Positions 1 to 64,000 of a DNA stretch of 64,000 bases are shown piece by piece. Numbering within the stretch: position 1 is the first letter of the stretch; each line of letters begins with the position of its first letter. The DNA is taken from NCBI RefSeq assembly GCF_026000375.1, contig NZ_AP026708.1, positions 1,366,501 through 1,430,500 of the forward strand. The letters run 5' to 3'. Both the position numbers and the translations under genes were made by a program. Origin of the DNA: Pseudodesulfovibrio portus (lineage in GTDB: Bacteria; Desulfobacterota; Desulfovibrionia; Desulfovibrionales; Desulfovibrionaceae). The notes under the pieces are model-generated. The model saw only the letters and a list, made by a program, of their open reading frames with translations. It made no database searches and was not told the origin of the DNA.

Positions 1-36
1 ATGTTGCATGCATACAAGGAACAGGGAGACCACATC

Positions 37-570
37 ATGTCGTGGCACCGGCAGTGGACCCTCAACAACCCCGTCCGGGCATTGATCCAGCCGCCTCGGA
101 AGATGTTCAAGGGGTTGGTCGAGCCGGGCATGACCGTGGCCGACACGGGCTGCGGCACGGGCTTCTTTTCCCTGGCCCTGGCCCGCCTTGTGGGGCCGTC
201 CGGCAAGGTCATCGCCGTGGACCTCCAGGCAGAGGCCCTGGCCCTGCTCGAAGAGAAGGCGGACGAGCTCGGCCTGGCCGACATCATAGAGACCTGGAAG
301 TGCGATGCCGGGGACCTGGGCCGACTGCCCGAGGTGGACTTCGGGCTCTCGGCGTACATGGCCCACGAAACACCGGACATAGACGCCTATTTCAGGCGCA
401 TGGCCCAATGCGTCAAACCCGGCGGGAAGCTGCTGCTGGCCGAGCCCCGGTTCCACGTTTCCCGCTCCCACTTCGATAACGAGCTGGCGGCAGCGGCCCG
501 GACCGGATTCGTGCACACGGGCACCCCCGCCATCCGCCTCAGCCATGCCGCCGTCCTGGAGAGGGCTTGA
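37..570 (+). CDS. class I SAM-dependent methyltransferase
   Basis: Small Rossmann-fold methyltransferase. The SAM-binding motif I is visible as VADTGCGTGFF about residues 34-44, and an acidic motif II follows in VIAVDLQ. The later PGGKLLLAEPRF segment matches the post-III region of this superfamily. The substrate cannot be told from sequence. The reading frame is open from base 1, but the ATG at 37 has an AGGGAG ribosome site eight bases upstream, so I prefer it; the upstream ATG at base 1 or a start outside the window remain possible. The TetR-family gene follows after 42 bases on the same strand, so the two may be co-transcribed. Confidence 0.75.
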   Translation: MSWHRQWTLNNPVRALIQPPRKMFKGLVEPGMTVADTGCGTGFFSLALARLVGPSGKVIAVDLQAEALALLEEKADELGLADIIETWKCDAGDLGRLPEVDFGLSAYMAHETPDIDAYFRRMAQCVKPGGKLLLAEPRFHVSRSHFDNELAAAARTGFVHTGTPAIRLSHAAVLERA

Positions 571-612
571 TGCCGGACGCCGGGAACGGTACGCTGTCTG
601 CCGGAGAAACGA

Positions 613-1248
613 ATGAGCAATGACACCACCGTCCGCGTGCCCCAGCAGGCGCGGTCCATCGAAAAGCGCAACCGCCTTGTGGACGCGGCCATGGCCCTGT
701 TCGGCGAAAAGGGCTTCCAGGGCACCAACGCCAAGGAGATCGCCGGGAAGGCGGGCGTATCCGTGGGCACCTTCTATGCCTACTTCACGGACAAGAAGGC
801 CCTGCTCCTCGAAATCCTCAGCCGGCACATGGCCGACGTGGACGCGGCCGTGTTCGAAGAGCTCCGGGCCATGGTCCGGGACGGGGCCACAGGCAGGGAG
901 ATGATGCGCCTGACCATCCGGCTGGGACACGACTCCCACCACCACGCGCCCGAACTGCTGCGCATCATGCTGGCGATGCGCTACACGGATGAGGACTTCA
1001 CCCGCATGGTGGCCGTTGAAAACCGGGACATGACAGCCAAGATCGTCGGCCTGCTCTCCGCCATGGGCGACAACCTCCGGGTCACGGACCTCGACGCCGC
1101 TGCCCGGGTGGTGGCCAACGCCTTTGAGGAGACCATGCACTCCGTTGCCGTGTTCGGCCCGGACATCGAACAGGACCGCCTCTACGAAGCCCTCGCCGAC
1201 ATGACCGCCGTCTACCTCTTCAAGGACCCTGACGCACCCCTCAAGTAG
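613..1248 (+). CDS. TetR/AcrR family transcriptional regulator
   Basis: One-domain repressor of 211 residues, typical TetR length. The N-terminal helix-turn-helix lies about residues 15-62 and contains the diagnostic AKEIAGKAGVSVGTFYAYF stretch, followed by KKALLLEIL. The C-terminal ligand-binding half is diverged and gives no inducer. The start has GGAG six bases upstream. It sits directly behind a methyltransferase gene. Target genes are unknown; TetR proteins commonly control their neighbours. Confidence 0.9.
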   Translation: MSNDTTVRVPQQARSIEKRNRLVDAAMALFGEKGFQGTNAKEIAGKAGVSVGTFYAYFTDKKALLLEILSRHMADVDAAVFEELRAMVRDGATGREMMRLTIRLGHDSHHHAPELLRIMLAMRYTDEDFTRMVAVENRDMTAKIVGLLSAMGDNLRVTDLDAAARVVANAFEETMHSVAVFGPDIEQDRLYEALADMTAVYLFKDPDAPLK

Positions 1249-1319
1249 GGGGCGCAGGTCCCGATTCCTGTTTACACCCAACGACGCACATGATATGTAT
1301 CTCCCCATAATTACATAAT

Positions 1320-2141
1320 ATGCGTACGCCACCCTGCCAGACTCTCCCCGCAGAGGGGACCCCGCACGAGGCACCAGGGCCTTCCTTCCCTGCGATACTT
1401 TTCTGCGTCCTCGCCATCTGGCTGCCGATCCTGGCTTTTCTCGCCCTCACCCCCGCACCCGCCCATGCCGGGTGGGAGATCTCCTACCTGACCGAGGAAT
1501 ACTATCCGTTCAACTATACGGAAGACGGGGACCTCAAGGGGATTTCCGTGGACCTCCTGCGATTGATCTGGAAGGAACTCGGCCAACCCGACCACCCCAT
1601 CCAGGTCATGCCCTGGGCCAGGGCCTACGACCGCGTCTGCAACGTCAGCAACACCATACTCTTCAGCATGGCCCGGATTCCCCAGCGGGAAAACCTGTTC
1701 CGCTGGGCTGGCCCCATCGCCACCGTCCGCTTCGTGCTCGTCGCCAGGAAATCGTCCCGCATCGTCCTGGACGACCTGGACAAGGCCGAGGGATACCGCA
1801 TCGGCACCCTGCGGGAAGACATCACGGACGCGCTGTTGCAGAAGCACGGCGAGCGGAACAAGATCGAAGCCCTGGCGAACATGGAGCAGAACATCCTCAA
1901 GCTCATGGAGGGGAGGCTGGACATGGTGGCCTACGAGGAGCGGTGCTGGAAGCAGATCGCCATCAAGCACGGGCTCTCCCCGGATGATTTCGAGACGGTC
2001 TTCGTGCTGAGCGAGACGCCGGTCTTCTACGCCTTCAACCGGGACATCCCGCCCAACCTGTACTGGGATTTCCAACGGGCCCTGGACCGGGTCAAGGCCA
2101 CGCCGCAATACCAGGAAATCCTGGACAGACACCTGCACTGA
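1320..2141 (+). CDS. periplasmic solute-binding protein, SBP_bac_3-like
   Basis: Extracellular solute-binding protein of the family-3 type (polar amino-acid binding fold). A hydrophobic signal segment around residues 22-44 ends in AHA, followed by mature WEISYLTEEYYPFNY and the characteristic GDLKGISVDLLRLIW. Of 273 residues about 225 are mature. No permease or ATPase is nearby, so this is an orphan binding protein; such proteins in this lineage are numerous and may serve as sensors. No Shine-Dalgarno site precedes the ATG and the pre-signal segment is unusually long, so the start is uncertain. A similar protein is encoded at 61676-62422. Confidence 0.8.
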   Translation: MRTPPCQTLPAEGTPHEAPGPSFPAILFCVLAIWLPILAFLALTPAPAHAGWEISYLTEEYYPFNYTEDGDLKGISVDLLRLIWKELGQPDHPIQVMPWARAYDRVCNVSNTILFSMARIPQRENLFRWAGPIATVRFVLVARKSSRIVLDDLDKAEGYRIGTLREDITDALLQKHGERNKIEALANMEQNILKLMEGRLDMVAYEERCWKQIAIKHGLSPDDFETVFVLSETPVFYAFNRDIPPNLYWDFQRALDRVKATPQYQEILDRHLH

Positions 2142-2211
2142 TCCCCGGATTTACACTTCCCCCGCTCCCTGCTACAACTTCGGCAACAAGCCGCTTCACG
2201 AGGAATTCACT

Positions 2212-2868
2212 ATGTTCACAGGACTGGTCATGGGCATGGGCCGCATCGACACCGCCGACAACCGGGGCGCGGAGACACGCTTCCGCATCACCCCCCTCTT
2301 CGACCTCCCGGACATCGAGCCCGGCGAGTCCATCGCGGTCAACGGCGTCTGCCTGACCGTGGAGACCTTCGGCGACAACTGGTTCACCTGCTACGCATCC
2401 AGGGAGACCATGTCCGTCACCAGCCTGGGCGAGCTCCGGATCGGCTCCAAGGCCAACCTGGAACGGGCCATGGCCATGGGCGACCGGTTCGGCGGCCACA
2501 TCGTGTCCGGCCACGTGGATTGCCTGGCCGAGGTGGCCGAGGTGCGCCCGGCGGGCGAATCCAGGATATACCGCCTCGCCTTTGACTCGGCCAACGGCCG
2601 CTACGTCATCCCCAAGGGGTCCGTTGCCCTGGACGGCATCTCGCTGACCGTCAACGACTGCGCCCCCACCTGGCTGGAGGTGAACATCATCCCCGAGACG
2701 CAGAAGGCCACCACCATCTCCGGCTGGACACCGGGCCGCAAGGTCAACATGGAGACCGACATCATCGGCAAGTATGTGGAGCGGATGGTCGCGCCGTGGA
2801 CCGGCGGCGACCACGCTGGGACGCAGTCGAAAATCACCATGGAATACCTCCGCGAACACGGCTTCTAG
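2212..2868 (+). CDS. ribE: riboflavin synthase alpha subunit
   Basis: Dismutates two 6,7-dimethyl-8-ribityllumazine molecules to riboflavin and the pyrimidine donor, the last step of riboflavin synthesis. The N-terminus MFTGLV is diagnostic. Two lumazine-binding barrels are visible: SIAVNGVCLTV at residues 40-50 and the matching GSVALDGISLTV in the second half, with GGHIVSGHVD at the junction. Length of 218 residues is normal. A GAGGAA ribosome site precedes the start. In many relatives ribE lies directly before ribBA and ribH; here about 2.8 kb separates them and ribE has its own terminator. Confidence 0.96.
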   Translation: MFTGLVMGMGRIDTADNRGAETRFRITPLFDLPDIEPGESIAVNGVCLTVETFGDNWFTCYASRETMSVTSLGELRIGSKANLERAMAMGDRFGGHIVSGHVDCLAEVAEVRPAGESRIYRLAFDSANGRYVIPKGSVALDGISLTVNDCAPTWLEVNIIPETQKATTISGWTPGRKVNMETDIIGKYVERMVAPWTGGDHAGTQSKITMEYLREHGF

Positions 2869-2902
2869 CCGCTGATTCCGTTTTCTTTCTGTAGCCTTCT
2901 CC

Positions 2903-2935
2903 AACGCCGCCTTTGGCGGCGTTGATCGTTTTTTT
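2903..2935 (+). terminator. intrinsic terminator of ribE
   Basis: Nine-base-pair stem AACGCCGCC/GGCGGCGTT with a TTT loop, followed after GATCG by seven Ts. It sits 34 bases behind the ribE stop. Confidence 0.8.
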
Positions 2936-2980
2936 GAGCACTGCGCGCATTCGCGTTCGACAGAATTCGTTCTCCCTACT

Positions 2981-3511
2981 TTGTGTTCCGCCCCTCGGCG
3001 GCCCTATTTTTGGCTGGCGCCCCAAAAATAGGGGAAAAAGGGCGCTTTTTGAGTTAGCTCGCGCTGTCAGGCCCAAGAGCCTGTAGGCGTACTTTGCTGC
3101 CCGTCAGGATGTCTGCTGAAGCAGACGCAGACGGGCTGCGCAAGTCGCCCGGAACAGGCTCTAGGACCTGTCCAGCGTATTGTCCGTCACTGTTGAAACA
3201 CCCGGCCATCTCCGCAGGGCGCACCTGAATACAAACCCCAGAGCGGACGGACAACCGAGAACCCAGCCCTTGATTGCGGCCTAGAAGCCGACAGCGAGGG
3301 GCGGCGGCTCCCGCAAGGAGATACACGCACCTCGCCATGGCCTTTATCTTTTTGCGAACTCAACGCGTACCAGTCCCCACGGATGGGAGCCGCCCCGAGC
3401 TGATCGGATTCTTGCCGAGATCTTGGGGGCGGCCGAGCTGGGAAAGCGCACTTTTTGCTTACTTTTTAGTGCGCCAGCTAAAAAGTCAGCCGCTGTAAAA
3501 GCGGAACACAA
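2981..3511. repeat. composite intergenic repeat with 11-bp inverted ends
   Basis: The gene-free stretch between ribE and the glycosyltransferase holds this element. It is bounded by TTGTGTTCCGC (2981-2991) and its exact reverse complement (3501-3511). Just inside each end lies a hairpin of the same design: CCCTATTTTTGG...CCAAAAATAGGG near 3003-3034 and CTTACTTTTTAG...CTAAAAAGTCAG near 3459-3490. Between them is a long cruciform. Pieces of the same element recur at 10546-10800. The 250 bases from 3512 to the next gene hold nothing I recognise. Confidence 0.6.
3076..3162. repeat. long imperfect hairpin, family C
   Basis: Outer arms AGAGCCTGT and ACAGGCTCT, intermediate arms around GCCCGTC/GACGGGC, and a perfect GTCTGC-TGAA-GCAGAC tip. 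The same unit with changed outer arms occurs at 10671-10783, sharing the CCTGTAGGCG and GCTGCCCG blocks. Confidence 0.65.
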
Positions 3512-3766
3512 TGTGGAGATAACGAATATCGTCAAACGCGAATGCGCTAAAACCCTAAAAAACAATGCGATCAAACCCGCCGCAAGCGGGTTTGGAGCCC
3601 GAAACATTCACCAAGTGAAGAAAATTTGCCCCCCCCTCTAAACAAACATTAATCGCTGTCGATAGAACCAGTGAACAGCGGGAATATACCCTGCTGTTCG
3701 GGAGACATGAATTAGGGGTTGGGAGACCCTTCAAACCCGCAGGGACGCGGGGAGGGAGACAGCAAT

Positions 3767-4498
3767 ATGGCCAGGGACGGCGATATGCTCTTTTCAGTCA
3801 TAATCCCCTCCACAGGCAGACGGCCCAAGGCGCTGCAAAAAGCGGTCGATTCCGTAAACGCGGCAGCCCGCTTCGCCGGACTGGAACGGGGACAAGTGGA
3901 AATTCTCATCGGCTTCGACGGGGTCAAGGGCAAAAAGCCCGAGACAAACATGCCCGTCAGAAGTTTCAATCTGCCCAGGGACAACGACTGGGGCAACGGC
4001 ATCCGCAATATCCTGCTGGGCGTGGCCGGAGGGGAAAAGATCATCTTCCTCGACGACGACAACGTCCTCAAGCCGTATGCCCTGCGCCTGTACCTCAAGC
4101 ACTTCGACGCCGAAATGATCATCGGCCGCATCGACACGCAGCTGGCCTTTGACACGCCATTCCTGCCCCGGCTCGACGCTGGCTCCCTGGTCCGGCAGGG
4201 CAACATCGACCCGCTCTGCCTGTGCCTGTCGCGCAGGCTGGTGGTGGACCGGTGCGGAGGCTGGAACTACCAGGGCAAATACGAGGCGGATTATCTCAAT
4301 ATTCTCGACTGGCACCGGCGCGCCCACAGCGTGACCGTACTGGAAGACGTGGTCGGCGTTTACGACGCCGGGCGCTCGCTGGACAACAACGCCCTGTCCC
4401 GGAGGCAGGTATCCCTGCTCGACCGGCTGGCCGCGGAACGCAACGTGTCCGTCGGCGAACTCGACAGGCCCGTGGTCCGGGGAGCGGCCCTGGCCTGA
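3767..4498 (+). CDS. glycosyltransferase family 2-like protein
   Basis: GT-A fold sugar transferase of 243 residues. MLFSVIIPSTGRRP at the N-terminus is the usual nucleotide-sugar-binding first strand, and FLDDDN at residues 94-99 is the DxD-type metal site. The reading frame is open upstream, but the ATG at 3767 is preceded by GGGAGGGAG, so I start there. No membrane segment is visible. There is no polysaccharide cluster around it; neighbours are riboflavin genes and a diguanylate cyclase. Donor and acceptor are unknown. Confidence 0.75.
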   Translation: MARDGDMLFSVIIPSTGRRPKALQKAVDSVNAAARFAGLERGQVEILIGFDGVKGKKPETNMPVRSFNLPRDNDWGNGIRNILLGVAGGEKIIFLDDDNVLKPYALRLYLKHFDAEMIIGRIDTQLAFDTPFLPRLDAGSLVRQGNIDPLCLCLSRRLVVDRCGGWNYQGKYEADYLNILDWHRRAHSVTVLEDVVGVYDAGRSLDNNALSRRQVSLLDRLAAERNVSVGELDRPVVRGAALA

Positions 4499-4649
4499 CC
4501 GGCCCGCTCGGCATTGCCGTTCCCGAAACGGGCCGCCGTTCCCATGCCTGAAGGCGAGGAGCGGCGGCCCGCCTCGTCCTGCCCCCCTTTCCATAACCCG
4601 AAAATCCGGCTATAGAATAACCCCACGCCCCACCGGAGGAACAGCAGCA

Positions 4650-5393
4650 ATGACACCGACCACCAAGAGCCAAAGCCGCAAGAACGCCTGGCGCATCTTC
4701 AATTTCCAATCCGTGGCCTCCATGGCCGTCATCGTCGCCGCCGTGTTCCCCGCCATGCTCCTGGACGACCGCAGCCTGGCCCTGGCCTCGGTCCTGGCGG
4801 CTGCCGCCGTGGTGCTCGGCCTGTCCCTCTTTTCCTCCACCCGGCTCATGCGCCTCATCGAAGGCTGCCACGACAAGATCGCCACCCTGACCACCCACGA
4901 CGACCTGACCGGCCTGCCCAACCGGCGCTGGTTCTTCGACCGGCTGGACGAGGAAGTGGACCGGGCCGGCCGGTACGGCAACGCCCTGTCCATGATCATG
5001 ATCGACATCGACCACTTCAAGGACGTCAACAACTCCTTTGGCCACCCCCTGGGCGACCTGGCCCTGGCCGAAGTGGCCCGGCTCATAGCGGCCAACGTCC
5101 GCACCTCGGACATCGTGGCCCGGTACGGCGGCGAGGAATTCGTGGTACTGCTCCCCGAGACCACGGCCGAAAGGGCCTCCCGGGCTGCGGAAAAGCTGCG
5201 CATCGTGGTCGAGGTCAACGACATCAGCCTGGAAGGACCCGAGGTCAAGGTGACCATCAGCTGCGGCGTGGCTGAGATCGGCGCCCTGCCCAAGGCGGGC
5301 AAGGCGCGCGACTCGTTCATCCTGGCGGCTGACAAGGCGCTGACCCGGGCCAAGGAAAACGGCCGGAACCAGGTCATCGAATTCACCGCCTGA
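4650..5393 (+). CDS. membrane-anchored GGDEF diguanylate cyclase
   Basis: Makes cyclic di-GMP from two GTP. Two short hydrophobic segments at about residues 22-38 and 42-62 anchor it to the membrane, followed directly by a GGDEF domain from about residue 75. The active-site motif GGEEF is at 150-154, and the RTSD product-inhibition site sits at 141-144 with the canonical five-residue spacing, so both catalysis and feedback control look intact. No sensory domain is present beyond the anchor. GGAGGA precedes the start. It stands alone between the glycosyltransferase and ribBA. Confidence 0.92.
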   Translation: MTPTTKSQSRKNAWRIFNFQSVASMAVIVAAVFPAMLLDDRSLALASVLAAAAVVLGLSLFSSTRLMRLIEGCHDKIATLTTHDDLTGLPNRRWFFDRLDEEVDRAGRYGNALSMIMIDIDHFKDVNNSFGHPLGDLALAEVARLIAANVRTSDIVARYGGEEFVVLLPETTAERASRAAEKLRIVVEVNDISLEGPEVKVTISCGVAEIGALPKAGKARDSFILAADKALTRAKENGRNQVIEFTA

Positions 5394-5585
5394 TACCTTC
5401 CCGTCCCATATTTTCGCTCCTGAGCCGGTTGCATTTCCGGCCCTGGTGACTATTCTCCGAAGGTCGCGAGGGCATCCGCGAACACACGTCTTTGGACGCC
5501 CCCTCCACAATCAGCTGGTATAACATGCTTTATTGACAAAATATTTCTCCTTCCCCACTGGGCCCATTTACGGTAAGAAATGGTC

Positions 5586-5620
5586 CCCGTGCAGGGTGAG
5601 GAATACCCGCCAGCCACGGG
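5586..5620 (+). promoter_or_regulatory. two-step hairpin in the ribBA leader
   Basis: CCCGTG (5586-5591) pairs with CACGGG (5615-5620), enclosing GGGT/ACCC with a GAGGAAT loop, 14 bases before the GAGG ribosome site of ribBA. The GCAGGGTGAGGAATACCC stretch faintly recalls the start of an FMN riboswitch, but the other conserved FMN blocks are absent. Confidence 0.35.
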
Positions 5621-5646
5621 AAAAACACATATCGAGGTGCGTGAAC

Positions 5647-6861
5647 ATGGCCTTATGCAAAATCGAAGAAGCCATTGAGGATATCCGCCTGGGCAAGATG
5701 GTCATCATGGTGGACGACGAGGATCGCGAGAACGAAGGCGATCTCGTCTGTGCCGCCGAGGCGGTCACCCCTGAAGCGATCAACTTCATGGCCACCTACG
5801 GGCGCGGCCTGATCTGCCTGCCCATGGCCAACACCATGGCGGACGCCCTCGGCCTGGAGCTGATGGCCAAGAAGAACGAATCCGGGTTCGGCACCAACTT
5901 CACGGTTTCCATCGAGGCCCGCGAGGGCGTGACCACGGGCATCTCCGCCGCCGACCGCGCCACCACCGTTCTGGCCGCCGTGGCCGACGGCGCCTGTCCC
6001 GAGTCCATCGTCACCCCCGGCCACATCTTTCCGCTGCGGGCCAAGGACGGCGGCGTGCTGGTGCGCGCCGGGCAGACCGAGGGCGGCTCCGACATCGCCC
6101 GGCTGGCAGGGTTCAAGCCCGCCGCCGTGATCTGCGAGATCATGAACGAGGACGGTTCCATGGCCCGCATGCCCGACCTCGAGGTCTACGCCCGCAAGCA
6201 CAACCTCAAGATATGCTCCGTGGCCGACCTCATCGCCTACCGCATGAAGTTCGACGGCAAGTCCGTGACCAAGGTCGGCGAAGCCAACCTCCCCACCCGC
6301 TGGGGCAATTTCAAATCCGCAGCCTTCCACTCCGAGGCGGACGGCAAGACGCACATCGCCCTGTACATGGGCGACATCCACCCCGACAAGCCGACCCTCG
6401 TCCGCGTGCACTCCGAGTGCCTGACCGGCGACGTGTTCGGCTCCCTGCGCTGCGACTGCGGCCCCCAGCTGCAGGACGCCATGTGCATGATCCGCAACGA
6501 GGGCAAGGGCGTGCTGGTCTACATGCGCCAGGAAGGCCGGGGCATCGGCCTGGGCAACAAGATCCGGGCGTACCACTTGCAGGACCAGGGGTTGGACACC
6601 GTCGAGGCCAACGTCAAGCTCGGCTTCCCGCCGGACATGCGCGAATACGGCACCGGCGCACAGATCCTGGTGGCGCTGGGCGTCTCCAAAATGCGGCTGA
6701 TGACCAACAACCCCAAGAAAATGGTCGGACTCGAGGGCTACGGCCTGGAAGTCACCGAACGCGTGCCCATCGAGGTGGGATCCTGCGAGTTGAACCAGAA
6801 ATATCTGGAGACCAAGCGCGACAAGATGCACCACCTGATCAAGGGCAACAACGGCGACTAG
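5647..6861 (+). CDS. ribBA: bifunctional 3,4-dihydroxy-2-butanone 4-phosphate synthase / GTP cyclohydrolase II
   Basis: Supplies both precursors of riboflavin: the four-carbon unit from ribulose 5-phosphate and the pyrimidine from GTP. The N-terminal RibB domain (about 1-200) carries the acidic [10 protein letters not shown] loop at 23-32. The C-terminal RibA domain carries zinc ligands Cys258, Cys269 and Cys271 in [18 protein letters not shown], and the RQEGRGIGL loop follows. Length of 404 residues is normal. The frame is open further upstream, but GAGG at 5634 places the start at the ATG at 5647. ribH, nusB and leuS follow closely and probably form one transcript. Confidence 0.96.
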
Positions 6862-6939
6862 GCCGCGCCCATTTGATTTTCGAAAACGGATAACATATTA
6901 CACTGCTATATAGCTCATTTCCAGTAGGGAGAAGACACC

Positions 6940-7407
6940 ATGTCCATGAAGACCATCGAAGGGCAGTTGAATGCCAAGGGACTCAAAATCGCCATCGTGG
7001 CCGCGCGCTTCAACGATTTCATCGTTGACCGGCTCATCTCCGGTGCGGTGGACTACCTGGTCCGCCACGGCGGCAGCGAGGACGACCTAACCCTGGTCCG
7101 ACTACCCGGTGCCTTCGAGCTCCCCATCGCCGCCCAGAAACTGGCCCGCTCCGGCAACTACGACGGCGTCGTCGTGCTCGGCGCGGTCATCCGCGGCGCC
7201 ACCCCGCACTTCGATTACGTTTGCAACGAGTGCGCCAAGGGCGTGGCCCAGGCCAGCATGGAGACCGGCGTGCCCATGGGCTTCGGCCTGCTCACCTGCG
7301 ACTCCCTGGACCAGGCCATCGAACGGGCCGGCTCCAAGGCGGGCAACAAGGGCGTGGAGGCAGCTTCCGCCCTGCTCGAAACCGTCCGGGTGCTGGAGCA
7401 GCTCTAG
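6940..7407 (+). CDS. ribH: 6,7-dimethyl-8-ribityllumazine synthase
   Basis: Condenses the RibA-pathway pyrimidine with dihydroxybutanone phosphate to give the substrate of RibE. The protein is 155 residues, normal for the subunits that build the icosahedral or pentameric enzyme. Diagnostic segments are [20 protein letters not shown] and [14 protein letters not shown], where the His is part of the active site. A GGGAG ribosome site lies ahead of the ATG. It follows ribBA by 78 bases and is followed by nusB after only three bases. Confidence 0.96.
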
Positions 7408-7410
7408 CCC

Positions 7411-7854
7411 ATGGCATCCACAAGAAAGGGCAACAGGCCCGGCATACGCAGGGTGGGACGCACCCTGGCCTTTCAGGTGCTCTATTCCATGCACTTCCGG
7501 GAAACCGGCGGCATGGACATGGAAACACTGTTTTCGACCAACCCGCTGGTCCTGGAGCAGGGCTCCGAGACCGCGCACGACTTCGCCCTTGACCTGGTCA
7601 TGGGCGTGGACGCGCACCTGGCGGAAGTCGACAAGGCCATCGAGGCTCACTCGCAGCACTGGAAGATCGAACGCATCGCCATGGTGGAGTTGTCCATCCT
7701 GCGGCTCTCGCTCTATGAGATGATGTTCACGGACATTCCGGTCAAGGCCGCCATCAACGAGGCCATCGAGTTGTCCAAGACGTTCGGCGACGACAAGTCG
7801 CGCTCCTTTGTCAACGGCATCCTCGATGGCGTGGCAAAGACGCTCAAAAAGTAA
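7411..7854 (+). CDS. nusB: transcription antitermination factor NusB
   Basis: RNA-binding antitermination factor that acts with NusE on ribosomal RNA transcripts. An all-helical protein of 147 residues with an R-rich N-terminus, then [31 protein letters not shown] and the C-terminal [18 protein letters not shown] / FVNGILDG signature. The ribH-nusB pairing is widespread in bacteria, and here the start lies three bases after the ribH stop, implying translational coupling. Confidence 0.95.
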
Positions 7855-7880
7855 ATTTTCATCCCGCGAGGATTCTTATT

Positions 7881-10382
7881 ATGGCTTTAGGTAAGTACAC
7901 ACCGGAAGCGATTGAGAAGAAATGGCAGAAAATATGGAATGAATCCGGCTGTTTCGAAGTTGAGACCGACCCGTCCAAACCCAAGTACTACGTGCTGGAG
8001 ATGTTCCCCTACCCCTCGGGCAAGATTCACATGGGGCACGTGCGCAACTACTCCATCGGCGACGTGGTGGCCCGGTTCAAGTCCATGCAGGGCTTCAACG
8101 TGCTGCACCCCATGGGTTGGGACGCCTTCGGCCTGCCCGCCGAAAACGCGGCCATCAAGAACGAGACCCATCCCGCCGAGTGGACCTACCAGAACATCAG
8201 CGAGATGCGCGAGCAGCTGAGGCGGCTCGGCTACTCCTACGACTGGCGGCGCGAAATCGCCACCTGCCGTCCCGAATACTACAAGTGGGAGCAGAAGTTC
8301 TTCCTCAAGTTCCTGGAAAAGGGGCTGGCCTACCGCAAGGACTCCCCGCAGAACTGGTGCCCGACCTGCAACACCGTGCTGGCCAACGAGCAGGTGGAAG
8401 AGGGCTTGTGCTGGCGCTGCGACTCCGAGGTGGAACAGAAGGACATGGAGCAGTGGTTCCTGCGCATCACAGACTACGCGGACGAGCTGCTTGCGGACCT
8501 CGACACCCTCGAGGGCGGCTGGCCCGAGCGCGTGCTGACCATGCAGCGCAACTGGATCGGCAAGTCCTACGGCGCGGAACTGACCTTCCAGGTCAAGGAC
8601 ATGGACGAGACCGTCACGGTCTTCACCACCCGCCCGGACACCCTGTTCGGCGCGACCTTCATGTCCGTGGCCGCCGAGCATCCCCTGGTGGAGACGCTGA
8701 CCGCCGACGCCGACAACAAGGCCGACATTGATAAATTCGTCAAGAACATCAAGGATATGGACCGCATCAAACGCGGTGCCGACGACCTTGAGAAAGAAGG
8801 CATCTTCACGGGCAAGTACTGCGTGAACCCGGTCACGGGCCGGGAGATGCCCATCTACATCGCCAACTTCGTGCTCATGGGCTACGGCACCGGCGCGGTC
8901 ATGGCCGTCCCGGCCCACGACCAGCGCGACTTCGAGTTCGCCGCCAAGTACGACCTGCCCATGCAGGCGGTCATCAACCCGCCCGCGCTCCAGGAAAAGG
9001 GCGAGCGGCTCGACGCCGCCGACCTCGACGCCGCCTACACCGACCCCGGCTTCATGATCAACTCCGGCGAATTCGACGGAATGGAGAACGAGCCGGCCAA
9101 GAAGGCCATCGTCGAGCACCTGGACAAGTCCGGCAAGGGCACCATGGCCGTCAACTACCGGCTGCGCGACTGGAACGTGTCCCGCCAGCGGTTCTGGGGC
9201 GCGCCCATCCCGGTCATCTACTGCGATTCCTGCGGCGTGGTGCCGGTCCCCGAGGACCAGTTGCCCGTGCTCCTGCCCGAGAACGCCCAGGTGCGCAAGG
9301 ACGGCAAGTCGCCGCTGCCGGAGATGGACGAGTTCGTCAACTGCGCCTGCCCCAAGTGCGGCGCGGCCGCCCGGCGCGAGACCGACACCTTCGACACCTT
9401 TTTCGAGTCCTCCTGGTACTACATGCGCTATTGCGACCCGCGCAACGAGGAGGAACCCCTGGGCGGCGAGCACCTGGACTACTGGATGAACGTGGACCAG
9501 TACATCGGCGGCATCGAGCACGCCATCCTGCACCTGCTCTACTCCCGGTTCTTCACCAAGGCCCTGCGCGACACCGGATTCGTCACGGCCAAGGAGCCCT
9601 TCGCCAACCTGCTCACCCAGGGCATGGTCCTGAAGGACGGCGGCAAGATGTCCAAGTCCAAGGGCAACGTGGTCGACCCCAACGCCATGATCAACCAGTA
9701 CGGCGCGGACGCCACCCGGCTCTTCATTCTCTTCGCCTCCCCGCCGGTCAAGGAGCTGGAATGGTCGGATCAGGGCATCGACGGCGCGTACCGCTTCCTC
9801 AGCCGCCTGTGGAGGCTGGTGGAGGAACTGGAGGACGTGCTCACTGCGGAACTGCCCACCTCGGCTGCCGCCCCGGCGTCCGAAGCGGCCAAGGCGCTGC
9901 GCTTCAAGGAACACGACACCATCCGCCGGGCCACCAGGGACATCGAGAACGAATTCCAGTTCAACACGGTCATCGCGGCCATCATGGAGCTGGTCAACGA
10001 ACTGTACCAGGTCAAGGACGAGCTCAAGCAGTCCGACCCCAAGGGACTGTCCTCGGCCATCGCCACCGCCGTGACCCTGCTCTCGCCCGTGGCCCCGCAC
10101 ATCTGCGAGGAGCTGTGGCAGGCCATGGGCCATTCCACCACCATGACCGCACAGCCCTGGCCGACCTTTGACGAAAAGGCCCTGGTCAAGGACGAGGTCA
10201 CCCTGGTCGTCCAGGTCAACGGCAAGGTGCGCGGGAAATTCGAGGCCCCCAACAACGCGCCCAAGGACGAGGTCGAGAAGATCGCCCTGGAGCTTGAAAA
10301 CGTGACCAAATTCACCGAGGGCAAGACGGTCCGCAAGATCATCGTCATCCCCAACAGGCTGGTCAACATCGTGGTCGGCTAG
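7881..10382 (+). CDS. leuS: leucyl-tRNA synthetase
   Basis: Class I aminoacyl-tRNA synthetase that charges tRNA-Leu. The HIGH-type motif is HMGH at residues 50-53 and the KMSKS loop is at 589-593. A zinc-binding CPTCNTV...CWRCDSE module, the CP1 editing domain ([13 protein letters not shown], and [19 protein letters not shown]) and the C-terminal anticodon-binding helices are all present. Length of 833 residues is normal. GAGG precedes the ATG. It ends the rib-nusB-leuS run with a strong terminator. Confidence 0.97.
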
Positions 10383-10405
10383 GCTCTCGCTTCATATTCA
10401 ACGGC

Positions 10406-10443
10406 AAAAGGCCGGGAGGACATCGTCCTCCCGGCCTTTTCTT
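10406..10443 (+). terminator. terminator of leuS
   Basis: Perfect 15-base-pair stem (10406-10420 with 10426-10440) around the CATCG loop; the arm itself ends in TTTT followed by CTT. Confidence 0.9.
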
Positions 10444-10545
10444 ATCCGCAACACAAGAAAATCGACAACACCCATCAATCATCAAATCCATGTCTTACGC
10501 CAGCATAAACTCAAAGGAGGCCATGTATGGTTGATTGGAGTAAAA

Positions 10546-10800
10546 TTTTGCCGCGCTCCGCGTTCGACATCCCCTGTCATCATCACTTTCCATTTCGCCT
10601 TTACGGCGACGTACTTTTGGACCAAAGCGGCCAAAAGTAAGCAAAAACCGCTTTTTTTGTGCGCCCTCCTGATATCGGGCCCAAGACCCTGTAGGCGACT
10701 TCGCTGCCCGACAGGACAGCCTGCCCTGCAGGTTCGGTCGGGCTGCGCTGCGTCGCCTTCGACAGGCTCTACGGCCCGATATCAATTGCCGGTCTCCGGT
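10546..10800. repeat. intergenic repeat related to 2981-3511
   Basis: Most of the gene-free stretch between leuS and yedE. It repeats the order seen near 3000: a TACTTTTGG...CCAAAAGTA hairpin, an AAAACCGCTTTTTTTGTGCGCCC block, then a 113-nt cruciform whose outer arms GATATCGGGCC (10671-10681) and GGCCCGATATC (10773-10783) are exact complements and whose inner parts pair imperfectly. Confidence 0.6.
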
Positions 10801-10869
10801 GTTGAAGCCGGAACATCTTGACTGGTCATGATACAAAGACTGCAACACACCATCCCGATTTTGAAAAAG

Positions 10870-10904
10870 AAAGGCCGTTTGAGATTCTTTCCCGGCCTTT
10901 TTTT
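10870..10904 (+). terminator. orphan intrinsic terminator
   Basis: AAAGGCCG (10870-10877) pairs with CGGCCTTT (10893-10900), followed by a run of Ts. No gene lies directly upstream, so it ends either read-through from leuS or a small unannotated transcript. Confidence 0.5.
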
Positions 10905-11004
10905 GCGCCCAGTCTCCTACCTTCCGACACTGGAATTATATATAAGCTACATCAAACATATCAGCCTCATCTATACGAGGCGAGCCCCTCAGTATTATAA
11001 ACGA

Positions 11005-11032
11005 TTGGTTGCCGAGAGCTTATTTCTATAAT
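11005..11032 (+). promoter_or_regulatory. predicted sigma-70-type promoter of the yedE cluster
   Basis: TTGGTT (11005-11010) and a perfect TATAAT (11027-11032) with a 16-base spacer, in a strongly AT-rich stretch 68 bases ahead of yedE. Confidence 0.55.
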
Positions 11033-11099
11033 TATCAAGCGATACGTCTCAAAATGGGAATTGGAGTGAATTAACGGCAAGCAGAAGAGGAGCTGGGGT

Positions 11100-12182
11100 A
11101 TGAAAAACGTTTTTGCCACACGAAACGGCATCATTTTCGTCGGGCTGTTCATCGGGGTTTTGGCTGCATTGCTGCAGTATTGGGGGAATCCGGGCAACAT
11201 GGGCATCTGCGTGGCCTGCTTCGAGCGGGACATGTCAGGGGCCCTCGGGCTGCACCGGGCGGGCGTGGTCCAGTACATGCGTCCTGAAATCATCGGATTC
11301 GTGGTCGGTTCCATGATCGCGGCCTTTGCCGCCAAGGACTTCCGGCCGCGCGCAGGGTCCGCGCCCATCGTCCGGTTCGTGCTGGGCGCATTCGCCATGA
11401 TCGGCGCCCTGGTCTTCCTGGGCTGCCCGTGGCGGGCCATCCTGCGGCTGGCGGGCGGCGACCTCAACGCGCTCATCGGCCTGGCCGGACTCATCTGCGG
11501 CATCGGCATCGGCACCTTCTTCTTCCGCCAGGGCTATGACCTGGGCCGAAGCTACAAGACCCACACCTCCGTGGGGCTGATCATGCCGCTCATCATGCTC
11601 GGTTTCCTGGCCCTCCTGTTCCTGTATCCGCAGGTGGAGGGCGAGGCCAAGTCCGGCGTGCTCTTTTACTCTCTCAAGGGTCCCGGGGCCATGCACGCGC
11701 CCCTGCTGATCTCCCTGGCCGTGGGTTTGGCCGTGGGAGCACTGGCCCAGCGCAGCCGGTTCTGCACCATGGGCGCGTTCCGCGACCTTATCCTGTTCAA
11801 GCAGGTCCATCTCCTCATCGGCGTGGTCGCCCTGCTGGCGGCCGCCTTTGCGGCCAACCTCGTGCTCGGCCAGTTCAACGCCGGTTTCGAGGGCCAGCCC
11901 GTGGCCCACACCCAGGCGATCTGGAACTTCGCAGGCATGCTCCTGGCCGGGCTGTGCTTCGCCCTGGCAGGCGGCTGCCCCGGCAGGCAGCTGTTCATGG
12001 CGGGCGAAGGCGACGGCGACGCCGCGATCTTCGTCTTCGGCATGATCGTGGGCGCGGGATTCGCCCACAACTTCGGCCTGGCCAGCTCGCCCAAGGGCGT
12101 CGGCCCCCACGGCATCGCCGCCGTAGTCATCGGCCTGGCCGTCTGCCTGTTCATCGGTTTCACCATGCGCAAGAAAGCATAA
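11100..12182 (+). CDS. yedE: YedE/YeeE family putative selenium transporter
   Basis: Polytopic inner-membrane protein of 360 residues with about ten hydrophobic segments. It belongs to the YeeE/YedE superfamily, whose members import sulfur or selenium compounds. The order NPGNMGICVACFERD, VQYMRPEIIGF, LGCPWRA, RSRFCTMGAFRD and AGGCPGRQLF, each with a conserved Cys, matches the long single-chain form associated with selenium metabolism rather than the short thiosulfate YeeE half. Next comes a TusA/YedF-like gene and a DUF3343 gene, the standard partners of that form. A GAGGAG site sits seven bases before the ATG. Specificity for selenium is inferred from family and context. Confidence 0.85.
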   Translation: MKNVFATRNGIIFVGLFIGVLAALLQYWGNPGNMGICVACFERDMSGALGLHRAGVVQYMRPEIIGFVVGSMIAAFAAKDFRPRAGSAPIVRFVLGAFAMIGALVFLGCPWRAILRLAGGDLNALIGLAGLICGIGIGTFFFRQGYDLGRSYKTHTSVGLIMPLIMLGFLALLFLYPQVEGEAKSGVLFYSLKGPGAMHAPLLISLAVGLAVGALAQRSRFCTMGAFRDLILFKQVHLLIGVVALLAAAFAANLVLGQFNAGFEGQPVAHTQAIWNFAGMLLAGLCFALAGGCPGRQLFMAGEGDGDAAIFVFGMIVGAGFAHNFGLASSPKGVGPHGIAAVVIGLAVCLFIGFTMRKKA

Positions 12183-12192
12183 GGAGCACACA

Positions 12193-12414
12193 ATGAGCGA
12201 ACTCATCGACGCGCGGGGCCTTTCCTGCCCCCAACCGGTTCTGGATACATTGGCCAAGATCGACGCCATGGGCTCGGGCGAACTCGAGGTCCTGGTGGAC
12301 ACCGAGGCCGCCAAGGAGAACATCAGCCGCGCCGCGCAAGGCAAAGGCTGGGCGGTTCAGTCCATCGATGAAGAAGGTGACGGCGAATACCGCCTCAAGC
12401 TGGCCGGAGGCTGA
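12193..12414 (+). CDS. TusA/SirA/YedF-family sulfur (selenium) carrier
   Basis: Small (73 residues) two-layer protein of the TusA family. The CPxP motif is present as SCPQP with the reactive Cys at residue 12, normally carrying a persulfide or, proposed for YedF-type relatives, a perselenide. Ten bases after yedE with GGAG ahead of its ATG. It resembles the N-terminal half of YedF, with the DUF3343 part encoded by the next gene. Role in selenium transfer is inferred from this gene order. Confidence 0.85.
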   Translation: MSELIDARGLSCPQPVLDTLAKIDAMGSGELEVLVDTEAAKENISRAAQGKGWAVQSIDEEGDGEYRLKLAGG

Positions 12415-12416
12415 GC

Positions 12417-12968
12417 TTGAACTTTCGCAAACTGTTCGGGAGCAAGCCTTCCGGTCGGCCCGCCGAAACGCAGGCCGACCGGGGGCTGCTCGTCTTCGAC
12501 AACACCAGCGAGGTCATCCGGGCTGAAAAAACCCTCCGGGAGAACGGCTGGTCCGTCAAGGTCATGGGCCCGCCCCCGGAAATCCAGCGCGGGTGCGACC
12601 TGGTCGTGGAAATTCCGCTGATCGAAGAACTGAACATCCTCCGCACCCTGGAGCACGCCGGGACAGCCCCCCTCGAAGTGGTGCCGGTCACCGGCCCGCT
12701 GCTCACCCCGGTGGACCTGTTCCAGGTCAAGGACTTCGGCGCGCACCTCATGGTGCGCGCCGCCAACATGAAGATCACGGTGGAGAAATCCACCCGGACC
12801 ATCGTCAACATCTCGGGCGGCGGCTGCCCGGACGTGCCGTACATCGCGGCCCGGCTCATCGGCCGCACCCTGGACGACGCGCCCTCGCCCCGCGACATAG
12901 GGCACACCCTGTGCGGCTACGCCCTGAATCTGGCCTTCGAGAAGACCCTGGAACTATGCTCGTCGTAA
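12417..12968 (+). CDS. DUF3343 domain protein (putative Se/Fe-S-linked)
   Basis: Protein of 183 residues that starts with TTG, two bases after the TusA-like stop, with GGAGG in the end of that gene. The N-terminal half (about 21-95: RGLLVFDNTSEVIRAEKTL...) is a DUF3343-type domain, as in the C-terminus of YedF. The C-terminal half is an additional domain with VEKSTRTIVNISGGGCPDVPYIA and a conserved-looking Cys in GGGCPD, of unknown function. Its stop overlaps the following gene by 13 bases, so the cluster is translated as a unit. Confidence 0.75.
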   Translation: MNFRKLFGSKPSGRPAETQADRGLLVFDNTSEVIRAEKTLRENGWSVKVMGPPPEIQRGCDLVVEIPLIEELNILRTLEHAGTAPLEVVPVTGPLLTPVDLFQVKDFGAHLMVRAANMKITVEKSTRTIVNISGGGCPDVPYIAARLIGRTLDDAPSPRDIGHTLCGYALNLAFEKTLELCSS

Positions 12969-13822
12969 TCGGCACCATACCCGACCCCGAAGCCCCGCTG
13001 CTGGACGCGCCGCTCCAATGGGACGGCGACACCGTCAAGGCGGGCGGCGTGCCCCTTCCCCCGGACAGGGGGACACCCGCCCTTCTGGGAGCTGCGGCCA
13101 TGGCCTGCCGCCATCTGGGCCTGGACCTGCCCCACGCCATGCTGGTGGGCGATGAAGGGCTGGGCGCAGGCAGCCGGAAGCTGTACGCCCACCTGGAAAC
13201 GGTGCTGCCCGGACGCGACTACTCCACCCTGGCCTTCCATTATCTCCAGCCCGACGTGGACTGGCACAACAAGGTCCTGCTCGCCGCCCAGGCAATGGAA
13301 TGCGCCCCCCGGATCGTGGCCGATGCGGGCTTCATGTACGCGGCAAAGATGAGCGGCGAGGCCGAGGCGTACGACCTGTTCACGCCGGACGCCGGGGAGC
13401 TGGCCTTTCTGGCTGACGAAACCGCGCCCCATCCCTTCTATACGCGCGGGTTCATTCTTCAGGATGAAAACAATGTGGAGGAACTGATCTGCCGCGCCTA
13501 TGAGCACGGGAACGCGGCGACCTGCCTGCTGATCAAGGGACAAACAGACAGGGTGGCCGACCGAACCGGCGTCCTGTCAACGGTTTCGGAACCATCCGAA
13601 AATGCCATGGAAGCCATGGGCGGCACCGGCGACACCATCACGGGCATGGCCTGCGCCCTGATCGAATACGGTCTGCCCGTTCCCGAGGCAGCCCGCATCG
13701 CGGCCCAGGCCAACCGCTTTGCCGGGGAACTGGCCCGACCGAACCCCGGCTCCCAGATCGGCGAACTCCTGCCGCACCTGCCCGCCGCCCTGACGCGGGC
13801 CATGGAGGGGCTCTCCTCATGA
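12956..13822 (+). CDS. NAD(P)HX dehydratase-like / ribokinase-fold kinase
   Basis: A 288-residue member of the YjeF C-terminal (carbohydrate-kinase-like) family, the ADP- or ATP-dependent NAD(P)H-hydrate dehydratase fold. Visible markers are FTPDAGELAFL and the MGGTGDTITGMACALI anion-hole/catalytic GTGD loop followed by AARIAAQANRFAGELA. The epimerase half of YjeF is absent. The start overlaps the DUF3343 gene and its stop overlaps the DUF1858 gene. Its place in a selenium-type cluster is odd for a metabolite-repair enzyme; a kinase acting on another small molecule cannot be excluded. Confidence 0.75.
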   Translation: MLVVIGTIPDPEAPLLDAPLQWDGDTVKAGGVPLPPDRGTPALLGAAAMACRHLGLDLPHAMLVGDEGLGAGSRKLYAHLETVLPGRDYSTLAFHYLQPDVDWHNKVLLAAQAMECAPRIVADAGFMYAAKMSGEAEAYDLFTPDAGELAFLADETAPHPFYTRGFILQDENNVEELICRAYEHGNAATCLLIKGQTDRVADRTGVLSTVSEPSENAMEAMGGTGDTITGMACALIEYGLPVPEAARIAAQANRFAGELARPNPGSQIGELLPHLPAALTRAMEGLSS

Positions 13823-14028
13823 GCACCCCCCGCATCACCCCCGACATGACCCTGCTGGACATCGTCCACAAGTACCGGGCCACGGAACCGGTGTTCCGCA
13901 CCTTCGACGAACAGGCCGGGGAGTGTCTGCTCTGCAAGGCGCTGTTCGAAACAGTGGAAACGGCAGCGAAGCGCTACGGTCTGGACCTGGAAAAACTGCT
14001 GGCGGACCTGGAACGGGCAACGGTCTAA
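13819..14028 (+). CDS. DUF1858 domain protein
   Basis: Single-domain 69-residue protein of the DUF1858 family, known as the N-terminal module of ScdA/RIC-type and hybrid-cluster-associated redox proteins. The motif PDMTLLDIVHKYRATEPVFR is followed by CLLCKALFETVETAA, with a CxxC pair that could be a redox disulfide or metal site. It starts inside the stop of the preceding gene (ATGA). It ends the yedE cluster and converges on the cysteine hydrolase gene. Confidence 0.85.
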   Translation: MSTPRITPDMTLLDIVHKYRATEPVFRTFDEQAGECLLCKALFETVETAAKRYGLDLEKLLADLERATV

Positions 14029-14555
14029 AACGAAAAATCCCCGGACATGATCACCCGGCAGAACCGCTTGTGCAGGGTCTGGTTGTGGTGGGCCACGATC
14101 TGCTCCCCGGTGAGTACGCCGTTGTCGTACGAGGTGTGGGCGTCGCCGATGAGCACGGACTCATAGCCGTGGGCCAGGGCGCTGCGCACCGTGGTGTCCA
14201 CGCAGCACTCGGTCTGCAGCCCGCAGAAGACGAGTTTTTTCGCGCCCAGCTTCTTCAGGACGGCATCAAGGTCGGTGTCCCAAAATCCGTCGTAGGAGTG
14301 TTTGACCGAGACGGTGTCGCCCGGCTTCGGGGCGATCTCCCGACGGATGAACCAGTTGTGGCTGTCCTGCTCGAACTCCGAGCCCGCGCCCCGGGTGGTA
14401 TGCTGGATATAGTGGACCGGGACGCCGTGTTCGCGGGCTGCGGCGATCAGTCCCTCGATGGTTTTCACGACGCGTTCGCCCTCGAACGGGACATACCCTT
14501 CGGTCTCGAACATGATATTCTGGACGTCGACGACGACAAGCACGGTATCGGCCAT
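14025..14555 (-). CDS. isochorismatase-like cysteine hydrolase
   Basis: Cytosolic hydrolase of the isochorismatase/nicotinamidase superfamily, 176 residues. The Asp of VLVVVDVQN near residue 9 and the Cys in FCGLQTECCVDTTVRSA fit the Asp-Lys-Cys triad. It lacks features that would fix a substrate, so pyrazinamide/nicotinamide, isochorismate and other amides are all open. GGAG lies eight bases ahead of the ATG. The last bases overlap the end of the convergent DUF1858 gene. Confidence 0.88.
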   Translation of the reverse strand: MADTVLVVVDVQNIMFETEGYVPFEGERVVKTIEGLIAAAREHGVPVHYIQHTTRGAGSEFEQDSHNWFIRREIAPKPGDTVSVKHSYDGFWDTDLDAVLKKLGAKKLVFCGLQTECCVDTTVRSALAHGYESVLIGDAHTSYDNGVLTGEQIVAHHNQTLHKRFCRVIMSGDFSF

Positions 14556-14688
14556 GGCTCAAGCTCCCGTATTGATGTTTCGGGGGTGTTGTCCTACAGG
14601 ACGATGCCTCCGTCAAGCGACATTGGGTGGACTCTTGAGCCAATTCCCTTTACCATTCCCCCCACATTCGACACCCCGGAGGACAGTG

Positions 14689-15186
14689 ATGACACCGCTT
14701 CGATATACACCCCTTTTCCTGCTGCTCGTTCTTGCCGGATGCTCGGGCTACAGCCTGGGCGAAGGCGGCGCCAGCGTGCTCGCGCCCGAGTACCGGACCA
14801 TCTCCATCGACGAGGTGAACAACCCGACCACCCTGTCCTGGCTGGAGCCCGAGGTGCGCAAGCTGTTGCGCGACGAGCTGAACAACCGGGGGACCATCAC
14901 CTGGACCGACGACAAGGCCAGGGCGGACGCGCTCATCTCCATCAACATCAACCGCTACCACCGGGCCACGGCCGTGGCCGGCGAAAGCGAGGAGACCCTG
15001 CGCTCCGTGGCCGTGTTCGAGTTCGAGGCGGTAATCCGCTCCACCCGGAGCGGGGGCGTGCTCTGGCGCTCGGGCCGCATGAGCCAGGACTGGCCCTTCT
15101 TCACGGGCGACGGAGCCAAGGCGGACGCCGAGGTGACCCGGCTGGGCATCCGCCGACTTGCCGACCGCATGACCCAGAACTACTAG
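14689..15186 (+). CDS. lptE: LPS-assembly lipoprotein LptE
   Basis: Outer-membrane lipoprotein that plugs the LptD barrel for lipopolysaccharide export. A signal peptide ends in the lipobox LVLAGC, with the lipidated Cys at residue 18, followed by GYSLGEGG and the LptE-like body with SIDEVNNPT and a C-terminal helix of RRLADRMTQNY type. The start was set at the ATG at 14689 with GGAGG six bases upstream; the frame is open earlier. The gene order lptE-holA is common, and often follows leuS, which here lies 4 kb upstream behind the yedE cluster. Confidence 0.85.
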   Translation: MTPLRYTPLFLLLVLAGCSGYSLGEGGASVLAPEYRTISIDEVNNPTTLSWLEPEVRKLLRDELNNRGTITWTDDKARADALISININRYHRATAVAGESEETLRSVAVFEFEAVIRSTRSGGVLWRSGRMSQDWPFFTGDGAKADAEVTRLGIRRLADRMTQNY

Positions 15187-15193
15187 GCGATTT

Positions 15194-16183
15194 ATGAAAC
15201 GGCCCAGATATCTCTTCCTCATCTGCCCCGACCCTCAGCTGATCAAGGCCCAGGTGGACGAACGGCTGAAACACTCCGGCCAGGACGGCTGGGAGACCAA
15301 GACCTTCTGGGGGGACGACGACGAGCCCCTGGCCTCCGCCTTCTGGACGGACCTGACCATCAAGTCCCTGTTCCCGCAGCCCAAGGCGCTCATCGTGCGC
15401 CGTGCCCACACCCTCAAGGCGGACCAGTGGGACAAGCTCGACGCTTCGGTCAAGGGGCTGGGCAACGACATTTTCCCGCTCTTCTGCCTGGAAGGGGAAT
15501 GGAAGGGCAAGAAGGCCCCGGTGCCGCCCGCCCTGTCCCGGCGCACCCTGTTCAAGAAGGCCCGCGACGAGGGATGGATATGGGAATCCAGCGGCCTGGA
15601 CCAGCGGTCCATGGCCGACTACGTCAAGCAGTGGGCGGCAGGGGCCGGACTGACCTTCGAGCCCGGCGCGGGGCAGGCGCTGGCTTACGCCCTGCCCACG
15701 GACGCAGTGGCCGCCCGGCTGGAGCTGGACAAGATCGAGCTGGCCGCCGGCGATGAAAAGCTGGTCCGCAAAGAGCACTCCGGACTGGTGGCCCAGACCG
15801 GCGAGATGGCCTTTTTCGATCTCATGGACGCCCTGGAACGGCCCGGCGCCGAGGCCGCCGTCTGGAAGCGGGTCATCGACGACCACGGCAAGTCCGCCAA
15901 GGATCAGATGCTCTTCAACCTGATCGGGTTCCTGGCCAGCCAGGCCCGCCTCTACTGGATGCTCGCCCACAACGAGAACCCCAAGGGCAGTCCCTTCATG
16001 ATGCGCAAGAAGGCTCCCCTTGCCCAGCGGCTGGGCGCGGCGGGCGTGGCCCGCATGATCGATCTGGCCATGGAGGCAGAGCTGTCCCTCAAGACCGGCG
16101 AGCGCAAGTACGAGGAGGCCCTGGACATGCTCATGGCCGGGCTCATCGACCTGTTCCAACCCAAACGCCCCGTCCGCCGATGA
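15194..16183 (+). CDS. holA: DNA polymerase III subunit delta
   Basis: Clamp-loader delta subunit, 329 residues, which opens the beta sliding clamp. The N-terminal mini-AAA+ part includes RRAHTLKADQWDKL and the lid helices; the C-terminal collar region includes LFNLIGFLASQARLYWML and the closing EEALDMLMAGLIDLF helix. The sequence is diverged, as is usual for HolA, but the position directly after lptE is the classic context. Its stop overlaps radC by four bases. Confidence 0.85.
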   Translation: MKRPRYLFLICPDPQLIKAQVDERLKHSGQDGWETKTFWGDDDEPLASAFWTDLTIKSLFPQPKALIVRRAHTLKADQWDKLDASVKGLGNDIFPLFCLEGEWKGKKAPVPPALSRRTLFKKARDEGWIWESSGLDQRSMADYVKQWAAGAGLTFEPGAGQALAYALPTDAVAARLELDKIELAAGDEKLVRKEHSGLVAQTGEMAFFDLMDALERPGAEAAVWKRVIDDHGKSAKDQMLFNLIGFLASQARLYWMLAHNENPKGSPFMMRKKAPLAQRLGAAGVARMIDLAMEAELSLKTGERKYEEALDMLMAGLIDLFQPKRPVRR

Positions 16184-16860
16184 CCAGGACCGCACCCCAC
16201 TACGCAGGACACCGCCAACGGCTCAAGGAGAAGCTGGCCGACAACAGCCGCGCCCTTGCGGACTACGAAATCCTGGAGCTGGTCCTGGCCTCGGTCCTGC
16301 CCCGGCGCGACACCAAGCCCCTGGCCAAGGACCTCATCGACAGGTTCGGCTCGCTCAAGAACGCGATCATGGCCAGCCCCGACCAATTGGCCGAGGTCAA
16401 GGGCGTGGGCCCGGGCGTGCGGGCGCAATGGGCGCTCCTCCAGGAACTTTTCGCCCGGCTCGGCGAGGACCGGGCCCGGCGCGGCGCGCCGTTGAGCGAC
16501 CCGGCGGACGTGGCCCGCGCGGCCATGGCCCGGCTGGGCAACAAGGGCACCGAGGAGTTCTGGGTCCTGTACCTGGACACCCGCAACCGGGTCATCGAAT
16601 GGCGTCAGGCCGCCAAGGGCACGGTCAACGCCACCCCGGTCTTCCCGCGCGAAATCATGGCCACGGCCCTGCGCCTGGAAGCGGCCAACATCATCCTGGC
16701 CCACAACCACCCCGGCGGCGACGCCAACCCGTCCAAGGAGGACATCCTGCTCACCGGCATGATCCGGGAGGCGGCGGCCGGGCTGGACATCAACGTCCTC
16801 GACCACGTCATCGTCACGGATCACGACTATTACAGCTTCAACGACCAGGGACGGATGTGA
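16180..16860 (+). CDS. radC: RadC family JAMM protein
   Basis: A 226-residue UPF0758 protein. Two helix-hairpin-helix-like segments (around KDLIDRFGSLKNAI and LAEVKGVGPGVRAQW) are followed by the JAB/MPN metalloprotease fold with the metal site LAHNHPGGDANPSKED. Historically linked to DNA repair, but the function remains unsettled. It starts within the holA stop and its own stop overlaps the acylphosphatase start, so holA, radC and the next gene are translationally coupled. Confidence 0.93.
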   Translation: MTRTAPHYAGHRQRLKEKLADNSRALADYEILELVLASVLPRRDTKPLAKDLIDRFGSLKNAIMASPDQLAEVKGVGPGVRAQWALLQELFARLGEDRARRGAPLSDPADVARAAMARLGNKGTEEFWVLYLDTRNRVIEWRQAAKGTVNATPVFPREIMATALRLEAANIILAHNHPGGDANPSKEDILLTGMIREAAAGLDINVLDHVIVTDHDYYSFNDQGRM

Positions 16861-17129
16861 TGCAGCTGCGGGCCACGGTGCACGGCAAGGTCCAGGGCGT
16901 CTGGTTCCGGGCGTGGACCCGCGACACGGCCACAAACCTCGGCCTCACCGGCTGGGTACGCAACCTGCCCTCCGGCGACGTGGAAACCCTGGCCGACGGA
17001 ACCCGCGAGCAGCTTGAGGAATTCATTCTCCGGCTGTGGGACGGCCCGCCCCTGGCGCGGGTCACGGACATCCGGTCCGAGTGGTCCGAAGCCGACAATG
17101 ATTTCACCGCTTTCACCGTCCGCCGCTGA
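16860..17129 (+). CDS. acylphosphatase
   Basis: Hydrolyses acyl phosphates such as carbamoyl or acetyl phosphate. The 89-residue protein has the complete active-site pattern: VHGKVQGVWFR with catalytic Arg17 and GWVRNLPSG with Asn35. The ATG shares its A with the radC TGA stop. A longer frame exists upstream within radC, but the acylphosphatase domain begins exactly at this Met. It precedes lon by 130 AT-rich bases. Confidence 0.93.
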   Translation: MQLRATVHGKVQGVWFRAWTRDTATNLGLTGWVRNLPSGDVETLADGTREQLEEFILRLWDGPPLARVTDIRSEWSEADNDFTAFTVRR

Positions 17130-17259
17130 CCCCCTGCCCCCCTCTCCCCCGCCCGTCCGGAAAACAGAAAAAATGCAATAATAATATACTTGCGTTCGGG
17201 AAATGACGACTTATTTGGTGTAACACGACCATTTTGCATACAAATACGAGGTTACTCCC

Positions 17260-19794
<2,535 letters not shown>

Positions 19795-19831
19795 AGCGGC
19801 TTCCGATAGCCTTAACGTTGTTGTGAAGAAG

Positions 19832-19849
19832 GCCGCCCTTGTGGGCGGC
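19832..19849 (+). terminator. first copy of the lon terminator stem
   Basis: GCCGCCC-TTGT-GGGCGGC with no following T-run. An identical stem with six Ts lies at 20003-20026, and a palindromic repeat fills the space between, as if the terminator had been split or duplicated. Confidence 0.5.
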
Positions 19850-19877
19850 TCAGATCGATGACGAAGTCCAACCTGAC

Positions 19878-20000
19878 AGGCTGCCGAGAAATGGTCAGCT
19901 GCTAGGCGCAAAAAAAAAGGCAAGGCCGACGCGTATATGCAATACGCGAGGGTTTGCCTTTTTTGCAGCAACGACGCAGATGGCCGTTTGTCGGCAGCCT
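19878..20000. repeat. long palindromic repeat, family A (lon copy)
   Basis: A 123-nt imperfect palindrome. Outer arms AGGCTGCCGA... and ...TCGGCAGCCT pair, the middle has CTGCTAGGCGC/GCAGCAACGACGC, and the core GCAAAAAAAAAGGCAA...TTTGCCTTTTTTGC holds an inner CGCGTAT/ATACGCG stem. Family A copies also lie at 29552, 29685, 31981, 32174, 33534, 36684 and 52579. Confidence 0.75.
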
Positions 20001-20002
20001 GG

Positions 20003-20026
20003 GCCGCCCTTGTGGGCGGCTTTTTT
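20003..20026 (+). terminator. terminator of lon
   Basis: GCCGCCC (20003-20009), TTGT loop, GGGCGGC (20014-20020) and six Ts. It lies 209 bases behind the lon stop. Confidence 0.8.
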
Positions 20027-20036
20027 GCGTGACCTG

Positions 20037-20993
20037 CTAAAGGCCGACGGCCTCCCTCCCTGGAAGCCAGATGTCCTGTTTGCGCCTGTCCTCGGCCTCC
20101 ACCGCCCTGGTGCGGGCCACAGCCACCGCCTTGACGTCGTGGGCGTAGACGGCCTCGGCCAGGAGCCCGGCGCGGCGGGCCACGCCGTCCGGCACCGGAG
20201 GCTTGTTGTACTTGGCGCGCAGCCCGACGTCGTCGGCCAGGGCATTGGTGAGCATCACCAGGTCGCCCGCCTGAGGCAGGTCCGGGTTCAGGGCGAAGCA
20301 TTGGGACAGGGCGCGCATGCAGTCCCACCATTGCCCCTGCTCGTAATAGGCCCGGGCCAGGTTGTAATAGAGGTGATCGTCGGCCTCGGTGTACTTGAGC
20401 GCCCGGCGGTAGCAGATGACCGCCCCGTCCAGGAAACCGATCTTGCGCAGCCGGATGCCGAACTCGTTGAACAGGAACTGGTCCTTGCCCGGGAAGGGGG
20501 CCTTGACCCGGATCAGCTCGCGTATCAGGTTGCGGCCCCGCGTGCTCAGGCCCGCCAGGATGTACTCCACACCCAGCTCGAACAGGCCGCGTACGTTGAC
20601 CTCGTCGAGGCAGAGCACGGACCGCCCGGACTCAGGGCCGCACCCGTCGCCCGCCAGCCGGTAATCGTGCCGCTTGACGGCGGACAGCATGCGGTCCTCG
20701 AAGACCGATACCTCGGGAGTGTAGTCGGACAGCAGCTCGTCGGCGGAGATGATCGCCTCGGCGTGGAAGGGAAGGAAGTCCCCGTCCACGCCCCGGACGC
20801 CGTAGGCGGAGCCCCCCACCTGGCGGACGAGCCAGTAGTGGGCGTGCCCGTGGCCGACAAGGGTGGTGCCCCGGATGACGTTCCGGGATTTGCTGGTGGA
20901 GAAGACGCAACAGATGTGGCCGATGTCGCCCCGGCCGCGCCGGAACCGGGAGCGCTCCCTGCCGTCCAGGGAAACGTGCGAGTCCTTGCTCAT
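20037..20993 (-). CDS. tetratricopeptide-repeat protein
   Basis: A 318-residue cytosolic protein. The N-terminal part (to about 130) is shared with the neighbouring TPR protein, including the HYWLVRQV / FWFVEQV segment. The C-terminal half holds TPR-like helices, for example FNEFGIRLRKIGFLDGAVICYRRAL and LYYNLARAYYEQGQWWDCMRALSQCFALNPDL. The ATG at 20993 is preceded by GGAAGG and chosen over a longer open frame. It follows its paralogue after a 281-base gap. Function unknown; TPR proteins usually act as scaffolds. Confidence 0.8.
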   Translation of the reverse strand: MSKDSHVSLDGRERSRFRRGRGDIGHICCVFSTSKSRNVIRGTTLVGHGHAHYWLVRQVGGSAYGVRGVDGDFLPFHAEAIISADELLSDYTPEVSVFEDRMLSAVKRHDYRLAGDGCGPESGRSVLCLDEVNVRGLFELGVEYILAGLSTRGRNLIRELIRVKAPFPGKDQFLFNEFGIRLRKIGFLDGAVICYRRALKYTEADDHLYYNLARAYYEQGQWWDCMRALSQCFALNPDLPQAGDLVMLTNALADDVGLRAKYNKPPVPDGVARRAGLLAEAVYAHDVKAVAVARTRAVEAEDRRKQDIWLPGREAVGL

Positions 20994-21274
20994 GGGAATA
21001 CCTTCCGCAGGGCTGCCCCATGTCCGGCCCAGTCCGCCCGCCATGCGCGTTTTCCCCTCGCGCCGGGCAGGCGTCTCACGACGTCGCCGAACACGGTGCT
21101 GCAACCCTTCGTGCGTCCGGGCTCCCGCAAGACACCGACGCGATTACAGTCGAAAATCCGCTTCCGGGCAGGTGCCCGGACACGGTTTCCACCCGTGAAC
21201 CTCCTCTCTCATCGGAGAGGCGGCAGGGGAGCTTTAGGGGAAAAAGATTAGAAAACCGAAGTAGTGAGAATCGG

Positions 21275-22288
21275 TTACTTGCCGCGGCCGTGTTTCTTCA
21301 GCTCGACGAAACCAACCGGGCTGCCCGACCGGGCGCGGCCCCGCTCGATCTCGAGGCCTGCGGCAACGGGGCCCTCGTCCAGCCGCAGCCTGCCGGAGCC
21401 CGTGGCCAGGATCTGCCGGGCGCGGGAGGCTACGTGGGGCGGAACGGCGGGCTTGCCGTAGCGCAACTGGAGGTCTTCGTTGTTCTCCAGCCCGACCATG
21501 ACCTCGAACAGGTTGCGGGTCACTTCCAACTGCGGGTTGAGCCGGTGGCTCTGGATCAGGTTGTCCAGGGAGGCCTCCCATTCGCCGTTCTCATAATGGG
21601 CGCGGGCCAGGTTGTAGTAGAGGTTCTCGTCGTCCTTGACGAAATCGAGCCCCCGCCGGAAATACTCCACGGCCTCGGCGAACATGCGGTTCTTCCTGAG
21701 CGCGATGCCGAACTCGTTGAACAGGTGCTGGTTCTTGCCGTCGAACGTCGCCTTGATCTTGACCAACTCGGCCAGCAGGTCCCTGGCCCGGTCCGTCTCG
21801 CCCCGCTCGAGATAGATTAGCCCCAGGCCGAACAGGGCCTTGACGTTGTTCTCCTCGATGCCGCGCGCCCGCTCGTATTCGGCCCGGGCACGGTCCAGCC
21901 GCCCGCGCTCCCGGTGCTCGTCACCCCGGTCCAGGGTCTTTTCCAGCTCGAGCATGGCGGGCAGGACCAGTTCCTCGTAGTAGGCGAGTTCCGGGCGGTA
22001 GCCGTCCACCAGCTCCTGCAGGTCGATGGTCTCGGCGTCGCCCGAGGGCACATGACGGTCGTTGAGCAGCCGCCCCTCGAACACCCCCCTGTCCACCTGC
22101 TCCACGAACCAGAAATTCTGCCCCTTGTGAACGCGCCGGTTCATGCCCACGCCCATTTCGACCGCCGTGGTCGTGGAGAAGGCGCACTTGACGCACCCGC
22201 CACGGGAAAGGTAGCGCCAGCCCGAGGGGGTCTCGTCGCCGTTGCCGGCGGATGTGGGCAGTTCCAGGCCGAAAAAATCGTCGCTCAT
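21275..22288 (-). CDS. tetratricopeptide-repeat protein (paralogue)
   Basis: A 337-residue homologue of the protein at 20037-20993. Shared features are an N-terminal domain with NFWFVEQVDRGVFEGRLL and DGYRPELAYYEELVLPAM, then TPR pairs such as ALFGLGLIYLERGETDRARDLLAELV, FNEFGIALRKNRMFAEAVEYFRRGL and NLYYNLARAHYENGEWEASL. It has a GCVKCAF CxxC near residue 32 that the partner lacks. No signal peptide. The stop sits in a small AACCGA/TCGGTT hairpin with a downstream T-run on this strand, a possible weak terminator. Confidence 0.8.
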   Translation of the reverse strand: MSDDFFGLELPTSAGNGDETPSGWRYLSRGGCVKCAFSTTTAVEMGVGMNRRVHKGQNFWFVEQVDRGVFEGRLLNDRHVPSGDAETIDLQELVDGYRPELAYYEELVLPAMLELEKTLDRGDEHRERGRLDRARAEYERARGIEENNVKALFGLGLIYLERGETDRARDLLAELVKIKATFDGKNQHLFNEFGIALRKNRMFAEAVEYFRRGLDFVKDDENLYYNLARAHYENGEWEASLDNLIQSHRLNPQLEVTRNLFEVMVGLENNEDLQLRYGKPAVPPHVASRARQILATGSGRLRLDEGPVAAGLEIERGRARSGSPVGFVELKKHGRGK

Positions 22289-22514
22289 GTTTCACCATCG
22301 CTTGCTGTCATTCGATATCCTTCAGGGGACACTCCTTTTTCCCATCTGAGTCGGTTCGTGTAAAGGGGTCTTTTCACAATAGGGGGCTGGACAAGGCCCC
22401 GCGCGTTGTTACCTTGGTGCTGCGCGGGCCGAAACATTGCCAGCCCGCACCTTTTCAGCTATGGATTTCCTGCGCCGGGCACGACCCGGCGTCAAACCGT
22501 TATTGGAGCGCGCC

Positions 22515-22778
22515 ATGCCCATATTCGAATACAAATGTAACGACTGCGGCCATGAATTCGAGGAACTCGTCTTTGACAGGGAGGAATGTCCCCCCTGCCC
22601 CAAATGCCAATCCGAACAGACCGGCAAGCTCATGAGCGCGGTCCGCTCCAAGGTGGGCGGCTTCCGCCCCGACACCGGTGATTCCGGCACTGCCGCCGAT
22701 GCCGGTTCCGGCACCGAATTCTCCTCCAGTTCCCCGTGCGCCGGTTGCTCCGGCGGCGACTGCTCCAACTGCGGATAA
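22515..22778 (+). CDS. FmdB-type zinc ribbon protein
   Basis: An 87-residue protein of the FmdB/CxxC_CXXC_SSSS regulatory family. [19 protein letters not shown] and [11 protein letters not shown] give two CxxC zinc knuckles at the N-terminus. The tail is Ser/Gly-rich and ends in a second Cys-rich patch [13 protein letters not shown]. The ATG at 22515 has GGAG six bases upstream; an upstream open frame is ignored. It lies just ahead of hemC and is probably co-transcribed. Function unproven. Confidence 0.88.
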
Positions 22779-22804
22779 CCGCTTTACTCCGAACAAGGTT
22801 TCCA

Positions 22805-23737
22805 ATGAAAAAACTGACCATCGCCACCCGGGGCAGCGCACTGGCCCTGTGGCAGGCCAATCATATCAAAGACTGCCTGGAGGCCGAACACCCCGGCCTG
22901 ACCGTCGAACTGCTCAAGATCAAGACCAAGGGCGACAAGATTCTGGACGTGCCGCTGGCAAAGGTCGGCGGCAAGGGCCTCTTCGTCAAGGAGATCGAGG
23001 AAGCGCTGCTGGACGGCCGCGCCCAGCTCGCGGTCCATTCCATGAAGGACGTGCCCACCGAACTGCCCGACGGCCTGGAAGTGGGCATCATCCCCGAACG
23101 CGAAGCCCCCACCGACTCCCTCCTGTCCGTCAAGTACGACGGGCTGAAGGGGCTGCCCCAGGGGGCCGTGGTCGGCACCTCCTCCCTGCGCCGCCAGTCA
23201 CAGCTGGCCACCCTGCGCCCGGACCTCAATATTGAATCCCTGCGCGGCAACCTCGACACCCGCGTCAAGAAACTCTTAAGCGGCGATTTCGACGCCATCG
23301 TGGTGGCCACCGCCGGGCTGAACCGGCTCCAGCTGTCCGCGCCCAAGCAGGAAGTCCTCGGTCCGCCCGAATTCCTGCCCGCCGTGGCCCAGGGAGCCCT
23401 GGGCATCGAATTTCACACCGACAACACCCAAGTGCGGGACATGCTCGCCTTCCTCGACCACCTGCCCACCAAGCGGCAGGTCATGGCCGAGCGCGGCTTC
23501 CTGACCGGCCTGGACGGCGGCTGCCAGGTGCCCATCGCTGCCTGGTCCGTCATCGACGGCGACACGGTCAAGCTGACCGGCTTCGTTGCCGACGTGGACG
23601 GCTCCCGCCCCATCCGGCTGGAGGAAGAGGGTCACGTGGACAACGCCTGGGACGTGGGCATGGCCCTTGCCCGAAAGGTCCTCGATGCGGGCGGCAAGGC
23701 CATCCTGGATGAAGTCTACGCCCGCGAATCCGCATAG
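22805..23737 (+). CDS. hemC: porphobilinogen deaminase (hydroxymethylbilane synthase)
   Basis: Polymerises four porphobilinogens to hydroxymethylbilane, the common precursor of siroheme, heme d1 and cobalamin. The protein has 310 residues. [12 protein letters not shown] at the N-terminus, the [11 protein letters not shown] loop, [11 protein letters not shown] and [11 protein letters not shown] are all present. Cys240 in [10 protein letters not shown] carries the dipyrromethane cofactor. AAGG precedes the ATG at 22805. In this lineage it feeds the cobalamin genes found elsewhere in the window. Confidence 0.96.
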
Positions 23738-23743
23738 CCGACC

Positions 23744-24007
23744 ATGAGCGACAAGGCTGCCCTGAAACGCCTCCAGGTGATCCCCGGCGTGGGGCCGAGC
23801 ATGGCCAGGGACCTCCTCGGCCTCGGCTACACCTCCGTTGAGGAGTTGGCGGGGCAGGACCCGGAGGCCATGTACCGGCGGCTCATGGACCAGGCGGGCC
23901 GACACATCGACCGATGCGTGCTCTACGTTTTCCGGTGCGCGGTCTACTTCGCGTCCGTTGACGGGCACGACCCCGAAAAACTGAAATGGTGGACGTGGAA
24001 GGGATGA
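23744..24007 (+). CDS. Cdd1-like helix-hairpin-helix protein
   Basis: An 87-residue protein of the Cdd1 (pathogenicity locus) family. The helix-hairpin-helix is VIPGVGPSMARDLLGLGYTSVEEL near the N-terminus, followed by the family tail CVLYVFRCAVYFAS...DPEKLKWWTWKG. The fold suggests DNA or nucleic-acid binding; no cellular role is known. It starts six bases after hemC and is probably co-transcribed with it. Confidence 0.85.
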   Translation: MSDKAALKRLQVIPGVGPSMARDLLGLGYTSVEELAGQDPEAMYRRLMDQAGRHIDRCVLYVFRCAVYFASVDGHDPEKLKWWTWKG

Positions 24008-24141
24008 AAAAGATCAACAAGATTCAGCTTCCTGGAGAGCGCAGGCCAAGGGATGTCACCCATACCCTAAAGGTTTCCGCATTATTGCCGATAAAAACAG
24101 CAAGTAGAATATTCAATGCCCCACCCAAGGAGGTACGGATT

Positions 24142-24339
24142 ATGGAAGTTGCTGGTTTTAACGTCAACACGTCCAACAACGCGGAAATGGTCAAGTCCAT
24201 CCGCAAGGTCAGGCTCCAACGAGAAGTTCTCGAAAACCCGGAAATGGCCCGCGAACTGGTCAAGGTGGAAGCCACCGGCACCTACAACGCCAAGGGCGAC
24301 GTCATCCAGGCAGTCACCGGAGACTTAGGCGATGCATAG
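24142..24339 (+). CDS. small hypothetical protein (65 aa)
   Basis: A 65-residue soluble protein with a very strong AAGGAGG ribosome site nine bases before the ATG. It begins MEVAGFNVNTSNNAEMVKSI, has a charged helical centre (KVRLQREVLENPEMARELVKVE) and ends DVIQAVTGDLGDA. No family recognised. An open frame continues upstream to 23986, but that part overlaps the Cdd1-like gene and lacks a ribosome site. A terminator follows directly, which supports it as a real gene. Confidence 0.65.
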   Translation: MEVAGFNVNTSNNAEMVKSIRKVRLQREVLENPEMARELVKVEATGTYNAKGDVIQAVTGDLGDA

Positions 24340-24348
24340 CGTGCCGCA

Positions 24349-24406
24349 CGGTTCTCCAAAAGAATAGGCCGGTCAATTCTGACCGGCCTATTCTTTTGGA
24401 GAACCG
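24349..24406. terminator. 27-bp perfect bidirectional hairpin
   Basis: Arms 24349-24375 and 24380-24406 are exact complements around an ATTC loop. The arms include AAAAGAAT/ATTCTTTT, so either strand gives a stem with a T-run at its 3' side. It follows the hemC-Cdd1-small protein genes. Confidence 0.8.
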
Positions 24407-24413
24407 AGAACTC

Positions 24414-24482
24414 GGCTTGCGATAGCGGGCCATCTGCACATTTTTCCGGCTTGCCGCTGTCCTCGCCGTACGGGACGGTGCA
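24414..24482. repeat. half copy of palindromic repeat family B
   Basis: GGCTTGCGATAGCGGGCC, then ATCTGCACATTTTTCCGG and the CTGTCCTCGCCGTACGGG block match one arm of the full palindromes at 33961-34080 and 35678-35799. The second arm is missing. The rest of this gene-free stretch, to 24640, shows nothing else I recognise. Confidence 0.6.
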
Positions 24483-24641
24483 CGGGAACCCGCTTGTGGT
24501 GTCTTTGGGACAAGTGATTTTGCGGCCGCAAACATCTCGCCGCAGGCGACATAAACAGTTTGGGAAAAGAAGGGGATGGGGGTCCGGGGGAGCAGTAGCG
24601 CACGGCGAGTCATCGAGCCTTGGAGATGGCGACAGCAGCGA

Positions 24642-24684
24642 AAGGGGAGAAAAAAGCCCTTTTCAAAGGGTTTTTCCTCCCCTT
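24642..24684 (-). terminator. terminator of cobT
   Basis: On the minus strand AACCCTTT-GAA-AAGGG is followed by CTTTTTTCT, inside a wider AAGGGGAG/CTCCCCTT stem. It lies just downstream of the cobT stop. A similar hairpin lies at 35414-35470. Confidence 0.7.
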
Positions 24685-24709
24685 CCCCCGGCCGCCGGAG
24701 GCAAACTAT

Positions 24710-25777
24710 CTACTCGGCTTCGGCTACGCCCGCGTCGGAGAAGGTGGCCATCTTGTTGAACATGTCCGTGGCTGCACGGACCAGAAACATGGCGCAGGCC
24801 GCGCCGGTGCCTTCGCCGAGGCGGAAGCCGAGGTCGAGGTAAGGGGTCAGCCCCATGGTTTCGACGGCCTTCTTGTGGCCGGGTTCGGCGGAGGCATGGC
24901 TGATGATGCAGTAGTCCATGACCGTGGGGCAGATTTTCCAGGCCGCGAGATAGGCGGCGGTGGAGATGAACCCGTCCACGCACACGAGCTGGCGGTTTTT
25001 CGCTCCGCCGAGCACCAGTCCGGCCAGGGCCGCGATCTCGAAGCCGCCGAGGGCGGCCAGGATATCGACGGGATCACCGGCGGCGATTGCGGCGGCGTTG
25101 GCCGTGAGCCCCTTGCGCACCACCTGCGCCTTGGAGGCAACGCCCTTTTTGTCCAGGCCGGTGCCGGGGCCGGTCATGGCCTCGGGGTCCAGGCCGAGAT
25201 AGGCGCAGTACATGGCCGTGGACGGCGTGGTGTTGGAGATGCCCATGTCGCCGGTGCCGAGCACCTTGACGCCGTCGGCGTGCGCGCGGTCGGCCAGGGA
25301 TATGCCGAGCATGAGCGCCTTGATGGTCTGCTCGCGGGTCATGGCCGGGCCCTGGGCCAGGTTGGCCGTGCCGGGAGCGATCTTTTCCTGGATCAGACTG
25401 GGATGCTCGTCGAACGGGCCGCCGCAGCACCCCGCGTCCACCACGAACAGCTCGGCCCCGACCGTACCGGCCAGGGCGTTGATGCCCGCGCCGCCGTTCA
25501 GGAAATTGAGCACCATCTGACGGGAGACCTCCTGCGGAAACAGGCTGACGCCCTCGTCGTTCACGCCGTGGTCACCGGCAATGGTGTAGACCCGCATGGG
25601 GTCGGCAACGGGCGCGTTGCCCTCCTGGACAAGATAGAGCTTGAGCGCCAGGTCCTCCAACCGCCCCAGGCTGCCCTGCGGCTTGGTCAGGTCATCGAGA
25701 TGCGCCTGGCCGCGCGGGGCCAGGGACTGATCCACGGGCTGGATACCGCCCAACACCTTATTGAATTCGCTTTCCAT
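24710..25777 (-). CDS. cobT: nicotinate-nucleotide--dimethylbenzimidazole phosphoribosyltransferase
   Basis: Makes alpha-ribazole phosphate from a lower-ligand base and nicotinate mononucleotide for cobalamin. The protein has 355 residues. LTKPQGSLGRLEDLA, YTIAGDHGVNDEGVSLFP, VLGTGDMGISNTTP, VCVDGFISTAAYLAA and the C-terminal GFRLGEGTGAACAMFL, containing the catalytic Glu, are all intact. It stands alone, divergent from the WcbI-like gene. The other lower-ligand steps in this window are cobD-cobQ (44207) and cobS (57443). Confidence 0.96.
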   Translation of the reverse strand: MESEFNKVLGGIQPVDQSLAPRGQAHLDDLTKPQGSLGRLEDLALKLYLVQEGNAPVADPMRVYTIAGDHGVNDEGVSLFPQEVSRQMVLNFLNGGAGINALAGTVGAELFVVDAGCCGGPFDEHPSLIQEKIAPGTANLAQGPAMTREQTIKALMLGISLADRAHADGVKVLGTGDMGISNTTPSTAMYCAYLGLDPEAMTGPGTGLDKKGVASKAQVVRKGLTANAAAIAAGDPVDILAALGGFEIAALAGLVLGGAKNRQLVCVDGFISTAAYLAAWKICPTVMDYCIISHASAEPGHKKAVETMGLTPYLDLGFRLGEGTGAACAMFLVRAATDMFNKMATFSDAGVAEAE

Positions 25778-25935
25778 TTAAATTTCCCTTCCCATTTTGA
25801 AAGTGTGTCCGGGTGGGATACACCGCCCTCCCCCTGCCTGTAAACCGGCGCGTGGATCATATTGTGCGCAACCGGGTTCCGTGCTATCAGGCGGACATAT
25901 CTTTATAACGGGATTTCAACCGCTTCCGGACACGC

Positions 25936-26769
25936 ATGACCAAGGAACTCTGCATCGTACACGCCAACTGCCAGGGCGACCCCCTGGTCGAGCGGCTGCG
26001 CCTGTGCCCGGAATTCGCGGACCGATACGAGTGCGTGCTGATCACCAACTACACGCGCGAGCCCGTGCCCGCAGACCTTCTTTCCCGGTGTTCCCTGTTC
26101 CTGTACCAGCGCCTCGGGCCCAAATGGGACGAGCTGGCCTCGGAATCCCTGCTCGCGAAGCTCCCCGCCGACGCCCGCAGCCTGTGCGTGCCCAACATGT
26201 TCTTCACGGGCTACTGGCCCACCTGGTCGGGCGCGACCGGCTTCGACTACCGCTGCTCGCTCCTTGACGAACTCACCGCCACCCCCCTGCCCGTCGAGGA
26301 AATCGTCCTGCTCTACATCCACACGGACATGGCCGCCAAATTCGACCTGCTGTCCATGGTGATCGACACGCTGGAGCGGGAGCGGCAGCGTGAAGCCCAC
26401 ACCCCGGTCAAGTACCTGGACATCATCAGCCGCGACTACCGCTCGGAGCAGCTTTTCAACACGGTCAACCACCCCCGGAAACGGCTCATGAACCATGCGG
26501 CCTCCGGCGTGCTGCGCGAGTTGGGGTTCACCGCGCCGGACGCGGCGGCCCTCGACGCGCTGGGCGAGCCCTTCCCCGAACTCGAACAGCCCATCAACCC
26601 CAAGGTGGCCGCCCACTTCGGCTGGGATTTCGCGGGGCCGGACAGGCAGTACGAAATCTACGGCCGCAAGATGAACTTCTCCCGCTGGGTGTCCAACTAC
26701 GTGTTCGCCAAAAAGGCCGGGGTAAAGGATTTCATCGGATTCCTGCAGGGCGACGACATCGCCATCTGA
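25936..26769 (+). CDS. WcbI family putative acyltransferase
   Basis: A 277-residue protein of the WcbI family (capsule polysaccharide biosynthesis, putative acetyltransferase fold). The N-terminal IVHANCQGDPLVERL is the family hallmark, with CQG in a nucleotide/CoA-binding position; FFTGYWPTWSG and the charged C-terminus follow the pattern. No signal or membrane segment. No capsule genes are adjacent, so the acceptor is unknown. It ends at a bidirectional terminator shared with the converging methyltransferase gene. Confidence 0.75.
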   Translation: MTKELCIVHANCQGDPLVERLRLCPEFADRYECVLITNYTREPVPADLLSRCSLFLYQRLGPKWDELASESLLAKLPADARSLCVPNMFFTGYWPTWSGATGFDYRCSLLDELTATPLPVEEIVLLYIHTDMAAKFDLLSMVIDTLERERQREAHTPVKYLDIISRDYRSEQLFNTVNHPRKRLMNHAASGVLRELGFTAPDAAALDALGEPFPELEQPINPKVAAHFGWDFAGPDRQYEIYGRKMNFSRWVSNYVFAKKAGVKDFIGFLQGDDIAI

Positions 26770-26780
26770 CCGACCGAAGA

Positions 26781-26811
26781 AAGCCCGGCATCAGCCGGGC
26801 TTTTCATTTTT
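26781..26811 (+). terminator. terminator of the WcbI-like gene
   Basis: AAGCCCGGC-ATCA-GCCGGGCTT followed by TTCATTTTT, between two converging genes. Confidence 0.85.
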
Positions 26812-27649
26812 ACTTCGTGGCCGAAACCAAGGCCAGGCCGTTGTCCGGCACCGGCCAGTCGTCGTGGTGGGCCACGTCGGCGAAACCGGCCTGGCGCAAC
26901 AGGCCTTCCATCTCGTCACCTGTCCACGCCCGGGTGGTGGACCGGTAGGTGACCGGCTCGGCGTCGCCTTGGGCCAGCACGTGGAAGCACTGCAGGGCCA
27001 CGGACTCGGCGTCGAACCAGTGGTTTTCAGTCAGGCATACATAGGCCCGGTCCGAGAACAAGCCGCCGTTGTCAGCGCGCGTTCGGGAACGGGGCTCCTG
27101 CCCGGATTTCCTGACGGCCCCGAACCGCTGCCGCTCGATCAGCAGCCGACCGCCCGGGGCCAGCGCCGCATGGGCCTTGGCCAGTATCCGTTGACAGACC
27201 TCCGGAGGGAACACGTTCAGCTCGCCATAGAGCATCATGGCCAGCTCGAACGGGCCGCCGAAATCGGCTTCGGCCACGTCGGCCAGCCTGAATTCGGCCT
27301 TGCCGGGCGCGCCGAACGTGTCCTGGGCGTAACCGATGGACGCGGGGCTGAAATCCAGCCCGATATAGTAGTTGGCGTCACCGGCCAACAGCCTCGAATA
27401 CAGGCCGGGGCCGCAGCCGAGGTCGAGAATGGACGCCGGGCCGCCGGACAGGCAGCGCGACGCGATCCACGCGCACTGCGCCTCGATAACGGACGACTTG
27501 CGGCTGGCGAGGTGGTGGTCCTGGGAGAGGTGCTCCCTGAGAATCCGCGCGCTGAACGCAGGATCGTTCCAGGGAATCTTGTGGCTGCCGTCCCAGAGGG
27601 AGGCGGCGTCGGGGGTATGGCGGACGGTATCGAATAGGGGGTTGGTCAT
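26810..27649 (-). CDS. class I SAM-dependent methyltransferase
   Basis: A 279-residue methyltransferase. Motif I is SILDLGCGPGLYSRLL, the acidic residue of motif II is in YYIGLDFSP, and motif post-I is FRLADVAEADFGGPFELAMMLYGELNVF. An extra C-terminal part, YRSTTRAWTGDEMEGLLRQAGF, is typical of small-molecule methyltransferases. GGAG sits six bases before the ATG. Substrate unknown. It converges on the WcbI-like gene. Confidence 0.85.
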   Translation of the reverse strand: MTNPLFDTVRHTPDAASLWDGSHKIPWNDPAFSARILREHLSQDHHLASRKSSVIEAQCAWIASRCLSGGPASILDLGCGPGLYSRLLAGDANYYIGLDFSPASIGYAQDTFGAPGKAEFRLADVAEADFGGPFELAMMLYGELNVFPPEVCQRILAKAHAALAPGGRLLIERQRFGAVRKSGQEPRSRTRADNGGLFSDRAYVCLTENHWFDAESVALQCFHVLAQGDAEPVTYRSTTRAWTGDEMEGLLRQAGFADVAHHDDWPVPDNGLALVSATK

Positions 27650-27841
27650 TATGGACTCCTAAAGGCATGAGTAAACCGCGCTTTCATGGGAAAGCGTTCT
27701 GCATGGGGACAGGGTCGGCAAGAATCGGGTTAGGCATCCATAATGCGGAGATCGATATACCACCGGCGGCCCGGTGGCAACCCCTTCAGTGATTCCATAT
27801 TCCGGCCGATACAGTGTGCGGACACGAACCACGGAGGGTTC

Positions 27842-28198
27842 ATGTACGTAGCAACCGACACCGCGCCCGTGATGGACGGGTACGCCTTTGAGATGCACCT
27901 GAACGAGCTTGCCGGGGAGCAGGCCGCCAAGGCGCTCGGCGATCTGGTGAGCTTTTCCGACGAGGCCGTGGCCGCGTTCAGGGAGGCGGCCATCGAGCCC
28001 ATCAAGAACGGCACCTTCACGCTGGAATCCATTGAGCGGCGCATAGGCGTCGTGCGGGAAGAGATCGCCAGGGTCTGGAACTCCGCCCTGCCCGACGACG
28101 AAAAAATCCGCCAGATATCCGCCAAGGAGAACGAGATTTCCCTGCTCCAGGCGGGCCAGTTCACCTTTGCCAAGGCCGGATTCACGAAAACGGTCTGA
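27842..28198 (+). CDS. hypothetical protein (118 aa)
   Basis: Mostly helical, acidic, soluble protein of 118 residues. The centre (LNELAGEQAAKALGDLV...EAVAAFREAAIEPI) and ERRIGVVREEIARVWNSALPDDEKIRQI are amphipathic helices. I recognise no family. The frame is open upstream, but GGAGG close to the ATG at 27842 marks the start. It is followed by a Sel1-type protein on the same strand after 97 bases that include a run of nine Cs. Confidence 0.6.
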   Translation: MYVATDTAPVMDGYAFEMHLNELAGEQAAKALGDLVSFSDEAVAAFREAAIEPIKNGTFTLESIERRIGVVREEIARVWNSALPDDEKIRQISAKENEISLLQAGQFTFAKAGFTKTV

Positions 28199-28295
28199 CA
28201 TCCCCTTTGCTGCGCCCCCCCCCGCGTGACAAACGGCCACCCATCGGGTACGCATTCGGCATATCCGCCTCATCCGGGCGACGAGCGACCGACAC

Positions 28296-29207
28296 ATGGA
28301 CAACAAGAAATTTCTCGGGCTGCTGACGGGCAGCAACGACGCACCCAGGCTGTCGACCACGGCCATCATCATCGCCGTGGTTTTCCTGATCGTGCCGCTG
28401 GCCATGCTGCAGCTCGCGCCCCAGTTCATGCAGACCGCCGAGGACGGGCAGCCCGGACAGGAAGACTTCAACCTGGCCATGGCCTATATCCTCACCGACC
28501 TGAACGACCAGGCCGCGATCCCTGTGCTGCAAAGGGCTGCGGACGCGGGCAACCCCAAAGCCATGCTGGTGCTCGGCGTCATGTACGCCAAAGGGGAGAT
28601 CGTCCCCGGGGACATGGACAAGGCCCGCTCGCTGCTGGAGGAACCGGCCAGGCTCATGTTCCAGCCGGCCCTCAACTTCATGGGCATCATGGCCGTGCAC
28701 GACGGCGACCTGGAGCGGGCGTGGCAGCTGTTCGACGACTCCCTGGAGCGCTCGACCGTGATCATCTACGACGAGGACAGGCTCACCCCCAACTACTGGA
28801 TGGGCTATCTCTATTCCAACAAGCAGTTCTCGCGCTACAACCTCCACGCCGCCGACATGTACATGGCCCGGGCCGCCCGGTCCGGCCGCGAAGACATGCA
28901 ACTGCGCTACGCCGCGTTCCTGATCTTCGAGACCATGGACTACGGCAAGGCGATCCCCCTGCTGGAAACCCTGACGGCAAAGGACAACGTCAAGTCAAAG
29001 GCCCTGACCGCCTTTCTTCATGCCGAAGGGTACGGATATGAAAAGGATTGCGCCAAGGCCTTTGACCTGGCCACGGACTGCGCGGACCAGGGCAGCGGAC
29101 TGGCAATGACCGTCATCAGCGACCTGTACCGGACGGGCTGCGGCGTGCCCAGGGACCCTGAACTGGCCCGTGTCTGGGCGGAAAAGGCCAGGGCCGCGCG
29201 GGACTGA
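28296..29207 (+). CDS. membrane-anchored Sel1-like repeat protein
   Basis: A 303-residue protein with one N-terminal membrane helix (about 22-42: TAIIIAVVFLIVPLAMLQL) and a periplasm-facing chain of Sel1/TPR-like repeats, for example AIPVLQRAADAGNPKAMLVLGVMYAKGEI and CAKAFDLATDCADQGSGLAMTVISDLYRTGCGV. Such proteins act as scaffolds for envelope complexes. No Shine-Dalgarno site is evident. The Ada-like gene on the other strand ends one base after its stop. Confidence 0.75.
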   Translation: MDNKKFLGLLTGSNDAPRLSTTAIIIAVVFLIVPLAMLQLAPQFMQTAEDGQPGQEDFNLAMAYILTDLNDQAAIPVLQRAADAGNPKAMLVLGVMYAKGEIVPGDMDKARSLLEEPARLMFQPALNFMGIMAVHDGDLERAWQLFDDSLERSTVIIYDEDRLTPNYWMGYLYSNKQFSRYNLHAADMYMARAARSGREDMQLRYAAFLIFETMDYGKAIPLLETLTAKDNVKSKALTAFLHAEGYGYEKDCAKAFDLATDCADQGSGLAMTVISDLYRTGCGVPRDPELARVWAEKARAARD

Positions 29208-29208
29208 T

Positions 29209-29463
29209 TTAGGGCTTGCAAATCTTGCAGGGCCGAAACCCCGCAGCCAATGCCTGTTGCCGCGAGGAAAACTCCACAACGCAATTCTTGCAGTTGTAGT
29301 ACCGGCAGCCGGGCTGGTGAAAGATATGCGAGTTCCGGTTGCCGTGATAGACGATCGAAGCCGCCTGGGCCTCGCCCAACACGGTCAGAGCCGCCCCCTC
29401 CACTGCCAGGCCCGCGAACAAGAGCGCCAGGGCGACAAATGCGGGGATCAACAGTTTTCTCAT
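29209..29463 (-). CDS. secreted Ada-type metal-binding domain protein
   Basis: An 84-residue exported protein. A signal peptide (about 1-35, ending LGEAQA-A) is followed by one small domain matching the metal-binding part of Ada: FHQPGCRYYNCKNCVVEFSSRQQALAAGFRPCKICKP, with five Cys of which four could bind zinc. In Ada this module senses methyl phosphotriesters in DNA; a secreted stand-alone copy cannot do that, so its role is open. Start taken at the ATG at 29463; an in-frame GTG lies at 29472. Confidence 0.75.
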   Translation of the reverse strand: MRKLLIPAFVALALLFAGLAVEGAALTVLGEAQAASIVYHGNRNSHIFHQPGCRYYNCKNCVVEFSSRQQALAAGFRPCKICKP

Positions 29464-29507
29464 GGAATACACACTACGCCGACACGTCCAAGCCGTCCAG
29501 CCATGAA

Positions 29508-29533
29508 AAAGCCGCCCTTTGCAGGCGGCTCGT
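29508..29533 (-). terminator. terminator of the pyrR/YkgJ operon
   Basis: On the minus strand AGCCGCC...GGCGGCT is followed by TTTTTC. Two family A repeats separate it from the YkgJ-like stop at 29790. Confidence 0.65.
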
Positions 29534-29551
29534 CAATGCTTGAGGCCGAAA

Positions 29552-29653
29552 CTTCGAGAAGGAGTCGAGTGCCAGGCGCAAGGTGAATTCGCCCCGCAGC
29601 GTACTCTTCGGTACGCGAGGACGCGAATTCAGCGCAGCAACGACGCAATCGGC
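29552..29653. repeat. family A repeat, tandem copy 1
   Basis: A 102-nt unit from CTTCGAGAAGGAGTCGAG to CGACGCAATCGGC. It is an imperfect palindrome with GAATTCGC/GCGAATTC and GCGTAC/GTACGC arms around a TTCG turn. It differs from copy 2 at only a few positions. Confidence 0.85.
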
Positions 29654-29684
29654 GGCTTATCAATGCTCGCCCAGGAGACCGAAG

Positions 29685-29786
29685 CTTCGAGAAGGAGTCG
29701 AGTGCTAGGCGCAAGGTGAATTCGCCCCGCAGCGTACTCTTCAGTACGTGAGGACGCGAATTCGGCGCAGCAACGACGCAATCGGC
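29685..29786. repeat. family A repeat, tandem copy 2
   Basis: Second 102-nt unit in the same orientation, 31 bases after copy 1 and ending three bases from the stop of the YkgJ-like gene. Together the two copies fill the gene-free stretch between the Ada-like and YkgJ-like genes. Confidence 0.85.
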
Positions 29787-29789
29787 TTC

Positions 29790-30392
29790 TTATCGGAGCT
29801 TCGGCGGACCGAGGACGATCATCTCGGCTATGGTGTGATCCACCTTGGGCAGCATACGCAGGTTCTTGCCCACGAACTGCATCTCGAGCTTGACCAGATC
29901 CATGTACAGCGGGGTGCGGTCCACCACGGGCGGGTTGTCCATGCCTGCGGTCAGCTCCTGGCAGCGGTAGCAGCCGGGGAAGCGGATTTCCTGGCCCGTG
30001 GGCTTGGTCAGCAGGTTGGGCACGCCGTGCATGCGGCAGATCATGAGCCGATGCTGGTACAGGCCGCAGACGCCCTGGTTCTCGTCGATGTTCAGCGGGC
30101 ACATGACGTGCGGGCGCTCGCCCCGGGACAGCGCGGCCTGGGCCTGGTCCACGTACTCCTGCGCCCGGGCCCTGATCTCCTCCAGCCGGTCTGCGGGGAG
30201 CTTGTTCAGCCCTTCCCACATGTAGGCCCACTCCACGTAGGTGTGGTGCTGGAAAAAGGACAGGCAGCAGTTGTCCGTGCAGCCGTCGCAGCGCATGTTG
30301 ATGGGACCGGCCACCTCGTCGTAACGGGTGACCATCTTGTCGTATATGCCTGCCAGCTTGCGGAAGGCGGCCTTGGGGGTCAGTTTGTTCAT
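29790..30392 (-). CDS. YkgJ family cysteine-cluster protein
   Basis: A 200-residue cytosolic protein of the YkgJ (Fe-S or zinc cysteine cluster) family. The N-terminal cluster MRCDGCTDNCCLSFF, the central QGVCGLYQHRLMICRMHG and FPGCYRCQEL give the expected eight or so Cys. The start at 30392 overlaps the stop of the shikimate-kinase-like gene as ATGA, showing translational coupling; a longer open frame upstream is a shadow of that gene. Function is unknown for the family. Confidence 0.85.
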   Translation of the reverse strand: MNKLTPKAAFRKLAGIYDKMVTRYDEVAGPINMRCDGCTDNCCLSFFQHHTYVEWAYMWEGLNKLPADRLEEIRARAQEYVDQAQAALSRGERPHVMCPLNIDENQGVCGLYQHRLMICRMHGVPNLLTKPTGQEIRFPGCYRCQELTAGMDNPPVVDRTPLYMDLVKLEMQFVGKNLRMLPKVDHTIAEMIVLGPPKLR

Positions 30393-30925
30393 GAAAAATC
30401 GACTTGTTGGAGTATGGCCTCCACGCATTCCCCGGGCGTGGACATGTCCGTGGATACCGTGATGTCGGCGGCGGCACGGTACAGCGGCTGGCGCTCGTTG
30501 TAAAGATCGCGCATGGTCTTGCCCGGTCCGATGGCCAGCCCCCGGTTTTCGGCGTCGCCCACGCGCTTGATGAAAGTGTCCTCCCCGATGTCGAGCATGA
30601 CCACCGGGCCGAGTTCCTTGAGCCTTGTCACGGCCCTTTCGCCGTAGATGACCGACCCGCCCGTGGAGATGATGGTCCGGGTCAGATTCAGCCTGGCGAC
30701 CAGCTCCTCCTCGATGCGCAGGAAGTCGTCCAGGCCGTAGGTGTCCATGATCGCCTGCAGCGGGATGCCGTAGTAGGACTCCATGTACCGGTCCGTGTCG
30801 AGCCGCCCCCAGCCGAGCCGCTCGGCCAGCAGTTCGCCCAGGGTGGACTTGCCGGCCCCGGCCATGCCCACCAGGGTGATGCACGGATACTGAACCTCGT
30901 CGCGCTTGATGGGCACGAAAGCCAT
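30389..30925 (-). CDS. shikimate kinase-like P-loop kinase
   Basis: A 178-residue P-loop kinase. Walker A is GMAGAGKST at 20-28, the substrate Asp lies in LDTDRYME, and ISTGGSVIY matches the TGGG substrate loop of AroK. Relatives in Desulfovibrio were, to my recollection, proposed to be homoserine kinases of shikimate-kinase descent, so the substrate is uncertain. It sits three bases after pyrR and overlaps the YkgJ-like gene. A true aroK in another locus would favour the alternative role. Confidence 0.75.
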   Translation of the reverse strand: MAFVPIKRDEVQYPCITLVGMAGAGKSTLGELLAERLGWGRLDTDRYMESYYGIPLQAIMDTYGLDDFLRIEEELVARLNLTRTIISTGGSVIYGERAVTRLKELGPVVMLDIGEDTFIKRVGDAENRGLAIGPGKTMRDLYNERQPLYRAAADITVSTDMSTPGECVEAILQQVDFS

Positions 30926-30928
30926 GCG

Positions 30929-31471
30929 CTATTCGCCCCGCACGAGGCAGACCTTGTCCTCGTCGTCGCGCTCGGCGACCAGCACGTTGATATGCTCGTC
31001 GCCCAGAGTGTCGATCCTCTTGCCCACGTAGTCGGCCTGGATGGGCAGCTCCCGATGGCCCCGATCCACGAGCACGAGCAGTTCCACCCGCTTGGGGCGA
31101 CCGTAATCCAGGATCGCCTCCAGGGCGGCGCGGATGGTCCGGCCCGAGTAGAGCACGTCGTCCACCAGCACGATGGAGCGGCCCTCGACCTCGAACCCGA
31201 TCTCCGAACAGTTGATGACCGGAGCCAACTCCAGGTTGGTGGTCCAGTCGTCGCGGTACAGGTTGATGTCCAGCTTGCCCAGCGGCACCTTGGTGCCCAG
31301 CCGCTCGTCAAGGAGCTTCTTGAGCCGTTCGGCCAGGTCCGCCCCGCGGCGCTGGATGCCGAGGATGGCAATGGACTCGTCGTCGCCCCGGCGTTCGTAG
31401 ACTTCAAAGGCCAGACGCTCGAGCGTCCGGCTCATCTCCTTTCCGGTCAGTATAGTGCCGCATTCTTTCAT
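30929..31471 (-). CDS. pyrR: PyrR-type regulator / uracil phosphoribosyltransferase
   Basis: A 180-residue type I phosphoribosyltransferase. The PRPP loop is VLVDDVLYSGRTIRAA, and the N-terminal ILTGKEMSRTLERLAFEV, ILGIQRRGADLAERL and INLYRDDW segments are PyrR-specific. PyrR binds pyr mRNA in some bacteria and makes UMP from uracil and PRPP. No pyr genes are adjacent, so the enzymatic role may dominate here. First gene of a three-gene operon, divergent from the UGA-containing HesB-like gene. Confidence 0.9.
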   Translation of the reverse strand: MKECGTILTGKEMSRTLERLAFEVYERRGDDESIAILGIQRRGADLAERLKKLLDERLGTKVPLGKLDINLYRDDWTTNLELAPVINCSEIGFEVEGRSIVLVDDVLYSGRTIRAALEAILDYGRPKRVELLVLVDRGHRELPIQADYVGKRIDTLGDEHINVLVAERDDEDKVCLVRGE

Positions 31472-31546
31472 GGCATGGGCCTCTCATGGCTGTTTTTTCA
31501 CGGTCCGAGGAATGGAGGAAATTAGCCCATCTACGGGGGGTGGTCA

Positions 31547-31558
31547 ACTTGCGCAAGT
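31547..31558. promoter_or_regulatory. 12-bp perfect palindrome, possible operator
   Basis: ACTTGCGCAAGT lies between divergent pyrR and the HesB-like selenoprotein gene, 21 bases upstream of a TTGACA hexamer. The regulator is unknown. Confidence 0.35.
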
Positions 31559-31578
31559 AGGAATCACTGCTTTTGGAT

Positions 31579-31607
31579 TTGACAAAGGATAGTATTGATC
31601 TTACCTC
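31579..31607 (+). promoter_or_regulatory. possible promoter of the HesB-like selenoprotein gene
   Basis: TTGACA at 31579-31584 with a weak TACCTC at the 17-base spacing. The Cys paralogue has TTTACA (33137-33142) and TACGTT at nearly the same spacing, so the -10 may be non-standard. Confidence 0.35.
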
Positions 31608-31639
31608 TTCTTTTCCCGACCACAATTAGGAGGAATTAT

Positions 31640-31984
31640 ATGTTTGAAGTAACCGAAGCCGCCCAGAAACAGCTGGAAGGCTATTTTTCCGATAAAGAAG
31701 CGTCCCCCATCCGCGTGTACCTCGCGGCCGGTGGCTGAGCAGGCCCTCGCCTGACCCTGGCTCTGGATGAGCCTAACGATAAAGACGTCACTTACGAAGC
31801 TTCCGGTTTCACCTTCGTCGTAGACAAGGAACTCGAAGCCCAGACCGGCAATATCAAGATCGACATGACCTACTACGGGTTCGTGGTCGACTCCGAGAAT
31901 CCCGTTGGCGGCAGCAGCGGCGGCAGCTGCGACTGCTCCTCTGCGGGTTCCTGCGGTTCCGCCGGATCCGGCGGCTGCGGCTGC
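31640..31984 (+). CDS. IscA/HesB-like selenoprotein (in-frame TGA = Sec33)
   Basis: A 114-residue A-type Fe-S-carrier-like protein that ordinary gene finding would miss, because codon 33 is TGA (31736-31738). Reading on in frame gives VYLAAGG-Sec-AGPRLTLALDEP, aligning residue for residue with VHLADGG-Cys-AGPRLSLALDEP of the paralogue at 33199. Both copies share the whole fold and a Gly/Ser/Cys tail ending GSGGCGC. In IscA/HesB proteins this position is the first cluster-ligating Cys. AGGAGG lies six bases before the ATG, and codon use after the TGA is fully coding-like. A hairpin fitting a bacterial SECIS follows. HesB-like selenoproteins are known from bacterial selenoproteome surveys; the function is unproven. 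Confidence 0.88.
31759..31773 (+). promoter_or_regulatory. candidate bacterial SECIS element
   Basis: GGCTC-TGGAT-GAGCC: a five-base-pair GC-rich stem with a five-base loop that has G at its second position. The loop begins 25 bases after the UGA, inside the 16-37 range described for bacterial SECIS elements. In the Cys paralogue the same place reads GGCCC-TTGAC-GAGCC, which breaks one pair and loses the loop G. Confidence 0.7.
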
Positions 31985-32102
31985 TAGGGCGATAAGCCGC
32001 CATCTGCGGCGTTGCTGCAAAAAGGCCAGACCCTTGCGTATTGAGATACGCGGCGGTCCTGGTCTTTTTTTGCGCCTTGCAGCTGACGACTTCTCGCCCT
32101 AG
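31981..32102. repeat. palindromic repeat family A with built-in terminator
   Basis: From CTAGGGCGA, which contains the TAG stop of the selenoprotein gene, to TCGCCCTAG. The centre GGCCAGACC...GCGTAT-TGAG-ATACGC...GGTCCTGGTCTTTTTTT forms a stem with a T-run and probably terminates the gene. A nearly identical element follows the Cys paralogue. Confidence 0.8.
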
Positions 32103-32173
32103 CTGCGTCCCTCCGTCCTGGGGGATGATCGGTGGCGGGGAGAAGAGGTTCATGTGTTTGGCGCGGTCGGTGG

Positions 32174-32250
32174 CCACAGACCCTTGCGTATTAGGATACG
32201 CGGCGGTCCTGTTTTTTTGCGCCTTGCAGGTGACGGCTTCTCGCCCAAGC
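32174..32250. repeat. truncated family A repeat
   Basis: Carries ACAGACCCTTGCGTATTAGG through GGTCCTGTTTTTTTGCGCC and CTTCTCGCCCAAG, that is the core and right arm of the element at 31981, without the left arm. From here to the Met-rich gene at 32371 I see only a short leader. Confidence 0.7.
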
Positions 32251-32370
32251 CGGTTCCATCCGTTCTGGAGAATGGGTGGCCGGGCACTGTGCCGATGTTC
32301 AGATTATAATATGAATGAAGAGTCCGCGCGGTAGGATTGAAGCCATTCACAACAGCACATGGGAGGTACC

Positions 32371-32961
32371 ATGAAAAGGAATGCAATCATTCTGGCGTTG
32401 GTCGCAGCCATCGCACTTTGCGTTGCAGGGCTTGCAATGGCTCAATCCGGAAGCATGCCCGGTCCCGGCAGCGGCATGGGATATGGCGGCATGGGGTCCG
32501 GCGGCGGCAAAGGCTACGGCGGCATGTGGAGAGGCTACCAGGCCACGCCGGGGCAGCAGGAGGCGTTCAGGAAGATCACGGAGAAATACCAGCCGCAGTT
32601 CATCAAGCTGGCGGACAAGCTGTGGGCCAAACGGGCCCAACTCAACGGTGCCCTGGCCCAGGAAAAAATCGACCGGCAGCAGGCCAAGGCCTTTGCCAAG
32701 GAAGCCGGCGATCTCCTGGCCCAGTCCTATGAGCTGCAAGTGGAAATGCTCGCCGACATGCGCGAGCAGGGGTTGTCCTACTTCGGCATGGGCATGATGC
32801 ACGGCGGCATGATGGGCGGCGGCATGATGGACATGATGCATGGAGGCATGATGGGCGGCATGATGAATATGATGATGGGCGGCGGCCAGCGGTATTACGG
32901 AGACGGTCAGCCCGGCCCCGGCGGCTATGGAAACATGCCGGGACCAGGCATGATGCAATAG
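32371..32961 (+). CDS. secreted Met-rich Spy/ZraP-like metal-binding protein
   Basis: A 196-residue exported protein. A signal peptide (1-24, ending AMAQ) is followed by a Gly/Met linker, a helical Spy/CpxP/ZraP-like segment (about 58-135: TPGQQEAFRKITEKYQPQFIKLADKLWAKRAQLNGAL...) and a C-terminal tract at 140-169 that is almost wholly Met, His and Gly, such as GMMHGGMMGGGMMDMMHGG. Met/His-rich tails of this kind bind copper or silver. GGGAGG precedes the ATG at 32371. It lies between the two HesB-like genes on the same strand, which hints at a shared metal or redox theme. Confidence 0.8.
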   Translation: MKRNAIILALVAAIALCVAGLAMAQSGSMPGPGSGMGYGGMGSGGGKGYGGMWRGYQATPGQQEAFRKITEKYQPQFIKLADKLWAKRAQLNGALAQEKIDRQQAKAFAKEAGDLLAQSYELQVEMLADMREQGLSYFGMGMMHGGMMGGGMMDMMHGGMMGGMMNMMMGGGQRYYGDGQPGPGGYGNMPGPGMMQ

Positions 32962-33073
32962 GGCTTCGCCTGCGAAACACCCCCCCCCTGCCATCTCCTA
33001 CCGTGGCGGATGGGCCCGACCTTTCTGCGTCTTGCAGATCAAGATTCTGTATTCCAACAGTCCGAAACTCATG

Positions 33074-33106
33074 GAAAACGCTCCGAAATGGGGCGTTTTC
33101 TGTTTT
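33074..33106 (+). terminator. terminator of the Met-rich protein gene
   Basis: GAAAACGCTCC-GAAAT-GGGGCGTTTTC followed by TGTTTT; one T-G pair in an 11-base-pair stem. Confidence 0.7.
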
Positions 33107-33164
33107 GGTGAAATACCTTTTTTTGCAGAAAAGGGGTTTACAAGACTATTTTCCTGATTACGTT

Positions 33165-33184
33165 TAGTAGATCGAAAACTACTA
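33165..33184 (+). promoter_or_regulatory. leader hairpin of the HesB-like Cys gene
   Basis: TAGTAG (33165-33170) and CTACTA (33179-33184) pair two bases before the AGGAG ribosome site. It could be an operator or modulate translation; the selenoprotein leader has no equivalent. Confidence 0.3.
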
Positions 33185-33198
33185 TTAGGAGTATAGTC

Positions 33199-33537
33199 AT
33201 GATCAATGTATCCGAATCCGCCCAGCAGGAGCTGACCAAATATTTCGCAGACAAGGAAGTGCAGCCCATCCGGGTGCACCTGGCCGACGGCGGCTGCGCA
33301 GGCCCCCGCCTGTCCCTGGCCCTTGACGAGCCGCGCGACGGCGACAAGTCCGTTGAACAGGGTGCCTTCACCTTCCTTATCAACGAGGAACTGGCTACCG
33401 CCTCCGGCGCGGTCTCCATCGACATGTCCGAGTACGGCTTTGTCGTGAATTCCGAGAACCAGATCGGTGGCGGCGGCTGCGGTTGCGCCTCCTCGGGTTC
33501 CTGTGGTTCCGCCGGCTCCGGCGGCTGCGGCTGCTAG
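33199..33537 (+). CDS. IscA/HesB-like protein, Cys form
   Basis: A 112-residue A-type Fe-S-carrier-like protein, paralogue of the UGA-containing gene at 31640. The conserved Cys33 in DGGCAGPRL is the first of the IscA-type ligands, and the usual C-terminal CGC motif is expanded to a Gly/Ser tail with five Cys (GGCGCASSGSCGSAGSGGCGC, split here by the family pattern of GC pairs). Central parts ALDEPRDGDKSVEQGAFTFLINEEL and SIDMSEYGFVV match the partner. AGGAG precedes the ATG. A family A repeat begins at its stop codon, as in the partner. Confidence 0.9.
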   Translation: MINVSESAQQELTKYFADKEVQPIRVHLADGGCAGPRLSLALDEPRDGDKSVEQGAFTFLINEELATASGAVSIDMSEYGFVVNSENQIGGGGCGCASSGSCGSAGSGGCGC

Positions 33538-33710
33538 GTTGCGATAAGCGGCGATCTGCTGCGTTAAGTGAATTGTTCGCGAGCAACGCGAGCGTTACAA
33601 GATCTTACACCTCAGGCGTGCTGCAAAAAGCCCAGACCCTTGTGTATTGAGATACGCGGCGGTCCTGGGCTTTTTTTGCGCCTTGCAGCTCACCACTTCT
33701 CGCAACCTAG
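33534..33710. repeat. palindromic repeat family A with 54-nt insertion
   Basis: CTAGGTTGCGA, containing the TAG stop, to TCGCAACCTAG. The core GCCCAGACC...GGTCCTGGGCTTTTTTT again forms a terminator. Compared with the copy at 31981 the left arm carries about 54 extra bases (33566-33619). Confidence 0.75.
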
Positions 33711-33869
33711 CCGCGTTCCTCCGTCCTGGGGGACGGTCGGTGGCGGGAACTGGGAAATGCTGAATTCATTGCGATAGGCTGCGGATTATGCGTGGGGCGA
33801 AGTACACCGACATTACTCAGGTTCCCCAGCCCGGCGTCCGAAGAACCCAAAAAAATAAACGCGAGCGAT

Positions 33870-33890
33870 TTGGGTGCCAAGGGCACCCAA
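33870..33890. other. perfect 9-bp hairpin
   Basis: TTGGGTGCC-AAG-GGCACCCAA in the gene-free stretch after the HesB-like Cys gene. There is no T-run; purpose unknown. Outside this hairpin and the family A and B repeats, 33711-34090 shows nothing I recognise. Confidence 0.4.
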
Positions 33891-33960
33891 CAGCGGGTCA
33901 CCCCACAGCCGTCCCGTAAGAAGAGGCTCTTCCTCCCCAAGACGCACTTCGTCATCTTCA

Positions 33961-34080
33961 GGCTTCGGAGAGTGGGTCGGATGTGCATTTTCCGAGGGGG
34001 GATTTGACCGCAGCGTAGCCTTCTACGTGAGGATCAAATTCCCCCTCGGAAAATGTGCAGACGGCCCGCTATCCGAAGCC
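33961..34080. repeat. palindromic repeat family B, full copy
   Basis: A 120-nt palindrome from GGCTTCGGAGAGTGGG to CCCGCTATCCGAAGCC. Both arms contain TGTGCATTTTCC or its complement and meet at GGGGGGATTTGA/TCAAATTCCCCC. The copy at 35678-35799 has the same arms with a different centre. Confidence 0.75.
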
Positions 34081-34097
34081 GCAAGCAAAAACGAAAA

Positions 34098-34120
34098 GGG
34101 GTGGCATCTTGTGCCACCCC
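34098..34120 (-). terminator. terminator of the PaaK-like gene
   Basis: GGGGTGGCA/TGCCACCCC around a five-base loop; on the minus strand it is followed by TTTTCGTTTTT. It closes the long Liv operon. Confidence 0.8.
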
Positions 34121-34156
34121 ATTCGATTAGGACCGCAACCCCGGAATACCACCGGG

Positions 34157-35395
34157 TTAATCGAACGTCCTTTGGTCGACGAGCCGGGGAGCGCCCTCGG
34201 GCAGGGTGCCCGGCGCAACGGCTTCGACGATTGGTCTCAATTTCATGGTCGCCTGAAAATCGGCGACAAAGGATTCTTCATCCAGCGCGACAGCGGTCTC
34301 GCAGATCACGATCAGCGCATCTCTGCCATTATCACTCTTTACCTGAATCTGCCAGCCCGAAATGCCGGGATATTTGGCAATGACCGCAGCGGCTTGGCCT
34401 GGATAGATGAACTGACCCTTGACCTTGGCCGTGTCGTCGGCGCGGCCCTTCCAGCCCGTGAGCTTGCGGGCCGTGCGGCCGCACGCGCACTGGGCCGTGT
34501 CGATGGAGGACAGGTCGCCCGTGGCCAGCCGCACCAGCGGGTAGTCGGTGAAAAACGGGGTGACCACCACCTCGCCGAGTTCGCCGTCGGGCAGGGGCTC
34601 GCCCGTGGCCGGGTCGCAGATCTCCACATGCCGGTAATTGGACAGGTGCATGCCGCCCAGCTCCATGCACTCGTAGGCGATGCAGCCCACGTCCGCAGTG
34701 CCGTAGCCCTGGCGGACCGTGATGCCGAACATCTCCTCCACCTCGGCGCGCAGGGCTTCGGGCAGGGGCTCGGCGGCCACATAGGCCTTTTCCAGCTTGA
34801 AATCGTTCTTGAGGTCGAACCCCGCGGCCTCGGCCTTCTTGCCGATGACCTTGAGGTAACTGGTCATGCCCACGAAGGCCGTCACCGGCAGCTGGGTCAG
34901 GAACTCGATCTGCTTGTCCGTGTTGCCCGGCCCGGCCGGGACGACCGCGCACCCGATGTCCCGAAGCGGCTCTTCAAGCATCAACCCGGCGGGCGTCATG
35001 TGATAGGAAAACGTCATCTGGGCCAGATCGCCGGGCCGGAATCCCGCGGCAAAGAACCCCTCGGCCCATGCCCAGTAGTCCCCTTCCCGGCCCTCGGGAT
35101 CATAGATCGGGCCCGGGGACTGATAAATACGCGACAGCTCGCCCGGCTTGCAGTTCAGGAACCAGCCGATGCCGTGCTCCTTCTGCCACTGGATGATGTC
35201 CTTCTTCCGGAGCGGCGGGATCTTCCCGTAGTCTTCGAAATTCTTGAAATCCCTGGCGCACGCACCCAACGCGTTCAGCCGCGCCCGGAACTCGCCCGAC
35301 GACTGCTCGGCTTCCATCAGGACATCCTGCACGCCCTTCCACTTGCGCTTCATTCGCTTCTCGCGCGACTCGGTCTCATACTCGCTGTAGTACAT
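34157..35395 (-). CDS. phenylacetate-CoA ligase-like (PaaK family) enzyme
   Basis: A 412-residue adenylate-forming CoA ligase of the PaaK family. PPLRKKDI near the N-terminus, MTFSYHMTPAGLM in the place of the ATP-binding loop, RQGYGTADVGCIAYEC, GELGEVVVTPFF and RLATGDLSSID follow the family order. The usual SGTTG P-loop is altered, so the adenylating substrate may differ from phenylacetate. GGAGG lies eight bases before the ATG. It ends a minus-strand Liv transporter/acyl-CoA synthetase operon, suggesting activation of an imported aromatic or branched-chain acid. Confidence 0.8.
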   Translation of the reverse strand: MYYSEYETESREKRMKRKWKGVQDVLMEAEQSSGEFRARLNALGACARDFKNFEDYGKIPPLRKKDIIQWQKEHGIGWFLNCKPGELSRIYQSPGPIYDPEGREGDYWAWAEGFFAAGFRPGDLAQMTFSYHMTPAGLMLEEPLRDIGCAVVPAGPGNTDKQIEFLTQLPVTAFVGMTSYLKVIGKKAEAAGFDLKNDFKLEKAYVAAEPLPEALRAEVEEMFGITVRQGYGTADVGCIAYECMELGGMHLSNYRHVEICDPATGEPLPDGELGEVVVTPFFTDYPLVRLATGDLSSIDTAQCACGRTARKLTGWKGRADDTAKVKGQFIYPGQAAAVIAKYPGISGWQIQVKSDNGRDALIVICETAVALDEESFVADFQATMKLRPIVEAVAPGTLPEGAPRLVDQRTFD

Positions 35396-35413
35396 AAAGA
35401 TTGCCTCCGGCGG

Positions 35414-35470
35414 CCGGGGGAAGGGGGAGAAAAACCCTTTGAAAAGGGTTGTTTCTCCCCCTTCCCCCGG
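35414..35470 (-). promoter_or_regulatory. long hairpin ahead of the PaaK-like gene
   Basis: A near-perfect stem of about 27 base pairs (CCGGGGGAAGGGGGAGAAA and complement, with AACCCTTT/AAGGGTT inside). On the minus strand it reads as a stem plus TTTTTCT, so it could stop livF transcription or attenuate the PaaK-like gene 19 bases downstream. Bases 35471-35677 show nothing else I recognise. Confidence 0.5.
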
Positions 35471-35677
35471 ACCCCCATCCCCCTCTTTTCCTAAACTTTT
35501 TATCTCCGCTTCGCGGGGACCATGCGAAGCTGGCAGTTTGTTCCTGCATACGCCAGGACCGAAAAAAATGCCACCGTCATCGGGTGACAATCCGCCTCCC
35601 TCCTCCCAATTCTTCCGCCAACGCACACTCCCCCTGACGCGGGCAGCGAAGCGCCCCTGCGCCCGCCAACGACTGAA

Positions 35678-35799
35678 GGCTTTCGAGAGTGGGTCAGATG
35701 TGCATTTTCCCGGGCGCAGCCCTACCACAGCCGTACCCCCGTACGGCGAGGACAGGGGCAAGTCCGGGAAAATGTGCAGATGGCCCGCTATCGGAAGCC
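35678..35799. repeat. palindromic repeat family B, full copy
   Basis: GGCTTTCGAGAGTGGG through TGTGCATTTTCCCGG, a variable centre with CCGTACCCCCGTACGG, then the complementary arm ending ATCGGAAGCC. It abuts the livF stop. Confidence 0.7.
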
Positions 35800-35800
35800 G

Positions 35801-36601
35801 CTACCCGAGCCAGCGTTTTCTTCTGCGGTAGTGTTTGACATCCCGATAACTTTTCTTGTCGCCGGTATGTCCCATGCCCAGGTAGAATTCCTGGACGTCC
35901 GGGTTGTTGAGCAGTTCCTTGGCCGTGCCGTCCATGACCACGCGACCGTTTTCCATGATGTAGGCCTGCTCTGCCACGGACAGGGCGGCGCGGGCGTTCT
36001 GTTCCACCAGGAGGATGGTCACGCCCTCGTCCTGGTTGATCCGCTTGATGATCTCGAAAATCTCTTCAACCAGCAGCGGGGCAAGGCCGAGGGACGGCTC
36101 GTCCAGGAGCAGCAACTCAGGCTTGGCCATGATGGCCCGGCCGATGGCGCACATCTGCTGCTCGCCGCCGGACATGTATCCGGCCAGCTGCCTGCTCCGC
36201 TCCTTGAGACGCGGGAAATACTCGTAGACCTTGGCCATGGACCCGGCGATCTCCGAGCGCGGGCGGGTGAACGCGCCGCACTTGAGGTTCTCCTCCACGG
36301 TCAGGTCCTCGAAGATGCGGCGGCCTTCCATGACCTGGAAGATGCCCCGCCTCACGATCTTCTCCGGGATGAGGCCCTGGATGGGCTCGTCGTTGTACTG
36401 GATGACCCCGTCCGTGACCTCGCCGTCCTCGGCTTCCAGCAGGCCGGATATGGCCTTGAGCGTGGTGGACTTGCCCGCCCCGTTGGCGCCGAGCAGGGCC
36501 GTGATCCGCCCGCGCGGGCAGGCCAGGGACAATCCCTTCAGGACCAGGACCACGTCGTTGTACACGACTTCCAGGTTTTCAACTTTGAGTACGTCGCCCA
36601 A
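35801..36601 (-). CDS. livF: branched-chain amino-acid ABC transporter ATPase LivF
   Basis: A 266-residue ATPase of the LivF type. Walker A is GANGAGKST, the signature loop is YMSGGEQQM, Walker B is LLLLDEPSLGLAP and the switch His is replaced in the LLVEQNARAAL segment as normal for LivF. The C-terminus has a basic extension (SYRDVKHYRRRKRWLG). The start is TTG with GGAG seven bases before. It lies 147 bases behind livK in the same operon. Confidence 0.93.
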   Translation of the reverse strand: MGDVLKVENLEVVYNDVVLVLKGLSLACPRGRITALLGANGAGKSTTLKAISGLLEAEDGEVTDGVIQYNDEPIQGLIPEKIVRRGIFQVMEGRRIFEDLTVEENLKCGAFTRPRSEIAGSMAKVYEYFPRLKERSRQLAGYMSGGEQQMCAIGRAIMAKPELLLLDEPSLGLAPLLVEEIFEIIKRINQDEGVTILLVEQNARAALSVAEQAYIMENGRVVMDGTAKELLNNPDVQEFYLGMGHTGDKKSYRDVKHYRRRKRWLG

Positions 36602-36683
36602 AGGCTTGCTCCCGTTTTTGGCGACCGGGGGCGAAGGACAGCCCCCGGTCTTTTTCTCTCTCTATCTCTCACAGACCTTGCCG

Positions 36684-36749
36684 AAACTGTTCAAAAACCG
36701 GGCCGGATTCGCCGCAGCAACGACGCCAGACCGGAATTTTCAACAGTTT
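36684..36749. repeat. short family A-like palindrome after livK
   Basis: AAACTGTT (36684) pairs with AACAGTTT (36749), enclosing AAAACCGG.../...CCGGAATTTT and the GCAGCAACGACGC block. The outer arm reaches the first base of the livK stop codon. Confidence 0.65.
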
Positions 36750-37960
36750 TAGTGGCCGAGCCAGTCGGCTCGACGCTCCAGGATCTGTTCCTTCACGAAG
36801 GTCAGCTTGCCGTCCTTGATGGTGTACAGGAACACGGCCATGTTCGGACGGTGGTCGTCCGGGAAGTAGGAAATGGCCGGGGCCAGTCCCATGGGATCGA
36901 AGTCGCGCAGGGTCTCCAGCGCGTCCTTGAGGGATTCGCCGGTGATCCCGCCCTTGGCGGCGGCCCTCTTCAGGCCCTCGGTCATGACCAGCACGGACAC
37001 GAAGCCGCGCGTGAAGTGGGTCATCTGCGGCTCGTTGTTGGTCAGCTCCATGATCGCCTTCATGCCGGGCACGTCCTGACCGTAGACTGCGGCGGCCTGG
37101 TTGGAAAACGCGCCGTTGGCGTCCTCGCCGGCCAGCTTGGGCAGGTTCTCGTCAGAGCCCCAGATGTTGGTGAAGAAGGTGGTCTCCATGCCGATGTTCT
37201 TGGCCGACTTGAGGATGACGGACGTGGACGGGGTGGTGCCGCCGATCCAGCAGAAGTCCGGGGCCAGGTCCTTCAGGGGCAGCAGCTCGGTGGTGGCGTC
37301 GATGGCCTTGAGGGAGACGTTGGCGTCGCCCACGATCTCGAAGCCCAGCTCTTCGGCATACGCCTTGGCTCCCTTGATGGGGGCCAGGCCGTACGGGTGG
37401 TCCGGGTAGATGAAGGCGATCTTCGGCGCCCGGGCCTCGGTCCAGTTGTCCTTGAAGTACTTGATGGCCGCACGCGCCTGGGTGGAATAATCCGCCGCAA
37501 CGAAGAAGTTGTACGGGGCGGTCTTGGGATCGGTCAGGTGGGCCGAATAGGACGCGGACAGGTCGGGCACCTTGTCCTTGGCCAGGTTGCGGACCAGGGC
37601 CTCGGTCACTGCCGAGCCGTAGCCCTGGATGCAGACCGCGCCCGCGTTGACCATCTTCTTGTACAGGGAAAGGCCCTGCTGGACGTTGTAGGCGGTGTCC
37701 TGCAGGTTGAATTCGATCATGCGGCCGTCGATGCCGCCGTTGGCGTTCACGTACTGGACGCCCGCCTTGAGACCCTGTGCATACGGCACGCCCACGGACG
37801 AGGTGGGTCCGGACATATCGACCAGCCCGCCTACCTGGATGGGGGTCGTGTCCGCTTTTTTGGTTTCTGCCGATTTCTGTTCCTCGCCTCCGCAACCAAA
37901 GAGCATCAGCCCGGCAAGAAGCATGGTGCACGCTGCGGTTATGATTTTACCAACCCTCAT
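36749..37960 (-). CDS. livK: branched-chain amino-acid ABC transporter substrate-binding lipoprotein
   Basis: Periplasmic type I binding protein, 403 residues. The signal peptide ends in the lipobox LMLFGC with Cys23 lipidated, followed by GGEEQKSAETKK. QVGGLVDMSGPTSSVGVPYAQGLKAGVQYVN is the usual LivK start of the mature domain, and IEFNLQDTAYNVQQGLSLYKKMVN follows. The ATG at 37960 has AGGAG six bases upstream; an in-frame TTG lies six bases earlier. The ligand may be a branched-chain or aromatic amino or carboxylic acid, given the CoA ligases in the operon. Confidence 0.92.
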   Translation of the reverse strand: MRVGKIITAACTMLLAGLMLFGCGGEEQKSAETKKADTTPIQVGGLVDMSGPTSSVGVPYAQGLKAGVQYVNANGGIDGRMIEFNLQDTAYNVQQGLSLYKKMVNAGAVCIQGYGSAVTEALVRNLAKDKVPDLSASYSAHLTDPKTAPYNFFVAADYSTQARAAIKYFKDNWTEARAPKIAFIYPDHPYGLAPIKGAKAYAEELGFEIVGDANVSLKAIDATTELLPLKDLAPDFCWIGGTTPSTSVILKSAKNIGMETTFFTNIWGSDENLPKLAGEDANGAFSNQAAAVYGQDVPGMKAIMELTNNEPQMTHFTRGFVSVLVMTEGLKRAAAKGGITGESLKDALETLRDFDPMGLAPAISYFPDDHRPNMAVFLYTIKDGKLTFVKEQILERRADWLGH

Positions 37961-38081
37961 GTTCAACTCCTAAGGGGTTTAAGGGTTACACGCCTCCTCA
38001 CCTCGATTCGGCGTTGTTTCTATGTTTGACCCGCTGCCGAGCAACGGGATTGAAACCTCGGGGCGAATCGTACCGCCCGCC

Positions 38082-39128
38082 CTAATGGGCAAAGGGATAC
38101 AGTTTCCAGTACGCCTTGATCAGCCTCCAGCGATGGGCCAGCCCCTCCGGCTCGTAGATGAGGAAAAGGATCAGCACCAACCCGAACACGCCGTGCTGGA
38201 TGGCCCCCACCACCTGGTTGATGGCCGGGAACCAGCCGCTCAGCCCGTTGGCCAAGACATTGAGCACCTCGGGCAGCAGGGTCAGGAACACGGCCCCGAA
38301 CACGGACCCGATGACCGAACCGAGGCCGCCGATGACGACCATGGCCAGATAGGTGATGGACAGCCCGATATTGAACTGCTCGCCCGAGATGTAGCCGGTG
38401 TAGTGGCCCCACAGCCCACCGGCCACGCCCGCCAGGAACGAGCTGACGCCGAAGGCGATGATCTTGTACCAGAACAGGTTCACACCCACGATCTCGGCGG
38501 ACAGGTAGAAGTCGCGGATGGACACGAAGGCGCGCCCGTACTTGCTGCGCATGATGTTGGACACCATGAGCAGACTTAAGCAGGCGAAAACGAAGAGCAG
38601 GTAGTACATCCGAGTCTCGGAGTCGAAGGCGAAGCCGAGTATCTCCGGCGGGTTGAGCAGCAGCCCGTTGGAGCCGCCCGTGAGCTCGCCGCCGTGCAGG
38701 AAGGTGTATTCCAGCACCAGCTGCGCGGCCAGGGTGGCGATGGCCAGGTAGATGCCCTTGAGCCGGAGCGACGGCACGCCGAAGACCATGCCGACCATGG
38801 CCGTGATCAGGCCGCCGGTGAGAATGGCCAGGGGGAACGGCACGCCGTGCAGGGTGCATTGGCCCGCGGCGAACGCGCCCACGCCGATGAACGCGCCGTG
38901 GCCGAGTGAAATCTGGCCGCACACGCCGGTCAGCAGGTTGAGGGAAACGGCCCCGATGACCGCGATGAAGATCAGGTTCATGATCGAGACCAGGTAGCTG
39001 CCCAGCCCGAACGGTGCCGCGAGCAGGCCCGCCACGAGCAGGCCGATCATGATTTTCTGGAAGCCGGACTGGAATATCCGGGCCTCGCCCTGGTAGGAAG
39101 TGAAGAAGAGTCCGCATTTGCCCTGCAT
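38082..39128 (-). CDS. livM: branched-chain amino-acid ABC transporter permease LivM
   Basis: Inner-membrane permease of 348 residues with about nine to ten hydrophobic segments. Family blocks LNLLTGVCGQISLGHGAFIGVGAFA, PSLRLKGIYLAIATLA, LTGGSNGL and VVIGGLGSVIGSVFGAVFL (coupling-helix region) are intact. It starts two bases after livH ends, and is followed by livK after 121 bases. Confidence 0.95.
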   Translation of the reverse strand: MQGKCGLFFTSYQGEARIFQSGFQKIMIGLLVAGLLAAPFGLGSYLVSIMNLIFIAVIGAVSLNLLTGVCGQISLGHGAFIGVGAFAAGQCTLHGVPFPLAILTGGLITAMVGMVFGVPSLRLKGIYLAIATLAAQLVLEYTFLHGGELTGGSNGLLLNPPEILGFAFDSETRMYYLLFVFACLSLLMVSNIMRSKYGRAFVSIRDFYLSAEIVGVNLFWYKIIAFGVSSFLAGVAGGLWGHYTGYISGEQFNIGLSITYLAMVVIGGLGSVIGSVFGAVFLTLLPEVLNVLANGLSGWFPAINQVVGAIQHGVFGLVLILFLIYEPEGLAHRWRLIKAYWKLYPFAH

Positions 39129-39130
39129 GG

Positions 39131-40018
39131 CTACACCCTCTCGATCTCTTTGGTGCCGAACAGGCCGTATGGTTTGATCATCAGGATGACCACCAGGATG
39201 ATGAAGGCCGCCACCTCCCTGAACCCGCCGAGGTTGAAGAGCTGCCGGGCCGCGCCGTCACAGACGTTTTCCAGCACGCCGATGATCAGCCCGCCCAGGG
39301 CCGCGCCGAGCAGGGAATCCAGGCCGCCCAGGATGACCGCCGGGAAGACCTTGAGGCCCAGGTGGCCGATATGGGAGTTGATGCCGTTGATGTTGCCCAG
39401 GATCACGCCGCCCACGGCGGACACGATGCAGGCGATGCACCAGCTCATGGCGAAGATGTTCTTGATGCCGATGCCCATGGACTGCGCGGCCTGCTGGTCG
39501 AAGGCCGTGGCCCGCATGGCCACGCCGGTCCGGGAATACTTGAAGAAGGCGGAGAACACGGCGAACAGGACCACGGACAGGAAAAAGGCCGCGATGTACA
39601 CCGGGGCCACGGGCAGCCCGGCGATCATGACAGGCTCCGAGGGCAGCACCTGCGGGTAGACCTTGATCTGGGTGCCCCAGAAGAGCTGGACCAGGGACTT
39701 GAGCACCGAGCTCATGCCCACGGTGACCATGATGACCGAGATGTGCTCCTCGCCGATGAGCGGCCTGAGCACCATGCGCTCGATGGCCAGTCCGAGCAGG
39801 ACCGAAAAGGCCAGCGTGATCAGAAACGCCCAGATGAACGGGATGTTGAACTGCACGGTCAGGGCGAAGCAGACGTAGGCGCCGACCATGACCAGCTCGC
39901 CCTGGGCGAAGTTCACGACCTTGGTGGCCTTGTAGATGATGACGAATCCCAGCGCCACCAGGGAATAGATGGAACCGACCACCAGCCCGTTGACTATCAG
40001 TTGGAGATAATATTCCAC
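39131..40018 (-). CDS. livH: branched-chain amino-acid ABC transporter permease LivH
   Basis: Inner-membrane permease of 295 residues with about eight hydrophobic segments. Diagnostic parts are GLVVGSIYSLVALGFVIIYKATKVVNFAQGELVMVGAY, RTGVAMRATAFDQQAAQSMGI and VFPAVILGGLDSLLGAALGG. The start is GTG, placed immediately after the TAA stop of the acyl-CoA synthetase, so translation is tightly coupled. Confidence 0.95.
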   Translation of the reverse strand: MEYYLQLIVNGLVVGSIYSLVALGFVIIYKATKVVNFAQGELVMVGAYVCFALTVQFNIPFIWAFLITLAFSVLLGLAIERMVLRPLIGEEHISVIMVTVGMSSVLKSLVQLFWGTQIKVYPQVLPSEPVMIAGLPVAPVYIAAFFLSVVLFAVFSAFFKYSRTGVAMRATAFDQQAAQSMGIGIKNIFAMSWCIACIVSAVGGVILGNINGINSHIGHLGLKVFPAVILGGLDSLLGAALGGLIIGVLENVCDGAARQLFNLGGFREVAAFIILVVILMIKPYGLFGTKEIERV

Positions 40019-41932
40019 TTAGGCCTCCATGTCCTCGATGCGGATATCGCCGCACATTTCCCGCACCCGGCCGTCCTGGTAGGTGATTTCGGTTTCCAGA
40101 TTCAGGGCGCAGGCGTCGGTGTAGAGCGCCTCGATGAGCGCGCCGTAGCGTTCGTTGATGGTCGTTCGCCGCACCTTGCGCGTCCGGGTCAGTTCGCCGT
40201 CGTCCGGGTCCAGTTCCTTGTAGAGCAGGCAGAACCGCTTGATCCGCGTCTCCTCCGGGAGCGTCGCGTTGGTCTTGGCCACCTCCGCCTTGACCAGCGC
40301 GTAGACCTCGTCCTTGGCCGCCAGGTCCTGGTAGGTGGTGTAGGTGATCATGTTGGTCTCGGCCCAGTGGCCCACGATGGCCATGTCGATGCACAGGATG
40401 GCGGCCACATGGTCGCGCCCGCCTCCCAGCACCACCGACTCGCGCAGGAACGGGGAGAACTTGATCTTGTTCTCCAGGAACTGGGGCGAGAACCGGGTGC
40501 CGTCGTTGAGGTGCATGACGTCCTTGACGCGGTCGATGACCACCAGGCGGCCGTTGTCGTCGAAGTAGCCCGCGTCGCCCGAAAGCAGCCAGCCGTCCTC
40601 GGTGACGGTCTCGCGGGTGGCCTCCTCGTTCTTGTAGTAGCCGAGGAACACGGCCGGGGACCGGGAGATGATCTCGCCCTCGTCCGTGATCCTGACCTCG
40701 GTCTCGGGTATGGGCGCGCCGACGGACGTGAAGTCCACCTCCCCTTCCTTGTGGATGCAGGAGATGCCCGCGATCTCGGTCTGGCCGTAAATCTGCTTGA
40801 GGTTCACGCCCAGCGCGTGGAAGAAGCGGAAGATGTCCGGCCCCAGGGCCGCGCCGCCGGTGGTGGCGCTGCGCATGCGGGAGAAGCCGAGCCGGTCGCG
40901 CAGGGCGCGGAACAGCCCCTGGTCGGCCACGAAATACTTGAGCCGGAGCCATGGGGAGGGAGTCCTGCCCGCGAACAGGGTGTCCACGTACTCGTAGCCG
41001 ATGGGCAGGAAGCGGTTGTAGAGGAACCGCTTCATGGGCGTGGTCTCCATGATGTCGCCCTGGACCTTGGCCGCGATGGACTCGTACACCCTCGGCGGGG
41101 AAAAGAGGAAGTGCGGGCCGATCTCGCGCGAGTCGGCGCTGGCCGTATCCGGGGTCTCGGGGAAGTTGACGCAGAACCCGAAGAGCAGGGCCGAGGCCAC
41201 GGCCATCATCTGCTCGCCCATCCAGGCCAGGGGCAGGAAGGAAACGAACTCGTCCCTGGCCGACTTGGGGTCGTACTTGCCCAGGTTGTGGGCCATGGAC
41301 AGCAGGTTTCTGTGGGAGAGCATGGCCAGCTTGGGCCTGCCCGTGGTGCCCGAGGTGGTGGCGATGAGGCACGGGTCGTCCGGCTTGACGCCGCTGACGC
41401 GGCTCTTGAAATGGGCCACGCAGTCGGAGCGGGATTCGCGGCCCAGGCGGCGGACGGCCTTGAAATCCTCGAGCCCGTCCACGTCCTTCTCATAGGCGAC
41501 CAATCCCTTGGGATCGTGGTAGATGATATGAGCGAGTTCCGGCAGGTTGCCCCGGAACGAGAGCATCTTGTCCACCTGCTCCTGGTCCTCGGCGACCACG
41601 AGCTTGCACTCGGAAAGGGCGAAGATGTATTCGATTTCCTCGGCCGGCGAGTCCTGGTAGAGGCCGAGCGCAATGCCGCCCAGACCCTGGATGGCCAACT
41701 CGGCCCATATCCATTCCGGGCGGTTGTCGCCGATGAGGATGACGATGTCGCCCCGGCCCAGGCCCAACGCCTCGAGCCCGCAGGCGAACTCGGCGGTGAT
41801 GCGCAGGTTGTCCTGCCAGGACACGGCCTGCCAGACACCCCACTCCTTCTCACGCAGGGCAGTCTTTTGGGCGCGCTCCTCGGCCTGTCTGACGAGCAGT
41901 CGGGGCAACGTGGTCTTGTATGGTTTTGCCAT
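40019..41932 (-). CDS. AMP-dependent long-chain acyl-CoA synthetase-like ligase
   Basis: A 637-residue ANL-superfamily ligase of the FAA1/long-chain type. The ATP loop is TSGTTGRPKLAML, the later motifs are YGQTEIAGISCIH and WLLSGDAGYFDDNGRLVVIDRVKD with the hinge Asp/Arg, and a C-terminal domain follows. It is embedded between livG and livH. Liv operons containing such a ligase are common in bacteria that catabolise branched-chain or aromatic acids. AAGGA precedes the ATG. Confidence 0.9.
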   Translation of the reverse strand: MAKPYKTTLPRLLVRQAEERAQKTALREKEWGVWQAVSWQDNLRITAEFACGLEALGLGRGDIVILIGDNRPEWIWAELAIQGLGGIALGLYQDSPAEEIEYIFALSECKLVVAEDQEQVDKMLSFRGNLPELAHIIYHDPKGLVAYEKDVDGLEDFKAVRRLGRESRSDCVAHFKSRVSGVKPDDPCLIATTSGTTGRPKLAMLSHRNLLSMAHNLGKYDPKSARDEFVSFLPLAWMGEQMMAVASALLFGFCVNFPETPDTASADSREIGPHFLFSPPRVYESIAAKVQGDIMETTPMKRFLYNRFLPIGYEYVDTLFAGRTPSPWLRLKYFVADQGLFRALRDRLGFSRMRSATTGGAALGPDIFRFFHALGVNLKQIYGQTEIAGISCIHKEGEVDFTSVGAPIPETEVRITDEGEIISRSPAVFLGYYKNEEATRETVTEDGWLLSGDAGYFDDNGRLVVIDRVKDVMHLNDGTRFSPQFLENKIKFSPFLRESVVLGGGRDHVAAILCIDMAIVGHWAETNMITYTTYQDLAAKDEVYALVKAEVAKTNATLPEETRIKRFCLLYKELDPDDGELTRTRKVRRTTINERYGALIEALYTDACALNLETEITYQDGRVREMCGDIRIEDMEA

Positions 41933-41979
41933 GAAATTTCCTTATATTATCTCGGCTTGCAGCCGGGCCTTCCTGTTCT

Positions 41980-42777
41980 CTATCTCCCTGTGAACGCTGC
42001 GTCCTCGGTGCCTAGATAGGCAGCGATGACGTCCTTGTTCGCCTGCACCTCGTCCGGCGTACCCTCGGCGATCTTCTGGCCGAAATCGATGACCACGACC
42101 TTGTCGGAGATGTCCATGACAACTCCCATGTCGTGTTCCACCAATAGGACGGTAACGCCCCATTCTTCGGCTATGTCGAGGATATATCGGGCCATGTCCT
42201 CGGTCTCTTCGAGGTTCATGCCCGCCATGGGCTCGTCCAGGAGGATGAGCTTGGGTTCGGCGGCGAGTGCGCGTCCGAGTTCCACCCTTTTCTGCACCCC
42301 GTAGGGAAGGCGTCCCGCGTGTTGGTGCCGGTAGGGCGAAAGGTTGAGGAAATCGATTACATCTTCCACGCGGCGACGATGCCGATCCTCCGTGCGTACC
42401 GCTTTGCCCCAGTACATGATGGAGGAGAGCAACCCGTAGTTGATCTGGCTGTGCCGACCGACCATCAGGTTGTCGAGCACGGACAGACCCTTGAACAGGG
42501 CGATGTTCTGGAAAGTGCGCGAGAGCCCGAGCTCCGTGCGCTTATGCGCCGGAAGCGAGAGCAGGCACTCGCCGTCGAGGGAGATGCTGCACGGCCCGCG
42601 AGCCCCGCCATCGGGGACGTAGCGGCCGCTGATACAGTTGAGCATGGAAGTCTTTCCCGCACCGTTGGGACCGATAAGGGACGCGATAGTCCCTTGTTCA
42701 ACGGTGAAGGAAACCCCCATGAGGGCGGCAATGCCCTTGAACGTGAGTGTTACATCACAGACGTCGAGGTAGGCCAT
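41980..42777 (-). CDS. livG: branched-chain amino-acid ABC transporter ATPase LivG
   Basis: A 265-residue ATPase of the LivG type. Walker A is GPNGAGKTS, the signature loop is LPYGVQKRVELGRAL, Walker B is LILLDEPMAGMN and the switch is LLVEHDMG. The insertion between Walker A and the signature loop is LivG-like (RTFQNIALFKGLSVLDNLMVGRH). It partners LivF with the LivH-LivM permeases of the same operon. Confidence 0.94.
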   Translation of the reverse strand: MAYLDVCDVTLTFKGIAALMGVSFTVEQGTIASLIGPNGAGKTSMLNCISGRYVPDGGARGPCSISLDGECLLSLPAHKRTELGLSRTFQNIALFKGLSVLDNLMVGRHSQINYGLLSSIMYWGKAVRTEDRHRRRVEDVIDFLNLSPYRHQHAGRLPYGVQKRVELGRALAAEPKLILLDEPMAGMNLEETEDMARYILDIAEEWGVTVLLVEHDMGVVMDISDKVVVIDFGQKIAEGTPDEVQANKDVIAAYLGTEDAAFTGR

Positions 42778-42890
42778 ATCCTAAATTATGTGCTGAGAAC
42801 ACACCCGTCTCAGGCGACGTGTGCACGGCCGGTCGGTGGATTACGTAACACCGCCCCGGTCCATATGCTGTCGAAAAGCCAGGTGCGCCT

Positions 42891-43547
42891 TTAGGTCCAC
42901 TCTTCCTTGAAATCGTCGGGAGTGACCAATTTGTAGCCCCGGTCCGTGAGAGCTGCCTCCACTGCGGACGGGTCTTCGGTATCTACTCGGACGACGACGA
43001 CGCGGCGTCCGTTGAAAAAGAATGTGCCGGTGGAGATGATGGACATCTTCATGTTGGCGATGACCCCGGCGACTTCATAGAGTACGCCGGACCGGTCCTC
43101 GACCTCGATGGTCAGACGGGACCCGCCCTCGCGGTATCCCATCTCTTCGGCAAGCACGTCGAGCATGACGTTTCGATTGATGTATCCGATGAGCTCGCCC
43201 TCTTGACCGACCACGGCCAGACCGGCCAGGTCCATCTCGAACATCATGTCCGCCGCGCCCTCGATTTCGGTCTCGGGGGCCACGGTCTTGATGTCGGTGC
43301 GGTAGATCTTCTCCACCGTCAGCTTGCTCATCAGATAGTTGATCTCGTGTTTTTCCAGGGAGGTCATGATGGAGGGAAGGGCCGCAAAGATGTCTTCCTT
43401 GCGCACGTAGCCGAGCAGCTTGCCGTTCTCGTCCACCACCAGGAGCATCCAGAGCTTGTTGTCCTCAAGCTGTTTCTGGGCGTCCTTGACCAGGGTCTGG
43501 GGGGTGACCTTGACGAAGTCGCGAAGCATTTTCAGTCCGACGTACAT
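42891..43547 (-). CDS. CBS-pair and ACT domain protein (AcuB-like)
   Basis: A 218-residue cytosolic sensor. Two CBS motifs (about residues 5-55 and 78-135, with LLVVDENGKLLGYVRKEDI and LAVVGQEGELIGYINRNVM) are followed by an ACT domain (about 145-215, RLTIEVEDRSGVLYEVAGVIANMKMSI). CBS pairs bind adenine nucleotides and ACT domains bind amino acids, so it may report energy and amino-acid state. A strong AAGGAGGAG precedes the ATG at 43547; the longer open frame upstream is ignored. First gene of the Liv operon. Confidence 0.88.
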   Translation of the reverse strand: MYVGLKMLRDFVKVTPQTLVKDAQKQLEDNKLWMLLVVDENGKLLGYVRKEDIFAALPSIMTSLEKHEINYLMSKLTVEKIYRTDIKTVAPETEIEGAADMMFEMDLAGLAVVGQEGELIGYINRNVMLDVLAEEMGYREGGSRLTIEVEDRSGVLYEVAGVIANMKMSIISTGTFFFNGRRVVVVRVDTEDPSAVEAALTDRGYKLVTPDDFKEEWT

Positions 43548-43715
43548 ATTCTCCTCCTTGAAGCAGCCGCTGGGGCGCTGTCGGTTCAAGCCGTATTGGC
43601 ATATATTCTTCACGGATGGATACACGTTTTCATCAAACGGCGCAATTTCATCCGTAAACGGCCCGACAGAACGCGGTGCCCCTAAAAACCCGTTTTTCAT
43701 GCGCAAGTCAATACT

Positions 43716-43729
43716 CAAACAATTGTTTG
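43716..43729. promoter_or_regulatory. 14-bp perfect palindrome, PsrA/TetR-type operator candidate
   Basis: CAAACAATTGTTTG lies 169 bases upstream of the CBS-ACT gene, just upstream of a minus-strand TTGACT -35-like hexamer (43707-43712). It fits CAAAC-N4-GTTTG, a pattern known for fatty-acid-responsive TetR repressors such as PsrA. The rest of 43548-43877 shows nothing else. Confidence 0.45.
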
Positions 43730-43877
43730 TGAAAAAAAGGTCGTCCGCGTCCACGGCCCAACCATCCCGAACGGTTTACCTTCACCCGTCATCTGCCGTA
43801 ATTGCACAACCATGGGATTAACAATATACATCGCCAGCACCCTTTCCATCCGGCAAGAGACAGCGAGAATGCGAGTC

Positions 43878-44188
43878 AAGCGCCGTCGGACTGGAGCAGA
43901 CCGCCGTCCAGGTCGAATTCAACTCCGTGGCGAACGACGCCCTGTCCCTGACCGAAACGGAAGAAGGTGCGGCGATGCGGGTTGGCGACAGGATCATCGA
44001 GGCGGCGGGGCGCTCCCTTCAAGCTGGGGAAAATCACCGCCACCATCGGGGCTAGCGTCGGCATCTCCGTCTGCCCGAACCACGGGAGTTCGGAAGAGGC
44101 GCTCGTCAAGTGCGCGGACCAGGCCATGTACCGGTCCAAGGAAAAGGGGAAGAACACGTGCACTTCCGCAAGTTCCCCGGACGACTGA
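43878..44188 (+). pseudogene. degraded GGDEF-domain remnant
   Basis: The C-terminal third of a diguanylate cyclase domain is readable but broken. One frame gives a helix like LSLTETEEGAAMRVGDRIIEAA; a shift near 44010-44035 moves to another frame with KITATIGASVGISVCP and ALVKCADQAMYRSKEKGKN, the standard end of GGDEF domains. The catalytic GGDEF loop itself is absent. No start or upstream sensor part is present. It lies between the Liv operon and the cobD-cobQ gene and is most likely a decaying gene fragment. Confidence 0.7.
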
Positions 44189-44206
44189 GCATGCCCGCTC
44201 CCCGCG

Positions 44207-46888
44207 TCACCCGCCCATCTTGTAGAAGAGGCTGGCCTGGGCGCAGCATCCGGAAAGGCCGAGCGCCTTGTAGACCGAGTCCATGTCCACGGCTTCGCGC
44301 ACCACGCCCGCCAGGTGATCCAGCGCGTCCTCCAGGTCGAAGGTGGTCTGGATCTGCTCCAGCGGCGACAGTCCCCTGTCCATGCGCAACTGGTCGATGA
44401 ACCAGCGGCGGAACCGGTCCGAGTCGAACAATCCGTGCAGATAGGTGCCCATGACCCGTTTGTCCGTCCGCATATAGCCGAGCGGCTCGCCCGCGTTGTC
44501 ACGCAGGGCCACCCGCAGGTCGTCGGACAGCGGCGCGGTGTGGCCGTGGTGGATTTCATAGCCGTGGACGGGCAGGCCGGACGCCGAGTGCACGCCGAAG
44601 GTGCGGGTCAGCGTCTTTTCCGGGGCCAGGGTGGTCTGCACGGGCAGCAGGCCGAAGCCCTCCACCCGGGTGGTCTCGGATTCCAGGCCGTAGGGGTCGT
44701 CCACTGTCTCTCCGAGCATCTGGAACCCGCCGCAGATGCCCACGATCCGGGTCCTGTTCCCGGCTCCGGCCAGTTCGCGCAGCACTGCGGCCATGCCCGT
44801 GCCGCGCAGGGCCTTCATGTCCCCCACCGTGGACTTGGAGCCGGGGATGATGATCGCGTCGGGCGTGCCCACGTCGCGGGCGTCGGTGACCACCCGGACA
44901 TGGACGTCCGGCTCGGCGTAGAGCGGGTCGATGTCGTTGAAATTCGAGATGCGCGGCAGGTCCAGGACCACGATGTCCACGCACTCCCCGTCCGGGAACT
45001 TGGCCGCCTCGGGCCGGAACCCCTCCTTGAAGGACACCGAGTCCTCCTCGGGCAACCCCAGGGAGTGGATGTACGGCACCGTGCCCAGCACCGGCTTGCC
45101 CGTGTGCTCGAACATCTGGCCGAAGGCCGGGTCGAGCAGCGAGGCATCGCCCCGGAACCGATTGATGACGAACCCCTCCACCAGGTCGCGCTCCAGGGGC
45201 GTGAGCAAATTCATGGTGCCCACGATGGAGGCGAACACGCCGCCCCGGTCGATGTCGCCGGTGAGCAGCACCCGGGCCTCGGCGAACCGGGCCATGGCCA
45301 TGTTCACGATGTCGTGGTGCTTCAGGTTCACCTCGGCCGGGCTGCCCGCGCCCTCGATGACCATGATGTCGTGCTCGTTGGCCAGGGAGTCGTAGGCGGT
45401 CTTGACCGCCTCCCATGCGCGCGGCTTGTACTCCACGTACTCGCGCACGGACATGTTGCCCACGGGCCGCCCCATGACGATGACCTGCGAGCCGGTGTCC
45501 GAACCGGGCTTGAGCAGCACGGGGTTCATGCGCACGTCCGGGGTCAGGCGGCAGGCCATGGCCTGGGTCACCTGGGCGCGGCCCATCTCGCCGCCCTGGT
45601 CGGTGACGAAGGAATTGAGCGACATGTTCTGGGCCTTGAACGGGGCCACGGAGTAGCCGTCCTGGAGAAATATGCGGCAGAAGGCCGCGGCCAGCACCGA
45701 CTTGCCCGCATTGGAGCTGGTGCCCTGGATCATGAGCGCGGGCGTGCGCTTGACGCGCTTGACCACCGGGCCGCGCGCCGTGCCGGACACCGCCTCCATG
45801 GCCCGGATCAGGGACTCGTTGTCGTCCTTGTCGCGCACCGCAACCCGAAACCAGTTGTCGTCCAGCCCGGTGTAGTTGCCGCACAGCCGGATGCCGATCC
45901 TGTGCTCGGCCAGCAGCCGGTCGCGCAGCCAGGTGGCGTCCTGGCCCACGCGGTCCATGCGGCAGAGCAGGTAATTGGCCACGCCGGGGAAGACCTTGAT
46001 GCCCGGCACCTGCCGCAACCCTGCGGCAAGGGACTCGCGCAACAGCCCGGTCTGCTCGCGGGTGCGGGCCGCGTAACCGGTGTCGCGCAGACACCGCGTG
46101 CCCACCCTCTGGGCCAGGATGTTCACGGACCAGGCGGGCATGCGTCGGCGAATGCGCAGGATCACGTCCGGGTCGGCAAAGGCCAGGCCCAGCCGGATGC
46201 CGGGGATGGCGTAGAACTTGGTCAGGGAGACCACGGTGATGACGTTGGACGGCCTGTCGCGAACCAGCCGGTCCGTGTCCTCCGGGAGGAACTCCGCAAA
46301 GGACTCGTCCACCACGAAGGTGGACTGCGGAAACATGGACGCCACCTCGCGCAGGTCGGCCGGGGAAAAGATCGTGCCCGTGGGGTTGTTCGGGCTGCAC
46401 AAAAAAACCAGGGACGACGTGCGTAGCAGCGACCCCATGGCCGGAAAGTTCACCTGGAAATCCCCGGTCATGCCCGCCTCGACGATGGACAGGCCGTGCG
46501 CCTTGCACGCCCGGGCATAGTCCACGTAGGTGGGCGAGGGGATGATGGCCTGCCGGTGGCGCCGCATGCCTGCGATGGCGAACAGGAGCTCGGACGCGCC
46601 GTTGCCCGCCACCACCTGGGTGGGCCAGACCTTGTACTTTTCGGAAGCCGCCATGATCAGGTCGTGGCATTCCGGGTCCGGGTAGGCGTCCACGAACCGA
46701 AGCGCCTGGCCCACCACCTGCCCCAGCCACGGCGGCGGCCCCAGCGGGTTCACGTTGGCCGAAAAATCGAGAATCTCCTCGGGCGCGCACCCGACGGTTT
46801 CGGCCATGCGCCGCACGTTCCCGCCATGGGCGAACTTCTGCTCGTCCAGCATATCGGGGATACCCGCAAAAAGTGACTGCCTGTCCAT
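44207..46888 (-). CDS. cobD-cobQ: fused threonine-phosphate decarboxylase-like / cobyric acid synthase
   Basis: A single 893-residue chain. Residues 1 to about 375 are a PLP-dependent CobD/CobC-type aminotransferase fold with [31 protein letters not shown] and [15 protein letters not shown], where the Lys binds PLP; it would make aminopropanol phosphate. From about 383 on comes cobyric acid synthase: the ATP loop GTSSNAGKS at 389-397, KAQNMSLNS, and the glutaminase triad in [10 protein letters not shown] and GYEIHHGH. The two steps both serve cobinamide formation. No frameshift is seen at the joint. Confidence 0.93.
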
Positions 46889-47081
46889 GAATCCGCCGTG
46901 ATGAAGTCAAAATCTAGAGAAATTCAAGACTTTTCATTTGATACCCTGAATGGTTTGGCGTGTCCACTTTTGAAGCGTGAAAAATAGCGGGCCCGCGAGC
47001 GGGCGCATTGCTTTCCGCAGACCGTCAGGTTAGATACTGGTGCACCTTCGGCCCTGACCGGACATTTCACCACGTGGAAAC

Positions 47082-48350
47082 ATGCGCACCATATATCTGA
47101 TCATCCTCACCCTGCTGCTCCTGCCTGCGGTTTGTCCGGCCGGAGACCAACAGCCGTACCCCTTTGACGACCCGTACCAGGCCACGGTCTTCGGCACGCC
47201 CGCCAAGATGCGGTACGTCTTCGAAAACCCGGTCCGCCCCGAGGTCCGGGCCATCCGCATAGAGGGCCGCCGGGTTCCGGAGGTCTTCTCGTACAGCCGG
47301 GACATGTTTTTCACCACCGCCCTGCAGGATGGACCGGCCCCGCTCATCTTCGTCATCGCAGGGACCGGCGCGGAGCACAACTCGGCCAAGATGGTCTTCC
47401 TGACCCGGCTGTTCCACGAAGCCGGTTTCCACGTGGCCGCCCTGTCCTCGCCCACGCACATGAACTTCGTGGTCAGCGCGTCCGGCCACGGGGTGCCCGG
47501 CTTCGTGCCCTTTGACGTGGCCGACCTCGACCGGGTCATGGGCTGGATTCGGGAGGAGCTCGCCGAGGAGTGCGCGATCACCGGCTACTCGCTGGCCGGG
47601 TACAGCCTGGGCGGGCTGCACGCGGCCTTCCTGGCCGAGATGGACGAGCGGACGAACGAATTCGGCTTCGATCGGGTGGTGATGATCAACCCGCCGGTGT
47701 CGCTCATCCGGTCCGTGAACCGGCTCGACTCCTGGCTGACCGGCGAGAACCTCAACCGGGTCACGGTCCACCAGCAGATCCAGGACTACCTCGACCAGTT
47801 CTCCGACTACTATCTCAACGCGGACGTGACCGACCTGGACGACGACTTCCTGTTCAGGATGATCACGGACATCGGCCTGGACCAGCGCGACCTCAAGACG
47901 CTCATCGGGGCCGCGTTCCGCATCTCGTCCGCGTCCATGATCTTCACCTCGGACGTCTGCCTGCGGGCCGAATACCTGGTGCCGCCGGACCATTACCCGC
48001 TCAAGGTGGGCGACCCGCTCCTGCCCTATGCCCGGCAGGCGTTCAACGTCAGCTTCGGCCACTACCTGGACGAGTACCTGCTGCCGTTCCTGCGCTACCT
48101 CGACCCGGCCACGACCCGGGAGGAAGTGATCCGCCTCTCCGGCCTGGAAGCGATCCGGTCCTACCTCGAGGGCGCGGACAAGGTCAGGGTGGTGGGCAGC
48201 CGCGACGACGTCATCCTGGACGAGTCGGACGTGCGCTTCCTCACGGAGGTCTTCGGCGACCGGGCGCAACTTTTCGAGCACGGCGGCCACTGCGGCAACC
48301 TGATGCATCCGGACTTCGTCCTGGCCCTGAAAGGGATGGTGCAGCCATGA
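47082..48350 (+). CDS. exported alpha/beta hydrolase-like protein
   Basis: A 422-residue protein with a cleavable signal peptide (about 1-20, ending CPAG). The alpha/beta-hydrolase core shows PLIFVIAGTGAEHNS, an oxyanion-like loop, and the nucleophile elbow GYSLGG with Ser175; a His near the C-terminus is in HGGHCGNLMHP. The substrate is unknown. Its stop overlaps the mlaA start (ATGA), so it belongs with outer-membrane lipid maintenance, where a periplasmic lipase or acyltransferase would make sense. Confidence 0.75.
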   Translation: MRTIYLIILTLLLLPAVCPAGDQQPYPFDDPYQATVFGTPAKMRYVFENPVRPEVRAIRIEGRRVPEVFSYSRDMFFTTALQDGPAPLIFVIAGTGAEHNSAKMVFLTRLFHEAGFHVAALSSPTHMNFVVSASGHGVPGFVPFDVADLDRVMGWIREELAEECAITGYSLAGYSLGGLHAAFLAEMDERTNEFGFDRVVMINPPVSLIRSVNRLDSWLTGENLNRVTVHQQIQDYLDQFSDYYLNADVTDLDDDFLFRMITDIGLDQRDLKTLIGAAFRISSASMIFTSDVCLRAEYLVPPDHYPLKVGDPLLPYARQAFNVSFGHYLDEYLLPFLRYLDPATTREEVIRLSGLEAIRSYLEGADKVRVVGSRDDVILDESDVRFLTEVFGDRAQLFEHGGHCGNLMHPDFVLALKGMVQP

Positions 48351-49135
48351 CCCGCCGCATCCTGCTCCTGCTCCTGCTGGCCCTGCTCACCGCTTCATGC
48401 GCCCCCAAGGTGGTGGACGTTGCCGCCCCGGCAGCCGCGCTGGAGCCCACGGGGTTCAAGGCCCCCCTCCACCGCTGGCCCGAAGCGGACGCGCCCGCCC
48501 TGCGCTTCCTGGACGTGGACGACCCGTGGGAGCCGATGAACCGCGAACTGTACGAGGTCAATGCGATCCTGGACAAGTACGTCATGTACCCGGCGGCCAA
48601 CATCTACCGGATCTTCATCCCGGCCCCGGTGCGCACCGGGGTGTCCAACGTGCTGGGCAACATCGGCGAGGTGCCGGTCTTCCTCAACTCCCTGCTGCAG
48701 TTCAAGGGGAAGAAGGCGGCCATCAGCTTCTGCCGTTTTCTCATCAACACCACCTTCGGCCTGGCGGGCGTCCGCGACCTGGCCTCGCGCAACCCGAAGC
48801 TGGCACGCCAGCACGAAGACGTGGGCCAGACCCTCGGCTACTGGGGACTCGGCACGGGCCCGTACTTCGTCATGCCGGTCCTCGGCCCGTCCAACCTGCG
48901 CGACACCGCAGGCTTCGGCGGCGACACCCTGATCATGTATCTGGAGATGGAATACCTGTACGAGACCCTCGGCCTGCAGGACAACAGCCCCCTGGACATG
49001 ACCGAGTTGATCATCCGGGGCCTGGACATGCGCGCCAACACCGCGTTCAGCTACCACTCCACCGGCTCGCCCTTCGAGTACGAGATGGTCCGGTTCATCT
49101 ACACCAAGAAACGGGAGCTGGACATCAGGCGCTAG
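48347..49135 (+). CDS. mlaA: MlaA/VacJ family lipoprotein
   Basis: Outer-membrane component of the phospholipid-trafficking Mla system. It has 262 residues. A leucine-rich signal ends in LLTASC with Cys18 lipidated. DDPWEPMNRELYEVNAILDKYVMYP, VRTGVSNVLGNIGEVPVFLNSLLQ, FLINTTFGLAGVRDLAS and QTLGYWGLGTGPYFVMPVLGPSNLRD are the MlaA signatures. The start was placed at the ATG overlapping the upstream hydrolase stop. The remaining Mla genes are not in the window. Confidence 0.94.
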   Translation: MTRRILLLLLLALLTASCAPKVVDVAAPAAALEPTGFKAPLHRWPEADAPALRFLDVDDPWEPMNRELYEVNAILDKYVMYPAANIYRIFIPAPVRTGVSNVLGNIGEVPVFLNSLLQFKGKKAAISFCRFLINTTFGLAGVRDLASRNPKLARQHEDVGQTLGYWGLGTGPYFVMPVLGPSNLRDTAGFGGDTLIMYLEMEYLYETLGLQDNSPLDMTELIIRGLDMRANTAFSYHSTGSPFEYEMVRFIYTKKRELDIRR

Positions 49136-49192
49136 GCCGGGCCGAAAGGTCCCGGGCCCGACTCTGTCCGCCCCGAAATATCCGCACGCAAA

Positions 49193-49216
49193 AAGGCCGC
49201 CCCAGGGAGCGGCCTT
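49193..49216 (+). terminator. terminator of the hydrolase-mlaA operon
   Basis: AAGGCCGC (49193-49200) with GCGGCCTT (49209-49216), followed by CTCAT. It lacks a long T-run on the plus strand; on the minus strand a TTTTT follows, so it may serve both convergent genes. Confidence 0.6.
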
Positions 49217-49257
49217 CTCATACGTGTCCGAGCGGCAAGGGCGGAACGCCCGCCGCG

Positions 49258-49782
49258 CTAATCGTTCATCTTTCTCCGCAGGCCGATGAGACCGAGCAGG
49301 CCGGAGCCCAGCAGCCAGAGAGCGCCGGGGATCGGGGTCGGAGAGACCCGGAGGGTGGAGCTGATGAACTCCATCGCATAACTGGATGCGCCGTTGAAAA
49401 CCTCGATGTGCAGGTCCATCACGCCGGCGAGATACGGGGTGATGTCGAACACCGTCAGGGAAAGGTTCTCAGGCACCCCGGCCGGGCGGTTGTTGTCGAA
49501 CTCCCCGTAGGAGAGCAGGTCGCCGAGATACGTCCCGTTGAGGTAGACCTTGTCCACTTCGGCGGCCCAGCCGTCCGCAGCCGAGTCGACGTCGTCGGCC
49601 CAGATGCTCAGGGTGGCCTTGAAGGGACCGGTGACGGACCCGTCATAGGTGTGCGTCCAGTTGACCTCTACGAAGTCGTAATCGCCGTCTCCGTAGACGG
49701 TTTCCACGTAATCGGCGGAAGCCACGGTGCTCACGAACAGCAGCGAGACCATCAGGAAGGTGGAGAAGATAGCTTTTTTCAT
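49258..49782 (-). CDS. PEP-CTERM/VPLPA-type exported protein
   Basis: A 174-residue exported protein. An N-terminal signal peptide (ending VASA) precedes a beta-rich body with repeated Tyr/Asp (DYVETVYGDGDYDFVEVNWTHTY). The C-terminus SPTPIPGALWLLGSGLLGLIGLRRKMND is a PEP-CTERM/VPLPA-like sorting signal: Pro-rich motif, one hydrophobic helix and a basic tail, recognised by exosortase. No exosortase is in the window. The second ATG (49782) has the better AAGGG spacing; the first lies at 49788. Confidence 0.82.
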   Translation of the reverse strand: MKKAIFSTFLMVSLLFVSTVASADYVETVYGDGDYDFVEVNWTHTYDGSVTGPFKATLSIWADDVDSAADGWAAEVDKVYLNGTYLGDLLSYGEFDNNRPAGVPENLSLTVFDITPYLAGVMDLHIEVFNGASSYAMEFISSTLRVSPTPIPGALWLLGSGLLGLIGLRRKMND

Positions 49783-49997
49783 TTTCATGCCCTTATTACC
49801 GGTTTGCGTAGCATGGCGCCTTGAAGCACCGGAATGTCTTTGTAAAACACGCTCTTAATGCAAAGACCGTTCCCCACATCAAAACCACCGTGAAAGCAGT
49901 CGGTTGCGCCCATTCCATACCCGACCGGTGCACAATTGTCCTGAAAAATCAGACGGTCACCGTGCCCCGGCCCCCGGACGATCGATCCGCACAAAAA

Positions 49998-50021
49998 AAG
50001 GCCGCTCCGGGGAGCGGCCTT
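49998..50021 (-). terminator. terminator of lepB
   Basis: AAGGCCGCTCC-GG-GGAGCGGCCTT, an 11-base-pair perfect stem, followed on the minus strand by TTTTTTT. Confidence 0.88.
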
Positions 50022-50045
50022 GGTCTTATCAGTCTCGGCTTCGGT

Positions 50046-50666
50046 CTAGTCGAAGATGGTCCCGATGCGATTAAACCGGATGTCGGTGACGGACGCCCAG
50101 GACCAGTAGATGATCAGGGCCTTGCCCACGATCTTGGAGCGCTTGACCGTGCCCCAGAAGCGGGAATCGTGGGAGCCCTCGCGGTTGTCGCCCATCATGA
50201 AGTATTCGTCCTCGGGCACGATGAACGGGCCGAAGTTGTCGCGCACCGGGATATTGTCCGCCTTGGTGTGGATCACGTACGGCTCGTCGATGGGCTGGCC
50301 GTCGATGTAGACCACCTTGTTCCTGATCTCGATGGTCTCGCCGGGCAGGCCGATGACGCGCTTGATGAAGTCCTGGTTCTCGTTGAGCGGGAACTTGAAG
50401 ACCATGATGTCGCCGCGCTCGGGGTCGCCGGTCTTGTACAGCACCTTGCCGTCCGTGGTGTCGAGCCAGATGGTGGACGGCAGCCGGACGTCGTAGGCGA
50501 ACTTGGAGACCAGCAGGTGGTCCCCGATCTGCAGGGTTTCCAGCATGGAGCCGGACGGAATCTTGAAGGCCTGCACCACAAAGGCGCGGATGACGAACGC
50601 GAGCAGCAGGGCCACCACGACGGCCTCGACGGTGTCGCGGAACGATTTGAGGGAACTCTGGGTCAT
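50046..50666 (-). CDS. lepB: signal peptidase I
   Basis: Removes signal peptides from exported proteins at the inner membrane. The protein has 206 residues. One N-terminal membrane helix (about 13-32) is followed by the catalytic box KIPSGSM with Ser40 and the second box DFIKRVIGLPGE with Lys102; GDNREGSHDSRFWG is the third conserved box. The ATG at 50666 has GGAAG close by; an upstream Met in the open frame is less likely. The lepA-lepB order is the classical one, here on the minus strand. Confidence 0.95.
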   Translation of the reverse strand: MTQSSLKSFRDTVEAVVVALLLAFVIRAFVVQAFKIPSGSMLETLQIGDHLLVSKFAYDVRLPSTIWLDTTDGKVLYKTGDPERGDIMVFKFPLNENQDFIKRVIGLPGETIEIRNKVVYIDGQPIDEPYVIHTKADNIPVRDNFGPFIVPEDEYFMMGDNREGSHDSRFWGTVKRSKIVGKALIIYWSWASVTDIRFNRIGTIFD

Positions 50667-50750
50667 GAATCTTCCTATGTATGAATCCGAATTATCAGGC
50701 TGAGGCAACACGTCCGGGTCAGGAAGGCCCGGGCATCTGGGACAGCCAGC

Positions 50751-52556
<1,806 letters not shown>

Positions 52557-52578
52557 AGTTTATTTGCTCAGGCGATTC

Positions 52579-52703
52579 TCAAGCCGCTCAAAAAGGTGCG
52601 AATACAAAGCGCAAGGTCACAGAGTGTTGGAGCCCATCTCCTTAATATAAGGACACTCTTTGGCCGCAGCAACGCAGCAGTCGTGCGTTTTTCAGCGGTT
52701 TGA
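52579..52703. repeat. palindromic repeat family A (lepA copy)
   Basis: TCAAGCCGCT to AGCGGTTTGA, with CAAAAAGG.../...CGTTTTTC, the GCAGCAACGCAGCAG block and an inner AGAGTGT/ACACTCT stem. It sits directly upstream of lepA. Confidence 0.65.
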
Positions 52704-52922
52704 TCACTCGGACACAGGGAAAGACCCCTTTGACCGGGTGTCGGAAGGCTCTATTAAGGTATTTAATGATGGTTGTCTATTTTGTGATGAGGCCTGCGCC
52801 GGCGAACGCTTCGAGCAGCGCGGCCTGAAGCAGCCGGGGTTCAACCCCGGCGGGGGAGGAGAAGAATTATTGATGCCGCCGTTGGCGGCGATAGGGAATT
52901 TTTTAAGATTGCGCTAACGCGC

Positions 52923-52982
52923 GCCCTCCCGGCGGGGTCCGTTTTTTTGTTGGGGCAAAAAAACGGACCCCGCCGGGAGGGC
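52923..52982. repeat. 27-bp perfect inverted repeat
   Basis: Arms 52923-52949 and 52956-52982 are exact complements around TTGGGG, and each ends in a seven-base A or T run. It is flanked by a GCCGCC/GGCGGC hairpin at 52874-52889. The design resembles the hairpins of the composite element near 3000. From 53061 to the hipA terminator at 53308 I see nothing recognisable. Confidence 0.8.
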
Positions 52983-53307
52983 AACAAAAAAAATGGAGGA
53001 GCGCCAGCGACGGCTCTCCTCAAAATTCTCCCTTATCCCAACAATCGCAGCCCCTTGGGCTGCCACCTCTCTTCTTCAAAACCGCCCGCCAGGGCATTGA
53101 CTACCGACCCCGGATAGCTATTATTCTATTAGGAGAAACAGCTAACGGAGGTGCATTCCAATGATCACTTTCAACGGCATCAATCACCATATCTCCACCT
53201 GACGCGGCCGTGAAACCGCCCGTAGGCGTGGACCCGGGGCACGGCAAAGCCCCGCCTCCCCACACGGCCAATGCGCAGATGGACGGTCCAGCCCGGACCC
53301 AATGAAA

Positions 53308-53330
53308 AAGCCGCCCCCAAAGGGCGGCTT
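53308..53330 (-). terminator. terminator of hipA
   Basis: AAGCCGCCC-CCAAA-GGGCGGCTT, followed by TTTC on the minus strand. Confidence 0.75.
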
Positions 53331-53354
53331 CCTTTGATATTGATGGCAAACCCA

Positions 53355-54617
53355 TCATTGTTCCAGCGAATATGGATTCAAAAACTGTCTGCGCCAGAGG
53401 GAAGCCCTTTCGATTGCGGTCAATCGGCCCTCTTCGCACACCATGTCCCAATTATCGCGAATGGCGGCTTCCGTCCCATCGCAAATACTCCGCGCCTCGT
53501 CTTCGGACAAAAGAAAAGCATTGGCAGCCGCGAGACACGTCTTCAAGCGGCTGCTGCGGTCGTTGCCGGTGATGAGCATGGCCTGGGCGGCCTCGTTTCC
53601 GGTCCTGCCCTGAGGGCAGATGTCGTAGGCCGGGGTCAGGGAAAGATTCCGCCCATCCCAAAAGGCTGCGTGGTTGCGGGCATGGTCGTCGGTGTTGCCG
53701 CTCATGACGTTGAACACCAGCCGGGTGAACAGCTCCCGGAGGGTTTCCCTTGGGCGCGTGAACCGATGACGGATGATCTCGGCCAGGTCCTCGTAGCTCG
53801 CGTACCGGGCCATCATTTCGTCCAGGCCGAACAGGGTCAGGGCCGAAAGCATTGCCCTGCGCCGCCAGCCGTCGTCCGTGCGCACCCGGTCGAACCGCTC
53901 CACCAGAAGCACGTCCCGTCCGGCGGCCTGGACCAGCCGGACCGGAGCCGCGTCCACTCCGGCCAGCCCGGCCAAACGCATGGCCACGAACTCGGCCTTG
54001 ACCACATTGTACACGTCGGTGGTGGACGAAAACTTGGCCACGTACTTGCGGTCGCCGTCCTCGATCAGGGCCTTGGGCCTGGCCCCGCCGATGGATGAGC
54101 CGTGAAAAAGCGCCTGGTCCAACTCCGGCGAGAGCGGGACGCCCTTCTCCACCCGGTCCGCCGAGTCCAGCAGTTCGGCCAGGTCCGCGTTCTTGGCGTT
54201 GCGCCCCACATACTCCGTGGGCGACGCCTGGAAATCCAGCGCCCCGATGCGGTCCGAACCGGACTCCAGCAGATACGTCAACTCATCAAGAGCCACCGGA
54301 TCGGCCTCGGCCCCCTTAATGCCGAGCACCCTGTTCAGGATGACCCGACGCCCCCAGGCGTCGGGCGCGCCGTCCCGAATGCAGCCGGGCATGGAGAGTC
54401 CCGGACGCAAAGGGAGGACGCCCGCCCGCAAAGGCAGCTCATCCTCGAAAATCGATATCGCCGCAGAAGATTGCCCCACGCGCTCAAGATAGGACCGACC
54501 ATAGTTGAATCGGAGTCCGCCTTCGTCGGGAGCCAGTCGCCCCGCGACCACCGGCTCGGTCTCGCCGGGCAGCCACACCCACACATAGGCCTCGGCACGG
54601 CTCTCCCTAGAAGTCAT
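53355..54617 (-). CDS. hipA: HipA-family Ser/Thr kinase toxin
   Basis: Type II toxin of the HipBA system, 420 residues. In E. coli HipA phosphorylates glutamyl-tRNA synthetase and induces dormancy. The ATP-binding loop GSSIGGARPKALI, catalytic NVMSGNTDDHARNHA and YDICPQGRTGNEAAQAM are present. The N-terminal DUF-type part (VWVWLPGETEPVVAGRL...) matches HipA subfamilies. Its start overlaps the hipB stop by 11 bases, so antitoxin and toxin are translated together. It has its own terminator. Confidence 0.9.
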   Translation of the reverse strand: MTSRESRAEAYVWVWLPGETEPVVAGRLAPDEGGLRFNYGRSYLERVGQSSAAISIFEDELPLRAGVLPLRPGLSMPGCIRDGAPDAWGRRVILNRVLGIKGAEADPVALDELTYLLESGSDRIGALDFQASPTEYVGRNAKNADLAELLDSADRVEKGVPLSPELDQALFHGSSIGGARPKALIEDGDRKYVAKFSSTTDVYNVVKAEFVAMRLAGLAGVDAAPVRLVQAAGRDVLLVERFDRVRTDDGWRRRAMLSALTLFGLDEMMARYASYEDLAEIIRHRFTRPRETLRELFTRLVFNVMSGNTDDHARNHAAFWDGRNLSLTPAYDICPQGRTGNEAAQAMLITGNDRSSRLKTCLAAANAFLLSEDEARSICDGTEAAIRDNWDMVCEEGRLTAIERASLWRRQFLNPYSLEQ

Positions 54618-54945
54618 CGATCACCTCCCGGTCCCTGCTGCGCACGGACTTGGGGAGCAGGGCAAGCCGATCGTCCACCTGCCGGGAAAGACGCTCCAAC
54701 CCCCTGCCATCCGCGTCGAACAGCTTGACGCCGACTATGGCCGCCACCTCGAACACCGAGCCGATCCCCACCGTGGGCACCCCTCGCTCTATGCGCTGCA
54801 ACATGCTGCGGGACACCCCGGCCCGGTCCGCCAAATCCTGCGTGGTCAGCCCACGCTCCTTGCGGCCCGACCGGATCATCTTCCCCAGCAGACGCACGGC
54901 TTCACCGCTGTACCGGGAATATGTGCGGACAGATAGTTTGCTCAT
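54607..54945 (-). CDS. hipB: HipB-family antitoxin/repressor
   Basis: A 112-residue DNA-binding antitoxin. The Xre-type helix-turn-helix is LTTQDLADRAGVSRSMLQRIERGVPTVGIGSVFEVA. HipB binds and neutralises HipA and represses the operon. The ATG at 54945 has AGG eight bases upstream; an in-frame GTG lies six bases before. The 100 bases upstream are strongly AT-rich and contain TTTAT repeats that could form the operator. Confidence 0.88.
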   Translation of the reverse strand: MSKLSVRTYSRYSGEAVRLLGKMIRSGRKERGLTTQDLADRAGVSRSMLQRIERGVPTVGIGSVFEVAAIVGVKLFDADGRGLERLSRQVDDRLALLPKSVRSRDREVIDDF

Positions 54946-55044
54946 AAACACACCTATTAAATGGTTTATAAATGACCCATAAACTTCTTTAACGATTCAT
55001 ATATAACTCACAAGTTCAATAATGGCAATCCATGATCAACAAAA

Positions 55045-55066
55045 AAGCCGCCCCTTGGGGCGGCTT
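55045..55066. terminator. bidirectional terminator between hipB and the PocR-domain gene
   Basis: AAGCCGCCCC-TT-GGGGCGGCTT with AAAAAA on one side; the minus-strand reading ends in TTTTTTG and serves the PocR-domain gene. Confidence 0.8.
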
Positions 55067-55096
55067 CCGTTTTCCCGTCCATATAACAACTGGAAT

Positions 55097-55585
55097 CTAT
55101 CCCTTCAATTCCTCGATCCGCTGCTTGATGTAGGCCTGAATCTCCTCCACCATGCCCTCGGCAAGCGGGACCAACTTCCCGGCCATGTCGGCGGCAGTCG
55201 ACTCCTCAATATCACTCATCATGCCGATGGTGAAGGGGTCGGCCTCGCCCTCGAACGGCACCAAACCGCAACCGCCGATGGAACCGACGACCTCGCCGTC
55301 CGCCAGGACAGGCACCGCAACCCGCATCATGCCCGCGTCGCATTCCTCGGAAAAAGGCTCGCCCTGCTTCATGAGCCGGGTGAACATCTGGCCCGCAGGC
55401 ACGCAGATGGAACCGAACCCCTTGTCGTCGTCGCGGATGGCCCGGCACAGCCTGTTGCCCCAGGTGGTGCCGAACAGCCGCTTGCCGTCCGCGTCCATGA
55501 TGTCGGCGTTCAGGCCGAACCGCTCGGACAGCTCCAACTGGAGCGCCCGCAGATCCTCGGCAGGGATCACATCGGTGATTTTCAT
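55097..55585 (-). CDS. stand-alone PocR ligand-binding domain protein
   Basis: A 162-residue soluble protein made only of a PocR-type sensory domain. LQLELSERFGLNADIMDADGKRL opens the fold, and several conserved Cys (NRLCRAI, SICVPAG, EECDAG, GGCGLVPF) suggest redox or metal sensing. PocR domains usually precede a DNA-binding or kinase output, which is absent here, so it may act through a partner. It is transcribed divergently from yitT. Confidence 0.82.
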   Translation of the reverse strand: MKITDVIPAEDLRALQLELSERFGLNADIMDADGKRLFGTTWGNRLCRAIRDDDKGFGSICVPAGQMFTRLMKQGEPFSEECDAGMMRVAVPVLADGEVVGSIGGCGLVPFEGEADPFTIGMMSDIEESTAADMAGKLVPLAEGMVEEIQAYIKQRIEELKG

Positions 55586-55697
55586 ATGCCAAACCCTCGT
55601 TTTCTGGTCTGAAATTATCCGGAAGCAGCCTGTTTACTCCGAATCGACCCGGTGCGCAAGTTGGCCGGGGAGCGGGCGGCCCGGCGCACGATTTTGG

Positions 55698-55726
55698 TTT
55701 TCAGACCCGGCAAAACCCGCTAGAAT
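55698..55726 (+). promoter_or_regulatory. possible promoter of the yitT-cobS operon
   Basis: TTTTCA (55698-55703) and TAGAAT (55721-55726) with a 17-base spacer, 18 bases before the yitT ATG. Confidence 0.4.
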
Positions 55727-55743
55727 CAGGGGCGGAGACACCA

Positions 55744-56619
55744 ATGGATTTCGACACAAAGACTTCACTTCGCGCCATGACCTTCGGCGTACCCTGGAAC
55801 CTGGCGCTGCTGACCATCGGCGCGTTCCTCATCGCCTTCGCGGTCAAATCCGTGGCCATGCCCCACGGCCTGCTCACGGGCGGCATGTCGGGCATCGCCC
55901 TGCTATGCTACTACGCCTTCGACGGCCTGACCACCGGCCAGTGGTATTTTCTGCTCAACCTGCCGGTGTTCGTGCTCGGCTGGGTGTTCGTCAGCCGCAG
56001 GTTCTTCTTCTACTCGCTGTACGGCATGATCATCTCGTCCGTGTTCATCGACATCATCCCGTGGCAGTTCAAGTTCGACGACATCTGGCTGGCGGTCATC
56101 ATCGCCGGGGCACTGCTCGGCGCGGGCGTGGGCGTGGCCCTGCGGTCGCTGGGCTCCACCGGCGGCGCGGACATCCTGGCCGTGATCTGCAAGGAAAAGT
56201 TCAACATGTCCATGGGCTCGTTCGAGCTGTGGTTCAACATGATCGGCTTCCTGGGCGGATTCATCTACCTGGATGCGCACGTCGTGCTCTATTCCATCGC
56301 CATGACCTTCGTCATCGCCTTCGCCATCGAGTACGTGCTCGGCATGTTCTCCGAACGCAAGATGATCATGATCGTCTCCGACCACCACGCGGCCCTGAAC
56401 GCGGCCATCCTGACCGACCTCGACCGGGGCGTGACCCTGCTCGACGGGCACGGCGGTTATACCGGGGACCCCAAGAAGGTGATCCTGACCATGGTCTCCT
56501 CCATCCAGCTCAAGGAACTGGAGGAGCTGGTCTACAACATCGACCCGGACGCGTTCTTCATCATGGGCTCGGGCTTCCACGTCCAGGGCCAGGGATTCTC
56601 GTCCAGAAAGGTGTACTGA
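55744..56619 (+). CDS. YitT family membrane protein (DUF2179)
   Basis: A 291-residue inner-membrane protein. Five hydrophobic segments (for example LLTIGAFLIAFAVKSVAMPHGLLTGGMSGIALLCYY) form the YitT_membrane domain, and the C-terminal DUF2179 domain (about 205-285, SDHHAALNAAILTDLDRGVTLLDGHGGYTG) is cytosolic. Function unknown; a transporter is often guessed. GGAG precedes the ATG. Two bases separate it from the next gene, so the yitT, SAM hydrolase and cobS genes form an operon. Confidence 0.92.
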   Translation: MDFDTKTSLRAMTFGVPWNLALLTIGAFLIAFAVKSVAMPHGLLTGGMSGIALLCYYAFDGLTTGQWYFLLNLPVFVLGWVFVSRRFFFYSLYGMIISSVFIDIIPWQFKFDDIWLAVIIAGALLGAGVGVALRSLGSTGGADILAVICKEKFNMSMGSFELWFNMIGFLGGFIYLDAHVVLYSIAMTFVIAFAIEYVLGMFSERKMIMIVSDHHAALNAAILTDLDRGVTLLDGHGGYTGDPKKVILTMVSSIQLKELEELVYNIDPDAFFIMGSGFHVQGQGFSSRKVY

Positions 56620-56620
56620 C

Positions 56621-57439
56621 ATGTTCACCGCAACCGAGAAAGAGGCAGTTCCCCGCACCATCGGCCTGATCACCGACTTCGGCCTGACCGACCCCTACGT
56701 GGGCCAGATGAAGGCCGTCCTGGCCAAGAAGGCCCCGCACTGCCCGGTGGTGGACATCTCCCACGGCGTGGAGCCCTTCAACGTGGCCCAGGCCGGTTTC
56801 TTCCTGGCCGCCAGCTACGTCCACTTCCCGGACGACGCGGTCATCCTGGCCGTGGTCGACCCCGGCGTGGGCACGGGCCGCAGGATCGTGGGCGTGGAGA
56901 TCGGCGACCGGCTGCTCATCGCCCCGGACAACGGGCTGCTCACCCTGGCCCTGAAATTCGCCTGGTCCGAGGCGCGCGCCTATGACCTGTCCAGGGCCGT
57001 GGACGCGCCCAAGAAGGTCTCGCACACCTTCCACGGGCGGGACGTGTTCGCGCCCCTGGCCGCATGGTTCGCCCTGGGCGGCAAACCCGCCAGCCTCGGC
57101 GAGGAGATCGCCCCGGAGGACATGGTCACCCGCACCTGGTCCGAACCGAACATTTCCGCCGACCGGGCGCGCTGCCACGTGCTGCACATCGACCGGTTCG
57201 GCAACTGCGTGCTCAACCTCGAGGCGGGCAGCCTCGGCACCCCGGCGGCCCTGCGCCTGACCTCGCCCGCAGGCGGCCCCCTTGCCTACGCCACCCGTTA
57301 CGCGGACATGCCCGAGGGCGACCCCGGCCTGCTCGAAGGCAGCCAGGGATTCCTGGAGATCGCCGTCAACCAGCGGTCCGCGGCCAAACGGTTCGGCCTG
57401 TCCATGGGCGACGAGATCGAACTTTCCTGGGAGAGATAG
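56621..57439 (+). CDS. SAM hydroxide adenosyltransferase (DUF62)
   Basis: A 272-residue member of the fluorinase/chlorinase-like family, which in most bacteria hydrolyses S-adenosylmethionine to adenosine and methionine. TDFGLTDPYVGQMKAVL at the N-terminus, VVDPGVGTGRRIVGVEI, IAPDNGLLTLAL and HTFHGRDVFAPLAAWFA are all family blocks. The C-terminal IDRFGNCVLNLE completes the active site. It sits between yitT and cobS; a link with cobalamin is not evident. Confidence 0.93.
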   Translation: MFTATEKEAVPRTIGLITDFGLTDPYVGQMKAVLAKKAPHCPVVDISHGVEPFNVAQAGFFLAASYVHFPDDAVILAVVDPGVGTGRRIVGVEIGDRLLIAPDNGLLTLALKFAWSEARAYDLSRAVDAPKKVSHTFHGRDVFAPLAAWFALGGKPASLGEEIAPEDMVTRTWSEPNISADRARCHVLHIDRFGNCVLNLEAGSLGTPAALRLTSPAGGPLAYATRYADMPEGDPGLLEGSQGFLEIAVNQRSAAKRFGLSMGDEIELSWER

Positions 57440-57442
57440 ACC

Positions 57443-58171
57443 ATGCGCCACTTCCTCGACACCCTCGGCTTCCTGACCCGCCTGGCCCCGGCCCGCGTCA
57501 TTCCGGACGAATCCATGAACCGGTGCATGCGCTACATGGCCCCGGTGGGCGCGCTCCTCGGCGCGGTGGTGGCCCTGCCCTTCTGGCTCGGCCTGTTCGG
57601 AAACTCCCCCTGGGTCCAGGCCTGGCTCATGACCGCCCTGTCCGTCATCCTGACGCGCGGCCTGCATTTCGACGGGCTGGCCGACATCTGCGACGGCGTC
57701 ACCACCCACACCGACCCCACGCGGTTCTGGGAAGTGGTCAAGGACAGCCGGTCCGGCGCGTTCGGCGTCATCGGCCTGGTCATGGTCATCGTCGGGCAGG
57801 TCGTCCTGTTCCACGAGATGGCCTCGCGCGGCGACTATGAAGCCGTGGTCTGGGTGTTCATCCTGGGCCGGGCCGGAGCCGTCTGGCTCGGCTACCACGT
57901 CCGCCACCTAGTCCGCCCCGGGCTGGGCAAGCTGTACATCGACGGCGCCACCCTGGGCGTGGCCCTGGCCACCACGGCCGTGACCTTCGCCGCCGGGCTC
58001 TATCTGGCCGGACTCTACGCCGCCCTGGCCGGCGTGCTCATCGCCACCCTGGCCCTGCTCGGCCTGTTCCGGCTGGCCGAAAAGGTGGGCGGCGCAAACG
58101 GCGACTTCCTGGGCTGCGCCGTGCTCCTGGGCGAGCTGGCCGCCGGGCTGGGATACGTCCTGGTCATCTAG
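57443..58171 (+). CDS. cobS: adenosylcobinamide-GDP ribazoletransferase (cobalamin synthase)
   Basis: Joins adenosylcobinamide-GDP with alpha-ribazole to complete cobalamin. It is a 242-residue inner-membrane protein with five or six hydrophobic segments. RGLHFDGLADICDGVTTHTDPTRFWEVVKDSRSGAFGVIGLV is the diagnostic metal-binding loop. GGAG precedes the ATG. Its partner CobT is encoded at 24710, and CobDQ at 44207. Confidence 0.95.
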   Translation: MRHFLDTLGFLTRLAPARVIPDESMNRCMRYMAPVGALLGAVVALPFWLGLFGNSPWVQAWLMTALSVILTRGLHFDGLADICDGVTTHTDPTRFWEVVKDSRSGAFGVIGLVMVIVGQVVLFHEMASRGDYEAVVWVFILGRAGAVWLGYHVRHLVRPGLGKLYIDGATLGVALATTAVTFAAGLYLAGLYAALAGVLIATLALLGLFRLAEKVGGANGDFLGCAVLLGELAAGLGYVLVI

Positions 58172-58323
58172 CCGGGAACCATTGCGGGCAAACGCTTTCC
58201 GCATCTTAACATTTCTTAATATTCATTAACGCATTTCTGGCGCGTCCCTTGCTGCGATCGCCCAAGGCAGAGGCACGGGCAATTTTTGCCCTCTCCATTC
58301 ACCTCCAGCAAGAGGAGCAGATC

Positions 58324-58830
58324 ATGAGCATTGATTCTGTGAGCGGCTCGAGCGCGTCCCTCAACTTGGCCGAGATGATGCAGCAGGCCAGGAATGAACG
58401 GCCCGACCCGGACGAGATGGCGGAGTTCATCATCGGACAGGACGACACCGACGGCGACGGGGTCCTGACCCTCGAGGAAACGCCGCTCGATGCGGAGCGG
58501 TTCGGCCAGATCGACGCCGACGGCGACGGCTTCATCACTGCCGAAGAGTTGAGCGCCGACGCGGAAAGCCATGCCCAGGGGCCCGAGGCCATGGGCGGGG
58601 GCAAGGGAGCGCCGCCCTCCGACTCGGAATCCGGGTCCGGCGAGAGCGAGGAAGAGTATGACGCCTACGACCTCAACGAGGACGGCGTGGTCACCCTGGA
58701 CGAATTGCTCCAGGCCTTCCGACAGGGCGACGACAGCCTGAACTTCATCTTCGGCGAATCGGAAAACGGCGTGTCCGCCCTGACCCAGCGCCTGGCCATG
58801 GCCGCCTACCAGGCCCAGGCCGCCGAGTAG
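58324..58830 (+). CDS. EF-hand calcium-binding protein
   Basis: A 168-residue acidic protein with three EF-hand loops: DTDGDGVLTLEE, DADGDGFITAEE and DLNEDGVVTLDE. The centre is a Gly/Ser/Glu-rich linker. No signal peptide is seen at the MSIDSVSGSS start, so it may be cytosolic or exported by a non-classical route. GAGGAG lies six bases before the ATG. It stands alone; the AT-rich region upstream (58200-58250) may hold a promoter. Confidence 0.85.
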   Translation: MSIDSVSGSSASLNLAEMMQQARNERPDPDEMAEFIIGQDDTDGDGVLTLEETPLDAERFGQIDADGDGFITAEELSADAESHAQGPEAMGGGKGAPPSDSESGSGESEEEYDAYDLNEDGVVTLDELLQAFRQGDDSLNFIFGESENGVSALTQRLAMAAYQAQAAE

Positions 58831-58986
58831 CATCCCGACCGACCATCGGAAATGCCTGACCACATCTCTCCCATGGACGGGGGAGATGCGTGTCCGGGCT
58901 TGCATTGAAATCCGCCCGGCCCTCTTGGCAAAAGTCCTCCTCCCCGATAGTATCCGGCAATCAATACTGCCACTTTGGAGGAACCC

Positions 58987-59964
58987 ATGCCATCCCGACT
59001 GTTGCTGGCCCTGGCGGCCCTGCTGCTCATGCTCCCCGGCTGCGCGCCCAAGATAAAGATATTCGCTTCCCAGGCCACCGAGCCGCTCAAGGAGTTCGTG
59101 GTGGACGGCGAGGGCCAAGGCAAGGTGGCCCTGATCCACCTGCGCGGCTTCCTCAGCTCCCAGCCCAAGATGGGCATGCTGCGCGCCCGGCCCAGCCAGG
59201 TGCAGGAGCTGGTCAACGCGCTCAAGCTGGCCGAGGCGGACGACGAGGTCGGGGCCGTGGTCATCGGCATCGACTCGCCCGGCGGCACCACCACCGCCTC
59301 GGACATCCTCTATCACGAGATACTCGGCTTCAAGCAGCGGTCCGGCAAGAAAGTCGTGGCCGCCATGTTCGACGTGGCCGCATCCGGCGGCTACTACGCG
59401 GCCCTGCCTGCGGACTGGATCATGGCCCACCCCACCACCATCACCGGGTCCGTGGGCGTAATCTTCATGCGGCCCAAGCTCTCCGGCCTCATGGACAAGG
59501 TCGGCGTGGACGTGGAGGTCTCCAAGTCCGGGCGCGACAAGGACATGGGCTCCCCGTTCCGGCCCACCACCCCTGAGGAGGAGGCGCTCTTCCAGGGAAT
59601 CATCGACGACTTCGCGGCCCGCTTCCACACCCTGGTCGCCAAGCACAGGCCCCTGTCCCCGGCCCAGTTGGAGACCGTCAAGACGGCCCGCGTGTTCACG
59701 GCCGGGCAGGCCAGGCAGATCGGCCTCATCGATCAGGTCGGCTACGTGCAGGACGCCTTTGCCAAGGCGCGCGCCATGGCCGGGCTCGCCAAGGATGCCA
59801 GGGTCGTGACATACCGCCGCGACACCTACCCCAACGACAACCCCTACAACACCCTGGATTCGGCAGACCCGGCCAAGCTGAACATGCTCGGCGTGGACGC
59901 AGGCTTCATCATGCCGCCCAAGGCGGGGTTCTATTACGTCTGGCCGCAGGGCCTGACCAACTAG
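58987..59964 (+). CDS. sppA: signal peptide peptidase SppA, lipoprotein-type
   Basis: A 325-residue S49-family peptidase that degrades cleaved signal peptides. The N-terminus has a signal with the lipobox LMLPGC, unusual for SppA, which is often anchored by a helix. The catalytic Ser lies in ASGGYYAALPADWIMA; VGAVVIGIDSPGGTTTASDILYHEI and TGSVGVIF are also conserved. The length corresponds to the short single-domain class. GGAGG precedes the ATG at 58987. Confidence 0.88.
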   Translation: MPSRLLLALAALLLMLPGCAPKIKIFASQATEPLKEFVVDGEGQGKVALIHLRGFLSSQPKMGMLRARPSQVQELVNALKLAEADDEVGAVVIGIDSPGGTTTASDILYHEILGFKQRSGKKVVAAMFDVAASGGYYAALPADWIMAHPTTITGSVGVIFMRPKLSGLMDKVGVDVEVSKSGRDKDMGSPFRPTTPEEEALFQGIIDDFAARFHTLVAKHRPLSPAQLETVKTARVFTAGQARQIGLIDQVGYVQDAFAKARAMAGLAKDARVVTYRRDTYPNDNPYNTLDSADPAKLNMLGVDAGFIMPPKAGFYYVWPQGLTN

Positions 59965-60103
59965 GAGGGACCCTGCCTCCGGGAACGGGACGCCCCGGCC
60001 ACGGGCGTCCGCGCCCTCCCCGGCCCGTTTCAGGCCAAGGCTTCTTGCGCGGCAAAAGCCTTTGCCGTACAGTGGCGGTCCCAATGAATAGAAGGAGTTT
60101 TTC

Positions 60104-61294
60104 ATGCAGCTGATTTCCGACCAGATAGCCGGATACGTGGAACGGTCCTCGTGGATCCGCAAGATGTTCGAAGAGGGCATCGCCCTGAAAAAACAGTTCG
60201 GCGAGGACGCGGTCTGCGACTTCAGCCTGGGCAACCCCGACCTGCCGCCGCCCGCCTCCGTCAAGGACGCGCTGCTCGAGCTGGCCGAGGACGCGGACAA
60301 GCCGTTCTTCATGGGCTACATGCCCAACTTCGGCTACCCGGACGTGCGCGAAAAGCTGGCCGCCGTGGTCAGCAAAGAGCAGGGCGTCAGCGTGCCCGCC
60401 GACTGCCTGGTCATCACCTGCGGCGCGGCCGGTGCGCTCAACTCCGTGTTCCGGGCCACCCTCGGCCCCGGCGACGAGGTCATCACCCCGACCCCGTTCT
60501 TCGTGGAGTACGGCTTCTACTGCGAGAACCACGGGGCCAAGCTGGTCCCGGTTCCGGCCAGGGAGCTGACCTTCGAGCTGGACCTGGACGCCATGGACAA
60601 GGCCATCACGGACAAGACCCGCGTGGTGCTCATCAACTCGCCCAACAACCCCACGGGCGCGGTCTACTCCCGCGAGCAGCTGGAAGGGCTGGCCGCAATC
60701 CTGGAAAAGCACAACCAGGGCCGCGAGCGCCCCATCATCCTCCTGGCCGACGAGCCCTACCGCTTCCTGGCCTTTGACGGCGTCGAAGTGCCCAGCCTGC
60801 TCGACATCTACGACTACTCGGTGGTCTGCTCCTCGTTCTCCAAGAACCTCTCCATGGCGGGCGAACGCATCGGCTACGCCTGCATCAACCCGGCCATGCC
60901 CGGCAAGGAAGCGCTCATCGGCGGCGTGACCCTGACCAACCGCATCCTCGGTTTCGTCAACGCCCCGGCCCTGGCCCAGAAGCTGCTCGGCAAGGTCCTC
61001 GGCTCCACCGTGGACGCCTCGGTCTACGATGCGCGGCGCAAGGCCATGGCCTCGATCCTGGACAACGCCGGGTACGAGTACACCATGCCGAGGGGCGCGT
61101 TCTACTTCTTCCCCAAGGCCCCGGGCGGCGACGACGTCAAGTTCTGCGCCTCCCTGACCGAGGAAAAGGTCCTGGCAGTGCCCGGAACCGGCTTCGGCCG
61201 CCCCGGCTATTTCCGCCTGGCCTTCTGCGTGAGCGAAGACGTCATCCTGCGCGCCAAGGACGGCATGGCAGCGGCCATGGCCAAGTACAAATAA
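60104..61294 (+). CDS. class I/II PLP-dependent aminotransferase
   Basis: A 396-residue fold-type I aminotransferase. FSLGNPDLPPP, NSPNNPTGAVYSREQL, LLADEPYRFLAF and SSFSKNLSMAGERIGY with Lys247 as the PLP lysine are standard. The C-terminal MPRGAFYFFPKAPGGDD and GTGFGRPGYFRLAFC bind the substrate carboxylate. It resembles AspB/AlaT-type enzymes; the amino donor cannot be told. AAGGAG precedes the ATG. A strong terminator follows. Confidence 0.93.
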   Translation: MQLISDQIAGYVERSSWIRKMFEEGIALKKQFGEDAVCDFSLGNPDLPPPASVKDALLELAEDADKPFFMGYMPNFGYPDVREKLAAVVSKEQGVSVPADCLVITCGAAGALNSVFRATLGPGDEVITPTPFFVEYGFYCENHGAKLVPVPARELTFELDLDAMDKAITDKTRVVLINSPNNPTGAVYSREQLEGLAAILEKHNQGRERPIILLADEPYRFLAFDGVEVPSLLDIYDYSVVCSSFSKNLSMAGERIGYACINPAMPGKEALIGGVTLTNRILGFVNAPALAQKLLGKVLGSTVDASVYDARRKAMASILDNAGYEYTMPRGAFYFFPKAPGGDDVKFCASLTEEKVLAVPGTGFGRPGYFRLAFCVSEDVILRAKDGMAAAMAKYK

Positions 61295-61313
61295 TTCAAT
61301 AATCCCGACATCG

Positions 61314-61344
61314 AAAAGGGCTGCTTTCGGGCAGCCCTTTTTTT
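61314..61344 (+). terminator. terminator of the aminotransferase gene
   Basis: AAAAGGGCTGC-TTTCGG-GCAGCCC followed by seven Ts. Confidence 0.9.
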
Positions 61345-61520
61345 GTTCCCGCCCCCGGCCAAACGGTTTAAAAATTTGGCCCCCTGCCCCCGACTCCGGG
61401 GCCAAGTTAAAAAAACTGTACCCCCCGGCCTGATCCGGCTCGGACGCGGAGTCTTCCAACTTCCGAGACAACATCTTGATATTAAAGGATATAAAAACTA
61501 TCTCAGCTTTGGGCCCGAGT

Positions 61521-61536
61521 TTGGCACGCCATATGC
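61521..61536 (+). promoter_or_regulatory. sigma-54 (-24/-12) promoter
   Basis: TTGGCACGCCATATGC: GG at 61523-61524 and GC at 61535-61536 are separated by the required ten bases, and the -24 half TTGGCACG is a full match to consensus. Its predicted start lies near 61548. No protein gene follows on this strand. Confidence 0.65.
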
Positions 61537-61547
61537 TTTAAAGAAAG

Positions 61548-61609
61548 CATCTTCCTTTTATTTGCACCGAGAAAATCCAGGCCTCCCCAAGGAGGCCTTT
61601 CTCGTTTTT
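61548..61609 (+). ncRNA. candidate sigma-54-dependent small RNA
   Basis: A sigma-54-type promoter is followed after about 62 bases by an intrinsic terminator: CGAGAA...TTCTCG enclosing AGGCCTCC-CCAA-GGAGGCCT, then TTTTT. The aminotransferase terminator upstream isolates the unit, and the downstream gene is on the opposite strand with its own terminator. The single-stranded 5' part AAAGCATCTTCCTTTTATTT is pyrimidine-rich, as in RNAs that pair with Shine-Dalgarno sites. Confidence 0.5.
61568..61609 (+). terminator. terminator of the candidate small RNA
   Basis: AGGCCTCC (61579-61586), CCAA loop, GGAGGCCT (61591-61598), an outer CGAGAA/TTCTCG stem and five Ts at 61605-61609. Confidence 0.8.
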
Positions 61610-61615
61610 GGGCAC

Positions 61616-61646
61616 AAAAAAAGCCGGGCCGCATGGTTCCGGCCCG
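61616..61646 (-). terminator. terminator of the solute-binding protein gene
   Basis: CGGGCCG/CGGCCCG around a seven-to-eight-base loop; on the minus strand it is followed by GCTTTTTTT. Confidence 0.8.
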
Positions 61647-61675
61647 ACCCCTTCAGCCCTGACCGGGCGTACGGG

Positions 61676-62422
61676 TCATTGGTAGAGGCGGGAATATTTG
61701 TCCACGATGGCCGCGAATTCCCCTTCCTCCCGCATTTCCCGGAGGGCGCGGCGCACCCTGTCCACCAGCCCGTCCGGCGTCCTGATCCCGAAGGCCATGT
61801 AAAAATCCTCCTGGAACAGGGGCACCTGGGCCACCCAGTAGTCCGTGGGCAGGCCCGCGTCCCTGAGCCAGTGGGCCAGGGAAAGCCTGTCGCCGGTGGT
61901 GAAATCGATTCGATTGGTTTCCGGAGAGGACTTCAGGTAATTCTGCTCCTCGCAGTTGACCGGGAAAAGATTGGCGCCCTCCACAAACCCCTTGGCCTGC
62001 AGAAAATGGTGTGTCGAGGTCTCGCGCGTCACGCCGATCCGGTAGAACCTGGCCTCCTCAAGCGTGCACGCCGTTATGTCGGTTCGGTGGCAGGGCCGGA
62101 AAAGGCACATGGCGGTGCGCAGGCCGTCGAGGTGTATCCACTTGAACAGCCCCTCCCGGTTGGGCAGTTTCAAGATGGAATAAATGAGAACGTTTTCATT
62201 GTTTTTGGCGATGTCGTAAGCCCGTGCCCAGGGATACAGCTCGATGGAGTAGTCGAGCCCGGCCCGGTTCAGGGTGGCCTCGACGATTTCGGTGACCACC
62301 CCCTTGATCTCGCCGTTCTCACTGTATGTATACGGAGGCCAGGACTCGGTCACCACCCGAAGGTCTCCCCCGAACGACATGCCCGCATGCGCCAGCAGCA
62401 ACAGCACGGCAATAAGACTCAT
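61676..62422 (-). CDS. periplasmic solute-binding protein, SBP_bac_3-like
   Basis: A 248-residue exported binding protein of the family-3 fold. The signal peptide (about 1-20, LIAVLLLLAHAGMSFG) is followed by DLRVVTESWPPYTYSENGEIKGVVTEIVEATL, the usual start, then ELYPWARAYDIAKNNENVLIYSI. It is similar in length and plan to the protein at 1320-2141 (both have PWARAYD). The ATG at 62422 gives a normal signal peptide; GTG at 62431 or ATG at 62473 are alternatives. No transporter genes adjoin. Confidence 0.82.
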   Translation of the reverse strand: MSLIAVLLLLAHAGMSFGGDLRVVTESWPPYTYSENGEIKGVVTEIVEATLNRAGLDYSIELYPWARAYDIAKNNENVLIYSILKLPNREGLFKWIHLDGLRTAMCLFRPCHRTDITACTLEEARFYRIGVTRETSTHHFLQAKGFVEGANLFPVNCEEQNYLKSSPETNRIDFTTGDRLSLAHWLRDAGLPTDYWVAQVPLFQEDFYMAFGIRTPDGLVDRVRRALREMREEGEFAAIVDKYSRLYQ

Positions 62423-62543
62423 TCGAAACACGACCCCTCCATTGTTGGGAAACGCCCCGGATGCATACGGCATTCAATACATGGTCAACGTATTGTCATG
62501 ATACACCATCTCCCTCTCCCGTGTATACATTTTCCCAAAGCGA

Positions 62544-62578
62544 AAAATGCCGGGCAGGAAATTCCCGCCCGGCATTTT
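62544..62578 (-). terminator. terminator of ilvD
   Basis: AAAATGCCGGGC (62544-62555) with GCCCGGCATTTT (62567-62578). The minus-strand arm ends in TTTT and is followed by TCGC. Confidence 0.75.
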
Positions 62579-62596
62579 CATTGACGTCGCTCAAGA

Positions 62597-64000
62597 TTAT
62601 TTTTCGTACACCGCGCCGCGCGAGGCCGAAGTCACGAGCTTGGCGTAGCGGCGGAGGAAGGGCGATGTGATCTCCTTGGCCACGGGCTTGAAGGCCTTGC
62701 GCCGCTCTTCGAGCTCGGCTTCGTCCACAAGCAGTTCGATGGACCGGGCCGGGATGTCGATGCTGATCCTGTCGCCGTCCTGGATCAGGCCGCACGGGCC
62801 GCCCGCCGCCGCTTCCGGCGAGATGTGGCCGATGGCCGCGCCGCGCGTTCCGCCGGAGAACCGGCCGTCGGTGACCAGGGCCACGGACTCGCCCAACCCC
62901 ATGCCGGAAATGGCCGAGGTCGGGGTGAGCATCTCGCGCATGCCGGGGCCGCCCTTGGGGCCTTCATAGAGCACGACCACCACGTCGCCGGACACGATCT
63001 TGCCGCCCAGGATGGCCTCCACGGCCTCCTCCTCGGAGTTGAACACGCGGGCGGTGCCGGTGTTCCGCATCATCTCCGGGGCCACGGCGGACTGCTTCAC
63101 GCAGCACCCCTCGGGCGCGATGTTGCCGTACAGGATGGCGATGCCGCCCTCTTCGGAATACGGGTTGTCGATGGGCCGGACGATCTCGGGGTTGGTCACC
63201 CGGGCGTTCATGTCCTTGAGGTTCTCGCCCAGGGTCTTGCCGGTGACGGTCATGACGTCCAGGTTGAGCAGGTCGCGCTTGACCAGCTCGGACATGACGG
63301 CGGGGATGCCGCCCGCCTCCTCCAGGTCCTCCATGTAGTGGGGACCGGCCGGGGAAAGCTTGCACAGGTTCGGGGTCTTGACGCTGATCTCGTTGAACAT
63401 CGAAAGATCGAGGTCCAGCCCGGCCTCGGCGAACAGGGCGGGCAGATGGAGCGTGGTGTTGGTGGAGCAGCCGAGCGCCATGTCCATGGTCACGGCGTTG
63501 TGCACGGCCTTCTCGGTGACGATGTCGCGGGGTTTGATGTCGCGCTCCAGCATCTCCATGACCTGCATGCCCGCCTTCTTGGCCAGCCGGATGCGGGCGG
63601 ACATGACCGCCGGGATGGTGCCGTTGCCGGGCAGGGCCAGGCCGATGGACTCGGAAAGACAGTTCATGGAGTTGGCCGTGAACATGCCCGCGCAGGAGCC
63701 GCAGGTGGGGCAGGCCCCGGCGGTGTACTCCTCAAGCTCGTCCTCGGTCATCAGCCCGGCGCGGACCTTGCCCACGCCCTCGAACACGGTGATCAGGTCG
63801 GACGTCTTCTTGTGCCCGGACAGCATGGGGCCGCCGGACACGATGACCGCCGGGATGTTCAGCCGCAGCATGGCCATGAGCATGCCGGGGACGATCTTGT
63901 CGCAGTTGGGGATGCAGACGATGGCGTCGAACGGATGGGCGGTTGCCATGATCTCCACGGAGTCGGCGATGATCTCGCGGCTGGGCAGGGACATCTTCAT
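62597..64000 (-). CDS. ilvD: dihydroxy-acid dehydratase, 3' part
   Basis: Fe-S enzyme of branched-chain amino-acid synthesis; it dehydrates dihydroxyisovalerate and dihydroxymethylvalerate. The visible 467 residues lack about the first 85-90, which lie outside the window; the Met at 64000 is internal. [12 protein letters not shown] and the cluster-binding [18 protein letters not shown] are present, as are [19 protein letters not shown] and [22 protein letters not shown]. No disruption is seen. Confidence 0.96.

Follow-up and report, generated by a model that had tools for sequence, protein, structure and literature searches.

A HesB/IscA-like selenoprotein gene and its neighbouring cysteine paralogue in Pseudodesulfovibrio portus

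Genes and features of the locus

The window analysed here is a stretch of 64,000 nucleotides of Pseudodesulfovibrio portus DNA, positions 1366501-1430500 of the genome's one contig (3,403,863 bases). It carries two tandem genes of the HesB/IscA type, one with an in-frame TGA (the Sec copy) and one with a cysteine codon at that place (the Cys copy). The nearest loci among the named ones belong to Pseudodesulfovibrio and to other Desulfovibrionaceae metagenome-assembled genomes. The following features were located, with positions counted from the first letter of the window:

31628..31633, + strand: Shine-Dalgarno sequence AGGAGG of the Sec copy, read from the sequence, with a 6-nt spacer to the ATG at 31640
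31640..31987, + strand: HesB/IscA-like selenoprotein gene, 115 codons (NF038090, PF01521, predicted A-type fold)
31736..31738, + strand: in-frame TGA, codon 33, almost certainly read as selenocysteine (Sec), aligned with the GGCSG cysteine of HI1723 (2APN)
31759..31773, + strand: predicted core hairpin of a bacterial SECIS element, GGCTC-TGGAT-GAGCC, beginning 20 nt after the TGA and with its loop 25 nt after it
31928..31984, + strand: cysteine-rich tail (CDC, C, CGC), with C97 and C99 as candidate remaining cluster ligands from alignment
32371..32961 (from the second ATG), + strand: Met-rich ZraP/CpxP-like ORF (PF13801, Metal_resist), between the two copies
33199..33537 (stop included), + strand: cysteine paralogue, 112 aa, TGC at 33295-33297, no SECIS hairpin
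31987-32140, 32177-32284 and 33615-33747, + strand, and 19885-19993, - strand: copies of a dispersed repeat, about 110-150 bp, 83-91% alike

The frame of the Sec copy contains a single TGA between 31640 and its last sense base at 31984, and is closed by a TAG at 31985-31987. An earlier, sequence-only reading of this DNA had put the TAG at 31984, which is off by one; the ribosome site that it described ahead of the gene is present. The same reading had pointed to a TGC in the tandem paralogue at the codon aligned with the TGA, and this is indeed what lies at 33295-33297. The two proteins are 63% identical, and the homology flanks the TGA on both sides (LAAGGUAGPRL in the Sec copy and LADGGCAGPRL in the Cys copy).

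Both copies exceed the cut-off of 85 bits of the NCBIfam model NF038090 (IscA_HesB_Se), the Sec copy with 115.5 and the Cys copy with 109.1 bits, and no defining feature of that family was found to be missing. Both also pass PF01521 (Fe-S_biosyn), for which the Sec copy scores 32.6 bits against a cut-off of 26.3. Of 149 Desulfovibrionaceae genomes, 139 have a match to NF038090, which passes the cut-off in 136; of 247 genomes sampled from the phylum, a few of them from the same family, 133 have one, which passes it in 101. A copy with TGA exceeds the cut-off in 118 of the 149 Desulfovibrionaceae genomes, or 119 if one more at 84.5 bits (G068) is included. Since both copies in the window score over the cut-off and the TGA recurs so widely, we conclude from sequence comparison that the interrupted frame is not a chance product.

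The HesB-like selenoprotein as such is not new, and the window gene is an additional member of a family already covered by NF038090 and by papers of 2006-2007 that list such proteins in Desulfovibrio. Table 3 of PMC1794560 lists HesB-like selenoproteins for D. vulgaris and D. desulfuricans, PMC1914089 names DVU_1382 as one, and the family is also listed in reviews of 2022 and 2026. According to these published listings, the Desulfovibrio proteins share with the window gene the HesB family and the in-frame TGA. The UxGP motif of the window Sec copy, which every one of 154 distinct full-length Sec proteins carries, is as given in Table 1 of PMC13188914. The earlier remark that HesB-like selenoproteins are known from surveys was true but understated.

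SECIS hairpin and decoding of the UGA

How would a UGA within the frame be read as a sense codon? The bacterial SECIS consensus, as set out in PMC13188914, has G in the first two loop positions, 16-37 nt from the UGA. The window hairpin fits this consensus, with a UGGAU loop 25 nt after the UGA (UGGAY across Sec sequences). The rationale for taking it as a SECIS element is based on a comparative test, since the single-sequence folding signals of the region are only weak (z -1.87 and -0.42). Codons 8-11 after the TGA, which encode Ala-Leu-Asp-Glu, read GCT CTG GAY GAG in 87 of 87 distinct Desulfovibrionaceae Sec sequences, and Cys copies spell the same residues also with GCC, GCG, CTT, CTC, GAC and GAA. 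These 87 are all but one of 88 distinct Sec rows, L101 being omitted as one residue shorter near the TGA. All of them form the five core stem pairs, as against a mean of 3.1 and a maximum of 9 of 87 when synonymous codons were redrawn 200 times with the codon usage of the Cys copies.

The same holds across the phylum. In a set enlarged by further Desulfovibrionaceae members and 50 loci from other families, all five core pairs were found in 142 of 143 distinct Sec sequences versus 2 of 93 Cys sequences. Copies in which no Cys motif was recognised, 18 of the 174 tree rows, belong to neither class, here or in the Desulfovibrionaceae comparison, and the 93 lack L156, L157 and L162, three copies from outside the Desulfovibrionaceae whose motif GGCSGA was missed by the pattern. 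Compensatory changes are seen at pair 1 (A-T and T-A for G-C), pair 3 (T-A for C-G) and pair 4 (C-G for T-A). The sole Sec sequence without five pairs, L195, could pair in a shifted register when read by eye. In L152 (G011) and L197 (G222) the stem still pairs, with Gly replacing the usual Glu, and here RNA structure seems to override protein sequence.

The selenocysteine machinery for which the sequence-only reading had asked to search is present in the genome of the window: SelA, SelB and SelD each score over their family's cut-off, as does the tRNA-Sec (83.6 bits). The SelD gene (G000:C1:2044643-2045572, L018) itself has an in-frame TGA. From the conservation of the hairpin together with this machinery, the UGA at codon 33 is almost certainly read as selenocysteine, and the proposal of a HesB/IscA-like selenoprotein with one TGA at codon 33 is borne out by the family match, the SECIS element and the machinery.

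Co-occurrence was examined across the 149 Desulfovibrionaceae genomes, 124 of which have a selA match. Tallies were made by hand, with G068 counted as TGA-positive at its 84.5 bits and G095, whose selA match is itself partial and under the cut-off, counted as selA-positive. Of 62 genomes without a TGA row among the matches listed, 57 were searched again and the other 5 had no match; five selA-negative genomes were identified by elimination. Among genomes at least 90% complete, a TGA copy occurs in 105 of 111 with selA versus 1 of 10 without, and that lone genome, G124, is an assembly of 820 contigs. Among the 25 genomes in which selA had no match, a TGA copy is present in seven, whose assemblies are all 67-93% complete, and in 11 every copy over the cut-off is TGA-free. 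In six of the 111 selA-positive genomes of at least 90% completeness (G001, G026, G042, G063, G095 and G101) no copy over the cut-off carries a TGA, which shows that a genome can lose or exchange its Sec copy and still keep selA.

These data bear on the alternative that the Sec copy is a broken gene, its TGA being a genuine stop or an error of sequencing. Translation table 11 takes TGA as a stop, and an intact tandem copy is at hand. However, a broken gene would hardly recur with its TGA, over the cut-off, in 118 of the 149 Desulfovibrionaceae, nor, in other families, would one TGA be found in most of the matches listed; the synonymous constraint and covariation of the SECIS element and the full Sec machinery of the genome likewise argue against it. 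This explanation is extremely improbable.

The cysteine copy and its origins

Is the Cys copy peculiar to the window? Of 93 Sec loci (the window, 86 genomes and 6 further loci whose species may also be among the 86), 72 are accompanied on the same strand by a second copy no more than 3 kb away, and in 63 this copy has Cys at the Sec position. The 82 neighbour copies lie upstream in 22 cases and downstream in 60, and Sec/Cys pairs are spread over 17 of the 27 genus codes encountered. The remaining 21 loci, including eight of genus code g7 and three of g13, have no neighbour copy, 6 of them with less than 3 kb of sequence on one side. A neighbour without Cys at the Sec position is found in nine genomes, eight of g38 plus G128. 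Carrying a Cys partner is a trait of the lineage; its recurrence beside the Sec copy is the less ordinary part of the finding, the selenoprotein itself being expected there. The entries for the Desulfovibrio HesB-like selenoproteins in PMC1794560 and PMC1914089 make no mention of a cysteine partner, and no description of a tandem Sec/Cys HesB pair was found in the literature searched, though one may be in print elsewhere.

An alternation of TGA and TGC at this codon among homologues had been suggested. Both codons do occur, but the alternation is not free, since the Sec copy keeps its TGA and a near-invariant SECIS element. The Cys form turns up in separate duplicates, in selA-free genomes and in a small number of genomes that have selA but no TGA copy.

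Some extra copies carry neither residue. Seven loci of g25 (L038, L040, L041, L043, L046, L050 and L082) have a third copy without the ligand cysteine, and in eight of g38 (L079-L081 and L108-L112) an extra copy has lost it. Their motifs resemble LSFxxxSGPRL and VSPRGSxGPHL, and our guess is that these copies are DsrR-like.

A further question is whether Sec and Cys copies separated once or many times. When the Sec/Cys residue was masked and a protein tree built, 19 changes of the Sec label were required, of which supported branches force at least 13. Forcing all Sec rows of a 48-row subset into one clade comes at a cost of 193 log units (p-AU 0.0002), and a single ancient Sec/Cys split was rejected on this ground. 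The subset comprises 24 loci chosen after the full tree was seen and its bootstrap is not fully settled; both trees draw on 93-94 columns only, so that details of branching are unsure. Rejection of one ancient split leaves several origins or several homogenisations, and the trees suggest that Cys copies arose by duplication of the Sec gene, or were homogenised with it, several times.

Identities were compared in ten multi-locus genus sets, with pairs chosen by genus. In the N-terminal (67.7 vs 65.6%), middle (64.1 vs 57.8%) and tail regions (69.0 vs 60.3%), Sec and Cys copies from one genome are closer to each other than are Sec copies taken from different sets. The SECIS region reverses this order (66.1 vs 72.6%). 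No clear sign of recent gene conversion was seen, in that Sec-Cys identity within and between genomes differs by at most 4 points across four gene regions in the ten sets. Repeated duplication with a Sec-to-Cys change and an old homogenisation that spared the SECIS element both fit these observations. The two Cys copies that retain all five SECIS pairs are as expected if Cys genes descend from Sec genes, although two could also be a matter of chance; Figure 4 of PMC1794560 describes a HesB-like gene of the Cys form that still has a remnant of a SECIS. According to PMC1794560, Sec-to-Cys changes are seldom seen and largely confined to two other families; repeated Sec-to-Cys duplications, if real, would go against this published trend. 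The recurring pair offers a natural experiment on Sec versus Cys in the same genome, fold and position, in which the Sec copy is seldom lost where selA is present.

Fold, ligands and a possible carrier role

The Sec copy is predicted to have the A-type (IscA/HesB) fold. An AlphaFold2 model built from a 14-row alignment has a mean pLDDT of 75.2, with values below 50 in the tail, and a Foldseek search with this model returned ten matches at E <= 0.001 (3e-6 to 2.4e-4), including IscA with a [2Fe-2S] cluster (1x0g, E 3e-6), E. coli IscA, SufA, HI1723, AQ_1857 and DsrR. phmmer places U33 on the cysteine of the GGCSG motif in H. influenzae HI1723 and A. aeolicus AQ_1857, and it aligns the tail cysteines with the C-terminal cysteines of these two proteins. 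Sec33 would thus sit at the first cluster-ligand position of the fold, in agreement with the initial suggestion that Sec replaces a cluster-ligating Cys. By alignment, the window Sec copy carries candidate residues for the three ligands, a GGCxG Cys plus a C-terminal CxC, with Sec for the first Cys.

Canonical IscA, SufA and ErpA are alike in fold and first-ligand position. In other respects the Sec copy differs from them: it has Sec for Cys, its tail is rich in Gly, Ser and Cys, and its scores stay under the equivalog cut-offs (25.9 of 117 bits for ErpA, 22.6 of 136.2 for SufA and 22.2 of 150.6 for IscA), as do those of the Cys copy. Both copies also fall under the cut-offs of TIGR00049 and of TIGR01911 (HesB_rel_seleno), the latter with similarity of 32.1 and 38.7 bits against 66.35. 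The CxC of the tail is often absent, being found in 66 of 154 distinct Sec proteins; at least three tail cysteines are present in 153 of 154.

What else could serve as an A-type carrier in this organism? A TIGR00049 search of the window's genome returned the two copies and one match at chance level (E 0.34), and neither TIGR00049 nor NF038090 revealed an A-type-family protein besides the pair. This absence rests on those two models, since PF01521, run against the same genome, had no hit at E <= 0.001 and so missed even the two copies. The genome also has three NifU_N matches and one SufBD-core protein. Given these scaffolds and no other A-type match, the simplest reading is that the pair would take on the carrier step and that Sec would act as the first ligand.

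Our main reading, to which we assign a probability of about 0.78, is that the window carries the gene for a HesB-like selenoprotein (NF038090) with the fold of A-type carriers, in which Sec33 would serve as a cluster or iron ligand, the Cys copy being its selenium-free version. SelB, bound to the hairpin 20 nt past the UGA, would deliver Sec-tRNA to codon 33, the place of the first of the three cluster-binding cysteines in canonical IscA, SufA and ErpA. Sec33 and the tail cysteines would then bind an Fe-S cluster or iron, which the protein may pass from NifU/Suf-type scaffolds to apo-enzymes of a presumably anaerobic sulfate reducer. The neighbouring Cys version could do the same job without selenium, as a backup for times of low selenium; such copies would have been made or homogenised several times as the adjacent Sec copy stayed Sec. 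Should the A-type role hold, selenium would be a ligand or near-cluster residue in the general Fe-S delivery of a large bacterial group, and the making of Fe-S proteins there would be coupled to the supply of selenium.

We tentatively hypothesize further, at somewhat less than even odds, that the general A-type carrier of the Desulfovibrionaceae is a selenoprotein, that a Cys sister has repeatedly been born from it, and that the Sec copy is rarely given up while selA is kept; the status of the pair as sole A-type carrier was tested in the window's genome alone. Fe-S delivery in these sulfate reducers would then depend on selenium supply, with a selenium-free backup that has repeatedly been rebuilt.

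Several observations sit poorly with a plain carrier, namely the patchy CxC, the equivalog scores, the low pLDDT of the model tail and a gene context that does not lead to Fe-S assembly, and the literature searched held no cluster binding or other biochemical evidence for any NF038090-type member. The protein could be a genuine A-type-fold selenoprotein with another task, a redox, metal- or selenium-binding protein or a DsrR-like regulator that uses Sec33 and the tail differently. The unconserved CxC speaks for this, as do the GP that follows Sec where HI1723 and AQ_1857 have GF, the presence among the ten best fold matches of DsrR, an A-type fold without cluster cysteines, and the extra copies without Cys at the Sec position in some genera. 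However, the first ligand and tail cysteines of the window copy can be aligned with those of HI1723 and AQ_1857, and the genome offers no other A-type-family protein; we regard a non-carrier role as unlikely. An equally unlikely view concerns the Cys copy, which might be a partner, in a mixed Sec/Cys dimer or with different targets, rather than a selenium-independent backup. Its frequent placement beside the Sec copy is in keeping with a partnership, and the nine genomes whose neighbour lacks Cys are a poor fit to a simple backup, but the 21 Sec loci without a neighbour copy, the g7 and g13 loci among them, speak against it. A third proposal would join the pair and the Met-rich protein into a metal-handling module, on the grounds that all three genes lie within 1.9 kb in the window and the Met-rich ORF matches Pfam Metal_resist. 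This is very improbable: with the Met-rich protein as query, tblastn matched nothing in 97 related loci, and copies of the dispersed repeat flank its ORF on both sides. The Met-rich protein is, given its absence from those loci, probably incidental and not part of the system. The sequence-only reading had named the pairing of the selenoprotein with a Cys copy and a Met-rich secreted protein as something it had not seen described; the Sec/Cys half of that remark stands within the literature searched, and the Met-rich half is not supported.

The dispersed repeat follows each HesB copy and recurs elsewhere in the window, with matches also in L115, L061, L117, L057, L098 and L062. Gene context gave no pointer to Fe-S assembly among the 68 loci compared, in which genes were named by eye: pyrR lies upstream in 56, a divergent TetR-like gene occurs in 24, and liv, ilv or hypAB lie downstream according to genus. 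In 11 loci (L063-L070, L085, L099 and L100) the Sec copy is followed at about 1-4 kb by hypA/hypB-like genes, also identified by eye, and in 9 of these 11 a regulator-like gene lies beyond them.
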